A DNA stretch of 64,000 nt from contig CADBEA010000003.1 in NCBI GenBank assembly GCA_902793635.1, positions 1-64,000 of the forward strand. Direction: 5' to 3'. The stretch's first letter is position 1, and every line of letters starts with the position of its first letter. Positions 1 through 64,000 of this stretch are shown piece by piece. This DNA comes from an uncultured Erysipelotrichaceae bacterium (GTDB lineage Bacteria > Bacillota_I > Bacilli_A > Erysipelotrichales > Erysipelotrichaceae). The notes under the pieces are model-generated. The model saw only the letters and a list, made by a program, of their open reading frames with translations, searched no databases and was not told the origin of the DNA. A program made the position numbers and the translations under genes.

Positions 1-92
1 GGACACCCTTGAGTTTGGCTAAGCCTTAGGGGTTACCACCCTTGGTTGGAGGTACGTTTCAACCTCCGAGATATGTGCCATGCCCGGCACAC
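1..92 (-). mobile_element. Group IIC intron, 5' end of domain I (runs off left edge)
   Basis: Read on the minus strand, the sequence starts at 92 with GTGTG, the group II intron 5' consensus (GUGYG). It continues with GTGTGCCGGGCATGG and later AAGGGTGTCC. This layout (GTGTGCC-GGCATGG, a hairpin arm with AGGTTGAAACG, then GTAAC, TTAGCC, AAGGGTGTCC) matches my memory of the domain I start of the Oceanobacillus iheyensis group IIC intron. Two clear hairpins are present (GTGCC/GGCAC near 75-90; GGAGGT/ACCTCC near 47-66). It begins one base after the T-run of the gap terminator, which is where class C introns insert. The rest of the ribozyme and any reverse transcriptase lie outside the window. 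Confidence 0.8.
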
Positions 93-93
93 C

Positions 94-126
94 AAAAAAC
101 AGAGAGTTCATCTGAACCCTCTGTTT
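94..126 (-). terminator. Rho-independent terminator of gap
   Basis: On the minus strand AACAGAGGGTTC and GAACTCTCTGTT form a stem around an AGAT loop, with one G-T pair, followed by TTTTTT. It lies 20 bases after the gap stop codon. The group IIC intron starts immediately after the T-run. Confidence 0.85.
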
Positions 127-146
127 TCTGATGTAAGAAACTCTAA

Positions 147-1184
147 TTATTTCAGTTCGGAGAAGTACTTGATTGTACGAACCATCTGAGATGTGTAGGA
201 GTTCTCGTTGTCATACCAGGCAACAACCTGTACCAGGAAGGAACCATCATCCATCTTGGCAACCATTGTCTGGTTAGCATCGAACAGAGAACCATACTTC
301 ATACCGATGATGTCGGAAGAAACGAGCTTTTCTTCTGTGTAGCCGAAGGACTCGTTTGTAGCAGCTTTCATAGCAGCGTTGATGCCTTCAACAGTAACAT
401 CGCCCTTAACAACTGCGTGCAGGATCGTTGTGGAGCCTGTCGGAGTCGGAACTCTCTGTGCAGCGCCGATGAGCTTGCCGTTCAGTTCAGGAATAACAAG
501 GCCGATAGCCTTTGCAGCACCTGTGCTGTTCGGAACGATGTTGGCAGCACCAGCTCTGGCTCTCTGGACATCGCCTTTTCTCTGCGGTCCGTCGAGGATC
601 ATCTGGTCGCCTGTGTAAGCATGAACAGTTGTCATGATACCGGACTGAATCGGAGCATAGTCGTTCAGAGCCTTTGTCATCGGAGCCAGGCAGTTTGTTG
701 TGCAGCTAGCTGCGGAGATAACTGTGTCTGTCGGCTTCAGTGTTGTGTGGTTGGTGTTGAATACGATTGTCGGCAGATCGTTTCCTGCAGGAGCAGAGAT
801 AACAACCTTACGGGCGCCAGCCTTGATGTGAGCTTCAGCCTTAGCCTTGCTTGTGTAGAAACCTGTGCACTCGAGAACTACGTCAACCTTCAGTTCACCC
901 CATGGGAGTTCCTCTGCATTCGGCTTAGCATAGATCTGCAGTGTCTTGCCGTCTACTGTGATGGTGTTAGCTTCATCATCAGCTGTAACTGTGTGAAGGT
1001 TTTCACCGATCTTGCCACAGTAGCCACCCTGTGCTGTGTCATACTTCAGCAGGTGAGCCAGCATGGAAGGCTTTGTTAAGTCGTTGATAGCAACTACTTC
1101 ATAGCCCGGAGCGCCGAACATCTGTCTGAAAGCCAGACGGCCGATACGGCCAAAACCATTAATTGCAACTCTTACATCTGTCAT
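147..1184 (-). CDS. gap: Glyceraldehyde-3-phosphate dehydrogenase
   Basis: Type I GAPDH of 345 residues; it oxidises glyceraldehyde-3-phosphate to 1,3-bisphosphoglycerate with NAD+ in cytoplasmic glycolysis. The Rossmann motif [13 protein letters not shown] is at the N-terminus and the catalytic cysteine is C161 in [12 protein letters not shown]. The start at 1184 (MTDVRV) is chosen because AAGGAGG lies just upstream and because the longer reading to 1256 would run through the promoter at 1221-1249. The gene has its own promoter and terminator, so it is probably transcribed alone. No cggR or pgk is adjacent, unlike in Bacillus, although whiA/yvcK/rapZ are close by as in many Bacillota. NAD versus NADP preference was not judged. 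Confidence 0.97.
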
Positions 1185-1220
1185 ATTGTCTTTTAAAGAC
1201 CTCCTTATGTCGCTATTAAA

Positions 1221-1249
1221 ATTATAAGATTTAGCACTTTTATAGTCAA
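1221..1249 (-). promoter_or_regulatory. Sigma-A promoter of gap
   Basis: Minus strand TTGACT (1249-1244), a 17-base spacer and a perfect TATAAT (1226-1221). Transcription would start near 1214, leaving a short leader with AAGGAGG before ATG at 1184. One of the best promoter matches in the window, in keeping with a highly expressed glycolytic gene. Confidence 0.85.
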
Positions 1250-1297
1250 TTATCATTGCGGGTATTTCGTGAAGAAATCCACAAAAATACGGCTGTT

Positions 1298-4186
1298 TCA
1301 GAAGCTCTCGGCAGCTTCTGATGCATCTTCGCTTTCTTTGTCTTCCTGCACCTGTTCCAGCTGCAGCCAGTCGGAATTCGGACGGGTGATCTGGCGGGCA
1401 TCCTGGTAGGCCATAGCCATCGTTAAGATCGTCTGTCCCTGATAATTTCCGTTGGCCAGCTGTTCGATGACGAGGGCCGCATCAGCTTCCGGTTTGTCAC
1501 CGACAAGGTTCAGCGGCAGCAGCAGACTGAGGGAATTATTACGGGGATAATAGATCGGCACGGCTGTCTTGTAATTCCAGGATGCGTATTTGACAGCTGT
1601 GTCGACCGCCCGTTTCAGACCGTCTTCCAGATCGCGCATCAGCCTGTCGCTGCTGACGATATATTTGCGGATCTGACCAAACGGCTTCTCGTCCCGGTAC
1701 ATCTTTTTCAGTTCCGTATCATAGGAAAGCTGATACTCGATGAATTCCCGCGGCAGTCTTGCCATGTTGTCGAGCAGGATGTGTTCATAATCACAATACA
1801 GTTCCTTTTCGGTATTGAAGAACAGGTCGGCTGCCTTCTCGGGTTTGATGTATTTCGGCGGATTCGGATATCTGCTGATACGGCGGTTGAGATCTTTGCC
1901 GTTGTCGCCTTTTCCGCGGCAGGCAAAGTAAGCAATCGTCCATTTTCTTTCAAAGACGTCATTGATATCCCGGTTCGGTTCCAGAAGGCAATAGATCGGG
2001 TCATAGGCTCTGTCCACCAGACCGGTATTGAAGACACCGTAGCCGTCCTCTTCATAGACATCCCCGTCCAGCCGGGCTTTGTAGAAACTGTACTTCAGAT
2101 AATTGATGAGAATTCTCTTACTGCGGGACTTGTCGTCCTTATAATCCCAGTTTTCCGGCAGTGCCAGTTCACTGAGCTCCTGGGTCACCTTGTTCCAGTC
2201 TCCCACAAAAACCTGCCTCAGCATTTCCTTGTCCGGACTGCTGGCTCCGACCAGCGCCAGCACGAATGTGTCATGACCCGGTGTCTTGTTCAGGCATGCT
2301 TTCAGCGGCACGCCTTTGCCGTCCTTGACATTCAGTTCCACGTCGATCTCATACCTCTCGCCGCGGCGGGTCGTATAGATCTGGTGGCTCTCCTTCTGTT
2401 CGGAATATCTTTCCAGAATGAACTCCTTCAGGGAATTGATCGAGAGTTCTTCGCCCATGGCTGTTTCCAGGGCAGTTCGCTTGTCATCTTCTTTCTTCAG
2501 ATGATCCACCAGCTTGCCCGGCACCAGCATCGTCTGCCGCAGTTCTTCCGGATCCGGCAGTGACTCGATCCTCCGCAGGGTGCCGTGCGAATCATATTTG
2601 CCGATCAGTTTCAGAGTCGCATAGAAATGTTTCTGCTCATCCATGTGGCAGTGCTTCACTTCAAAGGTATAGATTTCCCCTTCCTGCAGGCTGTTGTAGT
2701 CAACATTGACATCATCTCTTCCCAGTTTGCCGTACAGTGTCGGTCCGAGTGATACCAGTGAGTATTCTCCCAGCCGTTTCTTCAGCGGCACGCTGATCTG
2801 ATCGCCTTTTTTATAGCTGCGCATGAAGCCTTCTGCTTCTGAGGCGAGGAAAGCAACGTTCGCCCGGGCCGGCTTGACGAAGAAAGCTCCTTCGTTGGCT
2901 CTGATCCAGCGATATTCACCCTGGGCAAGCGCCTCCAGGAACTGGGGATTCACATTCTTTTTGACGAGTGTATAAACATTGCCGTCGGTGGCATTCAAAA
3001 ACATTCTGTCATCGGCGTCTTTGCCAAGTCTTGCATAACGGTAGATCTTGACGGAAGATGGTTCGACAGTTGCTTTGCTGTCGTCCGCGGACTGTTCAGC
3101 CTCATTCACATCAACAGCCGGCTGTTCCGCTTCTTTCATTTCTTCCGTTGTCTGTTCTTCAGCTGTTTCTTCAACAGACTCCTCGGTTACTGTTGTCGCT
3201 TCGGCAGGTTTTACATTTTCCGTCGCTTCTTCAACAGGCTGGACGGTTTCCGTCACTTCTTCAGCCGGCTGTTCAGGTTCCTGATACTCACTGTCTGCAG
3301 CAGATGCTGTGAACCAGCCGTGATTCAGTTCTGTTTTGATAAACGGCAGCTGCGGCAGAATCTTTGTCAGGCTTTTGATACCGAAGTATTCCTTGGTAAA
3401 ACCGCCCTTCTGCATCACGGCCAGCATCTTCGGCAGTTTATCATCGCCGCTTTCGCCATAGGCTTCTTTCAGCAGCTGCAGAATCTGCTGTTTGTCCGCT
3501 TCACTGACAACAACATCCTGTTCCTTGCTGGCGGCTGCGGGGGCTGTGCCGGTTCCATCCTTGACGAAGACGGCTTTGTTATTGGCATACTTCACAAACG
3601 GCAGCTGCGGCAGGATCTTCGTCAAGCTCTTGATACCGAAGCGTTCTTTGGTAAAGCCGCCTTTCTGCATCACCGCCAGCATTTTCGGCAGATCGTCTTC
3701 CTGGCCGTCTTCATAGACCGCCGCCAGCAGGTCGAAGATTTCCTTCTTCTCTTCATCACTCAGGACGACCGCGGCTGCCTTTTCTTCTTCTGCTGTTTCT
3801 TTTTCATATGGCTCATGGAACAGAACGACCGCTTTCAGACGGCCGACTGCTTCCGCCGCATGATTCTTGGCCCGCTGCAGGCCATAGGCAGAAGCGGTAT
3901 CCTTTTTGGTAATATATTCTCTTTTATACTGGTTATAAATTTCCGCGTATTTGAAATATTCCTGCAAAGCCGCCAGCGGTTCTGCCGCTTCCTCCATACC
4001 GCCCTGGTACAGTTCCTGCAGCCTTCCTTCCGCTTTTTTAAGATCCTGCGGTATGCCGCGTCCAAAGATCTCCATCATTGCCGTATTGAAAACGGCATGG
4101 CAGTCACTCATGGCAGAATAGATCTGATACGCTTCCGTATACTGCCGGTTCTGATAGTATTCTGCCGCATCCTGAAATAAAGCCAT
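1298..4186 (-). CDS. Large LOTUS-repeat / DUF3825-like putative RNA-binding protein
   Basis: 962 residues, no signal peptide or membrane segment, so cytoplasmic. Layout: residues 1-125, a helical TPR/Sel1-like region; about 143-210 and 227-295, two near-identical modules sharing [16 protein letters not shown] and [14 protein letters not shown], which resemble OST-HTH/LOTUS RNA-binding domains; about 297-378, a low-complexity Glu/Thr/Pro linker; about 380-560, beta-rich modules; and a C-terminal region with [18 protein letters not shown] and [10 protein letters not shown] that resembles DUF3825. LOTUS domains bind RNA, and DUF3825 is known to me as an uncharacterised partner domain. RNA binding or processing is inference. 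RBS AAAGGAGG precedes the ATG. It has no obvious operon partner, the nearest genes being gap and a GNAT enzyme. Confidence 0.7.
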
Positions 4187-4248
4187 AGTTCCTCCTTTTG
4201 CTGTATTTACAATTGTTATATATACTTTTCTGCTGTAATATCCTTCGA

Positions 4249-4272
4249 AAAAAGACAGAACTATCTGTCTTT
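4249..4272 (-). terminator. Terminator of the GNAT gene
   Basis: Minus strand AAGACAG-ATAGTT-CTGTCTT followed by TTTT, directly after the stop codon of the acetyltransferase gene. Confidence 0.75.
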
Positions 4273-5186
4273 TATGCGAATTCGTTCATATTCAGCGGCC
4301 GCTGGCTGATCGCGAAGGCCTCTTCGACCGTTGCCACCCGTTTATTGAAAAGCCGGGAGAAAAGCTGGGCGTCATTGAGCCGCACCATGGTCGAACCGTA
4401 TGTCTTTGTCTTCGCTTCCGGGAAGAGCTTCTGCAGGTTCTCCGCCTCGGAAACATGCAGGTGGATGATTCTTCTTTCCTGCAGCGCCGCGTTGCACAGT
4501 TTCATCAATGACATCGAGTCGAGATAAACGATCTCCTCGACGCAGAGTTCATTGCCCTGCGGGATCATCACGGCATAGCCGCGGATCTGATCCTTGCCGT
4601 TGTAGTAGGCGACGATCTTGCCGCCTTCGGCAATGATTTCTTTTTTATAATTCACGAAGTATTCGAGATCCCGGGCATAGAAGCCGTTGAATCTGCGGAT
4701 AAAGACGGAATATACTTTCAGAAGATCGATCGGTGTCGGTTCATACGCGCAGCCGAAATTGGTAATGCGCTTGACGTCCTTGCGTTCCAGCCGGACATCG
4801 GTGCGCTGATAGATCGTCCGGAAGCCAAACGGTTCATAGATCACCGGTGACTCCGACTGGATCAGGGTCAGCAGTTCCGAATGCTCACAGGCATCCAGCA
4901 CCACTTCCATCAGTTCCTGCATATGTCCCTTGCGCTGATATTCCGGCAATGTCGCGACACCCATGATCATGGAAGCCTGCAGCACCCGGTCGTTGAACAT
5001 CACCGCATGGGGATTGCGGATCAGAGTGGAGACGATCTTGCCGTCGGTGATATTTACATAGCAGTTTTCCGGCTGATACACGTTTTTGAAGAAATAATCC
5101 AGATAACGGGTATCCTCATTCGGAAAACAGATGCTGAATATATCCTTGATTTCAGCGGTCTGATCCGCTGTTGCTTTTTTAATCAT
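4272..5186 (-). CDS. GNAT N-acetyltransferase (Eis-like)
   Basis: About 304 residues. The N-terminal half has the GNAT acetyl-CoA-binding signature: a strand with SMIMGVATLPEYQRKG, then a helix (QELMEVVLDAC) and a Y-E-P-F-G-F motif near residue 130. The length and the second half (about 160-304) suggest the Eis/enhanced-intracellular-survival type, which carries an extra domain after the GNAT core. Start 5186 (MIKKATADQ) is preferred over 5219 because GAGGAC sits 7 bases upstream. The gene follows whiA on the same strand after a short gap and ends in its own terminator. Substrate cannot be told; Eis-like enzymes acetylate amines, including some aminoglycosides. Confidence 0.8.
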   Translation of the reverse strand: MIKKATADQTAEIKDIFSICFPNEDTRYLDYFFKNVYQPENCYVNITDGKIVSTLIRNPHAVMFNDRVLQASMIMGVATLPEYQRKGHMQELMEVVLDACEHSELLTLIQSESPVIYEPFGFRTIYQRTDVRLERKDVKRITNFGCAYEPTPIDLLKVYSVFIRRFNGFYARDLEYFVNYKKEIIAEGGKIVAYYNGKDQIRGYAVMIPQGNELCVEEIVYLDSMSLMKLCNAALQERRIIHLHVSEAENLQKLFPEAKTKTYGSTMVRLNDAQLFSRLFNKRVATVEEAFAISQRPLNMNEFA

Positions 5187-5224
5187 AATGAAGTCCTCTG
5201 TAACACTGTAATCATACACGAGAA

Positions 5225-6166
5225 TCAGCTGCCGCCGCTGATTTTTTCTGCCAATTCATGAATTCTGACAAAACGGTGCTTCATGCCGGATTTGGATACG
5301 GCGGCCCCGGTCCGGCGTTCATAGATCGCCGCCAGTTCGTTGAGTGAACTTTCCGGAAATTCTTTCCGAAGCGCGATTACGTCCTTGAGTTTGTCATCCA
5401 GTTTTTCGATCCGTTCCGCTTCTTCCAGAATGCGGATATCCTCCAGCTGTTTTTTTGCGGCCGCCTGCGATTTCATTTCGTTGGCGACATCCATGTTGTT
5501 CAGTCTTGTGATCGAATTGGAAAAATCGCGGGAAATACGGATGTTCTCAAATTTCATGACCGCCTGGTCAGCCTCGATAATACGCAGGAAATCACCGATT
5601 TTTTCCGCCGCTTTGACATAAACGACGAATTTGCTGCGGCGCGTTGTGCTTTTCGCCCTGATATCAAACCGTTCCAGAAGACGGATCAGAAACTGGGCAT
5701 GCTCGTCCGTGCTGGTCACGATTTCCAGGTGGTACTGGGTCTTTTCCGGCGGATTGATACTGCCGGATGCCAGAAAAGCACCGGCCAGATAGGCACGGGC
5801 GTTATTGTCCGTCTGCACGATCCTGGCCAGGGGTTTGTCCAGCAGTCCGCGGGAACTGTAAATCCCGAGATCCTTTAAGATTTCCTGGGCAGACGAAAGG
5901 ATCCGCAGGCCATATACCCGGTTTTTCTTCAGGTTCATCTTGCGTTTGACGAACATTTCGATATCCGTGTCATAGCGGTCTTTGATCAGTGAAAAGACAC
6001 GCCTGGCAACCGCCGCGTTTTCCACGCTGATCAGAAGCGTCATGCCGCGGGCGGAAAGTGACAGGGACGAGCACATCTGCACCAACGCCGAAAGCTCAGC
6101 TCTGGCATCACTGCCTTCCATGACCTTCTGGGCAACTTCCTGTTTGATTTCCGAGGCAAAAGACAT
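5225..6166 (-). CDS. whiA: WhiA, DNA-binding sporulation/cell-division regulator
   Basis: 313 residues, the usual WhiA length. The N-terminal part has the WhiA-specific fold and a LAGLIDADG-like segment (ARAYLAGAFLASGSINPP, about residues 123-140). The C-terminal part ends in the helix-turn-helix SLNELAAIYERRTG. WhiA is conserved in Gram-positive bacteria, where it affects chromosome segregation and division. Its ATG overlaps the yvcK stop codon as ATGA (6166), and the ribosome site GGAGG lies inside yvcK, so translation is coupled. Gene order rapZ-yvcK-whiA is the standard arrangement in Bacillota. Confidence 0.96.
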   Translation of the reverse strand: MSFASEIKQEVAQKVMEGSDARAELSALVQMCSSLSLSARGMTLLISVENAAVARRVFSLIKDRYDTDIEMFVKRKMNLKKNRVYGLRILSSAQEILKDLGIYSSRGLLDKPLARIVQTDNNARAYLAGAFLASGSINPPEKTQYHLEIVTSTDEHAQFLIRLLERFDIRAKSTTRRSKFVVYVKAAEKIGDFLRIIEADQAVMKFENIRISRDFSNSITRLNNMDVANEMKSQAAAKKQLEDIRILEEAERIEKLDDKLKDVIALRKEFPESSLNELAAIYERRTGAAVSKSGMKHRFVRIHELAEKISGGS

Positions 6167-7125
6167 CAGAGTTCCTCCAGCAGCCGGCGGATCGCCTTCT
6201 CAATGCACAGGGAATCATGACGGATCAGTTCCCTGTCAAAGGCGAGCAGCTGCTCGGGGATAATCTGATAGTCATGTTCCTGCTGACGAAGGGAAACCGG
6301 TGTGCTGCCTTCCTTCGCATATTTCTGCACTACCTTTTCCGGCAGGCTGTCACTGGCAACGATCACCGCGTCCACCGGCGCACCGTGATCTTTCAGAGCC
6401 TGTACGTGATCTTCCACCATATAGCCGTCCGTTTCACCGGGCTGTGTCATGGCGTTGCAGAAATAGACCTTGCGGCCCTTCGCTTTCTGCAGTGCCTTGC
6501 GGATATCGGGAATGATCACGTTCGGCAGGATACTGGTATATACCGATCCGATTCCGTAGATGATCAGATCCGCTTCCCGAATGGCCTTGATGGCATCCGG
6601 TGTGGCGTGTACCGGCACGTCATAGAAAACCTTGCGGATATGATTGGAACGGTCGGGAATGTTCGCCTCGCCTTTGACGATGACATCGTCTTCCATCAAA
6701 GCGAACAGGGAAATGACCTGGGTGGTTGCCGGAATGATATTTCCTTTGACGTTGAGGACTTTGCCGATGGTCTGCACAGCTTCCAGAAAGGAGCCGCACT
6801 GGTCGGTCATGGCTGTCAGGATCAGGTTGCCGAGATTGTGTCCGGCCACGTCTTCCTCATCGCCTTTGTCGTCGACAAAACGATAGTCCATCAGGGTGCT
6901 CATCAGTGATTCACTCTCAGCCAGAGCGATCATGACGTTGCGGATGTCACCCATCGCGGGAATATGAAACTTCCGGCGCAGACGGCCGGTGCTGCCGCCG
7001 TCGTCAGCGACAGTAACAATGGCTGTAATATCCAGGTTGTCAATATTCTTGATACCGCGGCAGATCGCCGACTGGCCGTGGCCGCCGCCGATAATCACCG
7101 CTTTTTTTCTTCTCGGTCTACTCAT
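6166..7125 (-). CDS. yvcK: YvcK/gluconeogenesis factor, CofD-like UDP-sugar-binding protein
   Basis: About 319 residues. The N-terminal glycine loop GGGHGQSAICRGIK followed by VTVADDGGSTGRLRR is the CofD/YvcK nucleotide-sugar-binding signature. YvcK is needed for growth on gluconeogenic carbon sources and for proper cell-wall synthesis; in B. subtilis it binds UDP-glucose and UDP-GlcNAc. Start 7125 (MSRPRRKK) is chosen because the glycine loop is then close to the N-terminus and AAAAGGA lies 9 bases upstream; ATGs at 7143 and 7155 are possible. The start overlaps the end of rapZ by 8 bases. Confidence 0.95.
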   Translation of the reverse strand: MSRPRRKKAVIIGGGHGQSAICRGIKNIDNLDITAIVTVADDGGSTGRLRRKFHIPAMGDIRNVMIALAESESLMSTLMDYRFVDDKGDEEDVAGHNLGNLILTAMTDQCGSFLEAVQTIGKVLNVKGNIIPATTQVISLFALMEDDVIVKGEANIPDRSNHIRKVFYDVPVHATPDAIKAIREADLIIYGIGSVYTSILPNVIIPDIRKALQKAKGRKVYFCNAMTQPGETDGYMVEDHVQALKDHGAPVDAVIVASDSLPEKVVQKYAKEGSTPVSLRQQEHDYQIIPEQLLAFDRELIRHDSLCIEKAIRRLLEEL

Positions 7126-7981
7126 GGATCCATTCCTTTTCATCACGATGCTCAAGATAGCAATTGTAGCTTTCCTTGTAGTGGTCGTACAGATAATTGG
7201 CGATGGCTACACTGCGGTGCTGGCCGCCGGTGCAGCCAACTGCCACAGTGAAGTGGTTTTTGCCCTCTTTGGCATACTGATCAAAGGCATAGTCGGTAAA
7301 GCTGAGAAACTTTTCCAGGAATTCCTGGGTTTCCGGTTTGTCGATGACATAGTCATAGACTTCCTTGTCATTGCCGGAATAGGGCCGCAGCGCGACGACC
7401 CAGAACGGGTTCGGCAGAAAACGGACGTCGACCATCAGGTCGGCATCCATCGGAACACCGTATTTATAGCCAAAGGAAAGAAAGGAGATCGAGAAATTCG
7501 GAATCGCCGATTTGGAGAAATATGACTCGATCTTGCGGCGGAATTCCTTTTCAGCCAGGTAGGATGTATCAATCGTAATAAAAGAATTGTTGATGATGCG
7601 GGCGAACATCTGTCTTTCCACCGCGATCGCTTCTTCCAGGGTATTTGCTTTATTTAAAAATAGCAGCGGATGCATACGCCGGGTAGCTTTGTAGCGTCTG
7701 AGCAGGATCGTATCGGAAGCGTCCAGAAACAGAACCTGCACGTCGATGCCCTGGCCGCGCAGATTGCGCAGAAACTCCGCGAAATCCTGGGCTGTGGTAG
7801 AAAGGGCGATGTAGCTGTAGCGGGGATCGGTGCTGTTTTCAATCATATCGACCAGCAGGCTGACCAGCTGAACCGGAAAATTATCCACGATATGATAGCC
7901 CATATCCTCGAGAAAACGAGTCGCTGTACTCTTACCGGCACCGCTCATGCCGGAGACAAGAATGACCTTTTTCTTCTGCAT
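7118..7981 (-). CDS. rapZ: RapZ (YvcJ) nucleotide-binding protein
   Basis: About 287 residues. Walker A at the N-terminus (SGMSGAGKST) followed by the family motif GYHIVDNFP; C-terminal domain with the conserved VGCTGGQHRSVAIA. RapZ/YvcJ binds GTP and ATP. In enterobacteria it controls the GlmZ/GlmS amino-sugar pathway through small RNAs; in Bacillota the role is less clear. Start 7981 (MQKKKVILVSG) is chosen because AAGGTGG lies 8 bases upstream; a GTG four codons earlier is possible. First gene of the rapZ-yvcK-whiA operon. Confidence 0.96.
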   Translation of the reverse strand: MQKKKVILVSGMSGAGKSTATRFLEDMGYHIVDNFPVQLVSLLVDMIENSTDPRYSYIALSTTAQDFAEFLRNLRGQGIDVQVLFLDASDTILLRRYKATRRMHPLLFLNKANTLEEAIAVERQMFARIINNSFITIDTSYLAEKEFRRKIESYFSKSAIPNFSISFLSFGYKYGVPMDADLMVDVRFLPNPFWVVALRPYSGNDKEVYDYVIDKPETQEFLEKFLSFTDYAFDQYAKEGKNHFTVAVGCTGGQHRSVAIANYLYDHYKESYNCYLEHRDEKEWIHE

Positions 7982-8033
7982 TTCACTCACCACCTTCTAA
8001 ATATTTTAACACATATACAATTGATCGATTCCG

Positions 8034-8063
8034 AAAGGAAAGGAAGGTGTCTCAGAACATCCT
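8034..8063 (-). terminator. Possible terminator after the 87-residue gene
   Basis: Minus strand GGAAGG and CCTTCC form a short stem around TGTTCTGAGACA, followed by a pyrimidine run TTTCCTTTC. The U-tract is imperfect, so this is tentative. It overlaps the end of the preceding gene. Confidence 0.4.
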
Positions 8064-8315
8064 TCCTCTGCTTTCATCAAGATTATCGCAGTAATATCTG
8101 ATTTTCAGTCCGGCCGAATAACGGTTTTCCGGATCCTGCAGGATCTGGTCGCCGGTCATCATCTGGCTTAACATGGCAGCTGCCGCGTCTTCGGCTTTGC
8201 CGGATCCGGCTCTGGCCAGCAGTTCGGCACAGCACATGTCCAGGATATTCCAGCCGTTGATATGATGTTCCTGCTTTAAAAAACTGATAATTTCTTCAAA
8301 TTCTCTTCTGTCCAT
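8052..8315 (-). CDS. Small uncharacterised protein
   Basis: 87 residues, not recognised. Predicted soluble and helical, beginning MDRREFEEIISFLKQ, with an adjacent CC pair (DMCCAELLA, about residues 27-30) and a basic C-terminus. It starts 2 bases after the stop of the Lgt-like/HAD fusion and belongs to the same run as hprK. In B. subtilis the hprK-lgt-ppaX cluster is followed by other small genes, but I cannot equate this one with any of them. The tight spacing and a plausible RBS (GAAAGGATC) make it a likely real gene. Confidence 0.7.
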   Translation of the reverse strand: MDRREFEEIISFLKQEHHINGWNILDMCCAELLARAGSGKAEDAAAAMLSQMMTGDQILQDPENRYSAGLKIRYYCDNLDESRGRMF

Positions 8316-8317
8316 CT

Positions 8318-9664
8318 TCAGATCCTTTCATATGCCCATTCATGGTTCTCATCCAGAAGGTCCAGCAGCTCGCGCATGTCCGTCATGATCATGTTGGGCT
8401 GTTCCGCTTCGATCTCGGTCTTGATGGTCGGATCGGAAAGGAAGGCAATCGAGAAAACACCGGCTGCTTTGGCTGCCTGCACGTCGGAGACGTTGTCACC
8501 GATGTAAATGCAGGAGTCATGACCACGCTTCAGTTTCTTGCCGGCATAGAGAATGCCGTCCGGTGCCGGTTTGGAAAGCTGATACATGTCACGGCCCAGA
8601 ACGACGCCGAAGCAATGCGCCAGACCAAGCTGTCTGAGCCACAGCTCGCAGGACGAAGTCATACGGCTGGAAACGACACCCAGCTTATAGCCTTCCGACC
8701 ATAAGACGTCCAGTGTCTCTTTGACGTGCGGGAACAGGGATACTTCATCACTCCATGAGAAGGTGCTCTGATAGTCGGAGTATTCCTTCACCATCTGATC
8801 CGGATCCTGATCCGGGAACAGTTTGATCATCTCATCACGCAGCGGCGGTCCGAAGACTTCCTGCTGTTTCTCGGCGGTGAAGTCACGGATGTCACCGTAT
8901 TTCTTGAACAGATAACTGAAGCACTGAATGACCATCTGATGGCTGTCCATCAATGTGCCGTCCAGGTCAAACAGAATGATCGGCTGGGTCGGCCGGCGGT
9001 TATGAACAATGTAATACAGGATCAGACCCACCAGTTCCACGCCGATCGTCAGGAACAGACTGTTGTTGGCATGGGTATCCAGGTGGAAGACCAGTGATAC
9101 GACTCTTGTCAGACCCGCCCACATCAGGGTCAGGGCTGTCAGGTCACCGCGTCGGCGGCCTTCTTTATAAGGTCTCAGAATATAGTTCAGCAATGCGAAG
9201 CCGATCAGGTCCAGACCGTTGAGGATCAGTACGGTCGGCTGTTCGAACGCCCGGCCGGTACGGGTAATGATACCAAACAACAGGACAGCCGGCAGGACAA
9301 TGTCCAGGGTGCGCAGGATCGACATGTGCCGCACCTGCGTATAGAAGAACATGAAGATGACCGCGCCGGTCATGACACCAAGTATGTCGAAACCGCCGTC
9401 TCCGATTGCGAACATGTACGGAATGTATTTGAGATACTCCGACAGGTTTTCAATCAGCCAGAAAACGCGGCCGAACAGGACACCGGCGATCATGCACAGA
9501 ATCATGATCTCATCCGTCGTGTCAATACCGTAACCGTGATCCTTCATCAGATCAGCGATCAGAAAATAAGCTGCTATAATACCGGCAATCAGGGTCACCG
9601 CATACCAGCGGATCGAGAGACCGCCAATCGTCATCAATGTTGAACCATCCGGAAAGAATGTCAT
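8318..9664 (-). CDS. Fusion: degenerate Lgt-like membrane domain + PpaX-like HAD phosphatase
   Basis: 448 residues. Residues 1-225 look like prolipoprotein diacylglyceryl transferase (Lgt): the N-terminus MTFFPDGSTL..LSIRWYAV is the Lgt start and several membrane helices follow. The catalytic regions are altered: the loop usually GG-x-x-FHGG reads GGFDILGVMTGA without the histidine, and the usual GRIGNFxNGE reads TRTGRAFEQP without the Asn and Glu. Residues 228-448 are a HAD hydrolase: LFDLDGT (nucleophile D233), SSRMTS, SKPAPDG and YIGDNVSDV. Bacillota commonly have hprK-lgt-ppaX as separate genes, so this is lgt and ppaX joined. The start overlaps the hprK stop by 4 bases (ATGA). The phosphatase half should be active, possibly on pyrophosphate or HPr-Ser-P-related phosphate; the membrane half probably does not modify lipoproteins. 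Confidence 0.85.
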   Translation of the reverse strand: MTFFPDGSTLMTIGGLSIRWYAVTLIAGIIAAYFLIADLMKDHGYGIDTTDEIMILCMIAGVLFGRVFWLIENLSEYLKYIPYMFAIGDGGFDILGVMTGAVIFMFFYTQVRHMSILRTLDIVLPAVLLFGIITRTGRAFEQPTVLILNGLDLIGFALLNYILRPYKEGRRRGDLTALTLMWAGLTRVVSLVFHLDTHANNSLFLTIGVELVGLILYYIVHNRRPTQPIILFDLDGTLMDSHQMVIQCFSYLFKKYGDIRDFTAEKQQEVFGPPLRDEMIKLFPDQDPDQMVKEYSDYQSTFSWSDEVSLFPHVKETLDVLWSEGYKLGVVSSRMTSSCELWLRQLGLAHCFGVVLGRDMYQLSKPAPDGILYAGKKLKRGHDSCIYIGDNVSDVQAAKAAGVFSIAFLSDPTIKTEIEAEQPNMIMTDMRELLDLLDENHEWAYERI

Positions 9665-10611
9665 TCTTCACCTCCTTCAGCCACGAATCTGTGGAAACGG
9701 CCGCGGATTTCGAGGGCGCTGTTGAATCCGACTTCCTGCAGACGGAAATTGGTAACCGCTGATTCGATCAGGACAGCGACGTTGCGGCCGGCACTGATCG
9801 GCAGGATAACGGTCGGAACCAGAACATCCATGACTCTGGTAAACCGCTGTGCCTCGTCACCGATCCGGTTGTATTCCGATTCGGGATCATACTGGGCCAG
9901 CTGGATCACAAGGTCGATCTGTTTCTTTTCACCGAGAGCGGACGCACCGAACATCTTTTCGACGTCAATGATACCGATACCGCGGATCTCCAGCATGCCT
10001 TTGATGATTTCCGGCGCATGGCCGAAGATCTTGTTGTGAATATGCTGGACATCGACCCTGTCGTCGGCGATCAGAATATGACCGCGGCGGATCAGCTCCA
10101 GAGCCGTTTCCGACTTGCCCATGCCGCTTTCCCCGACCAACAGGACACCTTTGCCGTAAACATCCATCAGAACACCTGACATGGTGTCTTCCTTGGCAAG
10201 GTTCTCATCCAGGAAGGTGATGATATCGGCAATCAGCCGGTAGGTCTCAAGGGAAGTGCGCAGGATCGGGAAGTTGGTCGCCTCGGCGATCTCCTTCAGA
10301 ATCGGCGGAAGTTCGTTGTTTTTGGTAATAATGATGGCCGGTGTCAGTCCGTCTGTCAGCATCGGATAGCGTTCCCGCTGCTGCTGTTCCGTCATTGTGG
10401 CAATGAATTCGATTTCCTTATTGCCAATAACGACGATACGGCGCGGCTCGGTGATACGGTTAAAACCGCACAGTTCAAAACCGGGCCGGTTGATATCGGG
10501 AACGACGGTCCATCTGTCCAGGGCATGATCGTTGCCGGTCAGCTGTTCAAATTTAAAAAACTGGACGATTTCGCGAATCGTAACTTTTTTTGTATATTTT
10601 GTTTCGGACAT
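9661..10611 (-). CDS. hprK: HPr kinase/phosphorylase
   Basis: 316 residues, normal length. It phosphorylates and dephosphorylates Ser46 of HPr, which switches CcpA-dependent carbon catabolite repression. Walker A is GESGMGKSETALELI (about 160-174), followed by HILIADDRVD with the paired catalytic aspartates and the family signature LEIRGIGIIDVEKMFG (about 207-222). One oddity: the conserved His just before GVL-x-DVYG (VHGVLVDVYG in B. subtilis) is Ser here (MSGVLMDVYG, S145). A perfect TATAAT lies upstream at 10637-10632 and RBS GGAGG precedes the ATG. First gene of hprK - Lgt/HAD fusion - 87-residue protein. Confidence 0.95.
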   Translation of the reverse strand: MSETKYTKKVTIREIVQFFKFEQLTGNDHALDRWTVVPDINRPGFELCGFNRITEPRRIVVIGNKEIEFIATMTEQQQRERYPMLTDGLTPAIIITKNNELPPILKEIAEATNFPILRTSLETYRLIADIITFLDENLAKEDTMSGVLMDVYGKGVLLVGESGMGKSETALELIRRGHILIADDRVDVQHIHNKIFGHAPEIIKGMLEIRGIGIIDVEKMFGASALGEKKQIDLVIQLAQYDPESEYNRIGDEAQRFTRVMDVLVPTVILPISAGRNVAVLIESAVTNFRLQEVGFNSALEIRGRFHRFVAEGGEE

Positions 10612-10631
10612 GGAAACCTCCGTAGTTACAC

Positions 10632-10637
10632 ATTATA
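10632..10637 (-). promoter_or_regulatory. -10 box upstream of hprK
   Basis: Minus strand TATAAT 21 bases before the hprK ATG. No good -35 hexamer is visible at 17 bases. Confidence 0.5.
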
Positions 10638-10669
10638 CCATGTGTTTGTGTGACTGATGTGGGCAGCCG

Positions 10670-11239
10670 TCAGAAACTGAACAATATTCCGCAGACAGCC
10701 GCAATGGAAATAATCACGATCGGATGCAGTGAGCTCTTCCATTTATACAGGGCAAGCAGCACCGCGAAGAGCGCGACTGCTTTCCAGCGGAACAGATCGA
10801 GAATCGAACCGCTGGCCTGATAGACATCAACCTGGGTCAGAGCCGAGATATAGATGCTCAGCGCGGCGGCGATAATGAAGCCGACGACAGCCGGACGCAG
10901 ACCTTCAAAGATACCTTTGACGACCTTTGAATCACGGAATTTCTCCAGCATTCTGGCAATGATGCAGACAACGATGATCGACGGCGCGACCAGCGAAGCG
11001 GTGGCGGCCAGACCACCGATAAAACCGAACATGTGATTGCCGACGTAGGTCGCCATGTTGATACCGATCGGACCCGGTGTGCTTTCACTGACAGCAATCA
11101 TCGTCGAAAGATCCTGGATGGTGAACCAGCCGTAGTTGATGCTCATAGCCTTCAGAAACGGCAGTGTGGCAAGACCTCCGCCGACCGCGAACAGACCGGC
11201 TTTGAAGAATTCCCAGCACATTAACAGAAAGGTACTCAT
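10670..11239 (-). CDS. Chromate-type transporter subunit (short ChrA-like, second)
   Basis: 189 residues with about six membrane segments: one CHR domain. Motifs FAVGGGLATLPFLK and SESTPGPIGINMATYVGN are the CHR signature. Short CHR proteins are encoded as overlapping pairs and probably work as heterodimers in the cytoplasmic membrane; some export chromate, many have unknown substrates. It overlaps its upstream partner by 4 bases (ATGA at 11236-11239), so the two are translationally coupled. Confidence 0.85.
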   Translation of the reverse strand: MSTFLLMCWEFFKAGLFAVGGGLATLPFLKAMSINYGWFTIQDLSTMIAVSESTPGPIGINMATYVGNHMFGFIGGLAATASLVAPSIIVVCIIARMLEKFRDSKVVKGIFEGLRPAVVGFIIAAALSIYISALTQVDVYQASGSILDLFRWKAVALFAVLLALYKWKSSLHPIVIISIAAVCGILFSF

Positions 11240-11790
11240 GCCTGCTCACCTTCCTTTCTGCTTCTAACGGCAAAGATCACGTAACCAGCCAGTCCCGCCA
11301 GAATGACAAGAATGACTGTGGAAAGGTTCGTGAACAGAGAAAGCAGCAGAGCCGCCACGAAGATCAGGCCGGACGGCACGTCTTTGACACCCTTTTTAAA
11401 CAGTTTTTCAACCGCCACGAACATCAGCACGCAGACCGCGACCTGAATACCGCGCAGGGCGTGCTGGACGATCTCCAGTTCCGAAAAATTGGTAATCAGC
11501 TTGGTAATCAGGGAAATAATGATCAAAGAAGGCGCGACGACGCCGAACGTGGCGACGATCCCGCCGGCAACGCCTTTGATTTTATATCCGATGAATGTAG
11601 CCGCGTTTACGGCGATAATGCCAGGTGTGCACTGGCCGATGGCATAGTAGTCCATGGCTTCGTCTTCGGTCGCCCACCCATGTTTTTCTATGACTTCTTT
11701 TTGAATCATCGGCAGCATCGCATAGCCGCCTCCGAAGGTGAACAGTCCCATTTTGAACCAGGACACAAACAGATCCCAATACTCTTTCAT
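11236..11790 (-). CDS. Chromate-type transporter subunit (short ChrA-like, first)
   Basis: 184 residues, one CHR domain. Motifs TFGGGYAMLPMIQKEV and IGQCTPGIIAVNAATFIGYK are shared with the partner gene downstream, in line with an old duplication. About six membrane helices are predicted and the C-terminus is basic (RSRKEGEQA). A TAAAAT -10-like box lies upstream (about 11813-11818). Actual substrate, chromate or other oxyanion, cannot be decided from sequence. Confidence 0.85.
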   Translation of the reverse strand: MKEYWDLFVSWFKMGLFTFGGGYAMLPMIQKEVIEKHGWATEDEAMDYYAIGQCTPGIIAVNAATFIGYKIKGVAGGIVATFGVVAPSLIIISLITKLITNFSELEIVQHALRGIQVAVCVLMFVAVEKLFKKGVKDVPSGLIFVAALLLSLFTNLSTVILVILAGLAGYVIFAVRSRKEGEQA

Positions 11791-11838
11791 ATGTCACCTG
11801 CCTAACTGTTATATTTTACCATTGATAAAGCCTCTTTG

Positions 11839-12288
11839 TTACACTGTATGGCACAAATACGCTTTGATATCGGCGATTTCTTCTTCGCTGAAAAACGGAA
11901 GGCCGGCTGCCCGCACCGCTTCCGCCAGGGTTCCGTCTCTTTCGATCAATGTATGGCTGAACGTGCCGTCATATATACGACCTTTCCCGCAGGCCGGTGA
12001 TCTGGCTTTCAGGATCACCAGCTGTACATCCTCAGCGATGATTTCCTGCATGCACAATTCCGTGCCGCGGTTGTATTCCGCCGTCACGTCTTTGCCTGTG
12101 CAGCTGACCACCCTGTCAGCCTGCCGTTCACTGGCATCGCGCGGCACACCGAGACCGCCGGCTGTTTCCGGGCACAGGAAAACCACTTCATGATCCTTCA
12201 GCAGATCAATCAGTTCCTCATTCCGGTTATTGCCGCCGCTGTATTTCACATTGTGACCCAGCAGACAGGCGGATACTGCGATTTTCAT
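11839..12288 (-). CDS. DUF523 / TudS-like iron-sulfur desulfidase
   Basis: 149 residues. The family cysteines are visible: SACLLGHNVKYSG at the N-terminus, FLCPETAGGLGVPR in the middle and ARSPACGKGRIYDG later. DUF523 members include TudS, a thiouracil desulfidase that holds a [4Fe-4S] cluster on three cysteines, so a role in removing sulfur from thiolated pyrimidines is likely but not certain. About 150 residues matches the stand-alone DUF523 size. It follows the uvrA terminator and probably has its own promoter. Confidence 0.85.
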   Translation of the reverse strand: MKIAVSACLLGHNVKYSGGNNRNEELIDLLKDHEVVFLCPETAGGLGVPRDASERQADRVVSCTGKDVTAEYNRGTELCMQEIIAEDVQLVILKARSPACGKGRIYDGTFSHTLIERDGTLAEAVRAAGLPFFSEEEIADIKAYLCHTV

Positions 12289-12298
12289 AACCCTCCTA

Positions 12299-12325
12299 AA
12301 AACGACAGCGTCTCAGCATGTCGTT
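12299..12325 (-). terminator. Terminator of the mutS-uvrA transcript
   Basis: Minus strand AACGACA-loop-TGTCGTT followed by TTT, 24 bases after the uvrA stop codon. The complementary strand has a T-run as well, so it may work in both directions. Confidence 0.7.
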
Positions 12326-12349
12326 TTTGTGTATCAGACTTCTCTAACG

Positions 12350-15199
12350 TTATTTCTGCTTTTCCTGGTGTTCTTTCGTCCAGTTCAGGGCTTTGACGAG
12401 ATACTGACCGGTAAAGCTTTCCTTCACTTTGGCAACATCTTCAGGGGTTCCCTGGGCAACGATGGTGCCGCCGTTGTCGCCGCCTTCCGGGCCAAGGTCG
12501 ATGACCCAGTCGGCACTCTTGATAACGTCGAGATTGTGTTCGATGACGATGACCGTATCACCGTTGTCAACGATCCGCTGCAGCACTTCGATCAGCCGCT
12601 TGACGTCGTCGGTATGCAGACCGGTCGTCGGTTCGTCAAGGATATAGACGGTCTTGCCGGTTGCCTTCTTCTGCAGTTCGGAAGCCAGTTTGACACGCTG
12701 CGCCTCACCGCCGGAAAGCGTCGTGGAGGCCTGGCCGAGCTTGATATAGCCAAGACCGACATCATTCAGCGTCTGCAGTTTGTTGCGGATCTTTGGATGG
12801 TTGGTGAAGAAATGCAGGGCTTCTTCGGCCGGCATTTCCAGCACATCGTAGATATTCTTGCCTTTATAGGTGCACTGCAGGGTTTCTTCGTTGTAGCGGC
12901 GGCCATGGCAGACTTCGCACGGCACATAGACGTCCGGCAGGAAGTTCATGGAGATGACCTTGACGCCGTCACCCTGACAGGCTTCACAGCGGCCGCCTTT
13001 GACGTTGAATGAGAAGCGGCCTTTGTCATAACCGCGCAGTCTCGCCTCCGGTGTCTTGGCATAGACATCACGGATGTCATCGAAGACACCGGTGTAGGTA
13101 GCCGGATTGGAACGCGGTGTGCGGCCGATCGGATCCTGGTCGATCTGTACCATCTTGTCAATGTTTTCCAGACCTTTGACAGACTTGTGTTTGCCGGGAC
13201 GGATCTTTTGACGGCCGAGGTTCTGCAGAACGCTCTTCATGAAGACTTCGTTGACCAGCGTGCTCTTGCCGGAACCGGAAACACCGGTGACAACGATCAG
13301 CTTACCAAGCGGGAACTTCACGTTGATATTCTTCAGGTTATGTTCAGCAGCACCCTTGATCTCGACGCTCTTGCCGGTGCCTTTACGTCTTTTTTCGGGA
13401 ACCGGAATGATCTTTTTGCCGGACAGGTACTGACCGGTGATCGACGCATCACACTGCATAATCTCTTCCGGCGGACCGCTGGCGATGACTTCACCACCAT
13501 GGATGCCGGCACCCGGACCGATATCAACGATCCAGTCAGCACTGAGCATCGTCTCTTCGTCATGTTCGACAACGATCAGCGAATTGCCAAGATCGCGCAT
13601 ATTCTTCAGAGTCGCGATAAGCTTGCTGTTGTCACGCTGATGCAGACCGATGGACGGCTCGTCAAGGACATACAGCACGCCGGAAAGGCGGGAACCGATC
13701 TGGGTGGCCAGACGGATACGCTGCGCCTCACCGCCGGACAGCGTTCCGGCCAGCCGGTCCAGCGTCAGGTATTCCAGACCAACGTCCTTCAGAAACTGCA
13801 GACGGCTTTCAATTTCCCTGAGAACCAGATCCGCGATACGGGTCTTTTCAGCATCCAGCTTCAGGTCATGCATCCAGTCCAGTGCCTTGATGACTGACAT
13901 GGATGTGAATTCGTTGATGTTCTTGTCTCCGACCTGGACCGACAGAGCCTGTTCGTTCAGACGGCGGCCGCCGCACTGCGGACAGGGTGATTCGATCATG
14001 AAGGAGTGATACCAGTCCTTCGACATCGAGGAAGTCGTTTCGACATATCTTCTTTCAATCAGCTTCTTGACGCCTTCGATGTAGTCGTTACGGGTATACT
14101 GGTTGCCGCCGGAAGAAGTAATGGAATACTTGATCGGCACGTCACTGCCGTTCAGAATGACGTCCAGCTGTTTCTTCGTCAGGTCCTTGATCGGCGTGTC
14201 CAGGGAAATCTTGTAATGCTTTAACAATGTATGGAATGTCTGCCATTCGATATTGTCAGTATCGACGATGTTCTTGTAATAACGGATACCGCCCTCGCGG
14301 ATCGATTTGCTGCGGTCGGGAATCAGATTGTCGACATCCACTTCTTCGGTAATACCCAGACCGTGGCAGGTGTCACAGGCACCCAGCGGGGCATTGAACG
14401 AGAACAGACGCGGTTCGAGGACCGGCACGGAAAAGCCGCAGATACGGCAGGCGAAATGCGAGGAGAAGAGGATTTCTTCTTCGCCTGTTTTCAGCACAGC
14501 CCGGCCGTCTGCCAGTTCCAGCGCGGTTTCCAGTGAATCATGGATACGGGAGCGGCTGTCTTCGTTTTTCACGATACGGTCGACAATGACCGAAATATCG
14601 TGGCGCTTGTTTTTATCGAGGGTGATCTCATCCTCCAGCATGCGGATCTCACCATCCACTTCGACTCTGATATAGCCGTCCTTGAGCAGCTTCGCGAACG
14701 TTTCCTTGAAGGTTCCCTTCTTATTGGAAACGATCGGCGCCATAATCGACAGCCGGCTTTTGTCCGGCAGAGCCATGGCCGTATCCACCATTTCTGTGAT
14801 CGTCTGACCGGTGATTGGAATGTGGTGGTTCGGGCAGTACGGCGTGCCGGTACGGGCATATAAAAGACGCAGATAGTCGTAGATCTCAGTTACCGTTCCG
14901 ACCGTGGAACGGGGATTGTTGGAAGTTGTTTTCTGGTCGATGGAAATGGCCGGTGAAAGACCTTCGATTGCTTCCACATTCGGCTTTTCCACGCCGCCCA
15001 GAAACATTCTCGCATAGGCGCTTAATGATTCAACATAGCGTCTCTGTCCTTCGGCATAGATGGTATCGAAGGCAAGTGAAGTCTTGCCGCTACCGGAAAG
15101 TCCGGTCATGACGACCATTTTGTTGCGCGGAATTTCCAAAGAGATGTTCTTCAGGTTGTTCTCCTTGGCACCGCGGATAATCAGTTTATCCAGTTCCAT
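12350..15199 (-). CDS. uvrA: UvrABC excision nuclease subunit A
   Basis: 949 residues, the normal UvrA length. It recognises DNA damage together with UvrB in nucleotide excision repair. Two ABC ATPase modules are visible: Walker [15 protein letters not shown] near residue 36 and [14 protein letters not shown] near 640; two [10 protein letters not shown]-type signatures; and zinc-finger CxxC pairs ([24 protein letters not shown]). Start 15199 ([11 protein letters not shown]) is chosen over an ATG five codons earlier because AAAGGAG sits 5 bases upstream. It begins 11 bases after the mutS stop codon, so mutS-uvrA is one operon joining two repair pathways. No uvrB is nearby. Confidence 0.97.
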
Positions 15200-15210
15200 T
15201 CCGGCTCCTT

Positions 15211-17739
15211 TCATTCTTTGGCCTTTTTGGCCTGTTCCTTCAGGTCATTTAACATGACCCACGCTTCCCGCGGAGAAAGTTCGTCGGTATCAACAGCGTC
15301 CAGTGCTCTGACGATTTCTTCCGCTTCCTTGTTTTCCTTTTTCATTTCCACCAGCTGATAACTCTGCTGGACGACCCGTTTCTTGGATTCCAGCTCCTTC
15401 TGCAGGTCGCCGGCCCGCGCCAGGACGGAATCAGGCAGACCGGCAAGTCTTGCGACGTTGATACCGTAGGAATGACCGGCCGGACCGCTTTTGACTTTAT
15501 ACAGGAAGGTCACTTCGTCGTTGTCTTCCCTGACCACGACATGGACATTGCGCACACAGCCGATACTGTCAGCCAGTGAAGTCAGTTCATGATAGTGGGT
15601 GGAGAACATTGTCTTGGCATGGACACATGCCGCGATGTATTCGATCATTGCCTGGGCCAGAGCCATGCCGTCATATGTACTGGTGCCGCGGCCGATCTCA
15701 TCAAACAGGATCAGGGATCTCTCCGTGGCATCCTGCAGAGCCCGGTTGGCTTCCGTCATTTCCACCATGAAGGTGGACTGGCCGGAAAGAATATCATCAC
15801 TGGCGCCAATGCGGGTGAAGATCTGATCGAACAGCGGCATCAGGCAGGATTTCGCCGGCACAAAACAGCCCAGCTGGGCCATGATGACGATCAATGCTGT
15901 CTGTCTCATGTAGGTGGATTTACCGCCCATGTTCGGACCGGTGATCAGCAGGATCCGCTCTTCCTCGTCCATGTGAATGTCATTTGCCACATAGCGGGGA
16001 TCCTTCATCAACGCATCAAGGATCGGATGTCTGCCGTTTTTCACGGTGAATTCATCTTCACTGAACTGCGGACGGACATAGCCGTGAGTGGAAGACACCT
16101 CCGCCAGAGCTGCCAGACAGTCGAGATCAGCCAGTACCGAGGCAAGCTTCTGCAGCCGGACCAGATATGTTCTGATTTCATCGAGGATCTGCTGGAACAG
16201 CTGTTTCTCGATGCGGATGGCATTCTCTTCGGCATGGAGAATAGCATCTTCCTTTTCCTTCAGTTCCGCCGAGATAAAGCGCTCGTTGTTGGTCAGGGTC
16301 TGCTTGCGCACATAGCCCCATTCGTCCTTGACCTGGGCGGCTGCCGCCTTGGAGATTTCAATATAATAGCCGAATACCTTGTTGTATCCGATCTTCAGTG
16401 TCTTGATACCGGTGCGTTCCTTTTCCTTTGCCTCAAGGGAAGCGATAAAGGACTTGCCGCTGCGCTGAATTTCCCTTGCCTCGTCCAGTTCGGCATTGTA
16501 GCCGTCCCGGAACATACCACCGTCACTGATCTGCAGCGGCGGGTCGTCAACAAAAGCATCCTTCAGTACAGTATAGAGTTCCTGCAGGGGATCCACATTG
16601 CGGCATGATGCGAACACGTCGTCATTCACGCTGGCGAGGATTTCCGGCACCTGTTCCAGCGTCCGGGAAAGACGCTGGCAGTCAACCGCGTTGGCGGTAT
16701 TCATCGCACATCTGGCGATGAGGCGCTGCAGGTCATAGATCTGGCCCATCGCATCACGCAGTTTCCGGCGGTTCATGAAGTTCTTCATCAGCCACTGGAC
16801 CTGATCCAGCCGCTGTTCGATCTTCGCCTGATCCACCAGCGGTTTTTCAATGCGGCGGCGCAGTTCACGCGAACCCATGGCCGAACGGCATTCGTCAAGG
16901 AAGGACCATAAGGTAATGGCTTTTCCGGTGTCATGCAAAGGTGTCACAAGTTCGAGGTTCAGTCTGGTCGCATAATCCATGCGCAGCACTTCCTCTTCCT
17001 TTTCCACCCGGGCTGTCTGCAGATGTGACAGCACGTGCTTCTGGGTCGCTTCCAGATAGTTAAGCATGCGTCCGTAGGCCTGCAGTTCATAGTCCTTGAG
17101 CAGACCTTCCGTCAAAGGCAGATATTCATTGCGGATACGTGTATCGTCACAATAGGAAATGACAACCTGATGTTCCCGCAGGGCTTTGATCACCCGCTCA
17201 CGGAAATCCTTCGGCAGTACGACTTCCCGGACATTTGTTCTTAACAATGTCTGCAGTAAAGCACTGTCCTTGTGTTCAATATCTTCCACATAGTTTTCAC
17301 CGGTGCTGACTTCCGCGATGGCCAGTGCATAGCCATAGCCGTAATCCTGCACGGCCGCCAGAAAGACCGAGGTCTTTTCATCGCTGATCTCTTCCATGAC
17401 CGTACCCGGCGTGATCACACGGATGACGTCACGTTCGACCAGTCCCTGCGCTTCCTTGGGATCCTGCAGCTGTTCACAGATAGCGATCTTATAACCGCGC
17501 TGCACCAGTCTCTGCACATAGGACGACACCGCATGGTGGGGAACGCCGCACATCGGAATGCGGTCCTTGACACCGGCATTCTTGCCGGTCAGGATCAGAT
17601 CCAGTTCACGGGAAGCCGTCTTGGCATCTTCAAAAAACATCTCGTAGAAGTCGCCGACACGGTAAAAAAGAAGAACATCGGGATACTGTTCTTTGACTTT
17701 CAGATACTGCTGGATCATCGGTGAATATTTCTCTGTCAT
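15211..17739 (-). CDS. mutS: DNA mismatch repair protein MutS
   Basis: 842 residues, normal for MutS1. N-terminal mismatch-binding domain carries the family motif [12 protein letters not shown], with the Phe-x-Glu that contacts the mismatch. The C-terminal ATPase has Walker [17 protein letters not shown] and the conserved STFMVEMTE and [12 protein letters not shown]. Start 17739 (MTEKYSPM) is preferred over 17802 because AAGAGG lies just upstream. It works with MutL, whose 3' part is at the right edge of the window about 45 kb away rather than adjacent. Operon partner is uvrA. Confidence 0.97.
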
Positions 17740-17830
17740 ACCGGCCTCTTGATAAGCCAAATCATTATAGCATATCCCTCTGTCAGAGACGCACGAATGC
17801 ACTTAAATCAAGGCTTGTTCACGCTGAAAT

Positions 17831-17859
17831 AAAAACCTCCCGCATTGTTGCAGGAGGCT
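17831..17859 (-). terminator. Terminator of the phosphodiesterase gene
   Basis: Minus strand CCTCCTGC-AACAAT-GCGGGAGG followed by TTTTT, 15 bases past the stop codon at 17874. Confidence 0.85.
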
Positions 17860-17873
17860 CTGTTTCTCAATCA

Positions 17874-18965
17874 TCACTGCTTCTGATACAGAATGACCGG
17901 TATCATCCGCTCTTCTCTGACAAAACCGGCATGATTGCCCTTCATGATTCTTGTCCGATGATAGTCCAGCTGCAGGTCACTGACAGCAGTGGCCAGGAAA
18001 TCACCGATGAATTCTTCGGTTCTCGCATGGGGTATACCCGGGCCGAAAAGCGACAGTGCTTCTTTCGGTCTCAGCAGAACGAAATCGTTATGGAAACGTT
18101 CTTCAAACAGGCGGACAAATGTTTCCTGCATGCCGTCCTTGATGCGGAAGGAAACGGTGCGCTGCTCAATAGACGGCGCCCCTTTCAGACAGGCGCATAA
18201 TTCTTCATCTTTGCCAAGGTCATAGATGCGGGTGTTGATCTGACTGTGGTCGGCCGTTATCAGAAGACAGGTATCACTGCTGAGCCGGCCGGCAAAAGCT
18301 TCAATCTGCCGGTCATATTCCCACAGAGTATCACGGATAATCACCTCTTCAACCCCATGTTCGTGCATGAGCGTATCCAGGACATCCCAATAGACATACA
18401 GGAAAGCATTGTCATGCGACAGCTCCAGAGTCTTCGTAAGCAGCTGATCAAATGTCTCACAGCCGTTATGTCTGCCCCAGCCCGGCCAGACAGAATCGGC
18501 ATTGATTCCTTTTTCCTGCAGGCATTCGTCGATCGGCTTCACCGGCAGAACGGAACTGACAAAGTCCGGTTCGTAGCTGACGTCGCTGTACATGCCTTTG
18601 CTGAAGAAGAGAACGAGTTCGTCATCCTTTTCCCGGAAATACTGATTCCAGCCCAACCAGCCGGTTTCTGCCGGACTGTATCCGCTCATATAGGATGTCG
18701 TCGCAGCTGCTGTAGTCGGCGGAAAGACGGTGGATATTATTTTGACCAGATGGGAACGCAGAAAACTGTCTTTGGGAAGATGCTTCTCAAGGATACTGAT
18801 ACCCATGGCATCAATCAGCAGTGAGATCACACAACGCGGCTGTCTCTTCTGCAGCCAGGCATCAACGTCACGGTCAGTGCCGTGTCCTCTTTCCAGCCCG
18901 TAATAATGAAACAGAGATCCGCTGAGCTGTAAGATACTGTTCTGATCGTCCCATATCAGCTTCAT
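17874..18965 (-). CDS. Type I phosphodiesterase / nucleotide pyrophosphatase family (alkaline phosphatase superfamily)
   Basis: About 363 residues with no signal peptide. Alkaline-phosphatase-superfamily metal sites are visible: ISLLIDAMG near residue 50, the nucleophile Thr in FPPTTAAATTSYMSGY, the D-H pair in YWDVLDTLMHEHG and LITADHSQIN. These fit the PF01663 group that cleaves phosphodiester and pyrophosphate bonds. Start 18965 (MKLIWDD) is chosen because AAGGGGG lies 8 bases upstream. It follows the sigH-like gene by 47 bases and may end the T-box operon. Substrate is unknown. Confidence 0.8.
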   Translation of the reverse strand: MKLIWDDQNSILQLSGSLFHYYGLERGHGTDRDVDAWLQKRQPRCVISLLIDAMGISILEKHLPKDSFLRSHLVKIISTVFPPTTAAATTSYMSGYSPAETGWLGWNQYFREKDDELVLFFSKGMYSDVSYEPDFVSSVLPVKPIDECLQEKGINADSVWPGWGRHNGCETFDQLLTKTLELSHDNAFLYVYWDVLDTLMHEHGVEEVIIRDTLWEYDRQIEAFAGRLSSDTCLLITADHSQINTRIYDLGKDEELCACLKGAPSIEQRTVSFRIKDGMQETFVRLFEERFHNDFVLLRPKEALSLFGPGIPHARTEEFIGDFLATAVSDLQLDYHRTRIMKGNHAGFVREERMIPVILYQKQ

Positions 18966-19012
18966 ATGCTTTGCCCCCTTCCGCTTTCTGTCTATCATAG
19001 TACGTTTCCGGT

Positions 19013-19609
19013 TTATCCGTAAACCGCGTTTTTGACTTTGCGTCTTACCTTCTGCAGTCTGCTTTCATATGTCTTGACCGTCATATCCATTTTCTTCGCA
19101 CCCTCTTTGTAGGTGTTTTTACTGAGCCAGCACTCCACCAGCTGCACTTCTTCCTGGTTCAGCTTCCGGTAGGTTTCCCGCAGCCGTTCCGCCGCGCTGA
19201 CAAAATGGGTGTAGTACTCCGGATCACAGAACGGATCCCGCTGCGGCACCGAGCCATACATGGCTTCTTCCTCATTGACCATATTGTCGAGCCGGACCAG
19301 CTGACTGCCGTTGACCGTGATGTGGTTGTAGATTTTCCGGCATTCCGCCCAGAGCCGCCGCTTGACGACGATCGTCACATAGGTCAGAAATGATGCGTTC
19401 TGATCATTACGGTAAGTCTCTGCCGCATAGTACACGGCAATCCTTCCCTCCTGGATCAGATCGTCACGGTAGTCCTGCAGCGGCAGATATTTCATGATGC
19501 AGCTGTGGGCTATGGCATTGATCAAAGGTTTGTACTGACGAAAAAGAGCCACTTGCGCGTACTCGTCAAAATGGCTCATATATAAGAGTTCATACGGATT
19601 GTATTCCAT
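19013..19609 (-). CDS. SigH-like RNA polymerase sigma factor
   Basis: 198 residues. Region 2 is visible (YRDDLIQEGRIAVYYAAE, then FLTYVTIVVKRRL, a sigma region 2.3/2.4 pattern) and region 4 near the C-terminus (LSKNTYKEGAKKMDMTVKTYESRL). The size and the position at the end of cysS-mrnC-rlmB match the B. subtilis order cysS-mrnC-yacO-yacP-sigH, so this is probably a SigH-family sigma factor; yacP is missing. RBS GGAGGAG precedes ATG and the spacing to rlmB is 14 bases. It might control alternative functions such as competence; no targets can be named. Confidence 0.75.
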   Translation of the reverse strand: MEYNPYELLYMSHFDEYAQVALFRQYKPLINAIAHSCIMKYLPLQDYRDDLIQEGRIAVYYAAETYRNDQNASFLTYVTIVVKRRLWAECRKIYNHITVNGSQLVRLDNMVNEEEAMYGSVPQRDPFCDPEYYTHFVSAAERLRETYRKLNQEEVQLVECWLSKNTYKEGAKKMDMTVKTYESRLQKVRRKVKNAVYG

Positions 19610-19623
19610 GCTTTTTCTCCTCC

Positions 19624-20340
19624 TCAGAGGGGAAAACGTCTCGCCTGAATCGCATACATCAGAATACCGGCTGATACGGAAGCGTTCAGCGACTGGATCC
19701 GGCCGCGCATCGGCAGTGAGATGACATAGTCACACTTCTCCCGCAGCAGCCGGGAGATACCTTTTCCTTCGTTGCCGATGATCAGCACGGTATGGAAATC
19801 ATAGTCCAGACTGCGGTAGTCCTGGCCATCCATGTCGGTGCCGACCGCCCACCAGCCGGCTTTTTTCAGGTCTTCCAGCGTGCGGCCAAGATTGGTGACT
19901 GCCGCGCATTTCACCGTGTCGATCGCTCCGGCACTGACTTTGGCAACCGTCGGTGTCAGGCCGACCGCATGTGTCTTTTTGAAAATCACACCGGTAGCGC
20001 CTGCCGCATCGGCGGTACGCAGAATGGCACCCAGGTTATGCGGGTCTTCCAGCTCGTCCAGCATGATCAACAGACCCTTCTCTCCGTCCTTGACGGAAGC
20101 GGTGAGTTCTTCGACGGAATATGTTTTGTACGGTTCGGTTTCCGCTGCCACACCCTGATGACGGTCACTGCCGGTCATTTTGGTCAGGTTCTTACGGTCC
20201 GTGTGCTTCACAGGCACATGTGCCTGTCTGGCAAGTTTTTCAATTTCCGGATCATTGACAGCCAGCCAGACGACCTTTGCCCGGTTCGTATCGGTCAGTA
20301 TCTGTTTGATGACGTTTTTCCCGTATACAAATTGTGCCAT
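19624..20340 (-). CDS. rlmB: 23S rRNA 2'-O-methyltransferase (TrmH/RlmB family)
   Basis: 238 residues. SPOUT methyltransferase motifs are present: ALDE-type LDELEDPHNLGAILRTADA near residue 95, IGNEGKGIS near 190 and LPMRGRIQSLNASVSAG near the C-terminus. The N-terminus (FVYGKNVIKQIL) is the substrate-binding domain of RlmB, which methylates G2251 of 23S rRNA. It begins one base after the mrnC stop and belongs to the T-box operon. Family members are hard to separate by eye, so the exact target is less sure than the family. Confidence 0.9.
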   Translation of the reverse strand: MAQFVYGKNVIKQILTDTNRAKVVWLAVNDPEIEKLARQAHVPVKHTDRKNLTKMTGSDRHQGVAAETEPYKTYSVEELTASVKDGEKGLLIMLDELEDPHNLGAILRTADAAGATGVIFKKTHAVGLTPTVAKVSAGAIDTVKCAAVTNLGRTLEDLKKAGWWAVGTDMDGQDYRSLDYDFHTVLIIGNEGKGISRLLREKCDYVISLPMRGRIQSLNASVSAGILMYAIQARRFPL

Positions 20341-20341
20341 G

Positions 20342-20725
20342 TTATTCTCCCTGCAGACTCCTGACTTTCGTCCAGATTTCTCTGATTCTTTCTTCCTTTT
20401 TTTCCAGGTACAATGCCCCTAAAATAGCTTCAAATCCGGTGGACATCCGGTAGGTTCCCACATCGGTATTGTGGGGAACTGTGCCGGCATTGCCGTTGCG
20501 GCCGCGATGATAGGTTTCCTCTTCTTCGGCTGTGAAGAAGCCTTCTTCATGCAGAGCTTCATAGAAAGAAGCCTGGGCTTTGGCATTGACATAGGCAATC
20601 GACAGCTTCTGCAGCTGGGTTCCTTTGTTTTTGCCTTCTTCCACCAGATAATTACGGACAGCCAGCGACCACACCGCATCACCGAGAAAGGCGAGGGTAC
20701 GGCCGGAACAGTCGTTCGGCTTCAT
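20342..20725 (-). CDS. mrnC: Mini-ribonuclease 3 (MrnC)
   Basis: 127 residues: a single RNase III domain without a dsRNA-binding domain, the hallmark of Mini-III, which matures 23S rRNA ends. The conserved stretches are LAFLGDAVWSLAVR near residue 11 and the acidic pair around STGFEAILGALYLEKKEER. It overlaps the cysS stop by one base (TAATG at 20725), as is usual for the conserved cysS-mrnC pair. Confidence 0.95.
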   Translation of the reverse strand: MKPNDCSGRTLAFLGDAVWSLAVRNYLVEEGKNKGTQLQKLSIAYVNAKAQASFYEALHEEGFFTAEEEETYHRGRNGNAGTVPHNTDVGTYRMSTGFEAILGALYLEKKEERIREIWTKVRSLQGE

Positions 20726-22059
20726 TACAGAAGCCCTTTCTCCGCCAGTTTGCCGCGCCAGATGTCAGCTTCCGCGAAATTCTTTTCCGCCTTGGCGGCA
20801 TTCCACTTGTCAAACATCTCACGGTCTTCGTCGGTGATTACCGGCTTTTCCACAACAATGCCGAGAATGCCAAGCATCTTTTCCACAGCGTTGCGGTACA
20901 AACCGGTCGTGGCGAAGTTGATTTCTCTCTGCCGCAGCGACTGATTCAGTTTCTTGACGGTTTCAAAGATCACGGCATAGGCGTTCGGTGTGTTCATATC
21001 GTCATCCATCGCATCCAGGAATGCTCTGAATTCCGCTTCGTCATAAGCACTTCCCATATCCGCGTTGGCCAACGCTGCCTTGATGTCTGCCTGACGCATC
21101 GGTTTTACGACCTTGTCCAGTTCCTTGCGGGCTGTCTCGATAGTCTCTTCCGAGAAATTCAGTTCCTTGCGGTAATGAACGGAAGAAACCAGCCATCTGG
21201 TCAGATTGGTTCCGAGCCGCAGAACGACATCCTTGGCCCACATCGTATTGCCCAGTGACTTGGACATCTTTTCGCCGTCGATATTGACCATGGCGTTATG
21301 GATCCAGAAGTTAGCCAGGGAATTGCCGTTCATGGCTTCCTGCTGTGCTGCTTCGTTTTCATGGTGCGGGAACTTCAGGTCCATGCCGCCGCCGTGAATG
21401 TCAATGATCGGTCCCATGTTGTCATTGATCATGACCACGCATTCGGTATGCCAGCCCGGTCTTCCCGGACCCCATGGTGAATCCCATTTGATGCCCATGT
21501 CGGTTTTCTTCCACAGGGCGAAGTCATACGGGTTCTTCTTCTGGTCGTTTGTTTCAATACGGGCGCCGGCTTCCAGGTGTTCCAGTCTCTGATGGGAAAT
21601 CTCACCATAGCTCGGTACACTGTCAACACTGAAATAGACATCACCGTCCACTTCATAGGCATTGCCCTTCTTTACCAGCGCATCCACAAAAGCGATGATC
21701 TGATCCATCGTTTCCGTAACCCGCGGCGTGATATCCGGCAGTTCCGTATTCAGCATGGATCTGACTTCCTGATATGCTTCGATATAACGTTCGGCAATGA
21801 CTGCTTCTGTGGTATTCTCTTCCGCAGCCTTTTTGATGATCTTGTCATCGACATCGGTAAAATTGGATACGTACTTCACCGTATATCCCTCCGCTTCAAA
21901 CAGACGCTTCAGCACGTCAAAGACGATCATCGGTCTGGCATTGCCGATATGGGCGTAGTTATAGACCGTCGGACCGCAGACATACATATCCACATGTCCC
22001 TCATGAATTGGTTTGAATTCTTCCACCTGCAGTGTTTTTGAATTGTACAGTCTGATCAT
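20725..22059 (-). CDS. cysS: Cysteinyl-tRNA synthetase
   Basis: 444 residues; class I synthetase that charges tRNA-Cys. HIGH-type motif NYAHIGNARP at about residue 35, zinc ligands in CGPTVYN and HTECVVM, and KMSKSLGNT near residue 265. It is preceded by a T-box leader with a Cys specifier, so expression rises when tRNA-Cys is uncharged. First gene of cysS-mrnC-rlmB-sigH-like. Confidence 0.97.
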   Translation of the reverse strand: MIRLYNSKTLQVEEFKPIHEGHVDMYVCGPTVYNYAHIGNARPMIVFDVLKRLFEAEGYTVKYVSNFTDVDDKIIKKAAEENTTEAVIAERYIEAYQEVRSMLNTELPDITPRVTETMDQIIAFVDALVKKGNAYEVDGDVYFSVDSVPSYGEISHQRLEHLEAGARIETNDQKKNPYDFALWKKTDMGIKWDSPWGPGRPGWHTECVVMINDNMGPIIDIHGGGMDLKFPHHENEAAQQEAMNGNSLANFWIHNAMVNIDGEKMSKSLGNTMWAKDVVLRLGTNLTRWLVSSVHYRKELNFSEETIETARKELDKVVKPMRQADIKAALANADMGSAYDEAEFRAFLDAMDDDMNTPNAYAVIFETVKKLNQSLRQREINFATTGLYRNAVEKMLGILGIVVEKPVITDEDREMFDKWNAAKAEKNFAEADIWRGKLAEKGLL

Positions 22060-22071
22060 GATTTATTCCTC

Positions 22072-22270
22072 CAAAAGAAAAGCGCCTCCAAAAAGACGCC
22101 TTGCGCGTGGTTCCACTTTTCTTGTTTGCTCGATCTGCTTAACGCACAGCTAACGTTCCTTCTACATTCTCAAAGGACCCTCCGGAGGGCATTCACTTCT
22201 GTTACGGCAAGGATGTTTCACCAGCCCATCCCTCTCTTCATGCCTGCTCAGAGTTACTTGTCTCCATCAC
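22072..22270 (-). ncRNA. T-box riboswitch (cysteine) upstream of cysS
   Basis: Minus strand: stem I starts near 22270 (GAGACAAGTAACTC) and includes GTGAATGCC, where TGC is a Cys codon in the specifier position. The T-box sequence GTGGAACCACGCG lies at 22104-22116. Its TGGA bulge pairs with UCCA, which fits tRNA-Cys (discriminator U). A terminator (GCGTCT-loop-AGGCGC, then TTTTC) follows at about 22078-22101. Uncharged tRNA-Cys would favour the antiterminator. The specifier assignment fits the downstream cysS gene. Confidence 0.93.
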
Positions 22271-22351
22271 CGGTTTACGCAACTATCTTAACACAGAACC
22301 GCTGTATTCCGTTGATTTTTATAGCTGTATCCATGTCCATACTGAAAGGGT

Positions 22352-22882
22352 TCATTCTGCCCGGCAGGCAATCACGGTTTCGTTCGTCATTCCTTCCGCC
22401 CGGATCACCAGCTGCACATTCTGCAGACTGGTCCGGCTGTCACCGATATAATCAATGACAAAACGGTACTGTGTACCGGAAACATCGGTAAAGACGACCG
22501 GCATGCCCGGGGCGATTTTCTTTATATCCACAGCATCGGTAACGATGACACCGGTGCCGCTGCGGATCAGCCCATCCTTCATTTTCGAAGCTGCTTCATT
22601 GCCTGCTTCATTCTGCACGGCAAAGGCACAGACATCAGCGATCTCAACATAGCCGACAAAATTCAGGCCGTTGATCTCCACACTCCCCATCGGCTCGGTA
22701 TCTTCTTCATACAGCATGCCGGCAGTCCGTTCCGGCAGGATTTCGATCATCGTTTCCAATGCGTCCTCGGCACGGTGTCTGACATCCTGTTCTGCCCGGA
22801 TACTGCTGAACATCAGAAACAGACCGACCAGCAGCGCGGCACCGCCGATGATCATGAGTATATATGACAGTGTTTTCTTCAT
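22352..22882 (-). CDS. Sortase-like membrane protein lacking catalytic residues
   Basis: About 176 residues: one N-terminal membrane segment (SYILMIIGGAALLVGLFLMF), then a beta-rich domain with MGSVEINGLNFVGYVE, KKIAPGMPVVFTDVSGTQYR and LVIRAEGMTNETVIACRAE. The order and spacing resemble a sortase: a G-x-L-x-I start, then K-L/G-D-V, then a TLxTC-like strand, then R. There is no catalytic Cys where TLxTC would be and no obvious GH histidine. It follows a Cna-B surface protein, a normal sortase neighbourhood. Start 22882 (MKKTLSY) has no strong RBS, and a TTG codon at 22903 is possible. The sortase relation is inferred; it could be a different pilus-accessory membrane protein. Confidence 0.45.
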   Translation of the reverse strand: MKKTLSYILMIIGGAALLVGLFLMFSSIRAEQDVRHRAEDALETMIEILPERTAGMLYEEDTEPMGSVEINGLNFVGYVEIADVCAFAVQNEAGNEAASKMKDGLIRSGTGVIVTDAVDIKKIAPGMPVVFTDVSGTQYRFVIDYIGDSRTSLQNVQLVIRAEGMTNETVIACRAE

Positions 22883-22902
22883 AACGTGTTCATCATAATA
22901 CA

Positions 22903-22928
22903 ATGGCTGCGGTTATTTCCACAGCCAT
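22903..22928 (-). promoter_or_regulatory. Intercistronic stem-loop
   Basis: ATGGCTG(t)GG-aaataa-CC(g)CAGCCAT forms a 9-pair hairpin in the 54-base gap between the Cna-B gene and the sortase-like gene. No run of T follows, so it may be an RNA-processing or attenuation element rather than a terminator. Confidence 0.45.
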
Positions 22929-22936
22929 CGCTTCTT

Positions 22937-23887
22937 TCATTCTGTCTGCTTTCTATCCCTTAGCAGGACAATACCCGCCAGCAGGGCAATCAGTCCGCCG
23001 ATGCACAGACCCATCATCGGCCATTTCAGATCGGTATGATCACTGGTATCCGGCGGTTCCGTAAACCGGTTGCGGATCGTGAACACAGTCGTCTGATCTT
23101 CATAGGATACTTTATAGCCATCCGGAACTTTGACTTCCCGGACTGAATACCTGGCATTCTTTTCACCCATCCAGGTATATGACCAGTTATTGGAACTGTT
23201 CAGGACAACTGTTTCAACGACAGTATTGTTTTTCAGGATCTGCACTTCCAGACTGGCCGGACGCTTCTTTCCTTCACCGTCATTGACCCAGACTTTCAGA
23301 ACCCGGTACTCACGCGGCGGGATCTGTTCCTTTTTGTATTTCATGTTGACTTCATAGTCATAGAACCATTCTTCCGTATCACCGATATACGGAATCTTCC
23401 CGTCGGAAATATTGGTCGGCACACTGATCAGCATCGGCAGTGTGTAATACAGATCATTGTCCACTTCGATCGGATCCGACAGGACCAGATACAGACCGAC
23501 CGGCAGATCAGCGGCAACACACTGTTCACCGCTGTTCGTGAAGGTCACATCCGGTTCAATACTGTCACCCGGAACGATACCGGCCAGTGTCTTGGCGGTT
23601 TCGGCCCAGACTGCCTGGGAAGTTGAACCGTCATACGGTTCGCGGTCTTCGACATTCACGGTGATCTGATCGGCATACGGTGCGAACTTCGGCGTCAGTG
23701 TAAAGACCATTGTCTTATCCGCATCAGCGACCTTGTAGAACCTGAGTTCCGCACCTTCCGGCGGATAACCGGTCAGTGTCACCGTGCCGGTCTTTGTCAC
23801 GTCGACCTCCGCCATCGCGAATACCGGCAGGATACACAAGATCATCGACAGCAATATCATGGGTATTGTTTTAATATATCGTTTCAT
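22937..23887 (-). CDS. Membrane-anchored Cna-B surface protein (SpaA-like)
   Basis: 316 residues. Signal peptide (about 1-26, ending near VFAMA), an N-terminal beta domain about 30-180, one Cna_B domain about 190-265 (core YRVLKVWVNDGEGKKRP and KVPDGYKVSYE), then a membrane segment (MGLCIGGLIALLAGIVLL) and a short basic tail DRKQTE. No LPxTG motif precedes the membrane segment, so it is anchored by the helix rather than by a sortase. Cna_B domains often carry isopeptide bonds. Operon partner is the sortase-like protein. An inverted repeat and an AT-rich promoter region lie upstream (see 23909-23984). Confidence 0.8.
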   Translation of the reverse strand: MKRYIKTIPMILLSMILCILPVFAMAEVDVTKTGTVTLTGYPPEGAELRFYKVADADKTMVFTLTPKFAPYADQITVNVEDREPYDGSTSQAVWAETAKTLAGIVPGDSIEPDVTFTNSGEQCVAADLPVGLYLVLSDPIEVDNDLYYTLPMLISVPTNISDGKIPYIGDTEEWFYDYEVNMKYKKEQIPPREYRVLKVWVNDGEGKKRPASLEVQILKNNTVVETVVLNSSNNWSYTWMGEKNARYSVREVKVPDGYKVSYEDQTTVFTIRNRFTEPPDTSDHTDLKWPMMGLCIGGLIALLAGIVLLRDRKQTE

Positions 23888-23908
23888 GCGTCATTCCCCC
23901 AACGAACT

Positions 23909-23930
23909 GTATGATCAAAAACGATCATAC
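23909..23930. promoter_or_regulatory. Inverted repeat upstream of the surface-protein gene
   Basis: Perfect 8-base arms GTATGATC / GATCATAC around AAAAAC; a third half-like copy ATGATAC follows at about 23934. It lies 22 bases upstream of the start of the Cna-B gene. No T-run follows on either strand, so it reads better as a protein-binding operator than a terminator. Confidence 0.5.
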
Positions 23931-23972
23931 GGCATGATACTCTCTCAGAAAATACCGGTTTATGGCATTTCT

Positions 23973-23984
23973 CTATTATAATAG
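23973..23984. promoter_or_regulatory. Palindromic -10 region (bidirectional promoter candidate)
   Basis: CTATTATAATAG is a perfect 12-base palindrome containing TATAAT on both strands. It sits between the divergent Cna-B gene and the small repeat gene and may serve transcription toward the Cna-B gene; -35 boxes are not clear. Confidence 0.4.
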
Positions 23985-24067
23985 CCTAATTCGGCCTTCT
24001 CTGACATAACCTTTCACGGTAATTCTCGATGTCCCGGATACTTCGCAGGCTTTTTTACATTAAAGAT

Positions 24068-24097
24068 TTACAAAAGAATCTTTATTATGTTTATAAT
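24068..24097 (+). promoter_or_regulatory. Promoter of the small repeat protein
   Basis: TTACAA, an 18-base spacer and TATAAT (24092-24097), 34 bases before the ATG at 24132. Confidence 0.6.
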
Positions 24098-24105
24098 GAT
24101 AATAA
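24091..24105 (+). promoter_or_regulatory. PerR/Fur-like box over the -10
   Basis: TTATAATGATAATAA matches the PerR box consensus TTATAATnATTATAA at 13 of 14 fixed positions and lies directly over the -10 box. The sequence extends as AATGATAATAATCATT, which also contains Fur-type GATAAT units. A regulator bound here would block transcription. Chance matches are more likely in AT-rich DNA. Confidence 0.5.
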
Positions 24106-24131
24106 TCATTTGAGTAATGGAGGAAAAAATA

Positions 24132-24521
24132 ATGTCCGAAAACAAAGATCTGCTGCAGCAGGCTGAAGAAGCTGTTAAAAAAGTAGAAGATGCAGGCGAA
24201 AACGTAGTCGAAAAGGTCAAGGAAATGGACCTCGTCGAATCCGCTAAGGATGCGGCTGACAAGGCTGTAACATCTCTGAAGTCTACCTTCCTCGGTGAAG
24301 ACGGCAAATTCGACAAAGAAGATGTTGACCGTCTGGCAGCTTCCGCCAAGGAAACAGCTGACAAGGCAGTTGAATCCGTCAAGAATTCCTCTGTCGGCAA
24401 AGCTGTCCTCGGTGAAGACGGCAAGTTCGACAAGGAAGACGTTGACCGCCTCACAGCTTCCGCCAAGGACGCTGCCGAGAATGTCGTCAATACCGTCAAG
24501 AACTTCTTCAACAAGGAATAA
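24132..24521 (+). CDS. Small acidic helical repeat protein (stress-protein-like)
   Basis: 129 residues, highly charged, no membrane segment or signal. Amphipathic helices rich in Ala/Lys/Glu (QQAEEAVKKVEDAGENVVEK, SAKDAADKAV) resemble LEA-like or coiled-coil proteins. Two direct copies of LGEDGKFDKEDVDRL start near residues 54 and 95, each followed by helix; the DGKFDKEDV core resembles an EF-hand/dockerin calcium loop but is shorter than canonical. Start 24132 (MSENKDLL) has GGAGG 8 bases upstream. It has its own promoter, a PerR/Fur-like box and a strong terminator, which suggests a single, well-expressed, stress-responsive gene. Function is not known. Confidence 0.8.
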   Translation: MSENKDLLQQAEEAVKKVEDAGENVVEKVKEMDLVESAKDAADKAVTSLKSTFLGEDGKFDKEDVDRLAASAKETADKAVESVKNSSVGKAVLGEDGKFDKEDVDRLTASAKDAAENVVNTVKNFFNKE

Positions 24522-24530
24522 CAAAAATGA

Positions 24531-24561
24531 GAAACGGCACATCGGTGCTGTTTCTTTTTTT
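24531..24561 (+). terminator. Terminator of the small repeat protein gene
   Basis: GAAACGGCAC-ATCG-GTGCTGTTTC followed by TTTTTTT, 10 bases after the stop. Confidence 0.9.
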
Positions 24562-24581
24562 ATCTTTGTTAAAATAGTGAT

Positions 24582-25607
24582 ATGAGTGTTACTTTTGAAC
24601 GAGTTTATTTCATCCTCATGGCTCTGAGTGGCCTGGTGTTTGTCATTTCCATGATCCGGGATATCAGAAGATTCCGCAACGGACTCTATCTTCTGTTGTT
24701 TTTACTGCTGCTCAGTTTCTATATTCTCATTTATTATGCCCCGACCCAGTACGGCTCCTTTGTCGCCCTGATCTATTCCCTGCTTGTCGTCTTTCTGGTT
24801 GTCATTGTGCCGATCCTGCTCATCATCAACGGTTTTGTGATGATCGTGCGGGAAGGGAAAAGTCTGGCCAATCTGCTGTCTTTGCTGTTTGGGATTTTCA
24901 TACTGGGCGGCGAGATGGTTCTGCTGTGGGGCATCCGGATGACCGGATCGGACAGTACCCTGCTCCATGTCATCCTGATTATGCTGGGATACGCGGTATT
25001 CTATGCCTCGATGATCTTCCTGGCCTTCCTGTTCTACACCTGGACCATCAAACTGATTCCGCGCCGTTCCAATTTCAATTATGTCATTGTCCTCGGAGCC
25101 GGCCTGATCAACGGTGAAACCGTCTCCAAGCTGCTCTCCGACCGTCTGGACAAAGGCATCAAGGTATATGAGCGTTCCCTGTCCGACTGCAAGATCATCT
25201 GTTCCGGCGGCCAGGGACCGGACGAAAAAGTCTCGGAAGCGGAAGCGATGAAGCGCTACCTGCTGTCCCAGGGCATTGACGAAAAGGACATTCTGAAAGA
25301 AGACCGCTCCACTGACACGATGGAGAATCTTACCAACTGCAAGGAAATCATCAACAGCCGCAAAGGCAATCATTATACCGCCATCGTCACTTCCGGCTAC
25401 CATGTCTTAAGAGCCATGATCTACTCGCGCCGCATTGACTTCGAAGCCACCGGCATCGGTGCCCACACCGCTTTCTATTACTGGCCGAGCGCCATGATCC
25501 GGGAATACGCGGCATTGGTCAAGTACTACTATGCGCCGTATTTCATCGGTCTCTTCGTTACCGAATTCCTGCTGTTTGAACTGCTGTACAGAAATATAGC
25601 CCACTGA
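24582..25607 (+). CDS. DUF218 (YdcF/SanA/ElyC) membrane protein
   Basis: 341 residues. Five or so N-terminal membrane helices (about residues 5-150), then a DUF218 domain (about 165-300) with NYVIVLGAGLING, IICSGGQGPDE, EDRSTDTMENL and TSGYHVLRAM, and a last membrane segment near the C-terminus. Family members (SanA, ElyC, YdcF) are linked to envelope integrity; the biochemical role is unknown. The start codon follows a TTAAAATAG -10-like box by about 6 bases and no Shine-Dalgarno is visible, so the message might be leaderless. It converges on kdpE, with a shared hairpin over the stop codons. Confidence 0.85.
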   Translation: MSVTFERVYFILMALSGLVFVISMIRDIRRFRNGLYLLLFLLLLSFYILIYYAPTQYGSFVALIYSLLVVFLVVIVPILLIINGFVMIVREGKSLANLLSLLFGIFILGGEMVLLWGIRMTGSDSTLLHVILIMLGYAVFYASMIFLAFLFYTWTIKLIPRRSNFNYVIVLGAGLINGETVSKLLSDRLDKGIKVYERSLSDCKIICSGGQGPDEKVSEAEAMKRYLLSQGIDEKDILKEDRSTDTMENLTNCKEIINSRKGNHYTAIVTSGYHVLRAMIYSRRIDFEATGIGAHTAFYYWPSAMIREYAALVKYYYAPYFIGLFVTEFLLFELLYRNIAH

Positions 25608-25621
25608 TTGCTCAGCGGGCT
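25598..25621. terminator. Shared hairpin between convergent genes
   Basis: AGCCCACTGA-TTGC-TCAGCGGGCT: a 10-pair stem with one mismatch lying over the ends of both convergent genes. The T-runs on either side are weak, so efficiency is uncertain. Confidence 0.5.
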
Positions 25622-26319
25622 GTGTCTTTTCGGATCATCTGATAACCGATACCGATATGGGTCCGGATGAGGTCTTCCCCTTCCGGATCTTTTTTTAGTT
25701 TGCGCCGCAGAGCTGTCATATAGACACGCAGTGAGACGATATCCGATTCCATGCCGTTGCCCCAGATGTGGTCAATGATATAGGAATGGGTCAGGACTTT
25801 GCCGACATTGCGGGCCAGCAGACTCAGCAGTTTGTATTCCATTGCTGTCAGACGTATCTCCTCACCGTCGAGAGATACGACATTGGAGGCATAGTCGATC
25901 GTCAGCGGTCCGTTGTGGAAGACGGCCTTCTCGTCTGCCTTGCTTGCGATATAGGTCATCCGCCGCTGGGCTGCCCGGATCCTGGCCAGCAGTTCCTCGA
26001 TCGAGAACGGCTTGGTCAGGTAGTCGTCAGCGCCGCTGTCGAGAGCCATGATCTTGTCACTGTCTTCGCCTCGCGCGCTGATGATAATGATCATTGCGGA
26101 AGACCAGGAACGGACCGCCTTGATGATTTCGATGCCGTCAATGTCAGGCAGCCCGAGATCCAGCAGGATCATATCCGGCTGATGGGAAGCGCACAACGAG
26201 ATCGCTTCATTGCCTCCCGATGCGGTGATATAGGAATATTCATGAATCTTCAGAGTGGTCGTGATCAGGTTCATGACCGAGCGGTCATCCTCTACGACCA
26301 GGATCTTGAAATCACTCAT
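25612..26319 (-). CDS. kdpE: KdpE-type response regulator
   Basis: 235 residues. Receiver domain with the acidic pair near the start (LVVEDDRS), phospho-acceptor Asp in MILLDLGLPDIDG (about residue 54) and a Lys in YLTKPFS; C-terminal OmpR/PhoB-type winged helix (IRLTAMEYKLLSLLARN, VYMTALRRKLKKD). It overlaps kdpD by 8 bases. Its neighbours are Ktr potassium genes, not kdpFABC. Confidence 0.92.
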   Translation of the reverse strand: MSDFKILVVEDDRSVMNLITTTLKIHEYSYITASGGNEAISLCASHQPDMILLDLGLPDIDGIEIIKAVRSWSSAMIIIISARGEDSDKIMALDSGADDYLTKPFSIEELLARIRAAQRRMTYIASKADEKAVFHNGPLTIDYASNVVSLDGEEIRLTAMEYKLLSLLARNVGKVLTHSYIIDHIWGNGMESDIVSLRVYMTALRRKLKKDPEGEDLIRTHIGIGYQMIRKDTAR

Positions 26320-28300
26320 AGATATTGACCTCCTTTGCGTTCAGCGAGAATCGGAAGATGGCTCCCTGCGGTTTGTTGTCCAGTACCTCAATGGTATTGC
26401 CGTGCGCGGTGATGATCATCTGGCAGAGGTCGAGGCCGAGGCCCATACTGCGGTAGCTGTCAGCCAGCGGATGCGATCCGGTATAGAACAGTTCGAAGAC
26501 GTGCTCCTTGTCCTGATCGCTTATGCCCTTGCCGAAATCTTCGACACTGATCCAGATCTTATCGCCCTCTTTGACACGCCGCAGGATAATCTTTGTGCCG
26601 GCCGGTGTGTATTTGACGGCATTGGAAAGCAGATTGATCAGTACCTGCAGGATCATCTTGGTATCCATTTCCGCGAAGCATGGTTCATCGTCATTGATAC
26701 ACTCGATCGGATGTTCCTTGGAACGGATCAGCCGCACGCTTTCGGCAATGACGTCATCGACGTTCTCGACGGTCAGATTCAGATAATGACTGTTTTCCAG
26801 ACGGGTCATGACAAGAATGTTTTCCATCTGTTCCCGCAGCCATTCCGAATCGTCCATCAAATCAGCATAGATCTTCGCCCGGTCTTCTTCACTCAGCACC
26901 GCTTCGTTTTCCGCCAGAGTGGATGCGTTGCCGTAAATGGATGTCAGCGGCGTGCGCAGATCGTGGGAAAGCGAGCGAAGCAGACCTGCCCGCAGACGTT
27001 CGTTTTCGGCGGCGATTTCCGCCGCTCTTCTTTCCTGAACCATGCGGCTGTTGTCCAGTGCCATGGTGAATTCATGCAGGATCGACAGCAGAATCGTGTT
27101 CTCAAATTCCGTGAACGGTCCTTTTTTCATGTCGATACCGATGACGCCGTACTGGTTCTCACCGGTATGAATGCTGAGATAACGATACCGGAAATTACCG
27201 TAATGGGATGTGAAGGCACCGGAATGATGACGGTTTTCCAGCGTCCACAGCACGGCTTCCTTTTCGCTGTCCAGCAGACTCTGGTCGATTTCCTTTCCTT
27301 CCGACGCGTAGATGTCTTCCGCTTTGTCAGCGCTGGTGCCGCGGTAGAAAAGAACCGTACGGTTAAGCAGATGCACCAGCTGCATGCAGGTGATGCGGAT
27401 GATTTCGTCCGTGCCGGTCACCCGCTCCAGCTGGTTGGATGTATCGAGAAGCACTTTGGCCTGATAGGCATTCTCCGCTGAAGTGCGGGCAATGTCCTTC
27501 ATGCGGCTGGTCAGGGAACTGGTGATCAACGCGGCCATGACGGACAGCAGATAGGTGAGCAGATATTCGGTTTCATAGACCAGCAGCGTGAAACGGGGCT
27601 CGATGAACAGGAAATTGAACAGCAGGATATACAGAATGGCGGCCAGAATACCGTACAGCCGGTGTGATGTCAGCAGCGAGGCAATCAGTACGCCGAGGAT
27701 ATAAATGGTAATGATGTTGGCATTGCTGAAACGCGAAGCATAGAACAAGTACGAAACGCCCGTGGCCAGCGCCATGATGATCAGCACGCACAAAAAGTCC
27801 CGCAGGTTCCATTGCGGCAGATTTCCTTTCTTCTCCAGCTGCGGATAGGAGGATGCACGGCTGTCGGGAATGATATGAATATCCACTTCCGGCAGATAAT
27901 TGATCAGCTGCTCAGAAATGTTTTTCCGATACTGCAGAATATGGGCCGGCGCGGTATAGCCGAGAAACAGATCGGTCGTGTTGACGCGCTTGGCATATTC
28001 GGAAATGGTCAGAGCCAGGTCGCTGCTCTGGGCGGTCTGGATCTCAAAGCCGAGGTCTCTGGCATACTGCATGTTCTCGAACAGTTTGGAGCCGGGCGGA
28101 ATCTCGCCGATCGTTTCGCTGACATAGAGAGCGATGGCGTTGACATCTTCGCGGATCAGCCTGGACGCGGCATGAATGACTCGCTGGTTGCTTGGCGACG
28201 CAGAAAGGCAGACCAGGATACTGGTCTGCTTGTTGTTTCTGTTTTCCGGCGCCGTTTTCTTCATAAGGTCTGATTCGGGTTCTGATCCCCTTTTTTTCAT
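26312..28300 (-). CDS. kdpD: Sensor histidine kinase, short KdpD without the N-terminal KdpD domain
   Basis: 662 residues. Order: USP-like domain (about 27-150, TSILVCLSASPSN), DUF4118 four-helix membrane unit (about 168-265), GAF domain (about 290-410), HisKA with phospho-acceptor H446 in SLSHDLRTPLTS, and HATPase with N-box and G boxes. Classical KdpD is near 900 residues and starts with a Walker-containing KdpD domain, which is absent here. Gene order ktrB-ktrA-kdpD-kdpE suggests it senses K+ or turgor for the Ktr system. Start could be a few codons off: no strong RBS is visible and an ATG at 28264 is possible. It overlaps kdpE by 8 bases. Confidence 0.88.
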   Translation of the reverse strand: MKKRGSEPESDLMKKTAPENRNNKQTSILVCLSASPSNQRVIHAASRLIREDVNAIALYVSETIGEIPPGSKLFENMQYARDLGFEIQTAQSSDLALTISEYAKRVNTTDLFLGYTAPAHILQYRKNISEQLINYLPEVDIHIIPDSRASSYPQLEKKGNLPQWNLRDFLCVLIIMALATGVSYLFYASRFSNANIITIYILGVLIASLLTSHRLYGILAAILYILLFNFLFIEPRFTLLVYETEYLLTYLLSVMAALITSSLTSRMKDIARTSAENAYQAKVLLDTSNQLERVTGTDEIIRITCMQLVHLLNRTVLFYRGTSADKAEDIYASEGKEIDQSLLDSEKEAVLWTLENRHHSGAFTSHYGNFRYRYLSIHTGENQYGVIGIDMKKGPFTEFENTILLSILHEFTMALDNSRMVQERRAAEIAAENERLRAGLLRSLSHDLRTPLTSIYGNASTLAENEAVLSEEDRAKIYADLMDDSEWLREQMENILVMTRLENSHYLNLTVENVDDVIAESVRLIRSKEHPIECINDDEPCFAEMDTKMILQVLINLLSNAVKYTPAGTKIILRRVKEGDKIWISVEDFGKGISDQDKEHVFELFYTGSHPLADSYRSMGLGLDLCQMIITAHGNTIEVLDNKPQGAIFRFSLNAKEVNIYE

Positions 28301-28392
28301 TCATTTCTGAACAATGGGGAATCTGTCTTTATCATACACCTCAATTGTACGGGCCTGGCGTTTCAGATATTGAATATTGCTGTCGCTTATCT

Positions 28393-29037
28393 TCAGAGAT
28401 AGAAAATCTTCTGAATGTCATCGTGTTTGCCGAGCACCAGCATGTTCTGGCCGTAATGCAGGACCGTGTCGATGCTGATGTTGAAATCCATGCGCTGGCG
28501 CTTGATGCCGAGAATATTAATGTTGTATTTCTTACGCACGTTCAGCTCACCGACCCGTTTGCCGTCCCAGTGCTGCGGTACCGCAACTTCGATAATGGAA
28601 TAACCGTCCATCAGTTCGATATAGTTGGAAATGTTGTCCGAACTGTAGCGGATCGCCGTCCAGCTGCCCAGCTGCCGTTCCGGGAAGACGACAGCGGCAG
28701 CGCCGTTACGCAAAAGGAATTTTTCCTGGGACGCGGTCGTGGCACGGGCAATGATCTTTTTCGCTCCCAGCTCATCGAGCAGGAACGTCGTTTCCAGCGA
28801 CGCCAGGAAGTCATCGCCGATGGCGACGATACAGAGATCATAATCGGTTACACCGATGGAAGCCATGAACGCCGGATCAGTGGAATCACCGATCTGGGCG
28901 TTGGAGGCATAGGGCAGGATCTTGTTGATCCGCTCTTCGTCCTTGTCAACGACCATGGTCTGATGACCCATATCATGCAGTTTGATCGTTGTATAGCGGC
29001 CGAATCTTCCGGCGCCGATTACCAGTATGTTTTTCAT
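28393..29037 (-). CDS. ktrA: KtrA, cytoplasmic gating subunit of K+ uptake
   Basis: 214 residues. RCK domain with NAD/ATP-binding ILVIGAGRFGRYT at the N-terminus and a C-terminal TrkA_C domain (about 135-214). KtrA rings gate KtrB. The gene lies 14 bases after ktrB, forming the usual KtrAB pair. In Bacillota KtrA proteins often bind c-di-AMP through the C-terminal domain; this is known for the family, not seen here. Confidence 0.93.
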   Translation of the reverse strand: MKNILVIGAGRFGRYTTIKLHDMGHQTMVVDKDEERINKILPYASNAQIGDSTDPAFMASIGVTDYDLCIVAIGDDFLASLETTFLLDELGAKKIIARATTASQEKFLLRNGAAAVVFPERQLGSWTAIRYSSDNISNYIELMDGYSIIEVAVPQHWDGKRVGELNVRKKYNINILGIKRQRMDFNISIDTVLHYGQNMLVLGKHDDIQKIFYL

Positions 29038-29051
29038 TTAAACTCTCCTTT

Positions 29052-30392
29052 TTATCCGACAGTCAGTTTTTCAACCGGCATTTTACTCGTTTCTTTTTTG
29101 GTCAGGGATACCATGGCATACGTCAGAGTCAGACCGCCGACACGGCCGATGTACATAAAGCAGATCAGAACGATCCTGCTCAGAGCGGAAAGGCCCGGGG
29201 TAATACCGGTCGTCAGTCCGACGGTGCCAAGTGCGGAGGCACATTCGAACATGACCGGCAGCACCGGCAGATCCTCCGCGAAAGACAGAATGAACGTACC
29301 GCTCAGCAGCAGTACCAGATAGAGAACGAACAATGTATAGGCATTGTGGATCGCGTCAGTTTCAATACGGCGTCTCGCGAAATTGGTATTCTCGCGGCCT
29401 TTCATATATGTCCTTGCCGAAAGGACAATGACTGCGACGGTCGTCAGTTTCATACCACCGGCGGTGGAGCCTGGCGCGCCGCCGATCATCATTAACATGA
29501 TCGTCAGCAGCAGACTCGCTTCGTGCATCGAACCGTAGTCCGCGGTATTGAAACCGGCAGTACGCGGCGTTACGGTCTGGAACCAGGACATCAGGATCCT
29601 GTCCTTCAGCGGTGCATTGGCAAATTCCAGGAAGAAAAAATAGATAAACGGAATCGTCAGCAGGATCGCTGTCGAAACCAGAATCAGTTTGGTCTGCAGA
29701 CGCAGGCTTTTATAACGGAACTTGTTGGCCAGCAGGTCGCCCCAGGTCAGAAAACCGGCACCGCCGACGATAATCAGGGCACAGATCACGAAATTGACCC
29801 ATGGATGGGAAGCGTAGCTGGTCAGCGAAGAAAACGGACCTCTGACACCCATCAGGTCAAAACCGGCATTGCAGAAAGCCGATATCGAATGAAAGATGGC
29901 ATAGCCCAGTCCTTTGAGGAAGCCGAAGTCTTTCACGAACACTGGTAACAGCAATAATGCGCCGGTTGCCTCAAAGACTACGGTCGCCTTCAGAAAGAAC
30001 GCTGTGAAGCGGACAATCCCGCCCAGCTGCGGTGCCGATACGGCATCCTGCATGGCAATTCTCTGCAGCAGTCCGATTCTTTTGCCGGTCAGCAGCATCG
30101 TGGCGATAAAAGCCGTAACGACACCCAGGCCGCCGATCTGTATCAGGATCAGGATAACCGTTTTGCCAAACAGCGACCACTGTGTCGCCGTATCATATAC
30201 GACAAGACCGGTCACACAGGCGGCCGACGTCGATGTGAACAGTGCGTTCAGAAAAGGTACACTCTGATGATTGACACTGGCAGCGGGAAGACACAAAAGG
30301 CCCGCGCCTACCAGAATCAGGGCAAAAAAGCCGAGCAGAATGGTACGGAAAGAATTCATGATATCCTGCAGCTTAATGCGCATTTTCGTCAT
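29052..30392 (-). CDS. ktrB: KtrB/TrkH K+ transport pore subunit
   Basis: 446 residues with many membrane helices: four repeated pore units of the TrkH/KtrB type. P-loop filters are visible, e.g. TSTSAACVTGLVV near residue 50 and GAPGSTAGGMKLTT near 310. The length fits KtrB rather than the longer TrkH. First gene of ktrB-ktrA-kdpD-kdpE; TATAAA lies upstream with a long inverted repeat over the promoter (30425-30459). RBS AGGAAGGAG precedes the ATG. Confidence 0.93.
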   Translation of the reverse strand: MTKMRIKLQDIMNSFRTILLGFFALILVGAGLLCLPAASVNHQSVPFLNALFTSTSAACVTGLVVYDTATQWSLFGKTVILILIQIGGLGVVTAFIATMLLTGKRIGLLQRIAMQDAVSAPQLGGIVRFTAFFLKATVVFEATGALLLLPVFVKDFGFLKGLGYAIFHSISAFCNAGFDLMGVRGPFSSLTSYASHPWVNFVICALIIVGGAGFLTWGDLLANKFRYKSLRLQTKLILVSTAILLTIPFIYFFFLEFANAPLKDRILMSWFQTVTPRTAGFNTADYGSMHEASLLLTIMLMMIGGAPGSTAGGMKLTTVAVIVLSARTYMKGRENTNFARRRIETDAIHNAYTLFVLYLVLLLSGTFILSFAEDLPVLPVMFECASALGTVGLTTGITPGLSALSRIVLICFMYIGRVGGLTLTYAMVSLTKKETSKMPVEKLTVG

Positions 30393-30424
30393 AAGAACGC
30401 TCCTTCCTAGTTTATATTCTGCCT

Positions 30425-30459
30425 GTGCTGTCGTTAAAAAGGGATTAAAGTGACAGCAC
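30425..30459. promoter_or_regulatory. Long inverted repeat over the ktrB promoter
   Basis: GTGCTGTC and GACAGCAC are perfect 8-base arms 19 bases apart. On the minus strand TTTTAA, 17 bases and TATAAA form a likely ktrB promoter at about 30441-30413, so the repeat covers the -35 region. It could be an operator for KdpE or another regulator. Confidence 0.5.
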
Positions 30460-30476
30460 GCAGTATTAAAATAACA

Positions 30477-30508
30477 TTAAAAACACAGATCATGGTCTGT
30501 GTTTTTAA
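30477..30508 (-). terminator. Terminator of the XRE/RCC1 - GYF_2 transcript
   Basis: Minus strand AAAAACACAGA-CCATGA-TCTGTGTTTTT followed by AATATT; a strong hairpin directly after the GYF_2 gene, and symmetrical enough to work in both directions. Confidence 0.85.
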
Positions 30509-30510
30509 TA

Positions 30511-30702
30511 TTACGCTTCTTTTGGCGGCAGGTACACGGAATAGATGGACTTTCCGACATTCAGCCAGGCGTCGAGATATGACATCCAGATATAGTCCCT
30601 CTCTTCCAGAATACCGTGACGGATCAGGGAAATGATCTCGGCATCCGTATAAGGACCGTATTTCTTTCTGTCAGGTTTCATATAATACCAGACTTTTTCC
30701 AT
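30511..30702 (-). CDS. GYF_2-domain small protein
   Basis: 63 residues, essentially one GYF_2 domain: WYYMKPDRKKYGPYTDAEI with the G-P-Y of the family, then IRHGILEERDYIWMSYLDAW. GYF_2 domains occur in bacterial proteins with membrane modules and probably bind proline-rich peptides; stand-alone copies are less common. The gene starts 1 base after the stop of the XRE-RCC1-FN3 gene, and its ribosome site (GGCGGAG) lies inside that gene, so they are coupled. A physical partner relation, perhaps with the proline-containing cytoplasmic linker of the neighbour, is inference. Confidence 0.75.
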   Translation of the reverse strand: MEKVWYYMKPDRKKYGPYTDAEIISLIRHGILEERDYIWMSYLDAWLNVGKSIYSVYLPPKEA

Positions 30703-30703
30703 C

Positions 30704-32812
30704 TTATTCTCCGCCTTCCGGCTCGCCTGAGCCGCTGCTCTGCAGGACTACTTCAACACTGTAGTCACTGTTGATCTCAACTGTTCTGTCCGGATTTGCC
30801 AACGTATAGCCAGCCGGGATCAGATCGGCTGTCGCCATTTCCTGAATCGTGTGAATACCCTGTTTGACAACAATGACCCGTGTTTCGAAAGAAGCACCGT
30901 CATTGCTTGTGAAATTCAGGGTTACGCTGAAGGCCGGCAGTTCATACATCAGTTCCACCTGAGCCGGCACACTCTCCGAATAACTGGAGGATTCCGAGCA
31001 GGCTTTGATCGAAACGGTGTGAATACTCTGGTCGTTGAAGCCGGTTCTTTCATAGAAGAAGGCATTCTGTTCCGTACGGTATTCTTCGCCGCCGTTCAGG
31101 GAAATCATATAGTAACTGGCGTTCTCTACCGGATCCCATCTGACGATCCAGTTTTCCGCCGTGCTTTCCGCTCTCACGTTGGACGGTGTGTCCAGGGTGA
31201 TCGTGCGGGATTTGAATGTATAGCTGACCGTTGCCGGTTCGCTTGTTTCGTATTTGTCTGTCTTGTTGGAATGCGCGGTAATCGTTACCTGGTAGGTATC
31301 GCCGTCATTCAGTTCGGATGCCGGAATGGAAACGCTGGTCGAAGAGGTCTGCGGGATCTCGGTGGCGAGAGCCGGTTCGAATTTCACTTCGTAGTAGTCA
31401 GCGTTCGTTACCGCCTTCCACTTGATCTGGATATTGGCGGTCGTTTCCGAGAAGTTGATATCCTTGACCATATCCAGCTGCTTCTTTTCGGTATCGTCCT
31501 TATCCTTGCCGGACGAACTGTTGACATACTGACCGTGGCTGTTGTCACCGACACCGAACATATTGCCGGAACGGTCTACCGCGATCAGTGTCGTGCCGTG
31601 AGCGGCGATATAGCGTATGTCGCTCCACTGCTCGACAGCCTTTTTCATATCTTCGTCTTCCGTGACGATCAGAACCTTGCCTTTGCTGGTCATGCCGGCT
31701 ACGAAGTTCGAACCGACAGCAGCTTCGTCAATGTCTGTCCAGGACGAGACGTCCGATGCGGCTGCGTCTGTCAGACTGTAGGATTTGACCGTACCGCTGG
31801 TGCTGATCAGCAGGATCTGTGAATCACCGATCGCCACACTCTTGATGCCGCCGATGCCGTTGACCGCGTCCGCGCCGGAGGCATGAACAGTGCCGTCCGT
31901 GCTCAGACCGATCGTGACCGCGTTACCGGCATACAGGGAATTGATATTCGCCCAGCCGCTGACCTGACAGCCGGTGTCACTGCCGGTGCAGAGTACCTCG
32001 CCGTCATCGTTCAGAGCTACCGTATGGGTTCTTCCGGCCGCGATCTGGACAATATTCTTCCAGTCGGAAATCTCAGTATCGTCACCGTTTGTCACCACCG
32101 TGCCGTCGGGTTTCAGACCGGCCGCGTGACTGTCATACGCACTGACCTGCACGGTTCCATCGAACAGGTTCTTGTCTTTAAACTGGCCGTACATCTGAAG
32201 TTCACCGCTCTTTTTTATATAGAGCGAATAGGTGTCGCCAAGAGCCAGACGGTTGACGCCGCTCAGTGCGACGGAACTGCCACCCGCTCCCCGAAGAAGG
32301 AAGATCAGTCCCAGCACAAGAGCCAGAGCTCCGGCTGCCACAGCGACGATGATCGCTGTCGTCTTTTTCTTCTGTTCCTTCGTTGGTTTGGCCGGCCGGA
32401 TCACCGGTCTCGACTGGGTTTTTTCCATCGGCGCGTCATCTTCGATGATCTGATTGGCGACGGTGGATTCAAAGCCCATCGTATCCATGACCTTGGTGCT
32501 GCCAAGATCGGAAAGAGTATTGACGTTCACCGTCTTTGTCTCTTCGGCCGGCGGTGTGATGAACGGAATTTCCACGCTTTCCGTGGAGACCGGCGGCAGT
32601 ACGACTTCCACCGTATTGTCCACCAGCATGACGACATGGATGCCGAATACGTCAGCCAGCCGTTTCAGCGTGTGAATGCTGGGAATGGACGTTCCGTTTT
32701 CCCAGTGCATGTATTCCGTCACGGGTATATTCATTTTTGCGGCAACATCGCCCTGGGACAGGCCCAGCTGTTTGCGCATTGATGTCAGTTTTTCAGGGAG
32801 TCTGTTAGCCAT
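30704..32812 (-). CDS. Membrane protein: XRE helix-turn-helix, TM, RCC1-like repeats, FN3 domains
   Basis: 702 residues. An XRE/Cro-type HTH about 8-64 (LTSMRKQLGLSQGDVAAKMN), a Pro/Thr-rich linker about 70-150, one membrane helix 151-173, then an outside region: RCC1-like repeats about 185-450 (AAGRTHTVALNDDGEVLCTGS is typical), two FN3-like modules about 455-660 and a short beta domain to the end. The cytoplasmic HTH with an outside beta-propeller recalls RodZ, which also has an HTH, one membrane helix and an outside beta domain. Promoter TTGAAA-17-TACAAT is at 32863-32835 and RBS GGAGGG is present. Role unknown; see findings. Confidence 0.85.
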   Translation of the reverse strand: MANRLPEKLTSMRKQLGLSQGDVAAKMNIPVTEYMHWENGTSIPSIHTLKRLADVFGIHVVMLVDNTVEVVLPPVSTESVEIPFITPPAEETKTVNVNTLSDLGSTKVMDTMGFESTVANQIIEDDAPMEKTQSRPVIRPAKPTKEQKKKTTAIIVAVAAGALALVLGLIFLLRGAGGSSVALSGVNRLALGDTYSLYIKKSGELQMYGQFKDKNLFDGTVQVSAYDSHAAGLKPDGTVVTNGDDTEISDWKNIVQIAAGRTHTVALNDDGEVLCTGSDTGCQVSGWANINSLYAGNAVTIGLSTDGTVHASGADAVNGIGGIKSVAIGDSQILLISTSGTVKSYSLTDAAASDVSSWTDIDEAAVGSNFVAGMTSKGKVLIVTEDEDMKKAVEQWSDIRYIAAHGTTLIAVDRSGNMFGVGDNSHGQYVNSSSGKDKDDTEKKQLDMVKDINFSETTANIQIKWKAVTNADYYEVKFEPALATEIPQTSSTSVSIPASELNDGDTYQVTITAHSNKTDKYETSEPATVSYTFKSRTITLDTPSNVRAESTAENWIVRWDPVENASYYMISLNGGEEYRTEQNAFFYERTGFNDQSIHTVSIKACSESSSYSESVPAQVELMYELPAFSVTLNFTSNDGASFETRVIVVKQGIHTIQEMATADLIPAGYTLANPDRTVEINSDYSVEVVLQSSGSGEPEGGE

Positions 32813-32834
32813 CTTATGCCCTCCTGTGTTTAAT

Positions 32835-32863
32835 ATTGTACGTTTTAACTTTCACAGTTTCAA
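32835..32863 (-). promoter_or_regulatory. Promoter of the XRE-RCC1 gene
   Basis: Minus strand TTGAAA, a 17-base spacer and TACAAT, 23 bases before the ATG at 32812. Confidence 0.65.
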
Positions 32864-32869
32864 CACATA

Positions 32870-33643
32870 TCAGCCCTGCTCAGCCGTATAGTAACTGACC
32901 AGTTCTGCCTGCAGTTTCTCGTCAATTCCATACTGAGCCTTAAAGAAAGTCTCGTAATCTCCATAACGGTCTTTGATTCTCTGCAACGACAGTTCGGCGT
33001 TCTCGCGGTTGACGCCTTCCACGCCGCGCAGGGCATGACGCAGTTCGTCATTGTTGCCGATCAGAGCGTCCATCTTCTTCAGAAAACGGTCGATCGCGGC
33101 CGTCCGGTAGTCGTTGGTCAGCTCGTAATCATCCAGCGCCGTCTCTTCGTCCACGCCCAGCAGGATCAGGATCAGTACCGCCGCGATGCCGGTGCGGTCC
33201 TTGCCAGCCGTGCAGTGGAACAGGATCGGTGTCTCCTTCTTCTTGATGACGTCAAACATCTCTATATAAGCTTTCGTAAACGGCAGGTTCCCATACATCA
33301 TTTCCAGGAAATCACTGCCCTTGTTGTCGGAAAAATCCGCCTGGTCGATCGCCTTCGGAGAGAAATCCACCGGTTTGCCTTCACTGTCCGTCAGGGCATT
33401 GATTGCATGATAGACAGCCCCGGGCAGCAGCGGATCCTCCAGTTCGGATATTTCTGTATCGGAACGGAAATCAAAGACATGTCTGATATGAAGACTTCTG
33501 ACATATGCCAGTTCTTCTTCGCTCAGCTTTCCCAGCGGGCCACTGCGGAAAAACTCGCCATACCGGATGATCCGTCCGTCTTTATTCACATAACCTCCCA
33601 GTTCCCGGAAGTTATGTTCTTTTCTGATATCTTTCAGTTCCAT
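32870..33643 (-). CDS. Tyrosine-protein phosphatase (Y_phosphatase3 family)
   Basis: 257 residues. The P-loop FHCTAGKDRTGIAAVL near residue 155 has the catalytic Cys and Arg, with the general-acid region FDFRSDTEI near residue 57. Its pattern (NFRELGGY near the N-terminus, then HCTAGKDRTG) is that of bacterial phosphatases acting on phosphotyrosine or phosphoinositides; target unknown. RBS GAAAGGAC precedes ATG and a TATAAT lies upstream at 33669-33664. Confidence 0.88.
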   Translation of the reverse strand: MELKDIRKEHNFRELGGYVNKDGRIIRYGEFFRSGPLGKLSEEELAYVRSLHIRHVFDFRSDTEISELEDPLLPGAVYHAINALTDSEGKPVDFSPKAIDQADFSDNKGSDFLEMMYGNLPFTKAYIEMFDVIKKKETPILFHCTAGKDRTGIAAVLILILLGVDEETALDDYELTNDYRTAAIDRFLKKMDALIGNNDELRHALRGVEGVNRENAELSLQRIKDRYGDYETFFKAQYGIDEKLQAELVSYYTAEQG

Positions 33644-33684
33644 TTTGCTGTCCTTTCATGGGCATTATAACAGAATGTGCATTG

Positions 33685-33706
33685 AAAAGGAGCCTTCCCG
33701 GCTCCC
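33685..33706 (-). terminator. Terminator after the toxin-antitoxin locus
   Basis: Minus strand GGAGCC-GGGAA-GGCTCC followed by TTTT, downstream of the broken PIN toxin stub and upstream of the phosphatase promoter. Confidence 0.8.
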
Positions 33707-33757
33707 TGAGATGTTTCTTGCTGATCTGTGATTTATACCGGAATAATGCATTTTTCT

Positions 33758-33820
33758 TCATACTCCGGAATAGTCATATAATGCCTAGATCTGGATATAG
33801 GTGTCCACCAGCAGATTCAT
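33758..33820 (-). pseudogene. Remnant of a PIN-domain (VapC-type) toxin
   Basis: ATG at 33820 begins MNLLVDTYIQI, the usual first strand of a PIN toxin with its catalytic Asp, then meets TAG exactly where family members often carry Trp (TGG). Frame continues as ALYDYSGV before a second stop. Nothing recognisable of the remaining 110 or so residues follows before the terminator. So only the first codons of the toxin gene remain, behind an intact antitoxin. Confidence 0.6.
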
Positions 33821-33825
33821 TGCAC

Positions 33826-34056
33826 TTATCCAAGCATCGCTGTGATTTCATCATTGTACTGATTCAGATCAGCGGGTGATTTCAGTTTCCCTTTCGCAAT
33901 GCCGATTCTTCTGCCGGCCGGGACATCATTGTAAAGGACCAGTTTCGCTACCGGTTTTCCGTATCTGGCAATAATAATGCTGTCTTCCTGACCGGTTTCA
34001 ATCAGTTTGACGAGCTGTGATAAGTTGGTTTTCGCCTCCAGAATATTCACCTGCAT
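33826..34056 (-). CDS. Phd/YefM-type antitoxin
   Basis: 76 residues. Start MQVNILEAKTNLSQLVKLIE and the following YGKPVAKLVLY are the Phd/YefM antitoxin fold: DNA-binding N-terminus and a toxin-binding tail (GRRIGIAKGKL...). Start 34056 is used because GAGAGG lies 9 bases upstream; the ATG at 34125 would give a longer, unlikely leader. Antitoxins of this type pair with PIN or RelE toxins; here the toxin is reduced to a stub 5 bases further on. Confidence 0.85.
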   Translation of the reverse strand: MQVNILEAKTNLSQLVKLIETGQEDSIIIARYGKPVAKLVLYNDVPAGRRIGIAKGKLKSPADLNQYNDEITAMLG

Positions 34057-34170
34057 ATCCGTATCCTCTCTCATTCTGACCATATTATGGCAAAATGGCA
34101 TTGCGTCAACAATAGCATTCCCCAAATGTTCTGCCTATGTTGAACATCTTTTTGTCTGATGTGTCTGTTT

Positions 34171-35352
34171 TCAGACACAGCCGCTGAATTTCGCAAATTG
34201 TTTCAGATGATTCGCCAAAGCCGTTTCCAGAGTTTTTGTTATTCTGATGCCGTCTTCCCACCAGAGTCCTCTGACTGTCAGGTCCCTGTTCCGGTAATCG
34301 GCAGAAAGATCGATACGGCCGACAAAACGTTCACCGTACAGGATCGGCAGTGTATAGGAACCATATTTCCGTTTGTCCTGCGGTGTATAGATTTCCCATG
34401 TATAGCTGAAATCCCAGAGTGCTCTGATCAATGCTTTGTCCCAGAGCAGCGGATCCAGCGGGGCAAGAAATTCCATGCGAGCCCGGCGGTTCAGCCGCTC
34501 AGCCAGTACATCTGCCATCAACGGTTCGTCTTCTTTCAGATAATAGAAATCTGCCCGAATCCCTTCGATCCGAACGGGAACAATTTCACCGGCCGCCGTC
34601 AGTGTTTCAAAAATCCTGTTTCTTTCCGCCGCTTTCATATGCAGACCCAGAAGCGCCTGGGAATTCCGGTTCCAGAGAAGACCGACTGCTCCGATTCTGC
34701 GCTTCAGACGCCAGGCTTGTCTTTCTTCGCTGTCTGTATAGGGGTCTTCCGCTTTCAGCAGGGAAGGATCCAGATACTTTTCGGCCAGATCATAGTATTT
34801 CCTCGAGCCGCTTTTGTGATGAATGATCAGAACACCTTCGGTATACAGCTGTTCCAGTACAGCCCGGCTGGCATAGGATTTCCTGCTGTGACTGCCGCTC
34901 CAATGCATGGAAGAATGCCAGAACAATTCACCTTCAAGCGGCAGAGTATCACTGCTGACCGGCCCATTTTCGCGGATATAAGCAATCGCTTCATCACACA
35001 GGGTGGCCATGTCTTCAAAACGTTCTCCCGTTTTTTTACTGCGGAGCCGGTACGGCGCGAAATACGGCCAGTCTTCCGTCGGCCAGATGGAGAGTTCCTT
35101 GTCGACATAGTCCACCAGTTTCCGATCAGTATACAGCAGTTCCTGCAGCATCTCTTTCCGGAAATACCGGACCCGTGACTGCAGGGTGAGTTCGGCATTT
35201 TTGCCGCAGACATCGACAGGATCAAACTGAATACAGCCGGCCTGCCGGACATACGCATAGGCACCGTCTTTGCCGACAAAACGGTATGGCCCCAGTAAGC
35301 CCTGCTTCGCGAGTATGAACTGTCTTGCCTGCTGTTTCGTAATCTGCTGCAT
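34171..35352 (-). CDS. YcaQ/AlkZ-like winged-helix DNA glycosylase
   Basis: 393 residues, the usual length. HTH_42 family: N-terminus TKQQARQFILAKQGLLG, then QFDPVDV near residue 37, where the Q-x-D motif matches the catalytic Q-phi-D of YcaQ/AlkX-type enzymes (AlkZ proper has Q-phi-Q). These enzymes unhook interstrand DNA crosslinks or remove bulky adducts. RBS AAAGGG lies about 11 bases upstream. It follows the GH1 terminator and stands alone. Confidence 0.8.
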   Translation of the reverse strand: MQQITKQQARQFILAKQGLLGPYRFVGKDGAYAYVRQAGCIQFDPVDVCGKNAELTLQSRVRYFRKEMLQELLYTDRKLVDYVDKELSIWPTEDWPYFAPYRLRSKKTGERFEDMATLCDEAIAYIRENGPVSSDTLPLEGELFWHSSMHWSGSHSRKSYASRAVLEQLYTEGVLIIHHKSGSRKYYDLAEKYLDPSLLKAEDPYTDSEERQAWRLKRRIGAVGLLWNRNSQALLGLHMKAAERNRIFETLTAAGEIVPVRIEGIRADFYYLKEDEPLMADVLAERLNRRARMEFLAPLDPLLWDKALIRALWDFSYTWEIYTPQDKRKYGSYTLPILYGERFVGRIDLSADYRNRDLTVRGLWWEDGIRITKTLETALANHLKQFAKFSGCV

Positions 35353-35387
35353 CCGTACTGACCCTTTCCTGTTTTCTTTATTGTACT

Positions 35388-35416
35388 AAAAAAGGGCATG
35401 GCGTTGTGCCATACCC
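35388..35416 (-). terminator. Terminator of the GH1 operon
   Basis: Minus strand GGGTATGGC-ACAAC-GCCATGCCC followed by TTTTTT, 20 bases after the last GH1 gene. Confidence 0.88.
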
Positions 35417-35436
35417 CCTCATGAATCATTTCCTGT

Positions 35437-36837
35437 TCAGTCCAGATCAGCGCCGTTGCTTTCGCAGACCTTCTTGTACCAGTAGAAGGAATCCTTGCGG
35501 ATACGCTTCATGTCCTTGAGATCGAATTCATCACGGTTGACATAGATGAAGCCGTATCTCTTGGTAATACCCTGGTGGGTGGAAATCAGATCGAAGGCTG
35601 ACCATGGTGAGTAGCCGAACAGTTCGACACCGTCGGTGATCGCTTCCTGGCAGGCTTTGATATGACGGCGCAGGTAATCAATACGGTAATCGTCGTGAAT
35701 CGTTCCGTCTGCTTCCAGTGTGTCCGGCACACCGCAGCCGTTTTCGGTAATGATCAGCGGCAGATGATATCTTTCCCACAGCTGTCTTAACGTAACGCGC
35801 AGACCGATCGGGTCAATACCCATACCGTAACTTGTCTGTTCCTGCAGCGGATTCTGCACCGCTGTGCTCATGCCCGGATAGGTCATCAGACCGCTCATGA
35901 AGTTGGCGGTGTCAGATTTCATCTCTTTGCCTTCTTCTTCACTGACATATCTTACCGTGCCGGCACCATAGTAGTTAAAGGCGATGAAGTCCGGATTGCC
36001 GCCTTTCAGATCAGCAAGATCCTGCTCGGTGATGTCCGGGGCAATACCTCTGTCTTTCCACCAGTTCAGCAGAGCTTCCGGATAGGTGCCGAAGACAGCC
36101 GTATCCAGGAACAGTCTGTTTCTCAGCTGATCCCAGTCCATCGCCGCGAGGTTGTCCTGCGGAGAAGAGGATGCCGGATAGATCGCCGTGATATTCGGTG
36201 CCGGTCCGACTTTGGCGTCACACATTTCATGGCACAGGATCATGGCTTTCGCCTGCGCCACCAGCATGTGGTGGTTGGCCTGCCACTGTCCCTTTTCCGA
36301 ACCGTACTGCGCTCCCTGGAACAAAGCCATCATATTCTGCTCGTTGATGGTCAGGAAATACTTGACCTTTGAGCCGTATTCCTTGTAGCAGACACGGCAG
36401 TATTCGACGAAATCGTCGATGCACTGACGGCTTGCCCAGCCGCCATATTTGTCCTGCAGAACCTGCGGCAGATCAAAGTGGTACAGTGTCACGACCGGTT
36501 CGATACCGTATTTATGGCATTCGTCAATGACGTCATGGTAGTGCTTTACCGCGACTTCATTGACTTCGCCGGCTCCCTGGGGAATGATTCTCGGCCAGGC
36601 GATGGAGAAACGGAACTCTTTGAAGCCCATCTCTGCCATCAGGGCAATGTCTTCCTTAAAACGATAGTAATGGTCGACACCGTCATTGAAATTGGTGGTT
36701 CCCGGCGGCACCGGTGCGGTATCAGATACACTTAATGTGCGGCCTTCGTCAAGATAAGCACCTTCACACTGGTAAGCAGAGGAAGAAGCTCCCCAGAGGA
36801 ATCCCTCCGGGAACGGTTTGAGTGTTTTGTAGTCCAT
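35437..36837 (-). CDS. GH1 6-phospho-beta-glucosidase (third of three)
   Basis: 466 residues, full GH1 barrel. N-terminus [19 protein letters not shown]; acid/base region YFLTINEQN (NEQ in place of the usual NEP); nucleophile Glu in IITENGCGV near residue 360; and the phosphate-binding segment [16 protein letters not shown], which fits 6-phosphoglycosides. It cleaves phosphorylated beta-glucosides delivered by a PTS, although none is in this window. It lies 9 bases after the preceding GH1 gene. Less similar to the other two, so it may have a different substrate range. Confidence 0.93.
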   Translation of the reverse strand: MDYKTLKPFPEGFLWGASSSAYQCEGAYLDEGRTLSVSDTAPVPPGTTNFNDGVDHYYRFKEDIALMAEMGFKEFRFSIAWPRIIPQGAGEVNEVAVKHYHDVIDECHKYGIEPVVTLYHFDLPQVLQDKYGGWASRQCIDDFVEYCRVCYKEYGSKVKYFLTINEQNMMALFQGAQYGSEKGQWQANHHMLVAQAKAMILCHEMCDAKVGPAPNITAIYPASSSPQDNLAAMDWDQLRNRLFLDTAVFGTYPEALLNWWKDRGIAPDITEQDLADLKGGNPDFIAFNYYGAGTVRYVSEEEGKEMKSDTANFMSGLMTYPGMSTAVQNPLQEQTSYGMGIDPIGLRVTLRQLWERYHLPLIITENGCGVPDTLEADGTIHDDYRIDYLRRHIKACQEAITDGVELFGYSPWSAFDLISTHQGITKRYGFIYVNRDEFDLKDMKRIRKDSFYWYKKVCESNGADLD

Positions 36838-36846
36838 ATGTCTCCT

Positions 36847-38343
<1,497 letters not shown>

Positions 38344-38345
38344 TC

Positions 38346-38370
38346 AAAGAGGCAGGGATCGCCTGCCTCC
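38346..38370 (-). promoter_or_regulatory. Intercistronic hairpin in the GH1 operon
   Basis: Minus strand GAGGCAGG-CGATC-CCTGCCTC followed by TTTGAAT. Perfect 8-pair stem with a poor T-run between the first and second GH1 genes; may reduce or process the downstream message. Confidence 0.5.
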
Positions 38371-38396
38371 CTCAGTATTCTTCTGTTTAATTGTGA

Positions 38397-40161
<1,765 letters not shown>

Positions 40162-40188
40162 CTCAGGTATTCTCCTTTTCGTAAAACA

Positions 40189-40197
40189 ATTATAGCA
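40189..40197 (-). promoter_or_regulatory. Extended -10 promoter of the small gene
   Basis: Minus strand TGCTATAAT at 40197-40189: a perfect -10 with the TG extension, 28 bases before ATG 40161. RBS AAAAGGAG follows. Confidence 0.75.
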
Positions 40198-40211
40198 TGT
40201 AAGCGCTTACC
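40198..40211 (-). promoter_or_regulatory. CcpA (cre) operator
   Basis: TGTAAGCGCTTACC fits the cre consensus TGWAANCGNTNWCA at every position but the last. It abuts the extended -10, covering the -35 region, so CcpA binding would repress. HprK at 9661-10611 supplies the HPr-Ser-P signal. Confidence 0.8.
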
Positions 40212-40478
40212 GGAAAACTTAAAATACGATGTTATCTGTCCGTTCAGACCACTTCTGTACCGTTATCTCCGTGTTCTGTATCAAAGCGAAACAGTGTTCT
40301 TCCGCCGGCAGATAAAAAACATGATCTTCCCGGTTTCTGAGAATTGGCTGTATATCCGTTTATCCGGCAGAATACACCGGTTTAAGTTATAAGAAGATGA
40401 CCGCTTTTCCTTTGTACGTATGATTGCAATACAAAAGCCGGGATTCAATTCAGATTCCCGGCTTTTACATATTCACTG
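40212..40478. other. Intergenic region upstream of the cre promoter
   Basis: Holds no recognisable gene. A terminator occupies its right end (40434-40467); the rest shows no clear signal. Confidence 0.6.
40434..40467 (-). terminator. Terminator of the 209-residue gene
   Basis: Minus strand AAAAGCCGGGA-loop-TCCCGGCTTTT, an 11-pair arm followed by T-rich sequence; symmetrical and probably active in both directions. Confidence 0.85.
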
Positions 40479-41108
40479 TCAGTTTTTCAGATAGATGACG
40501 CCATCCAGTCTGGTAATGGCAAAATCAGCCGCGCACCAGTAGGCGAAAATCTCATCGTCCGTCCATTTGGATGTACTGTATCTCTGCAGGCCGAACCAGC
40601 CGATCGCCGCGCCATTGCGCAGATCCCGGTTATGTATGGTCAGTTCTTCTTTCTGTTCTTCCGCTTCCTGGGCCGCCAGCATTTCCGCAAAGTCCGACTG
40701 GTTTGTGCAGTGGAAGGTCGCAAGCACTCTTTCATCAGCATTCTTGGCCGTGACTTTTTCCCCAACGTTCAGTTTGCCGTCTTTATACTCCGCATAGACC
40801 AGTGACTGTTTGTATCTGGTATTCACCATCAGCGTGGATTCTTTGGCGGAATCCAGTTTCTCGACATATTCGTCCTTCAGCTTCAGAAGATAATTGATGC
40901 CTCTGGTATATGCTTTTCCGTCCACGCTGGAATCTGTATAGACTTTCTGAATGACCTTCAGATATTCACTCCAGTTTTTGGCGGTAATACGGATGCCTGT
41001 ATCGTCCGGCTTTTCCTCTTCATCCTTTTTCCAGAACAGGCTTCTGTCAGGAACGATGGATGCGGTGATCTTTGGGACTACGATCTGTTCATTGATTATC
41101 TGTTTCAT
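40479..41108 (-). CDS. Uncharacterised soluble protein
   Basis: 209 residues, not recognised. No signal peptide or membrane segment. Charged N-terminal half (FWKKDEEEKPDD), then a basic, Lys-rich middle (SAKESTLMVNTRYKQSLVYAEYKDGK) and an aromatic C-terminus (IGWFGLQRYSTSKW, IFAYWCAADFAITRLDGVIYL). Its own terminator follows and thiT lies upstream on the same strand. No family assigned. Confidence 0.7.
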   Translation of the reverse strand: MKQIINEQIVVPKITASIVPDRSLFWKKDEEEKPDDTGIRITAKNWSEYLKVIQKVYTDSSVDGKAYTRGINYLLKLKDEYVEKLDSAKESTLMVNTRYKQSLVYAEYKDGKLNVGEKVTAKNADERVLATFHCTNQSDFAEMLAAQEAEEQKEELTIHNRDLRNGAAIGWFGLQRYSTSKWTDDEIFAYWCAADFAITRLDGVIYLKN

Positions 41109-41175
41109 ACGTCACGGCTCCTGTTTTTACAATTCCATTATCCACCCGTTTCCTTCAGAAAACAAAGGATAAAGA

Positions 41176-41197
41176 AGAGCCCGCCGCAAAGACGGGC
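41176..41197 (-). terminator. Terminator of thiT
   Basis: Minus strand GCCCGTC-TTTGC-GGCGGGC followed by TCTTCTTT; 12 bases past the thiT stop. Confidence 0.75.
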
Positions 41198-41208
41198 CAT
41201 ACATCAGC

Positions 41209-41760
41209 TTATCCTTCAATATTGAAGAAGCGGTAATACTGCAGTCTGTCCATCAATACCGGAATGACGACCAGACACAGCAGCATCGTCGGGATCATAT
41301 ACCAGGCGTTGTAGGTAAAACTTCCCCACCATGGCGTTGCCCAGAACCAGACGCCGGCCAAAACGTGCAGAATAAGACGGATCAGATTCGTAATGGCGAC
41401 GCCGCTGTAAAATTTGCCGTAATTCGGGAAGAGGCTGGCAAGGCCGTAAATACCGAAAGCGACCGGATATTCCATCAGGAACTGAATAACGATCTGCCAC
41501 GGCGCATAGCCGTCCGAGTTCTGAATGATATAAACCCGGCCGGTCATGAACATCAGCAATACTGACACCAGGGCAACCATCGTACCTTTCTTCCAGCCCA
41601 GATGGTAGGAACATAACAGCAGCGGAATAATACCGATGCCCAGCGAGCCGCCTTCCGGCATCTGCAGAAGATGCAGGGTATTGCCCAGCCAGTCAAAAAC
41701 AAAGAACAGAGCCAGATACATGGCCATGAATGTCAAATCCGAGATACTTTTGTTTTTCAT
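41209..41760 (-). CDS. thiT: Thiamine transporter S component ThiT
   Basis: 183 residues with six membrane helices. Substrate-binding subunit of an ECF-type thiamine importer that works with a shared EcfAA'T module encoded elsewhere. ThiT features seen: MPEGGSLGIGIIPLLLCSY and an aromatic-rich LAGVWFWATPWWGSFTYNAWY near the C-terminus. A TPP riboswitch directly upstream confirms the substrate class. Confidence 0.95.
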   Translation of the reverse strand: MKNKSISDLTFMAMYLALFFVFDWLGNTLHLLQMPEGGSLGIGIIPLLLCSYHLGWKKGTMVALVSVLLMFMTGRVYIIQNSDGYAPWQIVIQFLMEYPVAFGIYGLASLFPNYGKFYSGVAITNLIRLILHVLAGVWFWATPWWGSFTYNAWYMIPTMLLCLVVIPVLMDRLQYYRFFNIEG

Positions 41761-41782
41761 AATAAAACACCTCCGTTTTCAC

Positions 41783-41882
41783 TAGAGGCGTAAGGAATCA
41801 AATCCTGAACTCCCTACGCCAGTATTACCTGGATCAGGTGATAAGGGTATGTCTCAGCACGAAGTGCACCCCTGTTCACGGA
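41783..41882 (-). ncRNA. TPP riboswitch upstream of thiT
   Basis: Minus strand aptamer with GGGGTGC, GCTGAGA, ATACCC, ACCTGATCCAGGTAATAC and GGCGTAGGGA: all conserved THI-box blocks in order. The 3' end of the aptamer (GGCGTAGGGA) can pair with TTCCTTACGCC just downstream, giving the expression platform. An extended -10 (TGCTATAAT, about 41898-41890) lies just upstream, at the end of the adhesin gene. Confidence 0.95.
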
Positions 41883-41905
41883 TTTTATTATAGCACTGTT
41901 ATGTA

Positions 41906-44900
41906 CTAGGAAGTCATTTTTTTCCTGGTGACCAGTAAAGTCCCGGCTGTCAGTATCAGAAGCAGACCGATCACGGTAAAGATCGTGGTTCCCGGTCCGC
42001 CAGAAGAAGGCAGTTCATATTTGCCCATGCTGTTTTTGACCGTCAGTGTATAAGACACATGCCCGTTTGCATAATCTGTCTTGCTCAGCCATTCGGCAGG
42101 AGCGCCGCTGTTAATGACAACCGTTCCGTCTTTACCGATCGTAAAGCAGATATCTTCACTCAGCTTTTCATAACCATCCAGCGTCTGTGTTTCCGTCAGA
42201 TAGTATGTGCCAACCGAAAGATTATCCATATTGATATTTGGCAACAATCCGGTTCCATCTGTTACAAGATCCTCATAACCGGTTATTGGCTGATAGTCTT
42301 TTCTCTTCTGACCCTGTTGGTCGGTTACCTGGTTATACAATGCGAAATGAACACCCGCCATCTTTTCACCGGTTATCGCATCAACTTTCACTGCTTTGAA
42401 GTCAACGATCCGGTTTTTGATCGTGATGCGGGCTTTCATATCCCCGTTTTCATATTCCATAAGTGTGTACATGGATTCATCCACACCGCTGACGGTAACT
42501 TTTTCATCTTCATCGATCGTGATCGTCATTGCACCATCCAGAACAGTATAGCCCTTCGGCACTTCTGTTTCCTGCAGTGTGTATGTTCCCGCATTCAGAT
42601 AGGCAATGGTAATCAGGCCGGTTTCATCGGATGTGTATTTGCTTGCGGCGACATCTTTTCCATCACTGTCTTTCAGTGTAAAGACAGCACCTTGCAGATC
42701 GGTTCCTTCCCAGTCCGTCTTATAGAGTTCAATACCCGGACGGGAGTTTGTGACTTTATCGGTACGGACATTCTCATTCTGGGTTGTCTGTTTGCCCTGT
42801 TCATAATGAACTTTATACTGATAGCCGTCCTGATGGGTCCCTCCGACTGGTGTGCCGCCAACTGTCAGAGTGCCGCCTTCGTCAATCGGATAAACATCAG
42901 AATAGCCGATAATATTTCCTTCTATGTCTACCGCGATATTTCCTTCCAGCGTCACTTCCCGGACAATGTAGTTTTCAAACGGAATACCGCTTTGCAGATT
43001 ACCGAAGAAGTAATACAGCGATGTCTCGGATGACAGCATCTGCCGGACGCTGTCCCTCAGCAATGTCAGATTACCGCTGTCATCTTTGACATATACAGCA
43101 AAGTAAATCGGATCATGACTTGCCATAAAGTCTTTATCTGTCCAGATCTTCTCGACTGTCAGACCCCAGCCTTTCTGATTGCGGACATCGATTTTCGGAC
43201 TTTCCTCAGGCTCAAGAACATCCGAAATCGGTGTCGTGCCATGCTTTTCTTCCGATTCCGTATCTGTCCGGGTATATCCGTCCAGCAGACGCAGGGTGTA
43301 TCCCCGCGGGATTTCTTCCGCTCTTTCTTCAACCTTATACTTTGTGCCGACGATTAAATCGCGCACTTCAACGGTATAACCGGCTGGAATCTTGGAAATC
43401 GTACCGTTCATGGATGTCCGGAAGATAATAGCTTCCTTTTCCGTGCTGGGCAGAGCATCCAGATATTCTTTCAGTTCATCGTACTCCGTGTAGCTAAGTG
43501 ATTCGAATTTCTGTGTTGCCACATCCCATTTGCAATAGTGACCAGCCGGATCTTTGACAAAATACGGATACAGATTCGCCAGCGGCAGGTTATCCTCATC
43601 CGCGTTTTCTGTGCCGAGATAGAGACGGAAACGGAAGAGCGTATCATTATCAGGATATGTCAGTTCTGTCAGTCCATCCACATTATAAAGCTTCTTGGTA
43701 ATGGCCAGTTCCCGCATGGCTCCGTCTCTGACATGGTTGTCATAATCCACCTGCGGCCGGCTTTCCATTGTATCTTTAGCAACAGAATAGTCTTCTCTTG
43801 GCGGATTGACCACGGAAGATTCTCCAGTCAATTTGGTATTGTTTGCGGTCACTTTGTCATAGATTTTCGGATCCACATTGCATTCCTTAACGTAATATTT
43901 AACGCCGTCAGGCAGATCAACGACAGCAGATTCACCCGGTTTCAGGAAGAAGACGTGCTCGTACGCCTGTGAACATCCGGCAGGTGTGAAACTGCTCATA
44001 TATGTTACAGATCTGTTGGTGTCCTTGTATTTCACAAGGTCCTGATCGCCTTCATTCTCGCCAAGCAGATGATATTGTTCCGTACCGTCCTTAGCTTTGT
44101 AATAAATCTGATATGGGAATTCAATCATACTGTTGGCCGGATCGTCTGTGCCGGACAGTTTTTTGCTGAGAACAAACGTGCCTGGTTTGACAGCAGACAG
44201 ATTAAAGCGCATGTGCAGGTTGGATGCACCAGCTCCTCGTTCCATATAGAACATCTTCATCGAATGGTTCGTATAGTCCTTAAAGACGTAGTTTCCTTCT
44301 TCATTCAACTTAAAGATCTCAGCCAGCTTATCTTCGATTTCCTGCTCGGACATTTCTCCTCTGTCCTGATAATTCTTTTTGAATGTTTCATACAATGTGG
44401 AATTGCCGCGGGAACTGGTAATGACACCTGTCCGGAAGTTGACTGAACCGACCTCAGCGGAATGGACGCCGCCCAGATCCAGAACGAGTTCACCATCTAC
44501 ATAGAGCCAGAAGTCATCGTCACCGGAGAACTCAAAGATAATATCATGGCCCCAGGCATCAAGACCGCTGGCTGTCTGGGTAAACTTCGCTTCCATTTCC
44601 ATACCGAAGAAATAATCAACTTCCGTATTCTTGCCAAGGTCATACATCTTTTCACCTTTACGCGCATCAGTATCCGAAAGCGGATTACCCAAAACATCTG
44701 TCTGATTGGTGATAAAATTGCCGTTACTGTCTTTGGCATACCCATTTTCTTTTATTTCGTTATATGGCATGAACTGGCCATGTTCTCTGGTGATTCCATG
44801 CTCGTTGCTGCCGGTTATCGCACCAAGCTGATCATAGACGGTAAAAGTGCCATCCTCATTCAGATGAGCGAAGTTCTTGGTGCTGTCATATTCAAAATAA

Positions 44901-47900
44901 CCGCTTTCGTTATAGATACTTTCTATAAGCAGATGATTGACCGTTTGTGATCCGGCCGATTTCTCATTGAACAGGACAGAAAGTGATTTTCCCTGCCCTG
45001 ATTCTCCTGCCTTGTCGGTACCTTTTGGATAACCATCCTCTCCCAGATTTGTGGAAAGCAAACCGGATTTTTTACCGTCTTCTCCCAGGAAAGCTTTCTG
45101 TTCTATGTCTCTGTTCCCAACCTTTGGATTGTTAAAATCCATCATCTTCATGGTGATGCCATACTCGTCATTGTCGATCGTATCAACTGTTGTCAGCTGA
45201 TCGTGGGGATCTACCGGATTGATAACAGCAAAATAGAAATCTTCGGCTTCTGAGAGCGGGCATGCGACAACTTTTCCGTTCTCTGTTTTCAGACCGGAAT
45301 ACGCATACTGATTGTCGTCCCAGGCAATGATGCTTGTATAGTTTTCGCCGTATCGTCTGCCGCCCATGTTGATGCCGACCGGATCATTAGAGAAAATAGC
45401 CTGGTCTGATACTTGTGGGCCAATATAGTTGTGATACTGGGTATTCTGCAGATCATAGAAATAACTTAGTGTCCCGTCCGGATTGGTATATTCCGTGAAG
45501 GTCCAGAGGGCAGTATTGACATTACTGCCGATCCATTCGATATTATCGCCGGTATCATAGCAGCGTACTAAAGAGCCGTCGTGATCGACTGCGAAGAATT
45601 CATATTTCTTTTTCTCTTCGTTCCAGATACGGGTATAAATAACTACCTGCTGCCCATCATGAACATTGACAGTATCGGAAACACTGACTTTCTGGGCTGT
45701 ATATAACGTGAAATCATCATCGTCCAGCACGGATTTCTCCACCAGATTCAGCCATGTGGATGCGTTGCTGTTATTCGCACCGGCGAAGCCACGGGCAGAC
45801 GTGCCGCTCAGATCCGCTGAAACATTATATCCATTCACCGTGAAATGCCATTTTCCGCTGTTGGCTCCGGTTCCGGGAACGGCTTTGATAACCGAATACT
45901 CCGGATCTGGTGTATCTGACAAAGTAATATTCTTGCCATTCACGGTTAAATACTTGGCTGCGCCGTTTACTGTTGTCTTCAGGTAATAATAGTCTTCTCC
46001 CCTCGATTCAAACGTCCATTCCTGAATGTCACTGCCTTCTGCCACCAGCAGAATACCTTCATTATCCAGAACATCCGGCCGCATCAGCATATCCACCGCG
46101 CTCAGCTCATTGGTGCTGCCGACTGTAACTGTATCTGCCATCATGGCGGCCGCTGTGGCAGTGTCGTTGTGGAAGGCGATGCCGTATGTCTTGCCATTCA
46201 GTTTATATGGATCATCCTTAACCTCGTAAGAATCTGCATAAGAAATGGTTATCTGGCTGTTTGCAGCATTGTTGTTATCTGTCCAGAAACGCATACCGCC
46301 ACCGCTGCCGGAATGCTGCAGCCATTTGTCCTGACCTTTTATTTTCAAATAGAATTTGCCTTCTGCTGCCTGAGCCTGAGAGATTTCAAAAGCGGTTTTG
46401 TTTGTATTGGAAAGACTGACGAGATTGTTGCTCTGGTTAAACATATACTGCTTGGTTCCATCTATCATCGTGTAAATATAGAAAGAACCATCGCCAGCAG
46501 ACTCAAAATACCATTCATCGGCTTCTTCAGATTTATTGGTTTCAATAAAGGCACTGTTTCCATTCAAATCATTGGTGGTATAGTTCTTTAAACCGTTATA
46601 GGAAAGATAGAATGGTTCAGGTTCATTATCAACCAGTTCATCTGTTCCCATTACAGTTCGAATCTCTACTTTGGCTGGTTCCGGCGCATCGACAATGGCA
46701 TAGACCGAGAACCCTGTTGTTTCAAAAACAACACTGTTTTCTTCCGTTGTACTGTCAAGAACTTCCGGCTCTTCACCAAAGTGGACGACACTGAGGTTTT
46801 CACCTGCCGCATCATTCAGTTCAATAGATACACCAACCACACTGCCTTCTTTGGGCTGGATGGTTTCATTGTCTTTGATGATCTTTATATCGAAGAACCG
46901 GGCATAGGAAAGCGCGTCCGTTTCCTGACCTAATGTTTCTGCCGTTCTGCTCAGATAGGTTTCATACTCTTCCGGATCAACGATCTCCGCTGCTTCCAGT
47001 TCTGCGTCTTCGGGAATGTCCGCATCACTCTTGTATGTCACAGTAATGAGATAACCCGAGCCATCGGCGGTAATGACATTCACATACAGCTGTTCATCGG
47101 TTACCTGCACAGCAAATACCTGACCGTCCTTCATTGTGATGGTCAGTGTTTCTTTTGTACTAAATGGTTCCAGACTCTCCATGATCCAGTCTTTTTCACC
47201 AAAGAACAGGAACTTCTCGTTCTTTGTGATTCTGATCAGAGAAGGATCACTGAAAACAACATCGTCCACTTCATCCATGAAGCTGTCAATGTCTTCTTCT
47301 GTTTCAATACCAAGGGCAATGACCAGTTCTTTGAATGATATTGTACTGCCGCCTTCCATGGAGAAGGTAAATGTCTTTCCGTCTACTTCATAGCTGAAAT
47401 CAACTGTATATACGACTGCATAGACCGAGAACTGTTCCGCTTCAAAGGCAATGGTATTCTCCGTCGTTTCGATATCTTCGATCTTCTCACCGTTGCCCTC
47501 ATTATCCACATGAACGACTGAGACCGCTTCCGCCTGTTTTGGTGCTTCAGACGGTGTGATCATGACCTGGATCGGTGTGGATGGCTGCACTTCATTGTCA
47601 TAGGCATCAAGGAAGGTAATATCGACTGCTGAAACTTTTCTTACCTTGCCTTCTACGGTATTAGCCACAGTCTCTTCAATATTCTCGTCATTGACGGCAT
47701 ATACCGTCATGGTCGTGCCTTCCGGGAAGGCTGTATGATCCGCCCGGACATTGACATCCAGGCCGCTGACCCGTTCAAAGAAGACAAAGTCTTCCGCTTC
47801 TTCTGTCACCTGCTCAGTTTCTTCTGCTGTTTCAGCCGGTTCTTCACTTTCTTCTAAAACAGTTGTTTCTGTTTCTTCCGGTTCTGTTTCTGTCAGGATT

Positions 47901-48574
47901 TCTTCAGGAACTTCTGTTTCTGCTGTCACTGGCTCTTCTTTTTTATATACAGCCGTGAAATATCCGGTTCTGTCTGTCACAAAACTGACGATTTGTTTCT
48001 TTTCTGTATTTACAGCAACAACCTGATGTTCTTCGGTATCCAGCAGTTCTGTTTCATATTCTCCCGTCGGTGTTTCTTTGATCAGGAGCAGTTGCGGGGT
48101 TCTTTCGTCTTCTCTCAGTTCTCTTTCTATCTGGAAGTGCAGACTGCCCTGCGGCTGTACTTCATTTTCCGATTCGTCCATGATCTTTATGGAGAGGATT
48201 TCTTCATCCGTTTCCATATCAGGATTCTGTTCATGAATACTGTCGAGCAGTTTCTGTTTCTCTTCTTCTTTAACGATTTCCGCACTTAAAACACTGCCAA
48301 CTGGAAGTGTCTCCTCTTCTGCTTCGGCTGTGATTTTATAGGATGTATCTTCAATGATTTTTTCCAATATGACGGCAGGATTCTGTGTTTCTGTCTGACC
48401 GCCGCTGTTCAGTACAATGCCGGGATCATCTTCCGCAACATCTGACTCAATGGTAATAGCAGGCAATATTAAAGCGTATGTTGTTGCGAACACAACAACA
48501 CCGGCTAATATTCTGCGAAGGGAATATCGTTTCCGGTTCGCTGCTTTTTCGAGAAATCTGTCGAATTTGTTCAT
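41906..48574 (-). CDS. Giant cell-wall-anchored adhesin with LPSSG signal
   Basis: 2222 residues. N-terminus RKRYSLRRILAGVVVF then TTYALILPAI, a signal peptide type seen in Bacillota surface proteins. Region 220-620: repeated beta domains with the recurring FSVYAVV/IV core. About 640-1000: two beta-trefoil-like modules (FESAGDGSFYIYT, FESRGEDYYYLKT). About 1290-1400: fibro-slime/PA14-like domain (IIFEFSGDDDFWLYVDG). About 1780-2150: three or more Cna_B-type domains (e.g. IELYKTDWEGTDLQGAVFTL). The tail is LPSSGG, a membrane helix and RKKMTS, a sortase signal with Ser for Thr. It is the last gene after a coiled-coil protein and a dedicated signal peptidase. Expected on the outer wall, for adhesion. 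Confidence 0.9.
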   Translation of the reverse strand: MNKFDRFLEKAANRKRYSLRRILAGVVVFATTYALILPAITIESDVAEDDPGIVLNSGGQTETQNPAVILEKIIEDTSYKITAEAEEETLPVGSVLSAEIVKEEEKQKLLDSIHEQNPDMETDEEILSIKIMDESENEVQPQGSLHFQIERELREDERTPQLLLIKETPTGEYETELLDTEEHQVVAVNTEKKQIVSFVTDRTGYFTAVYKKEEPVTAETEVPEEILTETEPEETETTVLEESEEPAETAEETEQVTEEAEDFVFFERVSGLDVNVRADHTAFPEGTTMTVYAVNDENIEETVANTVEGKVRKVSAVDITFLDAYDNEVQPSTPIQVMITPSEAPKQAEAVSVVHVDNEGNGEKIEDIETTENTIAFEAEQFSVYAVVYTVDFSYEVDGKTFTFSMEGGSTISFKELVIALGIETEEDIDSFMDEVDDVVFSDPSLIRITKNEKFLFFGEKDWIMESLEPFSTKETLTITMKDGQVFAVQVTDEQLYVNVITADGSGYLITVTYKSDADIPEDAELEAAEIVDPEEYETYLSRTAETLGQETDALSYARFFDIKIIKDNETIQPKEGSVVGVSIELNDAAGENLSVVHFGEEPEVLDSTTEENSVVFETTGFSVYAIVDAPEPAKVEIRTVMGTDELVDNEPEPFYLSYNGLKNYTTNDLNGNSAFIETNKSEEADEWYFESAGDGSFYIYTMIDGTKQYMFNQSNNLVSLSNTNKTAFEISQAQAAEGKFYLKIKGQDKWLQHSGSGGGMRFWTDNNNAANSQITISYADSYEVKDDPYKLNGKTYGIAFHNDTATAAAMMADTVTVGSTNELSAVDMLMRPDVLDNEGILLVAEGSDIQEWTFESRGEDYYYLKTTVNGAAKYLTVNGKNITLSDTPDPEYSVIKAVPGTGANSGKWHFTVNGYNVSADLSGTSARGFAGANNSNASTWLNLVEKSVLDDDDFTLYTAQKVSVSDTVNVHDGQQVVIYTRIWNEEKKKYEFFAVDHDGSLVRCYDTGDNIEWIGSNVNTALWTFTEYTNPDGTLSYFYDLQNTQYHNYIGPQVSDQAIFSNDPVGINMGGRRYGENYTSIIAWDDNQYAYSGLKTENGKVVACPLSEAEDFYFAVINPVDPHDQLTTVDTIDNDEYGITMKMMDFNNPKVGNRDIEQKAFLGEDGKKSGLLSTNLGEDGYPKGTDKAGESGQGKSLSVLFNEKSAGSQTVNHLLIESIYNESGYFEYDSTKNFAHLNEDGTFTVYDQLGAITGSNEHGITREHGQFMPYNEIKENGYAKDSNGNFITNQTDVLGNPLSDTDARKGEKMYDLGKNTEVDYFFGMEMEAKFTQTASGLDAWGHDIIFEFSGDDDFWLYVDGELVLDLGGVHSAEVGSVNFRTGVITSSRGNSTLYETFKKNYQDRGEMSEQEIEDKLAEIFKLNEEGNYVFKDYTNHSMKMFYMERGAGASNLHMRFNLSAVKPGTFVLSKKLSGTDDPANSMIEFPYQIYYKAKDGTEQYHLLGENEGDQDLVKYKDTNRSVTYMSSFTPAGCSQAYEHVFFLKPGESAVVDLPDGVKYYVKECNVDPKIYDKVTANNTKLTGESSVVNPPREDYSVAKDTMESRPQVDYDNHVRDGAMRELAITKKLYNVDGLTELTYPDNDTLFRFRLYLGTENADEDNLPLANLYPYFVKDPAGHYCKWDVATQKFESLSYTEYDELKEYLDALPSTEKEAIIFRTSMNGTISKIPAGYTVEVRDLIVGTKYKVEERAEEIPRGYTLRLLDGYTRTDTESEEKHGTTPISDVLEPEESPKIDVRNQKGWGLTVEKIWTDKDFMASHDPIYFAVYVKDDSGNLTLLRDSVRQMLSSETSLYYFFGNLQSGIPFENYIVREVTLEGNIAVDIEGNIIGYSDVYPIDEGGTLTVGGTPVGGTHQDGYQYKVHYEQGKQTTQNENVRTDKVTNSRPGIELYKTDWEGTDLQGAVFTLKDSDGKDVAASKYTSDETGLITIAYLNAGTYTLQETEVPKGYTVLDGAMTITIDEDEKVTVSGVDESMYTLMEYENGDMKARITIKNRIVDFKAVKVDAITGEKMAGVHFALYNQVTDQQGQKRKDYQPITGYEDLVTDGTGLLPNINMDNLSVGTYYLTETQTLDGYEKLSEDICFTIGKDGTVVINSGAPAEWLSKTDYANGHVSYTLTVKNSMGKYELPSSGGPGTTIFTVIGLLLILTAGTLLVTRKKMTS

Positions 48575-48618
48575 TGCCTGCCTTGCCTTTCCGGGCAGTT
48601 GCGTTTTCTATTATCTTT

Positions 48619-49203
48619 TTATTTTACCATACCGAGGCGGGTCAGCGGCCATACTTTAAAGACAATTCTTCCGACCACCACCTCTTCCGCGATGCATCCA
48701 ATCGCACTGTTTCTGGAATCCAGCGAAACATCGCGGTGATCTCCCATCACGAAGATCCGTGCCTCCGGCACCTGATAAGGAAAGATGATATCACAGTCGT
48801 CACCGATGGATTTCTCGCTGACATAAGGCTCATCCAGCTGCTCACCGTTGACGAAGACGTTTCCTTTATTGTCAATATCTACCCATTCTCCTGCCTGAGC
48901 GATGACTCTTTTTACCAGGATCTTGTTGTTGTAATAGAAAGCGACAACGTCACCTGTTTTGAATTCGCTGCCTTTCAGTGACAGTACGATATCCCCTTCA
49001 TCCAGGGTTGGTGTCATACTGTGACCATAGATCTGCAGCACCGGCATCATGAATACTGCCACCAGCACCGCACAGGCGGCGACGGTGATCAGGGTAAAGA
49101 GCGTATTTTTCAGCGAAAAGACAAACTTCTTTTTGTACTTCTCGTGTTTTAACTCTTCTTCCAGTTCAGCCAGGGAATAATCTGTAAATGTTTCCTTATT
49201 CAC
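48619..49203 (-). CDS. Signal peptidase I
   Basis: 194 residues. Cytoplasmic N-terminus of about 30 residues, membrane helix (LITVAACAVLVAVFMMPVL), then serine protease box GHSMTPTLDEGDIV with the nucleophile Ser, KRVIAQAGEWVDI with the Lys base, and FVMGDHRDVSLDSR. It removes signal peptides from exported proteins. The start codon is GTG and overlaps the coiled-coil gene (GTGA at 49200-49203); 44 bases separate it from the adhesin. The cassette suggests a peptidase dedicated to the adhesin. Confidence 0.93.
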   Translation of the reverse strand: MNKETFTDYSLAELEEELKHEKYKKKFVFSLKNTLFTLITVAACAVLVAVFMMPVLQIYGHSMTPTLDEGDIVLSLKGSEFKTGDVVAFYYNNKILVKRVIAQAGEWVDIDNKGNVFVNGEQLDEPYVSEKSIGDDCDIIFPYQVPEARIFVMGDHRDVSLDSRNSAIGCIAEEVVVGRIVFKVWPLTRLGMVK

Positions 49204-49652
49204 TGCGTGCCGCCCTCCTTCAGTTTGTTTGCCAGCCTGATAATGATCTTCTGATACTGGGCAGCTGCGATTTTGGTGTCTTCCAGCATTTGATTCATAT
49301 ACTGCGTCGCTTCTGTGATCGTCCGGGAATTCAGAAGTGATTCCATACGCAGTCTTCTTTCCGCATCCAGTTTGTTCTGCAGCTCACGGATCATGGCGTT
49401 TCTGGATGCGACAGCTTCCTGCAGCTTCTGATAATCCTCTTTCAGAGTGGAGGCTTCCGGATTTCCCATGTTCTCTTTTTCGGTCAGTCTTTCCTTATAT
49501 TCATTCAGCAATACATCTTTACTGTCGAGTTCCGCCTGCATTTTTTCCATATCCTGGTGCATAGCAGCGACTGATTTACTTTGTTCCACAAGCATTTCCA
49601 AAAGTTCGGCTCTTGTCATATTGCGTAATGTAGTTGTATCCTTCACTGACAT
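49200..49652 (-). CDS. Coiled-coil protein of the adhesin cassette
   Basis: 150 residues. Nearly all helical: heptad-rich coiled coil from about residue 15 to 115 (SVAAMHQDMEKMQAELDSK, YQKLQEAVASRNAMIRELQ), acidic then basic, with no signal or membrane segment, so cytoplasmic. Start 49652 (MSVKDTTT) has AGGAGG upstream; a TTG/ATG further up is possible. Its overlap with the signal peptidase shows coupled translation. A role as export adaptor or chaperone for the large adhesin is inference. Confidence 0.75.
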   Translation of the reverse strand: MSVKDTTTLRNMTRAELLEMLVEQSKSVAAMHQDMEKMQAELDSKDVLLNEYKERLTEKENMGNPEASTLKEDYQKLQEAVASRNAMIRELQNKLDAERRLRMESLLNSRTITEATQYMNQMLEDTKIAAAQYQKIIIRLANKLKEGGTQ

Positions 49653-50092
49653 GTGACCTCCTTCCTGGAAATGCCAACAGAAAAGCCCCTCGAACATTCC
49701 GTCTCTTCCGATCTGTTTTGAAGTACAGGGATACAGGGGGCTTTGTATTAAATCATGTATCAGATTAAAACGATTTACCGTCTGTTTGCATCATCCCCCA
49801 TATCTGCGTTTTAAGTATAGTTTCATTTTTCCTAAATCACAATCTTACGGGAATGAATTTGTTAAATTGCACAAACATGAAGATAAAGGCGGATCACCCT
49901 TTCAGGTTGCAGTATATCTGCATTTTTTTGCGCGCACAATCGCAAAAAGCGTATATTTTGTGCATATTTACCTAAATGTATTTATTTGGTAAATATGTTC
50001 TACTGTTGACCTTCCAATTACCGTTAACATCAATTAATTACAGGGTTTTCAGCCCAGACAGATATCTGGTTCCATAACATGCTTTCATACAT
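49653..50092. other. AT-rich region upstream of the adhesin cassette
   Basis: About 440 bases without a convincing gene. It holds a long inverted repeat (49963-49997) and presumably the cassette promoter; the rest shows no clear signal. Confidence 0.6.
49963..49997. promoter_or_regulatory. Inverted repeat upstream of the adhesin cassette
   Basis: CATATTTACC and GGTAAATATG are perfect 10-base arms around 15 bases. It lies about 310 bases upstream of the first gene of the adhesin operon. No T-run follows, so a regulator site is more likely than a terminator. Confidence 0.55.
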
Positions 50093-50118
50093 GAAAAAAC
50101 TTCCGTTTCCGGAAGTTC
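50093..50118 (-). terminator. Terminator of the lipoprotein gene
   Basis: Minus strand AACTTCCG-GAAA-CGGAAGTT followed by TTTT; 6 bases past the stop codon. Confidence 0.9.
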
Positions 50119-50123
50119 TCTGC

Positions 50124-50864
50124 TTATTCGTATGTGAATTCGTAGTAGGTCAGGATGTTGTTTCCTGTTTCGGTGACACCATAGGTCGCGGCTGATCCAA
50201 GCAATCCGTCCTCCCGATAAGTCAGTACAGTGTAGCTGCCAATCGCACCGTTTAACATGGCGTTGATTTTGATCAGTCTGCCCTGGTCGTCATATTCCAG
50301 CGTATAGTCGAAACTGGACTTGGTTTCCGTCGTCGTATCCGTTACTTTGACATAGGTCGCCTTGTTGTCATTGTTGTATCCGAATTCCACGGTATGGAAC
50401 GCAACCGAAGAAGCGCTCTTTTCCGTTCCTTCGTAATCAATGATGCTGGTAAGTCTGCCCTTGTCATAAGTGTATTCCGTAAAGACGTTGTTGCCGCTCT
50501 TGGAAATACGGATATTTGAATCGTTGTATCTGTAAATGTAGCGGACCGCCCCGACTTTGGTTCCGTCTTCCCCTAAATAATATGCGTCACATGTTTTTTC
50601 CTTGTAATCGCATTCCAGAACACTGGGCGCTTCCGACGGCTGAACGTTTTCCTTCAGCTGTTCGACCGTTTTGTAAACCTGATCAGTATTGTTGATGTAG
50701 GCTGTGGAGATTCTCTTTTTGAATCCGGCACTTTTCATCGCTTCGGCATACAGGTAGTATGGCTCTGCCGTATATGCTGTAACATGTCCCTCTGAACTGC
50801 ATCCCCCGAACAGCAGTGCCATGGACATTGATAAGATCGCGATGCCTGTTTTTTTCCATTCCAT
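50124..50864 (-). CDS. Lipoprotein with YD-like repeats
   Basis: 246 residues. Type II signal peptide with lipobox LLFGGC, so lipid-anchored outside the membrane. The mature part is beta-rich and carries short YD/RHS-like motifs (YTYDKGRLTSI, YDDQGRLIKI, YREDGLLGS), as seen in cell-surface repeat proteins. Function unknown. It lies behind a terminator-like hairpin and a regulated promoter-like region (50911-51157), so it may be expressed only by read-through or from a weak promoter near 50900. Confidence 0.8.
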   Translation of the reverse strand: MEWKKTGIAILSMSMALLFGGCSSEGHVTAYTAEPYYLYAEAMKSAGFKKRISTAYINNTDQVYKTVEQLKENVQPSEAPSVLECDYKEKTCDAYYLGEDGTKVGAVRYIYRYNDSNIRISKSGNNVFTEYTYDKGRLTSIIDYEGTEKSASSVAFHTVEFGYNNDNKATYVKVTDTTTETKSSFDYTLEYDDQGRLIKINAMLNGAIGSYTVLTYREDGLLGSAATYGVTETGNNILTYYEFTYE

Positions 50865-50910
50865 GGTCTTACCCTCCGTACTGATAAATCTTATATATAA
50901 TAATGATACT

Positions 50911-50955
50911 GAAAAAAGAAAAAAAAGAAAGGTCTTGGATTGCCCGTTCCAGACC
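50911..50955 (-). terminator. Terminator upstream of the lipoprotein gene
   Basis: Minus strand GGTCT-GGA / TCC-AAGACC hairpin (50955-50931) followed by T-runs of 3, 8 and 6 interrupted by single C. It is too well formed to be chance and ends a transcript that starts further right (around 51125). Confidence 0.8.
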
Positions 50956-51128
50956 TGTTTCTTTTTATACTGCTTGACCGGTTATAGAGGAGGACACAGT
51001 CAGGCAATGGAATGATGAACCGTTTTACGCCAGTAACAGATTTCTCAGGGTTCATCATAAGTCTGATCCGGCAAATAAAGGAGTGTGTGATGGAAAGAGT
51101 GTATGCCGTTCAGCCTTATCTGATTAAT
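50956..51128 (-). ncRNA. Candidate structured untranslated RNA
   Basis: Transcript likely from near 51125 to the terminator at 50955-50911, about 190 bases. It contains perfect arms ATGATGAACC/GGTTCATCAT (51058-51049 and 51021-51012) 27 bases apart. No ORF with a good RBS is seen on this strand; a 55-codon ORF starting at 51058 lacks a Shine-Dalgarno. It may be a small RNA or a leader of the lipoprotein gene. No known riboswitch class was recognised. Confidence 0.45.
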
Positions 51129-51130
51129 AA

Positions 51131-51157
51131 GTTAGTATATGCTAACTGTTTTGTCAA
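51131..51157 (-). promoter_or_regulatory. Regulated promoter with palindromic operator
   Basis: Minus strand TTGACA at 51157-51152, then GTTAGCATATACTAAC at 51146-51131, an inverted repeat GTTAG/CTAAC lying where the spacer would be. The -10 (TAACTT) is poor. The repeat resembles MarR-family operators. Confidence 0.45.
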
Positions 51158-51998
51158 TACTTTTCGATGATTTTGTAATGTTTCATGGCTTTTTCAATGC
51201 CGCCCTGACTGATATCGTCTGTGACAAAGTCGGCAATGGCCTTCAGTTCTTCCGCACCGTTGCCCATGCAGATGCCGTGCTGTACCTCTTTCAGGATCAT
51301 CGCGTCATTCATCGAATCCCCGAAGGCATAGGTATCTTTCATGTCCCCGCCCAGCATGGTGACCAGCTGTCTGGCACCGCTGCCTTTGGTTACGCCTCTG
51401 GCTGTCACTTCGCCGGTACAGATACCGCCGCGGCCGTAGGATGCGCTGGTGGAAATGTATTCCAGTCTTTCATCGAGGTGTTCCATAAAGTCGTTTTCCT
51501 CGATATAGGACGGGAATTCCACATCACAGGAGAGGATCGGCTCGTCCGGTTCTCTTTCTGAGAGTCGTTTCAGACCGGCTTTTTCAGCCATCTGTTTTCC
51601 ACATCGTCCGCATCCGGTGAAATCCCGGCATAACCGCAGAACAGATCGAAGGTGACGTCACTGGCATATCCCCAGTCTTTTGACCAGGGACAGAAATTGC
51701 CATGATACTGCCGCATGACGATATCTTCCAGCTTTCGCACCAGCTCTTCTTCGATTGGAAAGAAGACCGGTTCATGGCCGGTCAGTTCGATGCCGGCACC
51801 ATCCGCGTAAACGTAACCATCGAAGTCGTCGCCCATATACTTTTCAATGCCTTTGCGGTTGCGGCCGGAAGCGATAAAACAGCCATAGCCGTTCTCTCTT
51901 GCCTTCTTCAGCAAATCCCTGACATCCTCTTCGATTTCATTGGTACGGGGTGAATCCACCAGGGTGCCGTCTATGTCAAAAAAGAGATAGCCTTTCAT
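51154..51998 (-). pseudogene. Cof-type HAD hydrolase broken by a frameshift
   Basis: Two overlapping reading frames make one HAD protein. The 5' part (51570-51998) starts MKGYLFFDIDGTLVDSPRT with the nucleophile DxD and ASGRNRKG; the 3' part (51154-51591) carries FGDSMNDAMILKEV and VTDDISQGGIEKAM of Cof/HAD-IIB. They join near CTGAAAAAGCC (about 51580) after a one-base shift in an A-run. This is an indel mutation or a sequencing error; a programmed -1 shift is less likely because the A-run is short. Such HADs dephosphorylate sugar phosphates or FMN-type substrates. The start overlaps the preceding histidine-phosphatase gene by 4 bases. Confidence 0.8.
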
Positions 51999-53242
51999 TC
52001 TTCTTCCTCATGCATGAGCTTTTCATAGGTAAAGGTGCCGTTCTGCCAGCTGAAGCGGAACATGCCGCAGTTGCCGGCCGGATTCTTTCCTGCTTCATTT
52101 GCCTTCTGATACAGTTCTTCTTTATGGATACCGAACAGATACTGCAGCAGTACCATATACAGATCACCATGCGACACCAGCAGAATTGTATCGCCGTCTT
52201 TCGCGGCATCAATACTGTCACGCAGAAAAGCATGAAGCCGCTTCTTCAGATCTTCATAGTCTTCGCCCTTTACCTTTGACCAGTCATTCAGCATATGCAT
52301 CGGATAGATGGTATCCCAGATGCCTTCATATTTCTGACTCTCCAGATCGCCGAAGCAGACTTCCCGCAGACGTTTGTCCGGGATGGCCGTAAGGCCATGT
52401 CCTTTCAGCAGGATCTCAGCGGTATCTCTGGTCCGTTCCGTACTGGAGACATAGGCACAGTCAAAATGCATATCCTTCAATTTCTTCGCCCGCTCTTCCG
52501 CCTGCCGGATCCCTTTTTCCGTCAGCGGACTGTCGCAGTATCCCTGCAGACGCTTCTGGACGTTGAAAACCGTTTCGCCATGGCGGACATAGACAAAATG
52601 AACCGTCTTATCTTCGCAGATGCGGAATTCCTGTGCTGTCTGCGGTTCCGATAACAGTCGGTAAACGCCGTCTTCATACGTGAACACCGCGATTCCGCAG
52701 TTGGGAATAAACGGCTTTTTCTCGCTGTGTTTGCGGGCAATGTATTCCTGCTGGTCAATGTTGATAAAGTGTGTCTTGAGCAGATGAGCGAAGAATGAAC
52801 CGTGGCTGACCATCAGCACCGTATCCCCGTCTTCGCATGCCGACAGCATTCTGGCAAAGCCTTGATCCGCCCGCTCTATGAACAGCGGCACGTTCTCACC
52901 GCCGATGTCCGTCCAGTCGTCTTCGATCCGGTGCGGCTGGATCAGGGAATAATAACGGTCGATCGGTTCGCCGTCCAGTTCGCCGAAGTCAAATTCTTTC
53001 AGTTCCTTCAGGCAGACCGGCTCGTTGTCGTGATAGCGGCAGATCATCTGGGCTGTATCCCAGGCTCTTTCACTCGATGAGCAGAAGACATGATCAAAAT
53101 GCACATGTCTGAGAACCGATGCCGTCTCCTCTGCCTGCTCAATGCCTTTGACAGTCAGCGGACTGTCGCATTTTCCCTGCATGATGCGCAAATCGTTGAA
53201 CAGTGTTTCGCCATGTCTGACGTAGTAAAAAGTAACTTTCAT
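51995..53242 (-). CDS. Tandem histidine phosphatase (phosphoglycerate-mutase-like), two domains in one chain
   Basis: 415 residues made of two histidine-phosphatase domains. First: YVRHGETLFN, ending at SHGSFFAHLL; second from about residue 212: YVRHGETVFNVQKR, then SSTERTRDTAEI and LVSHGDLYMVLL. Both have the RHG nucleophile, so both could be active. PGM-like phosphatases dephosphorylate sugars and other small molecules; two tandem copies in one chain are unusual. In an operon with HAD genes on both sides, 3 bases after the HAD gene upstream. Confidence 0.88.
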   Translation of the reverse strand: MKVTFYYVRHGETLFNDLRIMQGKCDSPLTVKGIEQAEETASVLRHVHFDHVFCSSSERAWDTAQMICRYHDNEPVCLKELKEFDFGELDGEPIDRYYSLIQPHRIEDDWTDIGGENVPLFIERADQGFARMLSACEDGDTVLMVSHGSFFAHLLKTHFINIDQQEYIARKHSEKKPFIPNCGIAVFTYEDGVYRLLSEPQTAQEFRICEDKTVHFVYVRHGETVFNVQKRLQGYCDSPLTEKGIRQAEERAKKLKDMHFDCAYVSSTERTRDTAEILLKGHGLTAIPDKRLREVCFGDLESQKYEGIWDTIYPMHMLNDWSKVKGEDYEDLKKRLHAFLRDSIDAAKDGDTILLVSHGDLYMVLLQYLFGIHKEELYQKANEAGKNPAGNCGMFRFSWQNGTFTYEKLMHEEEE

Positions 53243-53245
53243 CTT

Positions 53246-54007
53246 TTATATCAGTCCGTAATGTTTCAGTCCGTTGTAAACGCCGTCTTTGTCAATGTCG
53301 TCGGTGACATATTCCGCCGCCGCCTTTGTTTCCGGTACGGCATTGCCCATGGCGACGCCATGGCCAGCCGCTTCCAGCATGCATACGTCATTGACCCCGT
53401 CACCGAACGCATAGGTATCGTCGATCGCGACACCGAGTTTTTCCGCCACATGAACAAGCGCGGTTCCCTTGTCGACTCCGAGCACGGTAATATCGGCACT
53501 CGGATGCGGGCCGTGCGGATTGACAAGCGCGACACCTTCCAGGGCTTTGCGCATGACATTCACCCGGTCAGCACTGACCATGTAAATATCCAGGGAATAG
53601 GCTGTCATATTGTCGCGGATCCCGTTTTTGACAAAGCCCGGATCCTGCACCGAAGCCATTACCTCAAAACCTTTGGGATTGCCGCCGTACCAGCCTTCTT
53701 CCAGACCGAGGAAACAATACCCGCCATCCACCGCTTCCAGACGGTCCATCAGATCACGGATCTGATCCTGATCGAGCGGATGAGCATAGAGGATTTCACT
53801 GTCCCGGACGGCCAGGCGGCCGTTGCAGCAGATAAAACCGTCTGCGTATCTGCCGAAGTTCTTCTGGGCATACACGGGATTGCGGCCGGTGCAGATAAAT
53901 ACCAGATTGCCGTTGGCCCGCAGCTGCCGCAAACCTTCTTCGGCGCTGGCCGGTACATTCTTGCCGTGTGCCAGGGTGCCGTCAATATCAAAAAACACGA
54001 GTTTCAT
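53246..54007 (-). CDS. Cof-type HAD hydrolase
   Basis: 253 residues. HAD motifs: FFDIDGTLAHG, CTGRNPVYAQ, then DKGTALVHVAEKLG and FGDGVNDVCMLEAAGHGVAMGN. HAD-IIB (Cof) phosphatase of sugar phosphates or similar compounds. First gene of the HAD - histidine phosphatase - HAD operon; the third gene is frameshifted. RBS AAGGAG precedes ATG. Confidence 0.9.
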   Translation of the reverse strand: MKLVFFDIDGTLAHGKNVPASAEEGLRQLRANGNLVFICTGRNPVYAQKNFGRYADGFICCNGRLAVRDSEILYAHPLDQDQIRDLMDRLEAVDGGYCFLGLEEGWYGGNPKGFEVMASVQDPGFVKNGIRDNMTAYSLDIYMVSADRVNVMRKALEGVALVNPHGPHPSADITVLGVDKGTALVHVAEKLGVAIDDTYAFGDGVNDVCMLEAAGHGVAMGNAVPETKAAAEYVTDDIDKDGVYNGLKHYGLI

Positions 54008-54127
54008 AATTCCAGTATCTCCTTATTCCCATGATACCAAAAGAAAGCACCATGATGTGTTTCTTCCCTTCCCAAAAGGATATCATGGTACAGTTATTAC
54101 GTTATTGATCAGGAGGTTTTCATCAAC

Positions 54128-54538
54128 ATGAGCGTTGCAGTCAGATATTATACAAAAACCGGCAATACAAAACGGCTCGCGGAAGCCGTCGCTGCCGCCC
54201 TGGGAGTCGAGGCTCTGCCTCTTTCCGAACCGATCAGCGAACCGGTCGATCTGCTTTTCCTGGGAAATTCCTATTACGCTTTCACGATCGATCCGGAAGT
54301 CCGCGCCTTTATCCAGACACTGGACAAAAACAAAGTCGGCAAAATCGTCAATTTCGGTTCCGCCGCCATGCTCAACTCGACCTTGAAGAAGGTCAAAGCT
54401 GAAGCAAGCAAAGTCGGCATCCCGGTGGATGATCGAGAATTCCACTGCAAGGGTGAATTCAAAGGCATCCATAAAGGCAAGCCGGACGCCGAGGACCTGA
54501 AAGCCGCGGCTGCTTTCGCCCGATCCATCGTCGCTTAA
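54128..54538 (+). CDS. Small flavodoxin-like protein
   Basis: 136 residues. FMN-binding loop RYYTKTGNTKRLA at the N-terminus and the second FMN loop region LGNSYYAF; flavodoxin-like alpha/beta fold. It would carry electrons in the cytoplasm. RBS CAGGAGG precedes ATG. Transcribed on its own in the plus direction, with its own terminator. Confidence 0.85.
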   Translation: MSVAVRYYTKTGNTKRLAEAVAAALGVEALPLSEPISEPVDLLFLGNSYYAFTIDPEVRAFIQTLDKNKVGKIVNFGSAAMLNSTLKKVKAEASKVGIPVDDREFHCKGEFKGIHKGKPDAEDLKAAAAFARSIVA

Positions 54539-54544
54539 CCGATT

Positions 54545-54573
54545 CTCTTCCGCATCTGCGGAAGAGTTTTTCT
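54545..54573 (+). terminator. Terminator of the flavodoxin gene
   Basis: CTCTTCCGCA-TC-TGCGGAAGAG followed by TTTTTCTT. Confidence 0.88.
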
Positions 54574-54577
54574 TATA

Positions 54578-54604
54578 ATAAAACAGCCTGCTCAGAGGCT
54601 GTTT
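54578..54604 (-). terminator. Terminator of the P-loop kinase gene
   Basis: Minus strand AACAGCCT-CTGAGC-AGGCTGTT followed by TTATTAT, right after the stop codon. The convergent flavodoxin terminator is next to it. Confidence 0.8.
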
Positions 54605-55170
54605 CAGCTGTTATCCGCCCGTAGTATGATATCCGCCTGTTGATAGATCTGATATGCCTGGAAATACATTTCCTCCAGCGGGATCCATTTCGTTTTAAAC
54701 ATTTCCAGTTTTTCCGGATTCCGTTTCCGCAGCCTTTCCAGCTGTGTGAGGGGATCAATATCGATTGCCACGTTCAGATCATAGTACGTCCGAAGATCCG
54801 GCCGCTGGCTGTAGCTGCCTTCAATTACTGTGACGGCTCGCTGTGGCACCTCGATCGGTGTATCTGACAGACGCATCACATTACAGTCAAACGGGATATA
54901 GGAAAACGGCACGCCTTTGGCAAGCGGTATCAGCACTTCACTCAGAAACCGTTCATGATCCACGTTCTCGCCGGGCGTCGCATAACGCTCCGGCGTGCGC
55001 TGCTCCATGCGCAGGAAAAAATCATCCATGTGGATCAGTGCTCCCTGCCACTCGTCCGCCAGTTTTTTTCCGAAGGTGGACTTGCCGGAAGCACAGCGTC
55101 CGTCGATCGAAACAATGCATCTGCCTTTTTCATTAAGGATCTGCCGGATCCTTTTATTCACTTCTTCCAT
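54604..55170 (-). CDS. Uridine-kinase-like P-loop kinase
   Basis: 188 residues. Walker A SIDGRCASGKSTFGKKLA near residue 20, then LIHMDDFFLRMEQRTPERY, then VEGSYS-type VIEGSYSQRPDLRTYYD, and a C-terminal lid with RLRKRNPEK. The pattern matches uridine kinase / (d)NK-type small kinases. Substrate is not certain. Possible leader with terminator-like hairpin upstream (55223-55361). Confidence 0.78.
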   Translation of the reverse strand: MEEVNKRIRQILNEKGRCIVSIDGRCASGKSTFGKKLADEWQGALIHMDDFFLRMEQRTPERYATPGENVDHERFLSEVLIPLAKGVPFSYIPFDCNVMRLSDTPIEVPQRAVTVIEGSYSQRPDLRTYYDLNVAIDIDPLTQLERLRKRNPEKLEMFKTKWIPLEEMYFQAYQIYQQADIILRADNS

Positions 55171-55222
55171 CTGTAACGTTCTCCGTCTTCTTTTAACAGT
55201 TATATCATATGTTTCCCCGACA

Positions 55223-55252
55223 ATGAGAAAAGACCCCGTCGGGTCTTTCTCT
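55223..55252. terminator. Hairpin with T-rich flanks upstream of the kinase gene
   Basis: AAAGACCC-CGTC-GGGTCTTT flanked by T-runs on the plus strand (CTCTTTCT) and TTTTC on the minus strand. It lies between divergent genes, so it should end a short leader or small RNA rather than a normal operon. Confidence 0.6.
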
Positions 55253-55346
55253 TTCTAATTTATAAGGGGATAGAAATCACTGATTGACTGCTAAGGGGGA
55301 GCATTCTCTCAGGCAGACCTTTTTATCTGCATCTTTAATGTACACG

Positions 55347-55361
55347 TTGACTGTCGGTCAA
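55347..55361. promoter_or_regulatory. TetR-like palindromic operator
   Basis: TTGACTGTCGGTCAA: arms TTGAC/GTCAA around TGTCG. It contains TTGACT on plus and TTGACC on minus, so it may overlap a -35 box in either direction. Confidence 0.45.
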
Positions 55362-55495
55362 ATATGTAATAATTATGGAAAATTATGTGATACATGAAAA
55401 CGCTCTCATTTTCTGCTGTAAAAAACAAGAATCTGCCGTTCATATTGCAACTCTTCCCCTTCTGATGAACATATCTCCGTCTTTTCACTTACATG

Positions 55496-55504
55496 TGATA
55501 TAAT
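55496..55504 (+). promoter_or_regulatory. Extended -10 of the M23 gene
   Basis: TGATATAAT: perfect TATAAT at 55499-55504 with TG one base before it; 27 bases before the ATG at 55532. The -35 is weak. Confidence 0.65.
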
Positions 55505-55531
55505 TCAAACTACATGATTGAGGTTATCAAT

Positions 55532-56971
55532 ATGAAAAAAGTATCTGTCTTCATATTAAGTATATGTCTGGCCCTGCTGCTGTGCCCCGTCAGGCAGGTC
55601 TATGCCGACGACCCCGACTTCAGTGATACCGACTACTGGAACAATCTCTGTACATCCAGAGATCTCAGTGACGCGGAACAGGAAGCCTGTGAAGCCTATT
55701 CGGAATACCTGAAGAATTCCAGCAGTACCCTGAACGACCAGCTGGAAGCACTGCGTGCCCAGCAGGAAGATATTAAAAACAATATCGCCGAATACGGCAT
55801 GAAGATTCAGGATTATCAGGGACAGATCGATTCCAAGCAGATCGAGATCAACAACATGGTTGCCCAGATCGAAGCCAAGCAGAAGGAAATCGAAGCCAAA
55901 CAGCTGGAGATCGAAGCCAAGCAGAAGGAAATCGACGAAACCCAGGCGCAGATCGATGCCGCCAACGAAAAGATCAAGACCCGTATGGAGATCTCCCAGT
56001 CTTCCATGCGTCTCAACAAGTTCACGGACATCCTGATGGGTGCCGACAGTTTTGAAGAATTCCTGCGTATTTCCAATGGCTTAAGTGCCATTTCCCAGTA
56101 TGACCAGAAGATCCTTGATGACATGAAGGAACTGCGCGCCAAGCTCAATTCCCAGCGTGAGGAAATGGAAGTCGCCAAGGCGGAACTGCAGGCGGAAGAA
56201 GAAGAGATGGAAAACACCAAACAGATGCTGGAAGAACAGCAGAATTCCATCATCCTGATGCAGGAAGAGGTCAAGCTCGTCAGAGCCGCTGCCATGGAAG
56301 AAGAAGCCAAGATCAGAAGCCAGTCGGAACAGGTCGCCAGCAATATTGCCGAACTGAACTCGATGATGATCGAACTGGCCCGCGCCGGGCAGCTTGACGA
56401 CGCGATCATTACCACCAACGGCTGGACCTACCCGGTACCGGGCGCTTACCGCAGTGCCGGCACATGGTCCTATGACGGCTACGGTGCATATCCGCACCTT
56501 GGCTATGACTTTGCGGCAACTGTCGGAACAACCATCGTCGCAGTCGGCAACGGTGTCATCCTCGCTTCAGCCAACGGCTGTCCGACATACGGCTACCTCG
56601 GCAACTGGTGCGGCACTGCCCAAGGCGGCGCGGCCGGCGGCGGCAACCAGGTCTATGAACTGACCGTCGTCAACGGCTCCCTCTACGGTGTCTGCTACTG
56701 CCACATGATGCTTGACTCACCGATCGCGGCAGGAACTGTCGTTTCCGCCGGTGACTATGTCGGCCGGGTCGGCTCAGCCGGCAACAGTACCGGACCGCAC
56801 TGCCACGTCGAAATCATGTACCTGGGAGACGGCTCCGACTTCTCCTATTATGCCCAGCACTGGAACGGTGACTTCTCGTTCGGATGCGGCTGGGTCGGAT
56901 GGGATAGAAAGTGTGATGCCGGTTACGGTGCTCCCTGCCGTATCCGTCCGGAAACAGTATTCGGATATTAA
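55532..56971 (+). CDS. M23 metallo-endopeptidase with long coiled coil
   Basis: 479 residues. Signal peptide (about 1-25, ending VYADD); coiled coil about 55-290 with a tandem EIEAKQ(K) repeat (DNA repeats near 55870-55940); M23 domain about 300-470 with metal site HLGYDFA and GPHCHVEI. Such proteins, with an EnvC/CwlO-like layout, cut peptidoglycan during growth or division, with the coil giving control or membrane tethering. Six or more Cys in the C-terminal half (NLC, CPTY, NWCG, CDAGYGAPC) suggest disulfides. Start 55532 (MKKVSVF) has GAGG upstream. Alone in the plus direction with its own terminator. Confidence 0.88.
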   Translation: MKKVSVFILSICLALLLCPVRQVYADDPDFSDTDYWNNLCTSRDLSDAEQEACEAYSEYLKNSSSTLNDQLEALRAQQEDIKNNIAEYGMKIQDYQGQIDSKQIEINNMVAQIEAKQKEIEAKQLEIEAKQKEIDETQAQIDAANEKIKTRMEISQSSMRLNKFTDILMGADSFEEFLRISNGLSAISQYDQKILDDMKELRAKLNSQREEMEVAKAELQAEEEEMENTKQMLEEQQNSIILMQEEVKLVRAAAMEEEAKIRSQSEQVASNIAELNSMMIELARAGQLDDAIITTNGWTYPVPGAYRSAGTWSYDGYGAYPHLGYDFAATVGTTIVAVGNGVILASANGCPTYGYLGNWCGTAQGGAAGGGNQVYELTVVNGSLYGVCYCHMMLDSPIAAGTVVSAGDYVGRVGSAGNSTGPHCHVEIMYLGDGSDFSYYAQHWNGDFSFGCGWVGWDRKCDAGYGAPCRIRPETVFGY

Positions 56972-56978
56972 TAAAAAC

Positions 56979-57019
56979 AGAGATTGTATTCAATATGAGT
57001 ACAATCTCTTTTCTTTTTC
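56979..57019. terminator. Bidirectional terminator between M23 gene and XpaC-like gene
   Basis: AGAGATTGTA-loop-TACAATCTCT, with T-run TTTTCTTTTT on plus and a T-run on minus (TTTTTATTAA). It serves both convergent genes. Confidence 0.85.
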
Positions 57020-57489
57020 TAATACGGCTGGTTGCTGTTTTCTTCTTCCATGACGAGGAAGGATCGGTACTGTCTGTCCAGTTCTTCCTTTGCCTGTTTC
57101 GCTTTGGCTTCCGCCCTGGCATCCGCCATTTCATCTTCCGGCAGGATCTCCATGATGATCCGCATCGTATCGGTGAATTCCGGCAGGATCTTCATCAGCT
57201 TTTTCTTCACTTTCGGCAGTTCATTAAAGTTCCAGCTGGTTTCCAGTTTCATGTAGTTTTCCATGATCGTATTGAGGAACGGCAGATATCTGTCATACAG
57301 ACGGTCCAGTTCACTTTCACCGCTGTCAAACCAATACTGCAGATCACGCAGATCGCGGAACTGCCGGATGAGAACTTCCAGTTTTTCCCGGACTTCCTTG
57401 TCGTAGATCTTTTCTTTCGCTTCTTCGAGATAATAGATGTATTCGGCAGCCTGCTTCATATGCAGGTCTTTTTTCTCTTCCTGATTCAT
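57019..57489 (-). CDS. XpaC-like protein (uncertain)
   Basis: 156 residues, mostly helical, no membrane segment. Similar in pattern to the C-terminal part of XpaC (5-bromo-4-chloroindolyl phosphate hydrolysis family): AKEKIYDKEVREKLEVLIR and YDRYLPFLNTIMENYMKLE. The assignment is by resemblance only. It overlaps the nucleotidase stop codon by 4 bases (ATGA), so it is coupled to it. Confidence 0.5.
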   Translation of the reverse strand: MNQEEKKDLHMKQAAEYIYYLEEAKEKIYDKEVREKLEVLIRQFRDLRDLQYWFDSGESELDRLYDRYLPFLNTIMENYMKLETSWNFNELPKVKKKLMKILPEFTDTMRIIMEILPEDEMADARAEAKAKQAKEELDRQYRSFLVMEEENSNQPY

Positions 57490-58946
57490 TCTTCTATGAC
57501 CAGCCGTCCTTCCACGTGCGCATCCAGACCGGGATGCAGGCTGAAGTATTCTTCGACAATATTGTTGACAGAGCTCATCACGACCCGCGGTGTCATATTA
57601 TTTTTGACTTCTTCCAGCGGCACGCCGAGGAATTCGTCAAAGTTCTTGTAATGATATGTCTGCATACAGATGCGCAGACGCTGATCGCCGGTAATCGGTT
57701 TTCCGTTGAAGGCGAATTCCTCCAGACTGTGGGTGCTCTTGCGGTAGCGGATCCGCACACCCTTGGAGAACTGATAGAACTCAGTATGGCCTTCCCACGC
57801 TTCATCACGCAGGATATGCAGAACCATGCGGCGGAACTGCTCACCGGTCACTTCCAGCATCCATGCTTCATCATCGAACGGCGTATTCTCCAGCATGTCC
57901 TGGTATTCCACGATCGGTCCCAGTTCCTTTTTGCGGATCGCACCGGAGCCGAACATCATGATGTCAAAGGAACTCTCATCCTGCAGCATGTCCGCGTAAA
58001 GATTGCCGAGTTCAGTTTCCTGGATACGGGAAGGATGGGTCAGTTTCCGCTTCAGACGGGTCAGAATGCGGCGGTATTTGACATCCGTCTCACTCTGATA
58101 GCGGCGCAGCAGTTCTTCCATGACTTCATCTTTTTCCGCTGTCTGCTCATTGATCGGCACAAACTGCCAGGCATAGCTGCGGATGCGGTGCCGCCAGGTG
58201 TCATAGTCAATATCGAAACGGCCGATATGGGAAGTGCCGCTGCCTGCCTGAACGATCGGTATGCCGTTGATGATTTCCGGCTTTTCCATTTCCGTATGGG
58301 AATGGCCGCCGATGATCAGATCCACACCCCATCGCGGATCCATGTATTCCGCCAGCTTCCGGTCTTCTTCAATACCGATATGCGTTAACAGGATCGTCAG
58401 GTCAGTCTTCGATGTCCGGTAGTTGTCGCAGATGATACCGACTTCCCGGGAAGCTTCCATGACATCGACAAAGGTGCCGATGATCTTTTCATTCCTGGTC
58501 ACTGACAGCACTTCTTCCGTCAGGATACCGATCAGCAGGATGCGGATCCCGTCCACTTCCAGATTCATATATGGCATGAACAGACGGGCGTTATTCATTG
58601 TCACGAACATATTGGCGTTGATAATCGGAAACATCGCGCATTTTTCCAGAAACAGCAGATGCGCCAGACCGTAGTCAACTTCATGATTGCCGATGGTCGC
58701 GGCATCGGGGTTGAGAACATTGATCAGATCGATCGTCGAAAGTCCCATGTATTCAGAATCGATGATCGACCCGCGGAACATGTCGCCGGCCATCAGATAT
58801 ACCGTGTTCGCCTGTTCGCTGCGCACTTTGTTCACATAGCCGCTCAGCCGGACCAGACCGCCGGTCTCACCGTCTTCGGTTGTCTTGGGCAGAAAGTCAC
58901 CATGCAGGTCGTTGCTGTGGAGGATCGTCAGTTTTTTGATGGCCAT
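57486..58946 (-). CDS. 5'-nucleotidase-type metallophosphatase (YunD-like, cytoplasmic)
   Basis: 486 residues. Metallophosphatase signature: LHSNDLHGDF at the start, ATIGNHEVDYG near residue 85, and GGHSHTEM near 210; C-terminal 5'-nucleotidase domain about 300-480. UshA-type proteins are usually secreted, but no signal peptide is present, so it is cytoplasmic like YunD. Start 58946 (MAIKKLTI) has GAAAGGAG; the upstream ATG at 59009 would overlap the promoter. Own promoter (58981-59009). Confidence 0.85.
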   Translation of the reverse strand: MAIKKLTILHSNDLHGDFLPKTTEDGETGGLVRLSGYVNKVRSEQANTVYLMAGDMFRGSIIDSEYMGLSTIDLINVLNPDAATIGNHEVDYGLAHLLFLEKCAMFPIINANMFVTMNNARLFMPYMNLEVDGIRILLIGILTEEVLSVTRNEKIIGTFVDVMEASREVGIICDNYRTSKTDLTILLTHIGIEEDRKLAEYMDPRWGVDLIIGGHSHTEMEKPEIINGIPIVQAGSGTSHIGRFDIDYDTWRHRIRSYAWQFVPINEQTAEKDEVMEELLRRYQSETDVKYRRILTRLKRKLTHPSRIQETELGNLYADMLQDESSFDIMMFGSGAIRKKELGPIVEYQDMLENTPFDDEAWMLEVTGEQFRRMVLHILRDEAWEGHTEFYQFSKGVRIRYRKSTHSLEEFAFNGKPITGDQRLRICMQTYHYKNFDEFLGVPLEEVKNNMTPRVVMSSVNNIVEEYFSLHPGLDAHVEGRLVIEE

Positions 58947-58980
58947 ACGCCGTCTCCTTTCCGTCTCTTTTCTCAATTGT

Positions 58981-59009
58981 ATTATATCTGTGCTTATCTT
59001 CCGATACAA
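58981..59009 (-). promoter_or_regulatory. Promoter of the nucleotidase gene
   Basis: Minus strand TTGTAT (59009-59004), a 17-base spacer and TATAAT (58986-58981), 35 bases before ATG 58946. Confidence 0.7.
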
Positions 59010-59033
59010 AAAGACAGACCGTCAGGCCTGTCC
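59010..59033 (-). terminator. Terminator of the CpXC gene
   Basis: Minus strand GACAGGCC-TGAC-GGTCTGTC followed by TTTTT. Confidence 0.75.
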
Positions 59034-59669
59034 GGATGATTCCATAAACAGCGAGATGATCCAGTCACTGTTGATCAGCGGGAATTCCTCTTCATTGACT
59101 GCGAAGCGGTCGCTTTCCGCCCGGATCTCTTCCTCGAGAAGATCCATCGGAATCAGGAAGGAGAGTCCTTTGTCATCAGTGCGCACGTTGATCTTCATAA
59201 CACCGTCATTGACCCGCTGGTATTCCACCGACGTCACATCAGCCGGATTGCCCCGCCGATTGTCAATGAACTCAATGAAACTGTCATATTTGGCCAGTTC
59301 CACCGCGATATCCGAAACACCGTCCTCGAAGATCTGGATCTTTTCCGTGAACTCCCGGATCGTCGCGCATCTTCTCAGCTTATATCCCTGTTTCAGCAGA
59401 GGTCCGGCAGCCGCCTTCATGATGGACTCTTCCCCGGTATTGGCGGAAAGCCAGATCACGAATTTGTTTTTCGGATCAGAATAGACCAGCGGATACTGGA
59501 CCATGAAATCCGTATGGCAGTGCGGACAGGAATGGCGGAACAGATCACCGCTCAGACACGCATCCCGAAGATCAGGATCCTGTTCACTGTTGACACTCTC
59601 ATAGACTGTGATATCAAACTCCCTGCCGCAGTACGGACAGGTATATTTCAATTCTTTTGTTCTGCTCAT
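59022..59669 (-). CDS. CpXC-domain zinc-ribbon protein
   Basis: 215 residues. N-terminal CPYCGREF and SCPHCHTDF give two CxxC zinc-ribbon knuckles (CpXC domain, PF14353). The rest is alpha/beta with no known active site; the name comes from the CPxC pattern. Its upstream partner (59679-60383) is 9 bases away. Function unknown. Confidence 0.8.
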   Translation of the reverse strand: MSRTKELKYTCPYCGREFDITVYESVNSEQDPDLRDACLSGDLFRHSCPHCHTDFMVQYPLVYSDPKNKFVIWLSANTGEESIMKAAAGPLLKQGYKLRRCATIREFTEKIQIFEDGVSDIAVELAKYDSFIEFIDNRRGNPADVTSVEYQRVNDGVMKINVRTDDKGLSFLIPMDLLEEEIRAESDRFAVNEEEFPLINSDWIISLFMESSGQA

Positions 59670-59678
59670 AAAACCTCT

Positions 59679-60383
59679 TCAGCTGCGGATCGTAAAACCA
59701 TTGAAGGATATGCCGGCCTTGTCCATCTCGTGGATGATCCTGTCTCTTGCCTTGACCTGATCTTCAGTCAGATTACTGCCGGCGAACAGGGCGAACAGCC
59801 GGCACTCGTTGCCGATCAGATACGGCAATGCCCAGATCGGATCGTCAAGATGAATGCCGAGATCCTCGTCCGGCTCCACTTCGATCGTTCCTGTCAGGAA
59901 CGGTCCCTTGATACCGGTGATCCGCATGTCATATTCGTTCACTGTCTGATCCACCACGATACCGGTCAGCACGATGTCCGGATAGTACGGATCACGCAGT
60001 CCGTCGAGCCGCGGATCCCTGCGAGTCATCAGCAGGTCATCGTCCGTTCCGGCGTCCCTTCTTTCCATCCATGGTGTGTTTTTCTGGATCATTTCATAGG
60101 TGGGTTCGGCAATGCGGGCGGTTTTGTCAAAAACCTGATCGATCGAGAACACCCCCAGCATTTCCGGTTTTTCCAGTCCGTTCGTGCAGTTTTCCCAGGA
60201 AGAGCCGACGGAAAGAACGTTGAATTCCAGCAGGCCGTCTCTTGCGCAGTAGGAAGAACACAGCGCAAAACAGTCATCATCATGAATCTCGATCTGATCC
60301 TTGAGTTCCTCGGTCAGATCATCCGCTTCAATGGTCATGAACTGATGGTAATAATCTGTAAACCTGTATTCACCGACTTTCAT
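59679..60383 (-). CDS. Uncharacterised protein paired with the CpXC gene
   Basis: 234 residues, not recognised. Acidic, no signal or membrane helix; a DDDCFALCSSYCAR segment with three Cys near residue 38 and a PDIVLTGIVVDQTVNEYDMRITG beta region. Likely co-transcribed with the CpXC protein. -10-like TAAAAT lies upstream (about 60410). Confidence 0.65.
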   Translation of the reverse strand: MKVGEYRFTDYYHQFMTIEADDLTEELKDQIEIHDDDCFALCSSYCARDGLLEFNVLSVGSSWENCTNGLEKPEMLGVFSIDQVFDKTARIAEPTYEMIQKNTPWMERRDAGTDDDLLMTRRDPRLDGLRDPYYPDIVLTGIVVDQTVNEYDMRITGIKGPFLTGTIEVEPDEDLGIHLDDPIWALPYLIGNECRLFALFAGSNLTEDQVKARDRIIHEMDKAGISFNGFTIRS

Positions 60384-60460
60384 ATAACCCTTCCCTGTGT
60401 GGATATTTTACACTATAATGCCGTCTTCAGTACAGATGATGCCTTTTGGACGAAAGAAGT

Positions 60461-60484
60461 AAAAAAGCTCCCGTAGGGAGCTCG
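60461..60484 (-). terminator. Terminator of the Bax-inhibitor-1 gene
   Basis: Minus strand GAGCTCCC-TAC-GGGAGCTTTTTT; strong hairpin with T-run. Confidence 0.88.
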
Positions 60485-60489
60485 TCCGA

Positions 60490-61209
60490 TTAACGGCGTG
60501 ATTTGCTGTTGCCGAGAATTCTCAGGATGTACAGCAGAATGTTGATGAAGTCCAGATAGAGCTGGAAGGCAGAATAGACTGCCAGGTTGCCCTGGATCTT
60601 CTCATCCGGTACATAGTAGTACTGCTTGATCTTCTGCATATCGAACGCGGTCAGACCAAGGAATACGATCAGTCCGGCATAGCCGATCAGAAGACTGCCG
60701 CGCAGAGCCGGAATGAAGATACCGAGTACGGAAACGATCACGACGGCCAGCAGAGCACCGAACAGCAGTCCGGTGAAGCGGCTCAGATCAACGCTTGTCG
60801 TATGGCCGATAATGGCGCAGCTGATAAACAGCACGGCTGCGAACAGGAAGGCTGTTCCCAGTGTGTCAATGCTGTAGGCGGCCGGCAGTACCGAGAAGGT
60901 AATACCGGTAATTGCCGAGTAGACAAAGAACAGAATGTACAGTGTTGTCGTATTGAACTTTGTCAGACCTGTTCCCATGGCAATCGCGATACCAAACTGA
61001 ATGATCAGCGGGACAAAGATCATGAAGGTGTTGCCGAAGAAGATATTGGCCAGGATGCCGCCGTTCATCAGGGAATTGTATCCCAGGAAGGCAACGACCG
61101 CTGTCAGGGCCACACCCAGACCCATGATCGTAAATACTCTTGTAATATAGGCATTAATGGAAATGCCGTTCTGTGCATAAATATTTTCAGGACGATTGAA
61201 TTCACTCAT
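60490..61209 (-). CDS. Bax inhibitor-1/YccA family membrane protein
   Basis: 239 residues with seven membrane helices. BI-1 family core: the last helices carry LGLTAFDMQKIKQYYY. Family members conduct Ca2+ or affect membrane stress (E. coli YccA, B. subtilis YetJ); role here unknown. The gene stands alone behind an AT-rich region and ends in its own terminator. Confidence 0.88.
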   Translation of the reverse strand: MSEFNRPENIYAQNGISINAYITRVFTIMGLGVALTAVVAFLGYNSLMNGGILANIFFGNTFMIFVPLIIQFGIAIAMGTGLTKFNTTTLYILFFVYSAITGITFSVLPAAYSIDTLGTAFLFAAVLFISCAIIGHTTSVDLSRFTGLLFGALLAVVIVSVLGIFIPALRGSLLIGYAGLIVFLGLTAFDMQKIKQYYYVPDEKIQGNLAVYSAFQLYLDFINILLYILRILGNSKSRR

Positions 61210-61271
61210 CTCAATTTACCTGCCTTTCTTTACCGATATAATAATATATCCATTTGACCAAAAGTCAATCA

Positions 61272-61805
61272 TCACGCCGTCAGTTCATTGTTCAGCCAGG
61301 CGGTCACGATACTGTTCACTTTTCCGGCTGATGTCACCGGCAGTTCTTCCGGAACGGAATGGCCTTTGGTATAGATTTTCAGGATGCCGTCGTCGGAACT
61401 CAGCTTCTTCTGTTCGACCTCCGCTTTGGCGATGATCTCTCTTGTCCAGAGGCGGTAATCGAAGCCGCTGTGATGAACCAGCCAGTCTTCGCCAAGCAGC
61501 ACTTCATCGGAAACCTTCCGGAAATGAGTGTTCTCAAAACGGCTGTTTGTCGTTGTTTCCAAAGCCTGGATACGGCGGCTGACCCCGCGGGTGCGGCTGT
61601 TGGCGATAAAGAGATTGACCAGAATGGACGTGATCATTACCGCGCCCCATACAACCAGGGACAGGGTCATAAAAGAACTGTAGTTCCCGCTGACCAGCAC
61701 GGCGGCCATCAAAGCCAGACCGACCAGACAGCCGATGATGATACCCACCAGGAAACCGTTCACCCTGTTCACACTCGCAATTTTCTTCAGATATGACTGC
61801 TGCAT
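61272..61805 (-). CDS. Uncharacterised membrane protein overlapping miaA
   Basis: About 177 residues, not recognised. Two close membrane helices (about residues 18-70), then a soluble C-terminal region with a GEDWLVHHSGFDYRLW segment and a basic-acidic tail. It starts inside the 3' end of miaA (19-base overlap) with GAGAGG 8 bases before ATG 61805, so it belongs to the mutL-miaA operon. Confidence 0.7.
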   Translation of the reverse strand: MQQSYLKKIASVNRVNGFLVGIIIGCLVGLALMAAVLVSGNYSSFMTLSLVVWGAVMITSILVNLFIANSRTRGVSRRIQALETTTNSRFENTHFRKVSDEVLLGEDWLVHHSGFDYRLWTREIIAKAEVEQKKLSSDDGILKIYTKGHSVPEELPVTSAGKVNSIVTAWLNNELTA

Positions 61806-62698
61806 TTCATCCACCTCTCAACTTCCGTAAGGATCCGCTTTTCCTCTTCGGGATCCGTCACATCATACCAGTGCACCGGCATCTGGTGATTGAACCAGGT
61901 ATACTGCCGTTTGGCGAACTGGCGGGAATGTTTCTTGATTTCCTCTTTGACTTCCTCCCGGTCTGACTGGCCTTCGAAATAGGCCTGCCATTCCCGGTAG
62001 CCGATGCCCTTCATACTCTGATGCGCGAAGGTCACACCGTTATGAAGAAGGGTTCTGACCTCTTCTTCCAGACCGGCTTCAAACATCATGTCCACCCGCC
62101 GGCTGATTCTTTCATATAATACTTCTCTTGGCATTGTACAGCCAATAATGAAGGCATCATATATCATTTCGTGATTCTGTTCGTCTTCGATCTCACTCTG
62201 CGGCCGGCCGCTGCGTCTGAGGATCGTCAGACTTCTGAGCAGACGCCGCCGGTTGTTGACGTGGATCTTCTCCGCCTGCACCGGATCGTTCTCCTTTAGC
62301 ATGGCATACAGTTCTTCATTGGTCAGACTTTCCAGCTGGGGATCGGCGGAAGGTCCTTCTTCCTCACGGAATACATAATCATACAGGCAGCTCTTCAGAT
62401 AGAGACCGGTGCCGCCGCAGATGATCTTCATCCTGTCACTTTCGTCGATGATTTCCCTGGCCATCGTCTGGAAATCCCGGACGCTGTATTCTTCCGTCGG
62501 TGAGAGGATATCGATCAGATAATGACGGATGCCGTGCGTCTCTTCCTCTGTCACCTTGCCGGAGCCGATGTTCATACCGCGGTATACCTGGATCGAGTCA
62601 CCGCTGATGATTTCACAGCCGTATTTCTCCGCCAGTCGGACCGACAGAGCCGTTTTTCCCGACGCAGTTGGTCCGGCGATGACGAGAACCTTCTTCAT
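61787..62698 (-). CDS. miaA: tRNA dimethylallyltransferase
   Basis: 303 residues. Walker A GPTASGKTALSVRLA at the N-terminus, then ISGDSIQVYRGMNIGSGK and HYLIDILSP, the MiaA signature; it adds the prenyl group at A37 of tRNAs that read U-starting codons. Its ATG overlaps the mutL stop by 4 bases (62695-62698). mutL-miaA is a common pairing. Confidence 0.97.
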   Translation of the reverse strand: MKKVLVIAGPTASGKTALSVRLAEKYGCEIISGDSIQVYRGMNIGSGKVTEEETHGIRHYLIDILSPTEEYSVRDFQTMAREIIDESDRMKIICGGTGLYLKSCLYDYVFREEEGPSADPQLESLTNEELYAMLKENDPVQAEKIHVNNRRRLLRSLTILRRSGRPQSEIEDEQNHEMIYDAFIIGCTMPREVLYERISRRVDMMFEAGLEEEVRTLLHNGVTFAHQSMKGIGYREWQAYFEGQSDREEVKEEIKKHSRQFAKRQYTWFNHQMPVHWYDVTDPEEEKRILTEVERWMKCSSHI

Positions 62699-64000
62699 CG
62701 CAGGAACTCCTTTGTCAGTTCCTTTTCATCGAGCGTGATAAACGTCGGCCGGCCATGCGGACAATGGTACGGATTCTCACACAGAGAAAGCTGTCTGACC
62801 ACTTCCTGCATCTCCGCCATTGTCAGATGCCGGTTGAAACGGATGGAATGATGACAGGCCATTGTGGCAATCTTCTTTTTCTCCATCCTTGTATAACGGC
62901 TTTCCCGCTCATTGCGGAACTGATCGATAATATCTTCCAGAAACGGCTGTTCCTCGAGATCCTTCATCCAGGCAGGGACCTGACGGACAATGAATGTATC
63001 CGTGCCGAACGGTTCAAATGTCACATGCAGATCGGCGGCCGCCAGATTGATTTCATCGGCTCGGCGCACCAGATCAGCACCGGCATGAACAGTCAGCGGC
63101 ACCAGGCATTCCATCATGATCGGATTCTGATTCAGTTTCTGGCAGTATTCTTCGTAATGAACCCGCTCCTGGGCGGCGTGCTGGTCAATGATGACAAGGC
63201 CGTCCTTTACCGCGCAGAGAATGAATTTCTCATGAAGCTGGCCGATCACATCCATATGCGGAAAGGTCTGTTTTTCCGGTTTATACTCCGGTACACTTTC
63301 CTGCACTTCAAACTGCTGCAGAAGTTTCTGATCTTCTTCCGCTTCTTTCCGGATCTCTTTCTGCACATCCTCCGGCAATACACTTACCGCTGCTGGTTTT
63401 TCCTGCTGCGCCTCAAACAGTTCATTGCGGGCTTTTTCTTCCTTCGCCTTTTTCTGATCGGCTTCATAGATCAGAGCGTCGGTGTCAAAAGAGAGCGGCT
63501 CGTAGTAATCTGTCCGGGCTGATTTGATTTCCGCGGCCGGGGCAAGAAGCGTGCCCTTCAGGGCTTTGCGCACTTCGTCACGGATCAGATACTCCAGCTG
63601 ATTTTCTTTGGACAGACGTACTTCCCATTTGGACGGATGTACGTTGACATCCAGCAGATGGGGATCCATATGAATATTCAGGACACACATCGGATAGCGG
63701 CCTTTGACGATAAAGTCTTCATAGCCGTCCTGAATGGCTTTATACAAACGGTAGGTTCTGACCATGCGGCCGTTCAGAAAGACGTGCATCATACTGCGCG
63801 AAGCACGTGTCAGGGATGGCTTGATCAGATAACCGTCCACTTCGTAGTCATAATCGCTGAACTGCACCGGAATGGCATTCTCGACGGCTGCGCGGCCGCA
63901 CACCTGGAAGATCACTTCCAGCAGATCACCCTGGCCGGTCGTCATAAAGGTTTCCCGGCCGTCACTGTACAGGTGGAACGAGATACCGGGATTGGACAGC
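62695..64000 (-). CDS. mutL: DNA mismatch repair protein MutL (5' end beyond the window)
   Basis: 435 codons visible, C-terminal part; the N-terminal ATPase start lies off the right edge. The reading frame is open to 64000 (NPGISFHLYSDG, TTGQGDLLEV), then LLDVNVHPSKWEVRLS, the conserved end of the ATPase core. The C-terminal domain includes VIIDQHAAQERVHYEEY near the DQHAAxER endonuclease motif, and CHHSIRFN/ YHCPHGRP, so it should be an endonuclease-type MutL. It pairs with MutS (15211-17739). Followed by miaA. Confidence 0.95.
   Translation of the reverse strand, partial: LSNPGISFHLYSDGRETFMTTGQGDLLEVIFQVCGRAAVENAIPVQFSDYDYEVDGYLIKPSLTRASRSMMHVFLNGRMVRTYRLYKAIQDGYEDFIVKGRYPMCVLNIHMDPHLLDVNVHPSKWEVRLSKENQLEYLIRDEVRKALKGTLLAPAAEIKSARTDYYEPLSFDTDALIYEADQKKAKEEKARNELFEAQQEKPAAVSVLPEDVQKEIRKEAEEDQKLLQQFEVQESVPEYKPEKQTFPHMDVIGQLHEKFILCAVKDGLVIIDQHAAQERVHYEEYCQKLNQNPIMMECLVPLTVHAGADLVRRADEINLAAADLHVTFEPFGTDTFIVRQVPAWMKDLEEQPFLEDIIDQFRNERESRYTRMEKKKIATMACHHSIRFNRHLTMAEMQEVVRQLSLCENPYHCPHGRPTFITLDEKELTKEFLR

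Follow-up and report, generated by a model that had tools for sequence, protein, structure and literature searches.

An apparently inactive Lgt-like membrane domain fused to a HAD phosphatase behind hprK in Erysipelotrichaceae

Membrane enzymes may keep their fold after catalysis has been lost, as in the rhomboid pseudoproteases iRhom and Derlin. For Lgt of Escherichia coli (PF01790; structures 5AZB and 5AZC), the residues Y26, H103, R143, N146, G154 and R239 are given as absolute requirements in PMC13251419, and the contacts to phosphatidylglycerol (PG) described in PMC4728403 include Y26, the GG of arm 2 and R143. In Bacillus subtilis, lgt is part of the cluster hprK-lgt-yvoD-yvoE-yvoF (PMC12345273). 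As stated in PMC2937029, HprK/P makes pyrophosphate while dephosphorylating P-Ser-HPr and can also use pyrophosphate as donor; the same paper cites the proposal of Mijakovic et al. that YvoE, encoded in the hprK operon, lowers the kinase activity and stimulates dephosphorylation, and it mentions that HprK of Brucella binds a pyrophosphatase in two-hybrid tests. Here we describe a locus in which an Lgt-like domain and a HAD phosphatase form one chain. In listings of the open-access PMC literature, neither an Lgt::HAD fusion nor a pseudo-Lgt of this kind appeared as the subject of a paper.

The window, i.e. the whole analysed stretch of 64,000 nucleotides from an uncultured Erysipelotrichaceae bacterium (contig CADBEA010000003.1), contains the fusion in the order uvrA, a DUF523-like gene, two ChrA-like genes, hprK, fusion, orf87, rapZ, yvcK and whiA (Table 1), where HprK was identified by match and rapZ, yvcK, whiA, uvrA and chrA are presumed names. 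A preliminary description of this DNA had read the gene as an Lgt-like domain joined to a HAD phosphatase in a single chain, and the 448 aa frame indeed matches PF01790 at residues 10-139 with 72.8 bits (Pfam gathering score 24.9) and HAD_2 (PF13419) at residues 230-407 with 148.9 bits (cut-off 23.8). The former match spans only positions 3-131 of the 240 of the profile, and with 54.6 bits the protein remains below the cut-off of 118.9 of the NCBIfam equivalog for Lgt, TIGR00544. The ATGA overlap between the hprK stop and the ATG of the fusion suggests that both genes may be translationally coupled. The small frame orf87, situated between the fusion and rapZ, is kept in many genomes of the genus and has no match in Pfam or NCBIfam. 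PADLOC gave no match, and a role in a defence system was rejected on these grounds.

Table 1. Positions in the window of the fusion, its parts and residues, its neighbours and a putative lipoprotein gene.
Feature	Position	Strand	Remark
pseudo-Lgt::HAD fusion ORF, 448 aa	8318..9664	(-)	single open frame; architecture repeated in 28/63 genus genomes
Lgt-derived 7-TM half, residues 1-225, predicted to be catalytically degenerate, head domain deleted	8990..9664	(-)	AF2 model and structure search
seven predicted TM helices, residues 20-42, 47-72, 94-112, 116-140, 145-163, 174-193, 203-222	8999..9607	(-)	DSSP on AF2 model
R135, equivalent to E. coli R143, retained 27/28	9260..9262	(-)	alignment
R138, at the position of E. 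coli N146, derived Arg/Lys in 25/28	9251..9253	(-)	alignment
gap site of E151, G154 and periplasmic head domain, residues 141-144	9233..9244	(-)	alignment
R187, equivalent to E. coli R239, retained 21/28	9104..9106	(-)	alignment
E210 in TM7, derived acid, 21/28	9035..9037	(-)	I/V/M/L in 60/60 intact fusions
HAD phosphatase half (residues 226-448 plus stop codon) with D233/D235, K365, D390 and D394 kept	8318..8989	(-)	conservation, HAD_2, 2ah5
hprK	9661..10611	(-)	directly upstream of fusion; stop overlaps fusion start (ATGA)
orf87, small conserved ORF after fusion	8052..8315	(-)	no family match
presumed rapZ, conserved neighbour, then yvcK, whiA	7118..7993	(-)	order conserved
putative lipoprotein	50124..50864	(-)	lipobox LFGG/C, F at -3 instead of L/V/I

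An AF2 model of the whole fusion (pLDDT 87.7) contains seven TM helices. Since a VIA search with this model listed HAD chains only, the Lgt half was then modelled and searched alone. The model of residues 1-225 (pLDDT 83.9) aligned to E. coli Lgt 5azb over 217 residues with a Z of 17.0 and an rmsd of 4.0 in VIA-align, the next chain reaching 5.9, and its Lgt match in Foldseek had an E of 7.6e-08; intact Lgts were part of the alignment behind this model, which favours an Lgt fold. The earlier proposal that the Lgt half keeps its fold, a seven-TM one homologous to that of E. coli Lgt, is supported. Loops predicted to lie inside carry on average 7.2 K+R, compared with 3.7 in those predicted to lie outside, and are the richer ones in 26 of 27 proteins; from this charge bias the HAD half is predicted to be cytosolic.

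The catalytic residues were read from an alignment of 145 rows, comprising E. coli Lgt, 60 intact fusions, 7 Lgts of the sister family, 47 standalone Lgts, 28 fusions of the genus of the window (one of them cut by a contig end) and two degenerate proteins from outside this genus; five sequences had been removed beforehand, namely a duplicate of E. coli Lgt, two standalone proteins that are only distantly related (L189, L190) and two low-scoring matches (L110, L112). In E. coli numbering, the window fusion has H103 replaced by L, N146 by R, Y235 by A, E243 by L and R246 by H, and E151 and G154 are deleted along with the periplasmic head domain, while Y26, R73, G99, D129, R143 and R239 are retained. 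The preliminary description, which had stated that the catalytic residues were lost, was therefore correct for H103, N146 and E151, but the loss does not extend to all active-site residues, R143, Y26, R73, G99 and R239 being kept; among the six residues essential in E. coli, Y26, R143 and R239 are present and H103, N146 and G154 are missing. The pattern is common to the genus. H103, N146, E151, G154, Y235 and E243, as well as the head domain, are absent from 28/28 fusions, and retention amounts to 28 for R73 and for D129, 27 for R143 and for G99, and 21 for R239 and for Y26. We infer from these losses that the Lgt half of the window fusion would be without transferase activity.

H103 taken by itself is no sure marker of activity, because this position holds Q in 31, H in 25 and Y in 4 of the 60 intact fusions of the family and because Y and W replacements are described for Firmicutes and Actinobacteria in PMC13251419. 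The natural Q occurs in 31/60 intact fusion Lgts (e.g. in L013, L018 and L023) and in 6/7 Lgts of the sister family, and by match counts 28 of the 31 genomes with an H103Q intact fusion have a single PF01790 match. H103Q is reported to be inactive in E. coli Lgt (PMC4728403), and these natural variants, which are often the only Lgt detected in a genome, are relevant to the dispute about what H103 does.

The fusion of both domains is not peculiar to the window but spread through the family. PF01790 matches in the 195 family genomes lie mostly in open frames of 477-524 aa, and the arrangement hprK-[Lgt::HAD] is carried by most of the genomes sampled. In the sister family (f2) the corresponding frames measure 265-292 aa, and all seven loci read are uvrA-hprK-lgt, unfused and with no adjoining HAD match; hprK, lgt and the HAD gene are separate neighbours in loci named for Sporosarcina or Paenibacillus (L255, L279, L288, L290, L297, L299). 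This distribution shows that the Lgt::HAD fusion is ancient and stands at the base of the family. Named bearers of the intact form are Holdemania filiformis, Anaerorhabdus furcosa and Erysipelothrix urinaevulpis (L236, L237, L241); their fusions resemble the window protein in the position behind hprK and the order of the domains and have an ancestor-like form, but differ from it in the full-length Lgt half and the total length of 484-488 aa. As R143, N146, N149, E151, G154, E202, R239, E243 and R246 are kept in 60/60 intact fusions, these are expected to be functional transferases in most of the family, and a single polypeptide would then unite the maturation of lipoproteins with the control of catabolite repression.

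The preliminary description had further argued that another Lgt must exist elsewhere in the genome, and a genome search located it at G000:C23:9157-9873, a full-length protein of 252 aa that matches PF01790 with 180.4 bits in the genome search and 180.8 bits in the Pfam search, over profile positions 3-239 of 240; the possibility that a second lgt is missing was ruled out by this match. The standalone protein has R143, R239, E243 and R246 and the substitutions N146C, E151C and H103Y. Among the 47 standalone Lgts the four former residues are present in 47/47, N146C and E151C in 47/47 and H103Y in 38/47. According to PMC13251419, distant Lgts may carry Cys at 146 and Cys or Asp at 151, N146C being found in Leptospira interrogans, and a mycobacterial Lgt paralogue with Y26H and N146C is presumed to have low activity. 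Lsp is also encoded in the genome of the window. We regard the standalone Cys-type Lgt as the likely replacement that would lipidate the lipoproteins. The lipoprotein of the window that had been credited with a proper lipobox does have a cysteine lipobox, but with F at position -3; a lipobox regular expression run over the window returned 0 matches and missed this known case too.

At a threshold of at least 178 bits in a search with the standalone protein, the Cys type was found in 30/195 family genomes, a count that leaves aside 7 further matches at 92-106 bits (distant paralogues or intact fusion) and in which related genomes are not independent. Of these 30, 25 are without a detectable intact fused Lgt, i.e. 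15 genomes of the window's genus together with G003, G004, G028, G039, G053, G060, G061, G088, G112 and G149; the contig of G039 ends about 0.5 kb past hprK, so that its locus could not be read. Both forms are present in the remaining 5/30 (G057, G090, G147, G058, G114), from which 3 of the 60 intact domains read were taken. The 165 genomes without the standalone type include 153 with another PF01790 match over the cut-off (a few of them fragments at contig ends; the catalytic residues were read in the 60 intact domains), 11 with none and 1 with a sub-threshold match. Moreover, all 28 genomes of the genus with a degenerate fusion hold a standalone Lgt as well. Degeneration of the Lgt half thus appears, as far as can be read from the genomes, to be confined to lineages holding the standalone Lgt. 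Further degenerate fusions occur in other genera, in G028 (L187:3926-5314(+)) and G053 (L017:1498-2835(+)), and have apparently arisen independently of that in the window's genus. In G003 (L202:4417-5646(+)), the HAD domain follows a mostly hydrophobic stretch of about 190 residues to which the Lgt queries gave no match, probably another and farther degenerated membrane half. The genomes G055, G016, G113 and G144, although of high stated completeness, yielded no hprK and no lgt scoring above the cut-off, which may be due to loss of the locus or to an assembly gap.

Within the genus, sampled with 63 genomes (60 plus G031, G165 and G193), 28 carry the degenerate fusion, 26 a HAD protein alone behind hprK and 3 an HprK::HAD chain; the 6 unassigned genomes comprise G195 (contig end), G237 (no HAD match downstream of hprK) and G199, G225, G232 and G233 (no hprK over the cut-off). 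The degenerate fusion is also found in Lactimicrobium massiliense Marseille-P4301 (L245), the record of which is not labelled a MAG; in view of PMC12786226, the genus probably corresponds to Bulleidia of GTDB. In a FastTree tree of HprK plus HAD with 126 tips, the genus forms one group (support 1.00), as do the degenerate fusions (1.00), with the HAD-alone genomes G209/G197/G230 and G216 nested inside the latter; the remaining HAD-alone genomes and those with HprK::HAD form the other group (0.99). A FastTree tree of the HAD domain only agrees, with the same four genomes nested in the fusion group (0.999) and a support of 0.73 for the genus. Parsimony requires at least three deletions of the membrane half within the genus, each of which spared the HAD domain, and six HAD-alone proteins begin no more than 13 residues away from their DxDGT motif. 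In a FastTree tree of the Lgt domain the degenerate halves form one group as well; because its support is only 0.011, they were placed by gene position, by the HAD and HprK plus HAD trees and by match scores, the degenerate half in L222, for example, scoring 80 bits to intact fused Lgt and 34 bits to the standalone type.

Where it is present, the pseudo-Lgt half is under purifying selection and is not decaying. In six close pairs, whose two halves each had a synonymous p-distance of less than 0.6, dN/dS was 0.052-0.068 for the Lgt half and 0.023-0.054 for the HAD half, and the mean pairwise identity over 27 fusions of the genus was 39% in the Lgt half versus 53% in the HAD half. G44, R66, W69, D89, G91, D121, R135, R172 and G173 of the Lgt half are at least 96% identical in 27 proteins, and two intramembrane charges have become newly conserved, R138 (basic in 25/28) and E210 in TM7 (acid in 21/28).

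The HAD half retains its catalytic motifs DxD, K and D...D (D233, D235, K365, D390 and D394) throughout 27 proteins, and a structure search aligned it to 2ah5 with a Z of 26.3. Among 57 NCBIfam families its best match was PpaX (NF009804), with 127.4 bits below the equivalog cut-off of 218, and phosphoglycolate phosphatases came next. It shares with PpaX/YvoE of the B. subtilis hprK operon the HAD subfamily IA, the best NCBIfam match and the neighbourhood of hprK, but it differs in the score below the cut-off and in being predicted to be tethered to the membrane. In three related genomes of the genus, G217, G220 and G226, HprK and the HAD domain are one chain of 537-539 aa (L129:1765-3378(-), L131:2804-4423(+), L134:3073-4686(+)). 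These chains are the strongest sequence evidence that HprK and the HAD domain act together, and they link the presumed pyrophosphatase physically to HprK. The linkage to hprK, the HprK::HAD chains and the published work on YvoE together lead us to infer that the fused HAD is a PpaX-like pyrophosphatase serving HprK.

Thus, it might be proposed, with a probability of roughly 60%, that a retired Lgt has been kept as the membrane seat of this pyrophosphatase. As the distribution shows, an ancestral hprK-lgt-ppaX cluster became hprK-[lgt::ppaX] by fusion at the root of the family, and a second, standalone Cys-type Lgt, present in some lineages, would have freed the fused Lgt half and taken over lipoprotein lipidation. 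In the window's genus the fused half would then have lost catalysis; purifying selection has preserved it as a domain of seven helices, which most likely holds the cytosolic HAD at the membrane near HprK. Phosphorolysis of P-Ser-HPr by HprK yields pyrophosphate, which the HAD would hydrolyse, pushing HprK towards dephosphorylation and easing catabolite repression. The membrane-anchor role suggested earlier is plausible in view of the seven TM helices, the predicted cytosolic HAD and the purifying selection, and seating at the membrane would be the reason for retention. Counted against this reading are the PpaX score below the cut-off with phosphoglycolate phosphatases close behind, the substitutions N146C, E151C and H103Y of the standalone Lgt, together with the low activity presumed for the mycobacterial paralogue, and the five genomes with both Lgt forms; the repeated loss of the membrane half with the HAD kept speaks against an indispensable membrane coupling, and anchoring must be dispensable in some lineages, since the deletion occurred at least three times. 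Compared with iRhom and Derlin, the fold is unrelated, and the pseudo-Lgt is fused to a soluble phosphatase and has been replaced by a paralogue. Within one family a natural series comprises fusion, paralogue replacement, an apparent loss of catalysis in a preserved fold, deletion, and a renewed fusion of the HAD, now with HprK. Since the same locus offers relatives of this membrane pseudoenzyme that are presumably active, inactive or deleted, the question of what a retired membrane enzyme is retained for becomes directly testable.

The same deletions, which left 26/63 genomes with the HAD alone, and the degenerating cases in G053, G028 and G003 would also fit a relic that is about to disappear and persists only because a deletion must not impair how the HAD is expressed or how soluble it is. 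The dN/dS of 0.05-0.07 in the Lgt half, the nine positions of at least 96% identity in 27 proteins and the new charges at R138 and E210 oppose such a vestige, which we consider unlikely. Those charges, together with the purifying selection and the retention of the PG-contact residues Y26, G98/G99 and R143 (contacts as in PMC4728403) while transfer residues were lost, might rather indicate a lipid-responsive regulator, in which a cavity formed by Y26, GG, R143, R138, R239 and E210 binds PG or another anionic lipid and alters the phosphatase, so that the state of the membrane would be coupled to HprK. Retention of Y26, GG and R143 is compatible with lipid binding but does not by itself point to lipid sensing, which is possible; on the other hand, the domain was repeatedly lost while the HAD stayed, R239 and Y26 are each found in only 21/28, and R138 and E210 may be structural salt bridges, and we therefore regard this regulator as quite improbable. 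The specific version in which the former transferase is a transmembrane regulator whose PG site and buried R138/E210 pair tune the fused pyrophosphatase is still more speculative; if true, the phospholipid state of the membrane would feed into HprK and carbon catabolite control. We give very little credence to the idea that the Lgt half is still an enzyme, acting on another acceptor or donor through R143 (27/28) and R239 (21/28) without the head. Although PMC13251419 describes subgroups of Lgt with divergent motifs and proposes that these may act on a different substrate or by a different mechanism, the essential H103, N146 and G154 are lost in 28/28 and the entire head is absent. Finally, the genome of the window is in 79 contigs, which could raise the suspicion of an assembly or frameshift artefact, but the architecture recurs in 28 genomes, some of them single-contig (G031, G125), and in L. 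massiliense Marseille-P4301, and dN/dS is low in both halves; recurrence and low dN/dS rule this reading out for practical purposes, and retention as a membrane seat remains the reading that we prefer.

The opposite fate of the fusion is seen in G037, where the frame L211:3875-4963(+), of 362 aa, has an intact Lgt half followed by what by eye is a short remnant of the HAD; judged by length and match, G080 has a fusion of the same kind.

Follow-up and report, generated by a model that had tools for sequence, protein, structure and literature searches.

The window, i.e., the whole stretch of 64,000 nucleotides that was analysed, contains two adjacent genes on the minus strand. The first encodes a long, single-span protein of a gut bacterium, with a DNA-binding-type fold predicted inside the cell and a propeller outside. 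The second encodes a small GYF_2 protein. The features of the locus are as follows:

32835–32863, minus strand: promoter-like site TTGAAA-17-TACAAT, coinciding with the upstream boundary (32863) of the region described
30704–32812, minus strand: large gene (702 aa, ATG start), encoding an HTH, linker, transmembrane helix, RCC1-like propeller, FN3 and variable C-terminus
32615–32812, minus strand: N-terminal XRE-type HTH, residues 1–66 (Pfam HTH_3, E 1.3e-12)
32561–32578, minus strand: linker motif S-V-E-I-P-F, residues 79–84, kept in half of the distinct orthologs
32444–32506, minus strand: linker Thr motifs L-x-x-T106-x-V and F-x-x-T117 (the second imperfect), residues 103–123, from motif enrichment
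32297–32353, minus strand: predicted transmembrane helix, residues ~154–172 (hydropathy 2.95)
31550–32257, minus strand: seven-bladed RCC1-like propeller, residues 186–421, predicted extracellular (model and profile)
31226–31462, minus strand: FN3 domain, residues 451–529 (Pfam fn3, E 4.4e-7)
30953–31192, minus strand: second, weaker FN3-like stretch, residues ~541–620 (profile only)
30511–30702, minus strand: GYF_2 gene (63 aa), 1 bp after the large gene (Pfam GYF_2, PF14237, E 4.1e-8)
30479–30506, minus strand: terminator-like hairpin AAAAACACAGA-CCATGA-TCTGTGTTTTT directly past the GYF gene, read from the sequence
20725–22059, minus strand: cysS, the start of the usual downstream neighbourhood, ~8.5 kb from the pair in the window

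The original prediction of an XRE domain joined through one helix to RCC1 and FN3 modules was borne out by the Pfam domains and the single predicted helix in one ORF, the HTH_3 (1.3e-12), RCC1_2 (6.1e-21) and fn3 (4.4e-7) matches all scoring over the curated cutoffs. For the outside modules it held for one propeller and one clear FN3 domain. The second FN3 is indicated by a profile match to fibronectin 6xay_A across residues 458–631, and no fn3 Pfam match was found at ~541–620. The 20 residues preceding the transmembrane helix contain seven K/R and the following 20 contain two, so the N-terminus is predicted to lie inside; with one helix and a basic stretch ahead of it, the HTH would be inside and the propeller outside. 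Hydropathy and positive-inside charge agreed on this predicted topology in 82 orthologs. A single-sequence model of the whole protein (pLDDT 36.7) contained a low-confidence helix at residues 149–174.

As had been proposed, the ORFs 30704–32812 and 30511–30702 are one base apart, and the ribosome site of the GYF_2 gene, AAGGCGGAG, is located inside the final codons of the large gene. The GYF_2 protein clears the Pfam gathering score (33.3 bits vs. 25.8). It is a free-standing single domain, whereas other genera of the family mostly have long, often tandem GYF_2 frames. A promoter-like site was found upstream of most orthologs, mostly as TTGAAA with TAAAAT or TATAAT, and 82% of the upstream regions scored at least 9 of 12 compared with 34% of shuffles. 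The terminator scan, which demands a T run beyond the stem, did not list the hairpin at 30479–30506. The promoter-like site and this hairpin suggest that the two genes are transcribed together as a unit.

Orthologs of the large gene were found in about 55 of 59 congeners, nearly all of which carry both genes. Within the family, 13 of the 59 sampled genera have the large gene, and every sampled genome of these 13 has it. In the relatives examined, the XRE domain, helix, RCC1 and FN3 modules are encoded by one gene and not by separate ones. Among 296 genomes sampled from the class and 392 from the phylum, above-threshold matches were confined to this family, and no full-length ortholog was seen outside it. 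The closest named record was a goat-ileum MAG, Solobacterium sp. There were 94 ortholog loci, six of which were cut at contig ends and left out. At 84 of the remaining 88 the GYF_2 gene lies directly 3' of the large gene, with a gap of −59 to +33 bp (mostly −8 to +18), which agrees with the conserved pairing that had been expected. The four loci without it (L140, L141, L142 and L157) all belong to one genus, g40, where no GYF frame was visible after the large gene when checked by eye. With the large gene retained, this genus offers a natural test of how far the two genes depend on each other. The wide occurrence of orthologs and the conserved pairing indicate that the pair is the product of neither chance nor misassembly.

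In most relatives, the pair is located just before cysS-mrnC-rlmB and a sigma factor gene, often with gapA ahead of it; a location before cysS was found in at least 9 of the 13 pair-carrying genera. The gene order in the window is the same, except that trkH-trkA, a sensor-kinase/regulator pair and a few other genes intervene before cysS. This housekeeping position points to vertical inheritance with the core genome and gives no hint of a regulated target alongside. An intervening segment at 25612–30392 (minus strand) consists of the trkH-trkA operon followed by genes for a DUF4118 sensor kinase and an OmpR-type response regulator (KdpDE-like). On the other side, a Y_phosphatase3 tyrosine-phosphatase gene is located at 32870–33643, 57 bp upstream of the pair, and in a few congeners, too, the pair is preceded by a related phosphatase gene. 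Further along the window, the gene at 41906–48574 encodes a surface protein of 2222 aa that has SpaA-type domains as well as an LPXTG-type anchor; this gene lies in a lower-GC region.

Seven propeller repeats are recognisable by eye in the sequence. The propeller was modelled from four sequences (the window, one near-identical MAG and two distant clostridial propellers), and the model (pLDDT 83.7, pTM 0.82) contained 21 strands, three per blade, with seven blades closing the ring. BLIP-II, the beta-lactamase inhibitory protein II of Streptomyces exfoliatus, was the best PDB match of the ortholog profile (E 1.4e-16) and the top Foldseek match of the model, while VIA-align gave UVR8 (Z 25) and BLIP-II (Z 24) almost equal scores. 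BLIP-II is likewise an RCC1-like propeller in which each of the seven blades has three strands (PMC6121496); it binds beta-lactamase and has a proposed role in cell-wall remodelling (PMC9146315). The two propellers share about 20–25% identity, but BLIP-II is a secreted single domain, whereas the propeller described here is predicted to be membrane-anchored and joined to a cytoplasmic HTH. RCC1-like propellers bind many unrelated things, so the similarity to BLIP-II does not establish a penicillin-binding protein as the ligand; at the level of the model, the resemblance shows fold and kinship and is no guide to the ligand. A clostridial membrane protein (L065:5392-6807) with TPR-like repeats carries a similar RCC1 propeller at its C-terminus, which suggests that elsewhere the propeller is combined with different modules. 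Of the propeller cysteines, C282 is invariant and C275 is present in 78 of 82 orthologs. A conserved disulfide acting as a redox sensor was considered and set aside: related propellers from clostridia have a GQC cysteine in the equivalent position.

The HTH is the best-conserved domain of the large protein (KL 2.2–3.1). Its assignment to HTH_3, a family annotated as DNA-binding, raises the question of whether the large protein is a membrane-tethered one-component transcription factor, in which the propeller would sense an outside ligand, the tethered HTH would repress or activate genes and the GYF protein would modulate this action. Among NCBIfam models, the RstR repressor comes nearest (below cutoff), the residues Q20 and N39, typical of DNA binders, are conserved, and a tether of variable length suits a domain that reaches for DNA. 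However, the HTH is near-neutral (mean net charge −0.2 across orthologs). Positions 32 and 36, which our own alignment on the ENG motif equates with the base-reading Q29 and Q33 of the 434 repressor, rank only 63rd and 50th of 64 in conservation and vary even within the genus. In a search that covered the regions upstream of the genes, no widely shared palindrome was found: the most frequent occurred in at most 6 of 84 regions compared with 2–3 in mononucleotide shuffles, and the top palindromes were AT-rich. Nor is there a conserved target gene beside the pair, except the housekeeping cysS cluster. The near-neutral charge and the two variable, presumed base-reading positions make binding of a protein by the HTH somewhat more likely than binding of DNA, as judged from sequence. 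Regulators of the CadC/ToxR type share the plan of an inside HTH, one helix and an outside sensory domain. Their HTH is of the winged OmpR type; in the large protein, it is of the XRE type and is not clearly indicated to bind DNA. The tethered transcription factor is possible, if rather doubtful, and is the main rival of the reading that we prefer, namely a membrane-spanning adaptor.

The same plan of a cytoplasmic N-terminal HTH, one membrane helix and a beta-rich outside part is found in RodZ (HTH_25, transmembrane helix and DUF4115), whose HTH, like the one described here, may be a protein-binding module. The large protein could accordingly be imagined to stand in for RodZ, with its HTH binding MreB, and a resemblance to RodZ was part of the original prediction. 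The HTH is, however, of the HTH_3/HTH_19 type, and Pfam gave no match to HTH_25 (PF13413) in the large protein up to E 1. DUF4115 was not found in the outside part, which has the RCC1-like propeller and FN3 in its place. A long motif-bearing tether, a dedicated GYF_2 partner and occurrence without MreB are further differences. In order to evaluate the distribution, 145 genomes of the family were searched for HTH_25 (RodZ) and MreB, and only strong matches were counted because weak matches to the MreB model (~600 aa) look like DnaK-type proteins. It was found that 9 of the 13 pair-carrying genera have neither MreB nor RodZ, and four have both. All six sampled genomes of the window's genus lack the two proteins, as does the window genome, and 33 pair-carrying genomes were scored as lacking MreB. 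Among the genera with MreB, g40 is mixed, one of its genomes being without RodZ; apart from this genome, the four genera that have MreB have RodZ too. The association between presence of the pair and absence of MreB (Fisher p 0.0075 by genus) ignores shared ancestry and was given no weight. The absence of MreB from 9 of the 13 genera means that the pair does not need it. On this distribution, RodZ substitution was rejected for this lineage, and we regard it as extremely improbable.

The linker, 18 to 129 residues long among orthologs, is among the least conserved regions of the large protein. It had been described as proline-rich and as a possible GYF ligand. Across orthologs, the linker is not markedly rich in proline, and a GYF ligand of the known PPG type is unsupported: in 74 distinct linkers, PP occurred 11 times compared with 39 expected from shuffles, and PPG did not occur at all. 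Two other motifs were enriched. A motif of the S[VI]xIPF type is present in 37 of the 74 linkers (0.2 expected), and motifs of the [LF]xxTx[VI] type were observed 48 times over the ortholog linkers (6.2 expected). The ligand of the GYF protein could be the IPF motif or another protein. Both motifs are missing in the genera with short linkers, where the GYF protein usually lacks its N-terminal W-x-Y and GP parts; in several genera, GYF proteins without these parts keep a C-terminal SIYxFYL-type motif. The genus g56 is an exception, with a short linker and a normal GYF protein, and the correlation between linker and GYF protein is therefore imperfect. As the motifs are absent in short-linker genera and the GYF gene is absent in g40, neither is universally required.

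The enriched threonine motifs bring to mind streptococcal MapZ, which has one helix, an outside domain and a largely disordered cytoplasmic part in which StkP phosphorylates T67 and T78 (PMC7055233). In a division landmark of this kind, a PASTA kinase would phosphorylate the Thr motifs of the tether and an FHA protein would recognise them, while the outside domain would hold the wall. The genome does encode PASTA-domain ORFs (candidate kinases) and one membrane FHA protein, and most pair-carrying genera lack MreB. However, Pfam detected no MapZ domain in the large protein, its N-terminal HTH has no counterpart in MapZ, and the Thr motifs are missing in short-linker genera. Phosphorylation of the tether is a conjecture prompted by the enrichment of these motifs. 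Taken together, a MapZ-like landmark appears quite improbable. The sole FHA protein found in the genome (L182:6173-7207) is encoded on the same contig, ~6 kb past the window end, and consists of an N-terminal membrane helix, a Pro/Glu-rich stretch with PPPPKKK and a C-terminal FHA domain.

Between a surface-to-cytoplasm signal and a scaffold, the two roles originally suggested, we lean towards a scaffold or adaptor. The interpretation that we prefer, although held at slightly less than even confidence, is that the pair forms a lineage-specific core membrane assembly, with the large protein as a membrane-spanning adaptor between a cytoplasmic partner and the cell wall or a surface enzyme. The N-terminal HTH would dock a cytoplasmic protein and read no DNA operator. 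It would be followed by a flexible cytoplasmic tether of 18–129 residues bearing short docking or phosphorylation motifs and by the single helix predicted to cross the membrane. Outside, the modelled BLIP-II-type propeller with its FN3 spacers may bind a cell-wall enzyme or another surface ligand. The GYF_2 protein would act in the cytoplasm as a dedicated subunit and would probably bind to the tether or the HTH, as the conserved pairing suggests. The likely role of such an assembly would be the MreB-independent coupling of envelope growth or division to a process in the cytoplasm.

Several lines of evidence argue for this adaptor: the single-gene architecture, which is conserved in 13 genera and all their sampled genomes; the GYF gene next to it at 84 of 88 loci; the pair's own promoter-like site and housekeeping location before cysS, with no variable target gene beside it; the best-conserved yet near-neutral HTH with variable positions 32 and 36; the seven-bladed propeller with its BLIP-II kinship; and the enriched linker motifs. 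Counting against it are the DNA-binder residues Q20 and N39 conserved in the HTH, the absence of the linker motifs in short-linker genera and the lack of a visible GYF gene in g40. A more specific version, in which an MreB-independent envelope or division scaffold would use the HTH as a protein adaptor, a kinase-regulated Thr tether, a propeller gripping a penicillin-binding protein and a GYF_2 subunit, is unlikely.

Literature searches combining GYF domain, bacteria, RCC1 and membrane returned nothing, those on GYF_2 yielded nothing except human GIGYF2 or papers on unrelated subjects, and those on HTH-RCC1 proteins and membrane XRE proteins gave nothing relevant. Text searches also found no functional study of free-standing bacterial GYF_2 proteins. 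As far as these searches reach, no description exists of this pair, which is a core component in part of one bacterial family. It is an unusual combination of known domains in a conserved gene pair. It would provide an example of a membrane protein that incorporates a propeller of the BLIP-II type, and it supplies a partner protein that can be tested for a free-standing GYF_2 protein of bacteria. Its persistence in genomes that lack MreB and RodZ makes the pair a candidate connector between cytoplasm and cell wall in bacteria without the usual cytoskeleton.
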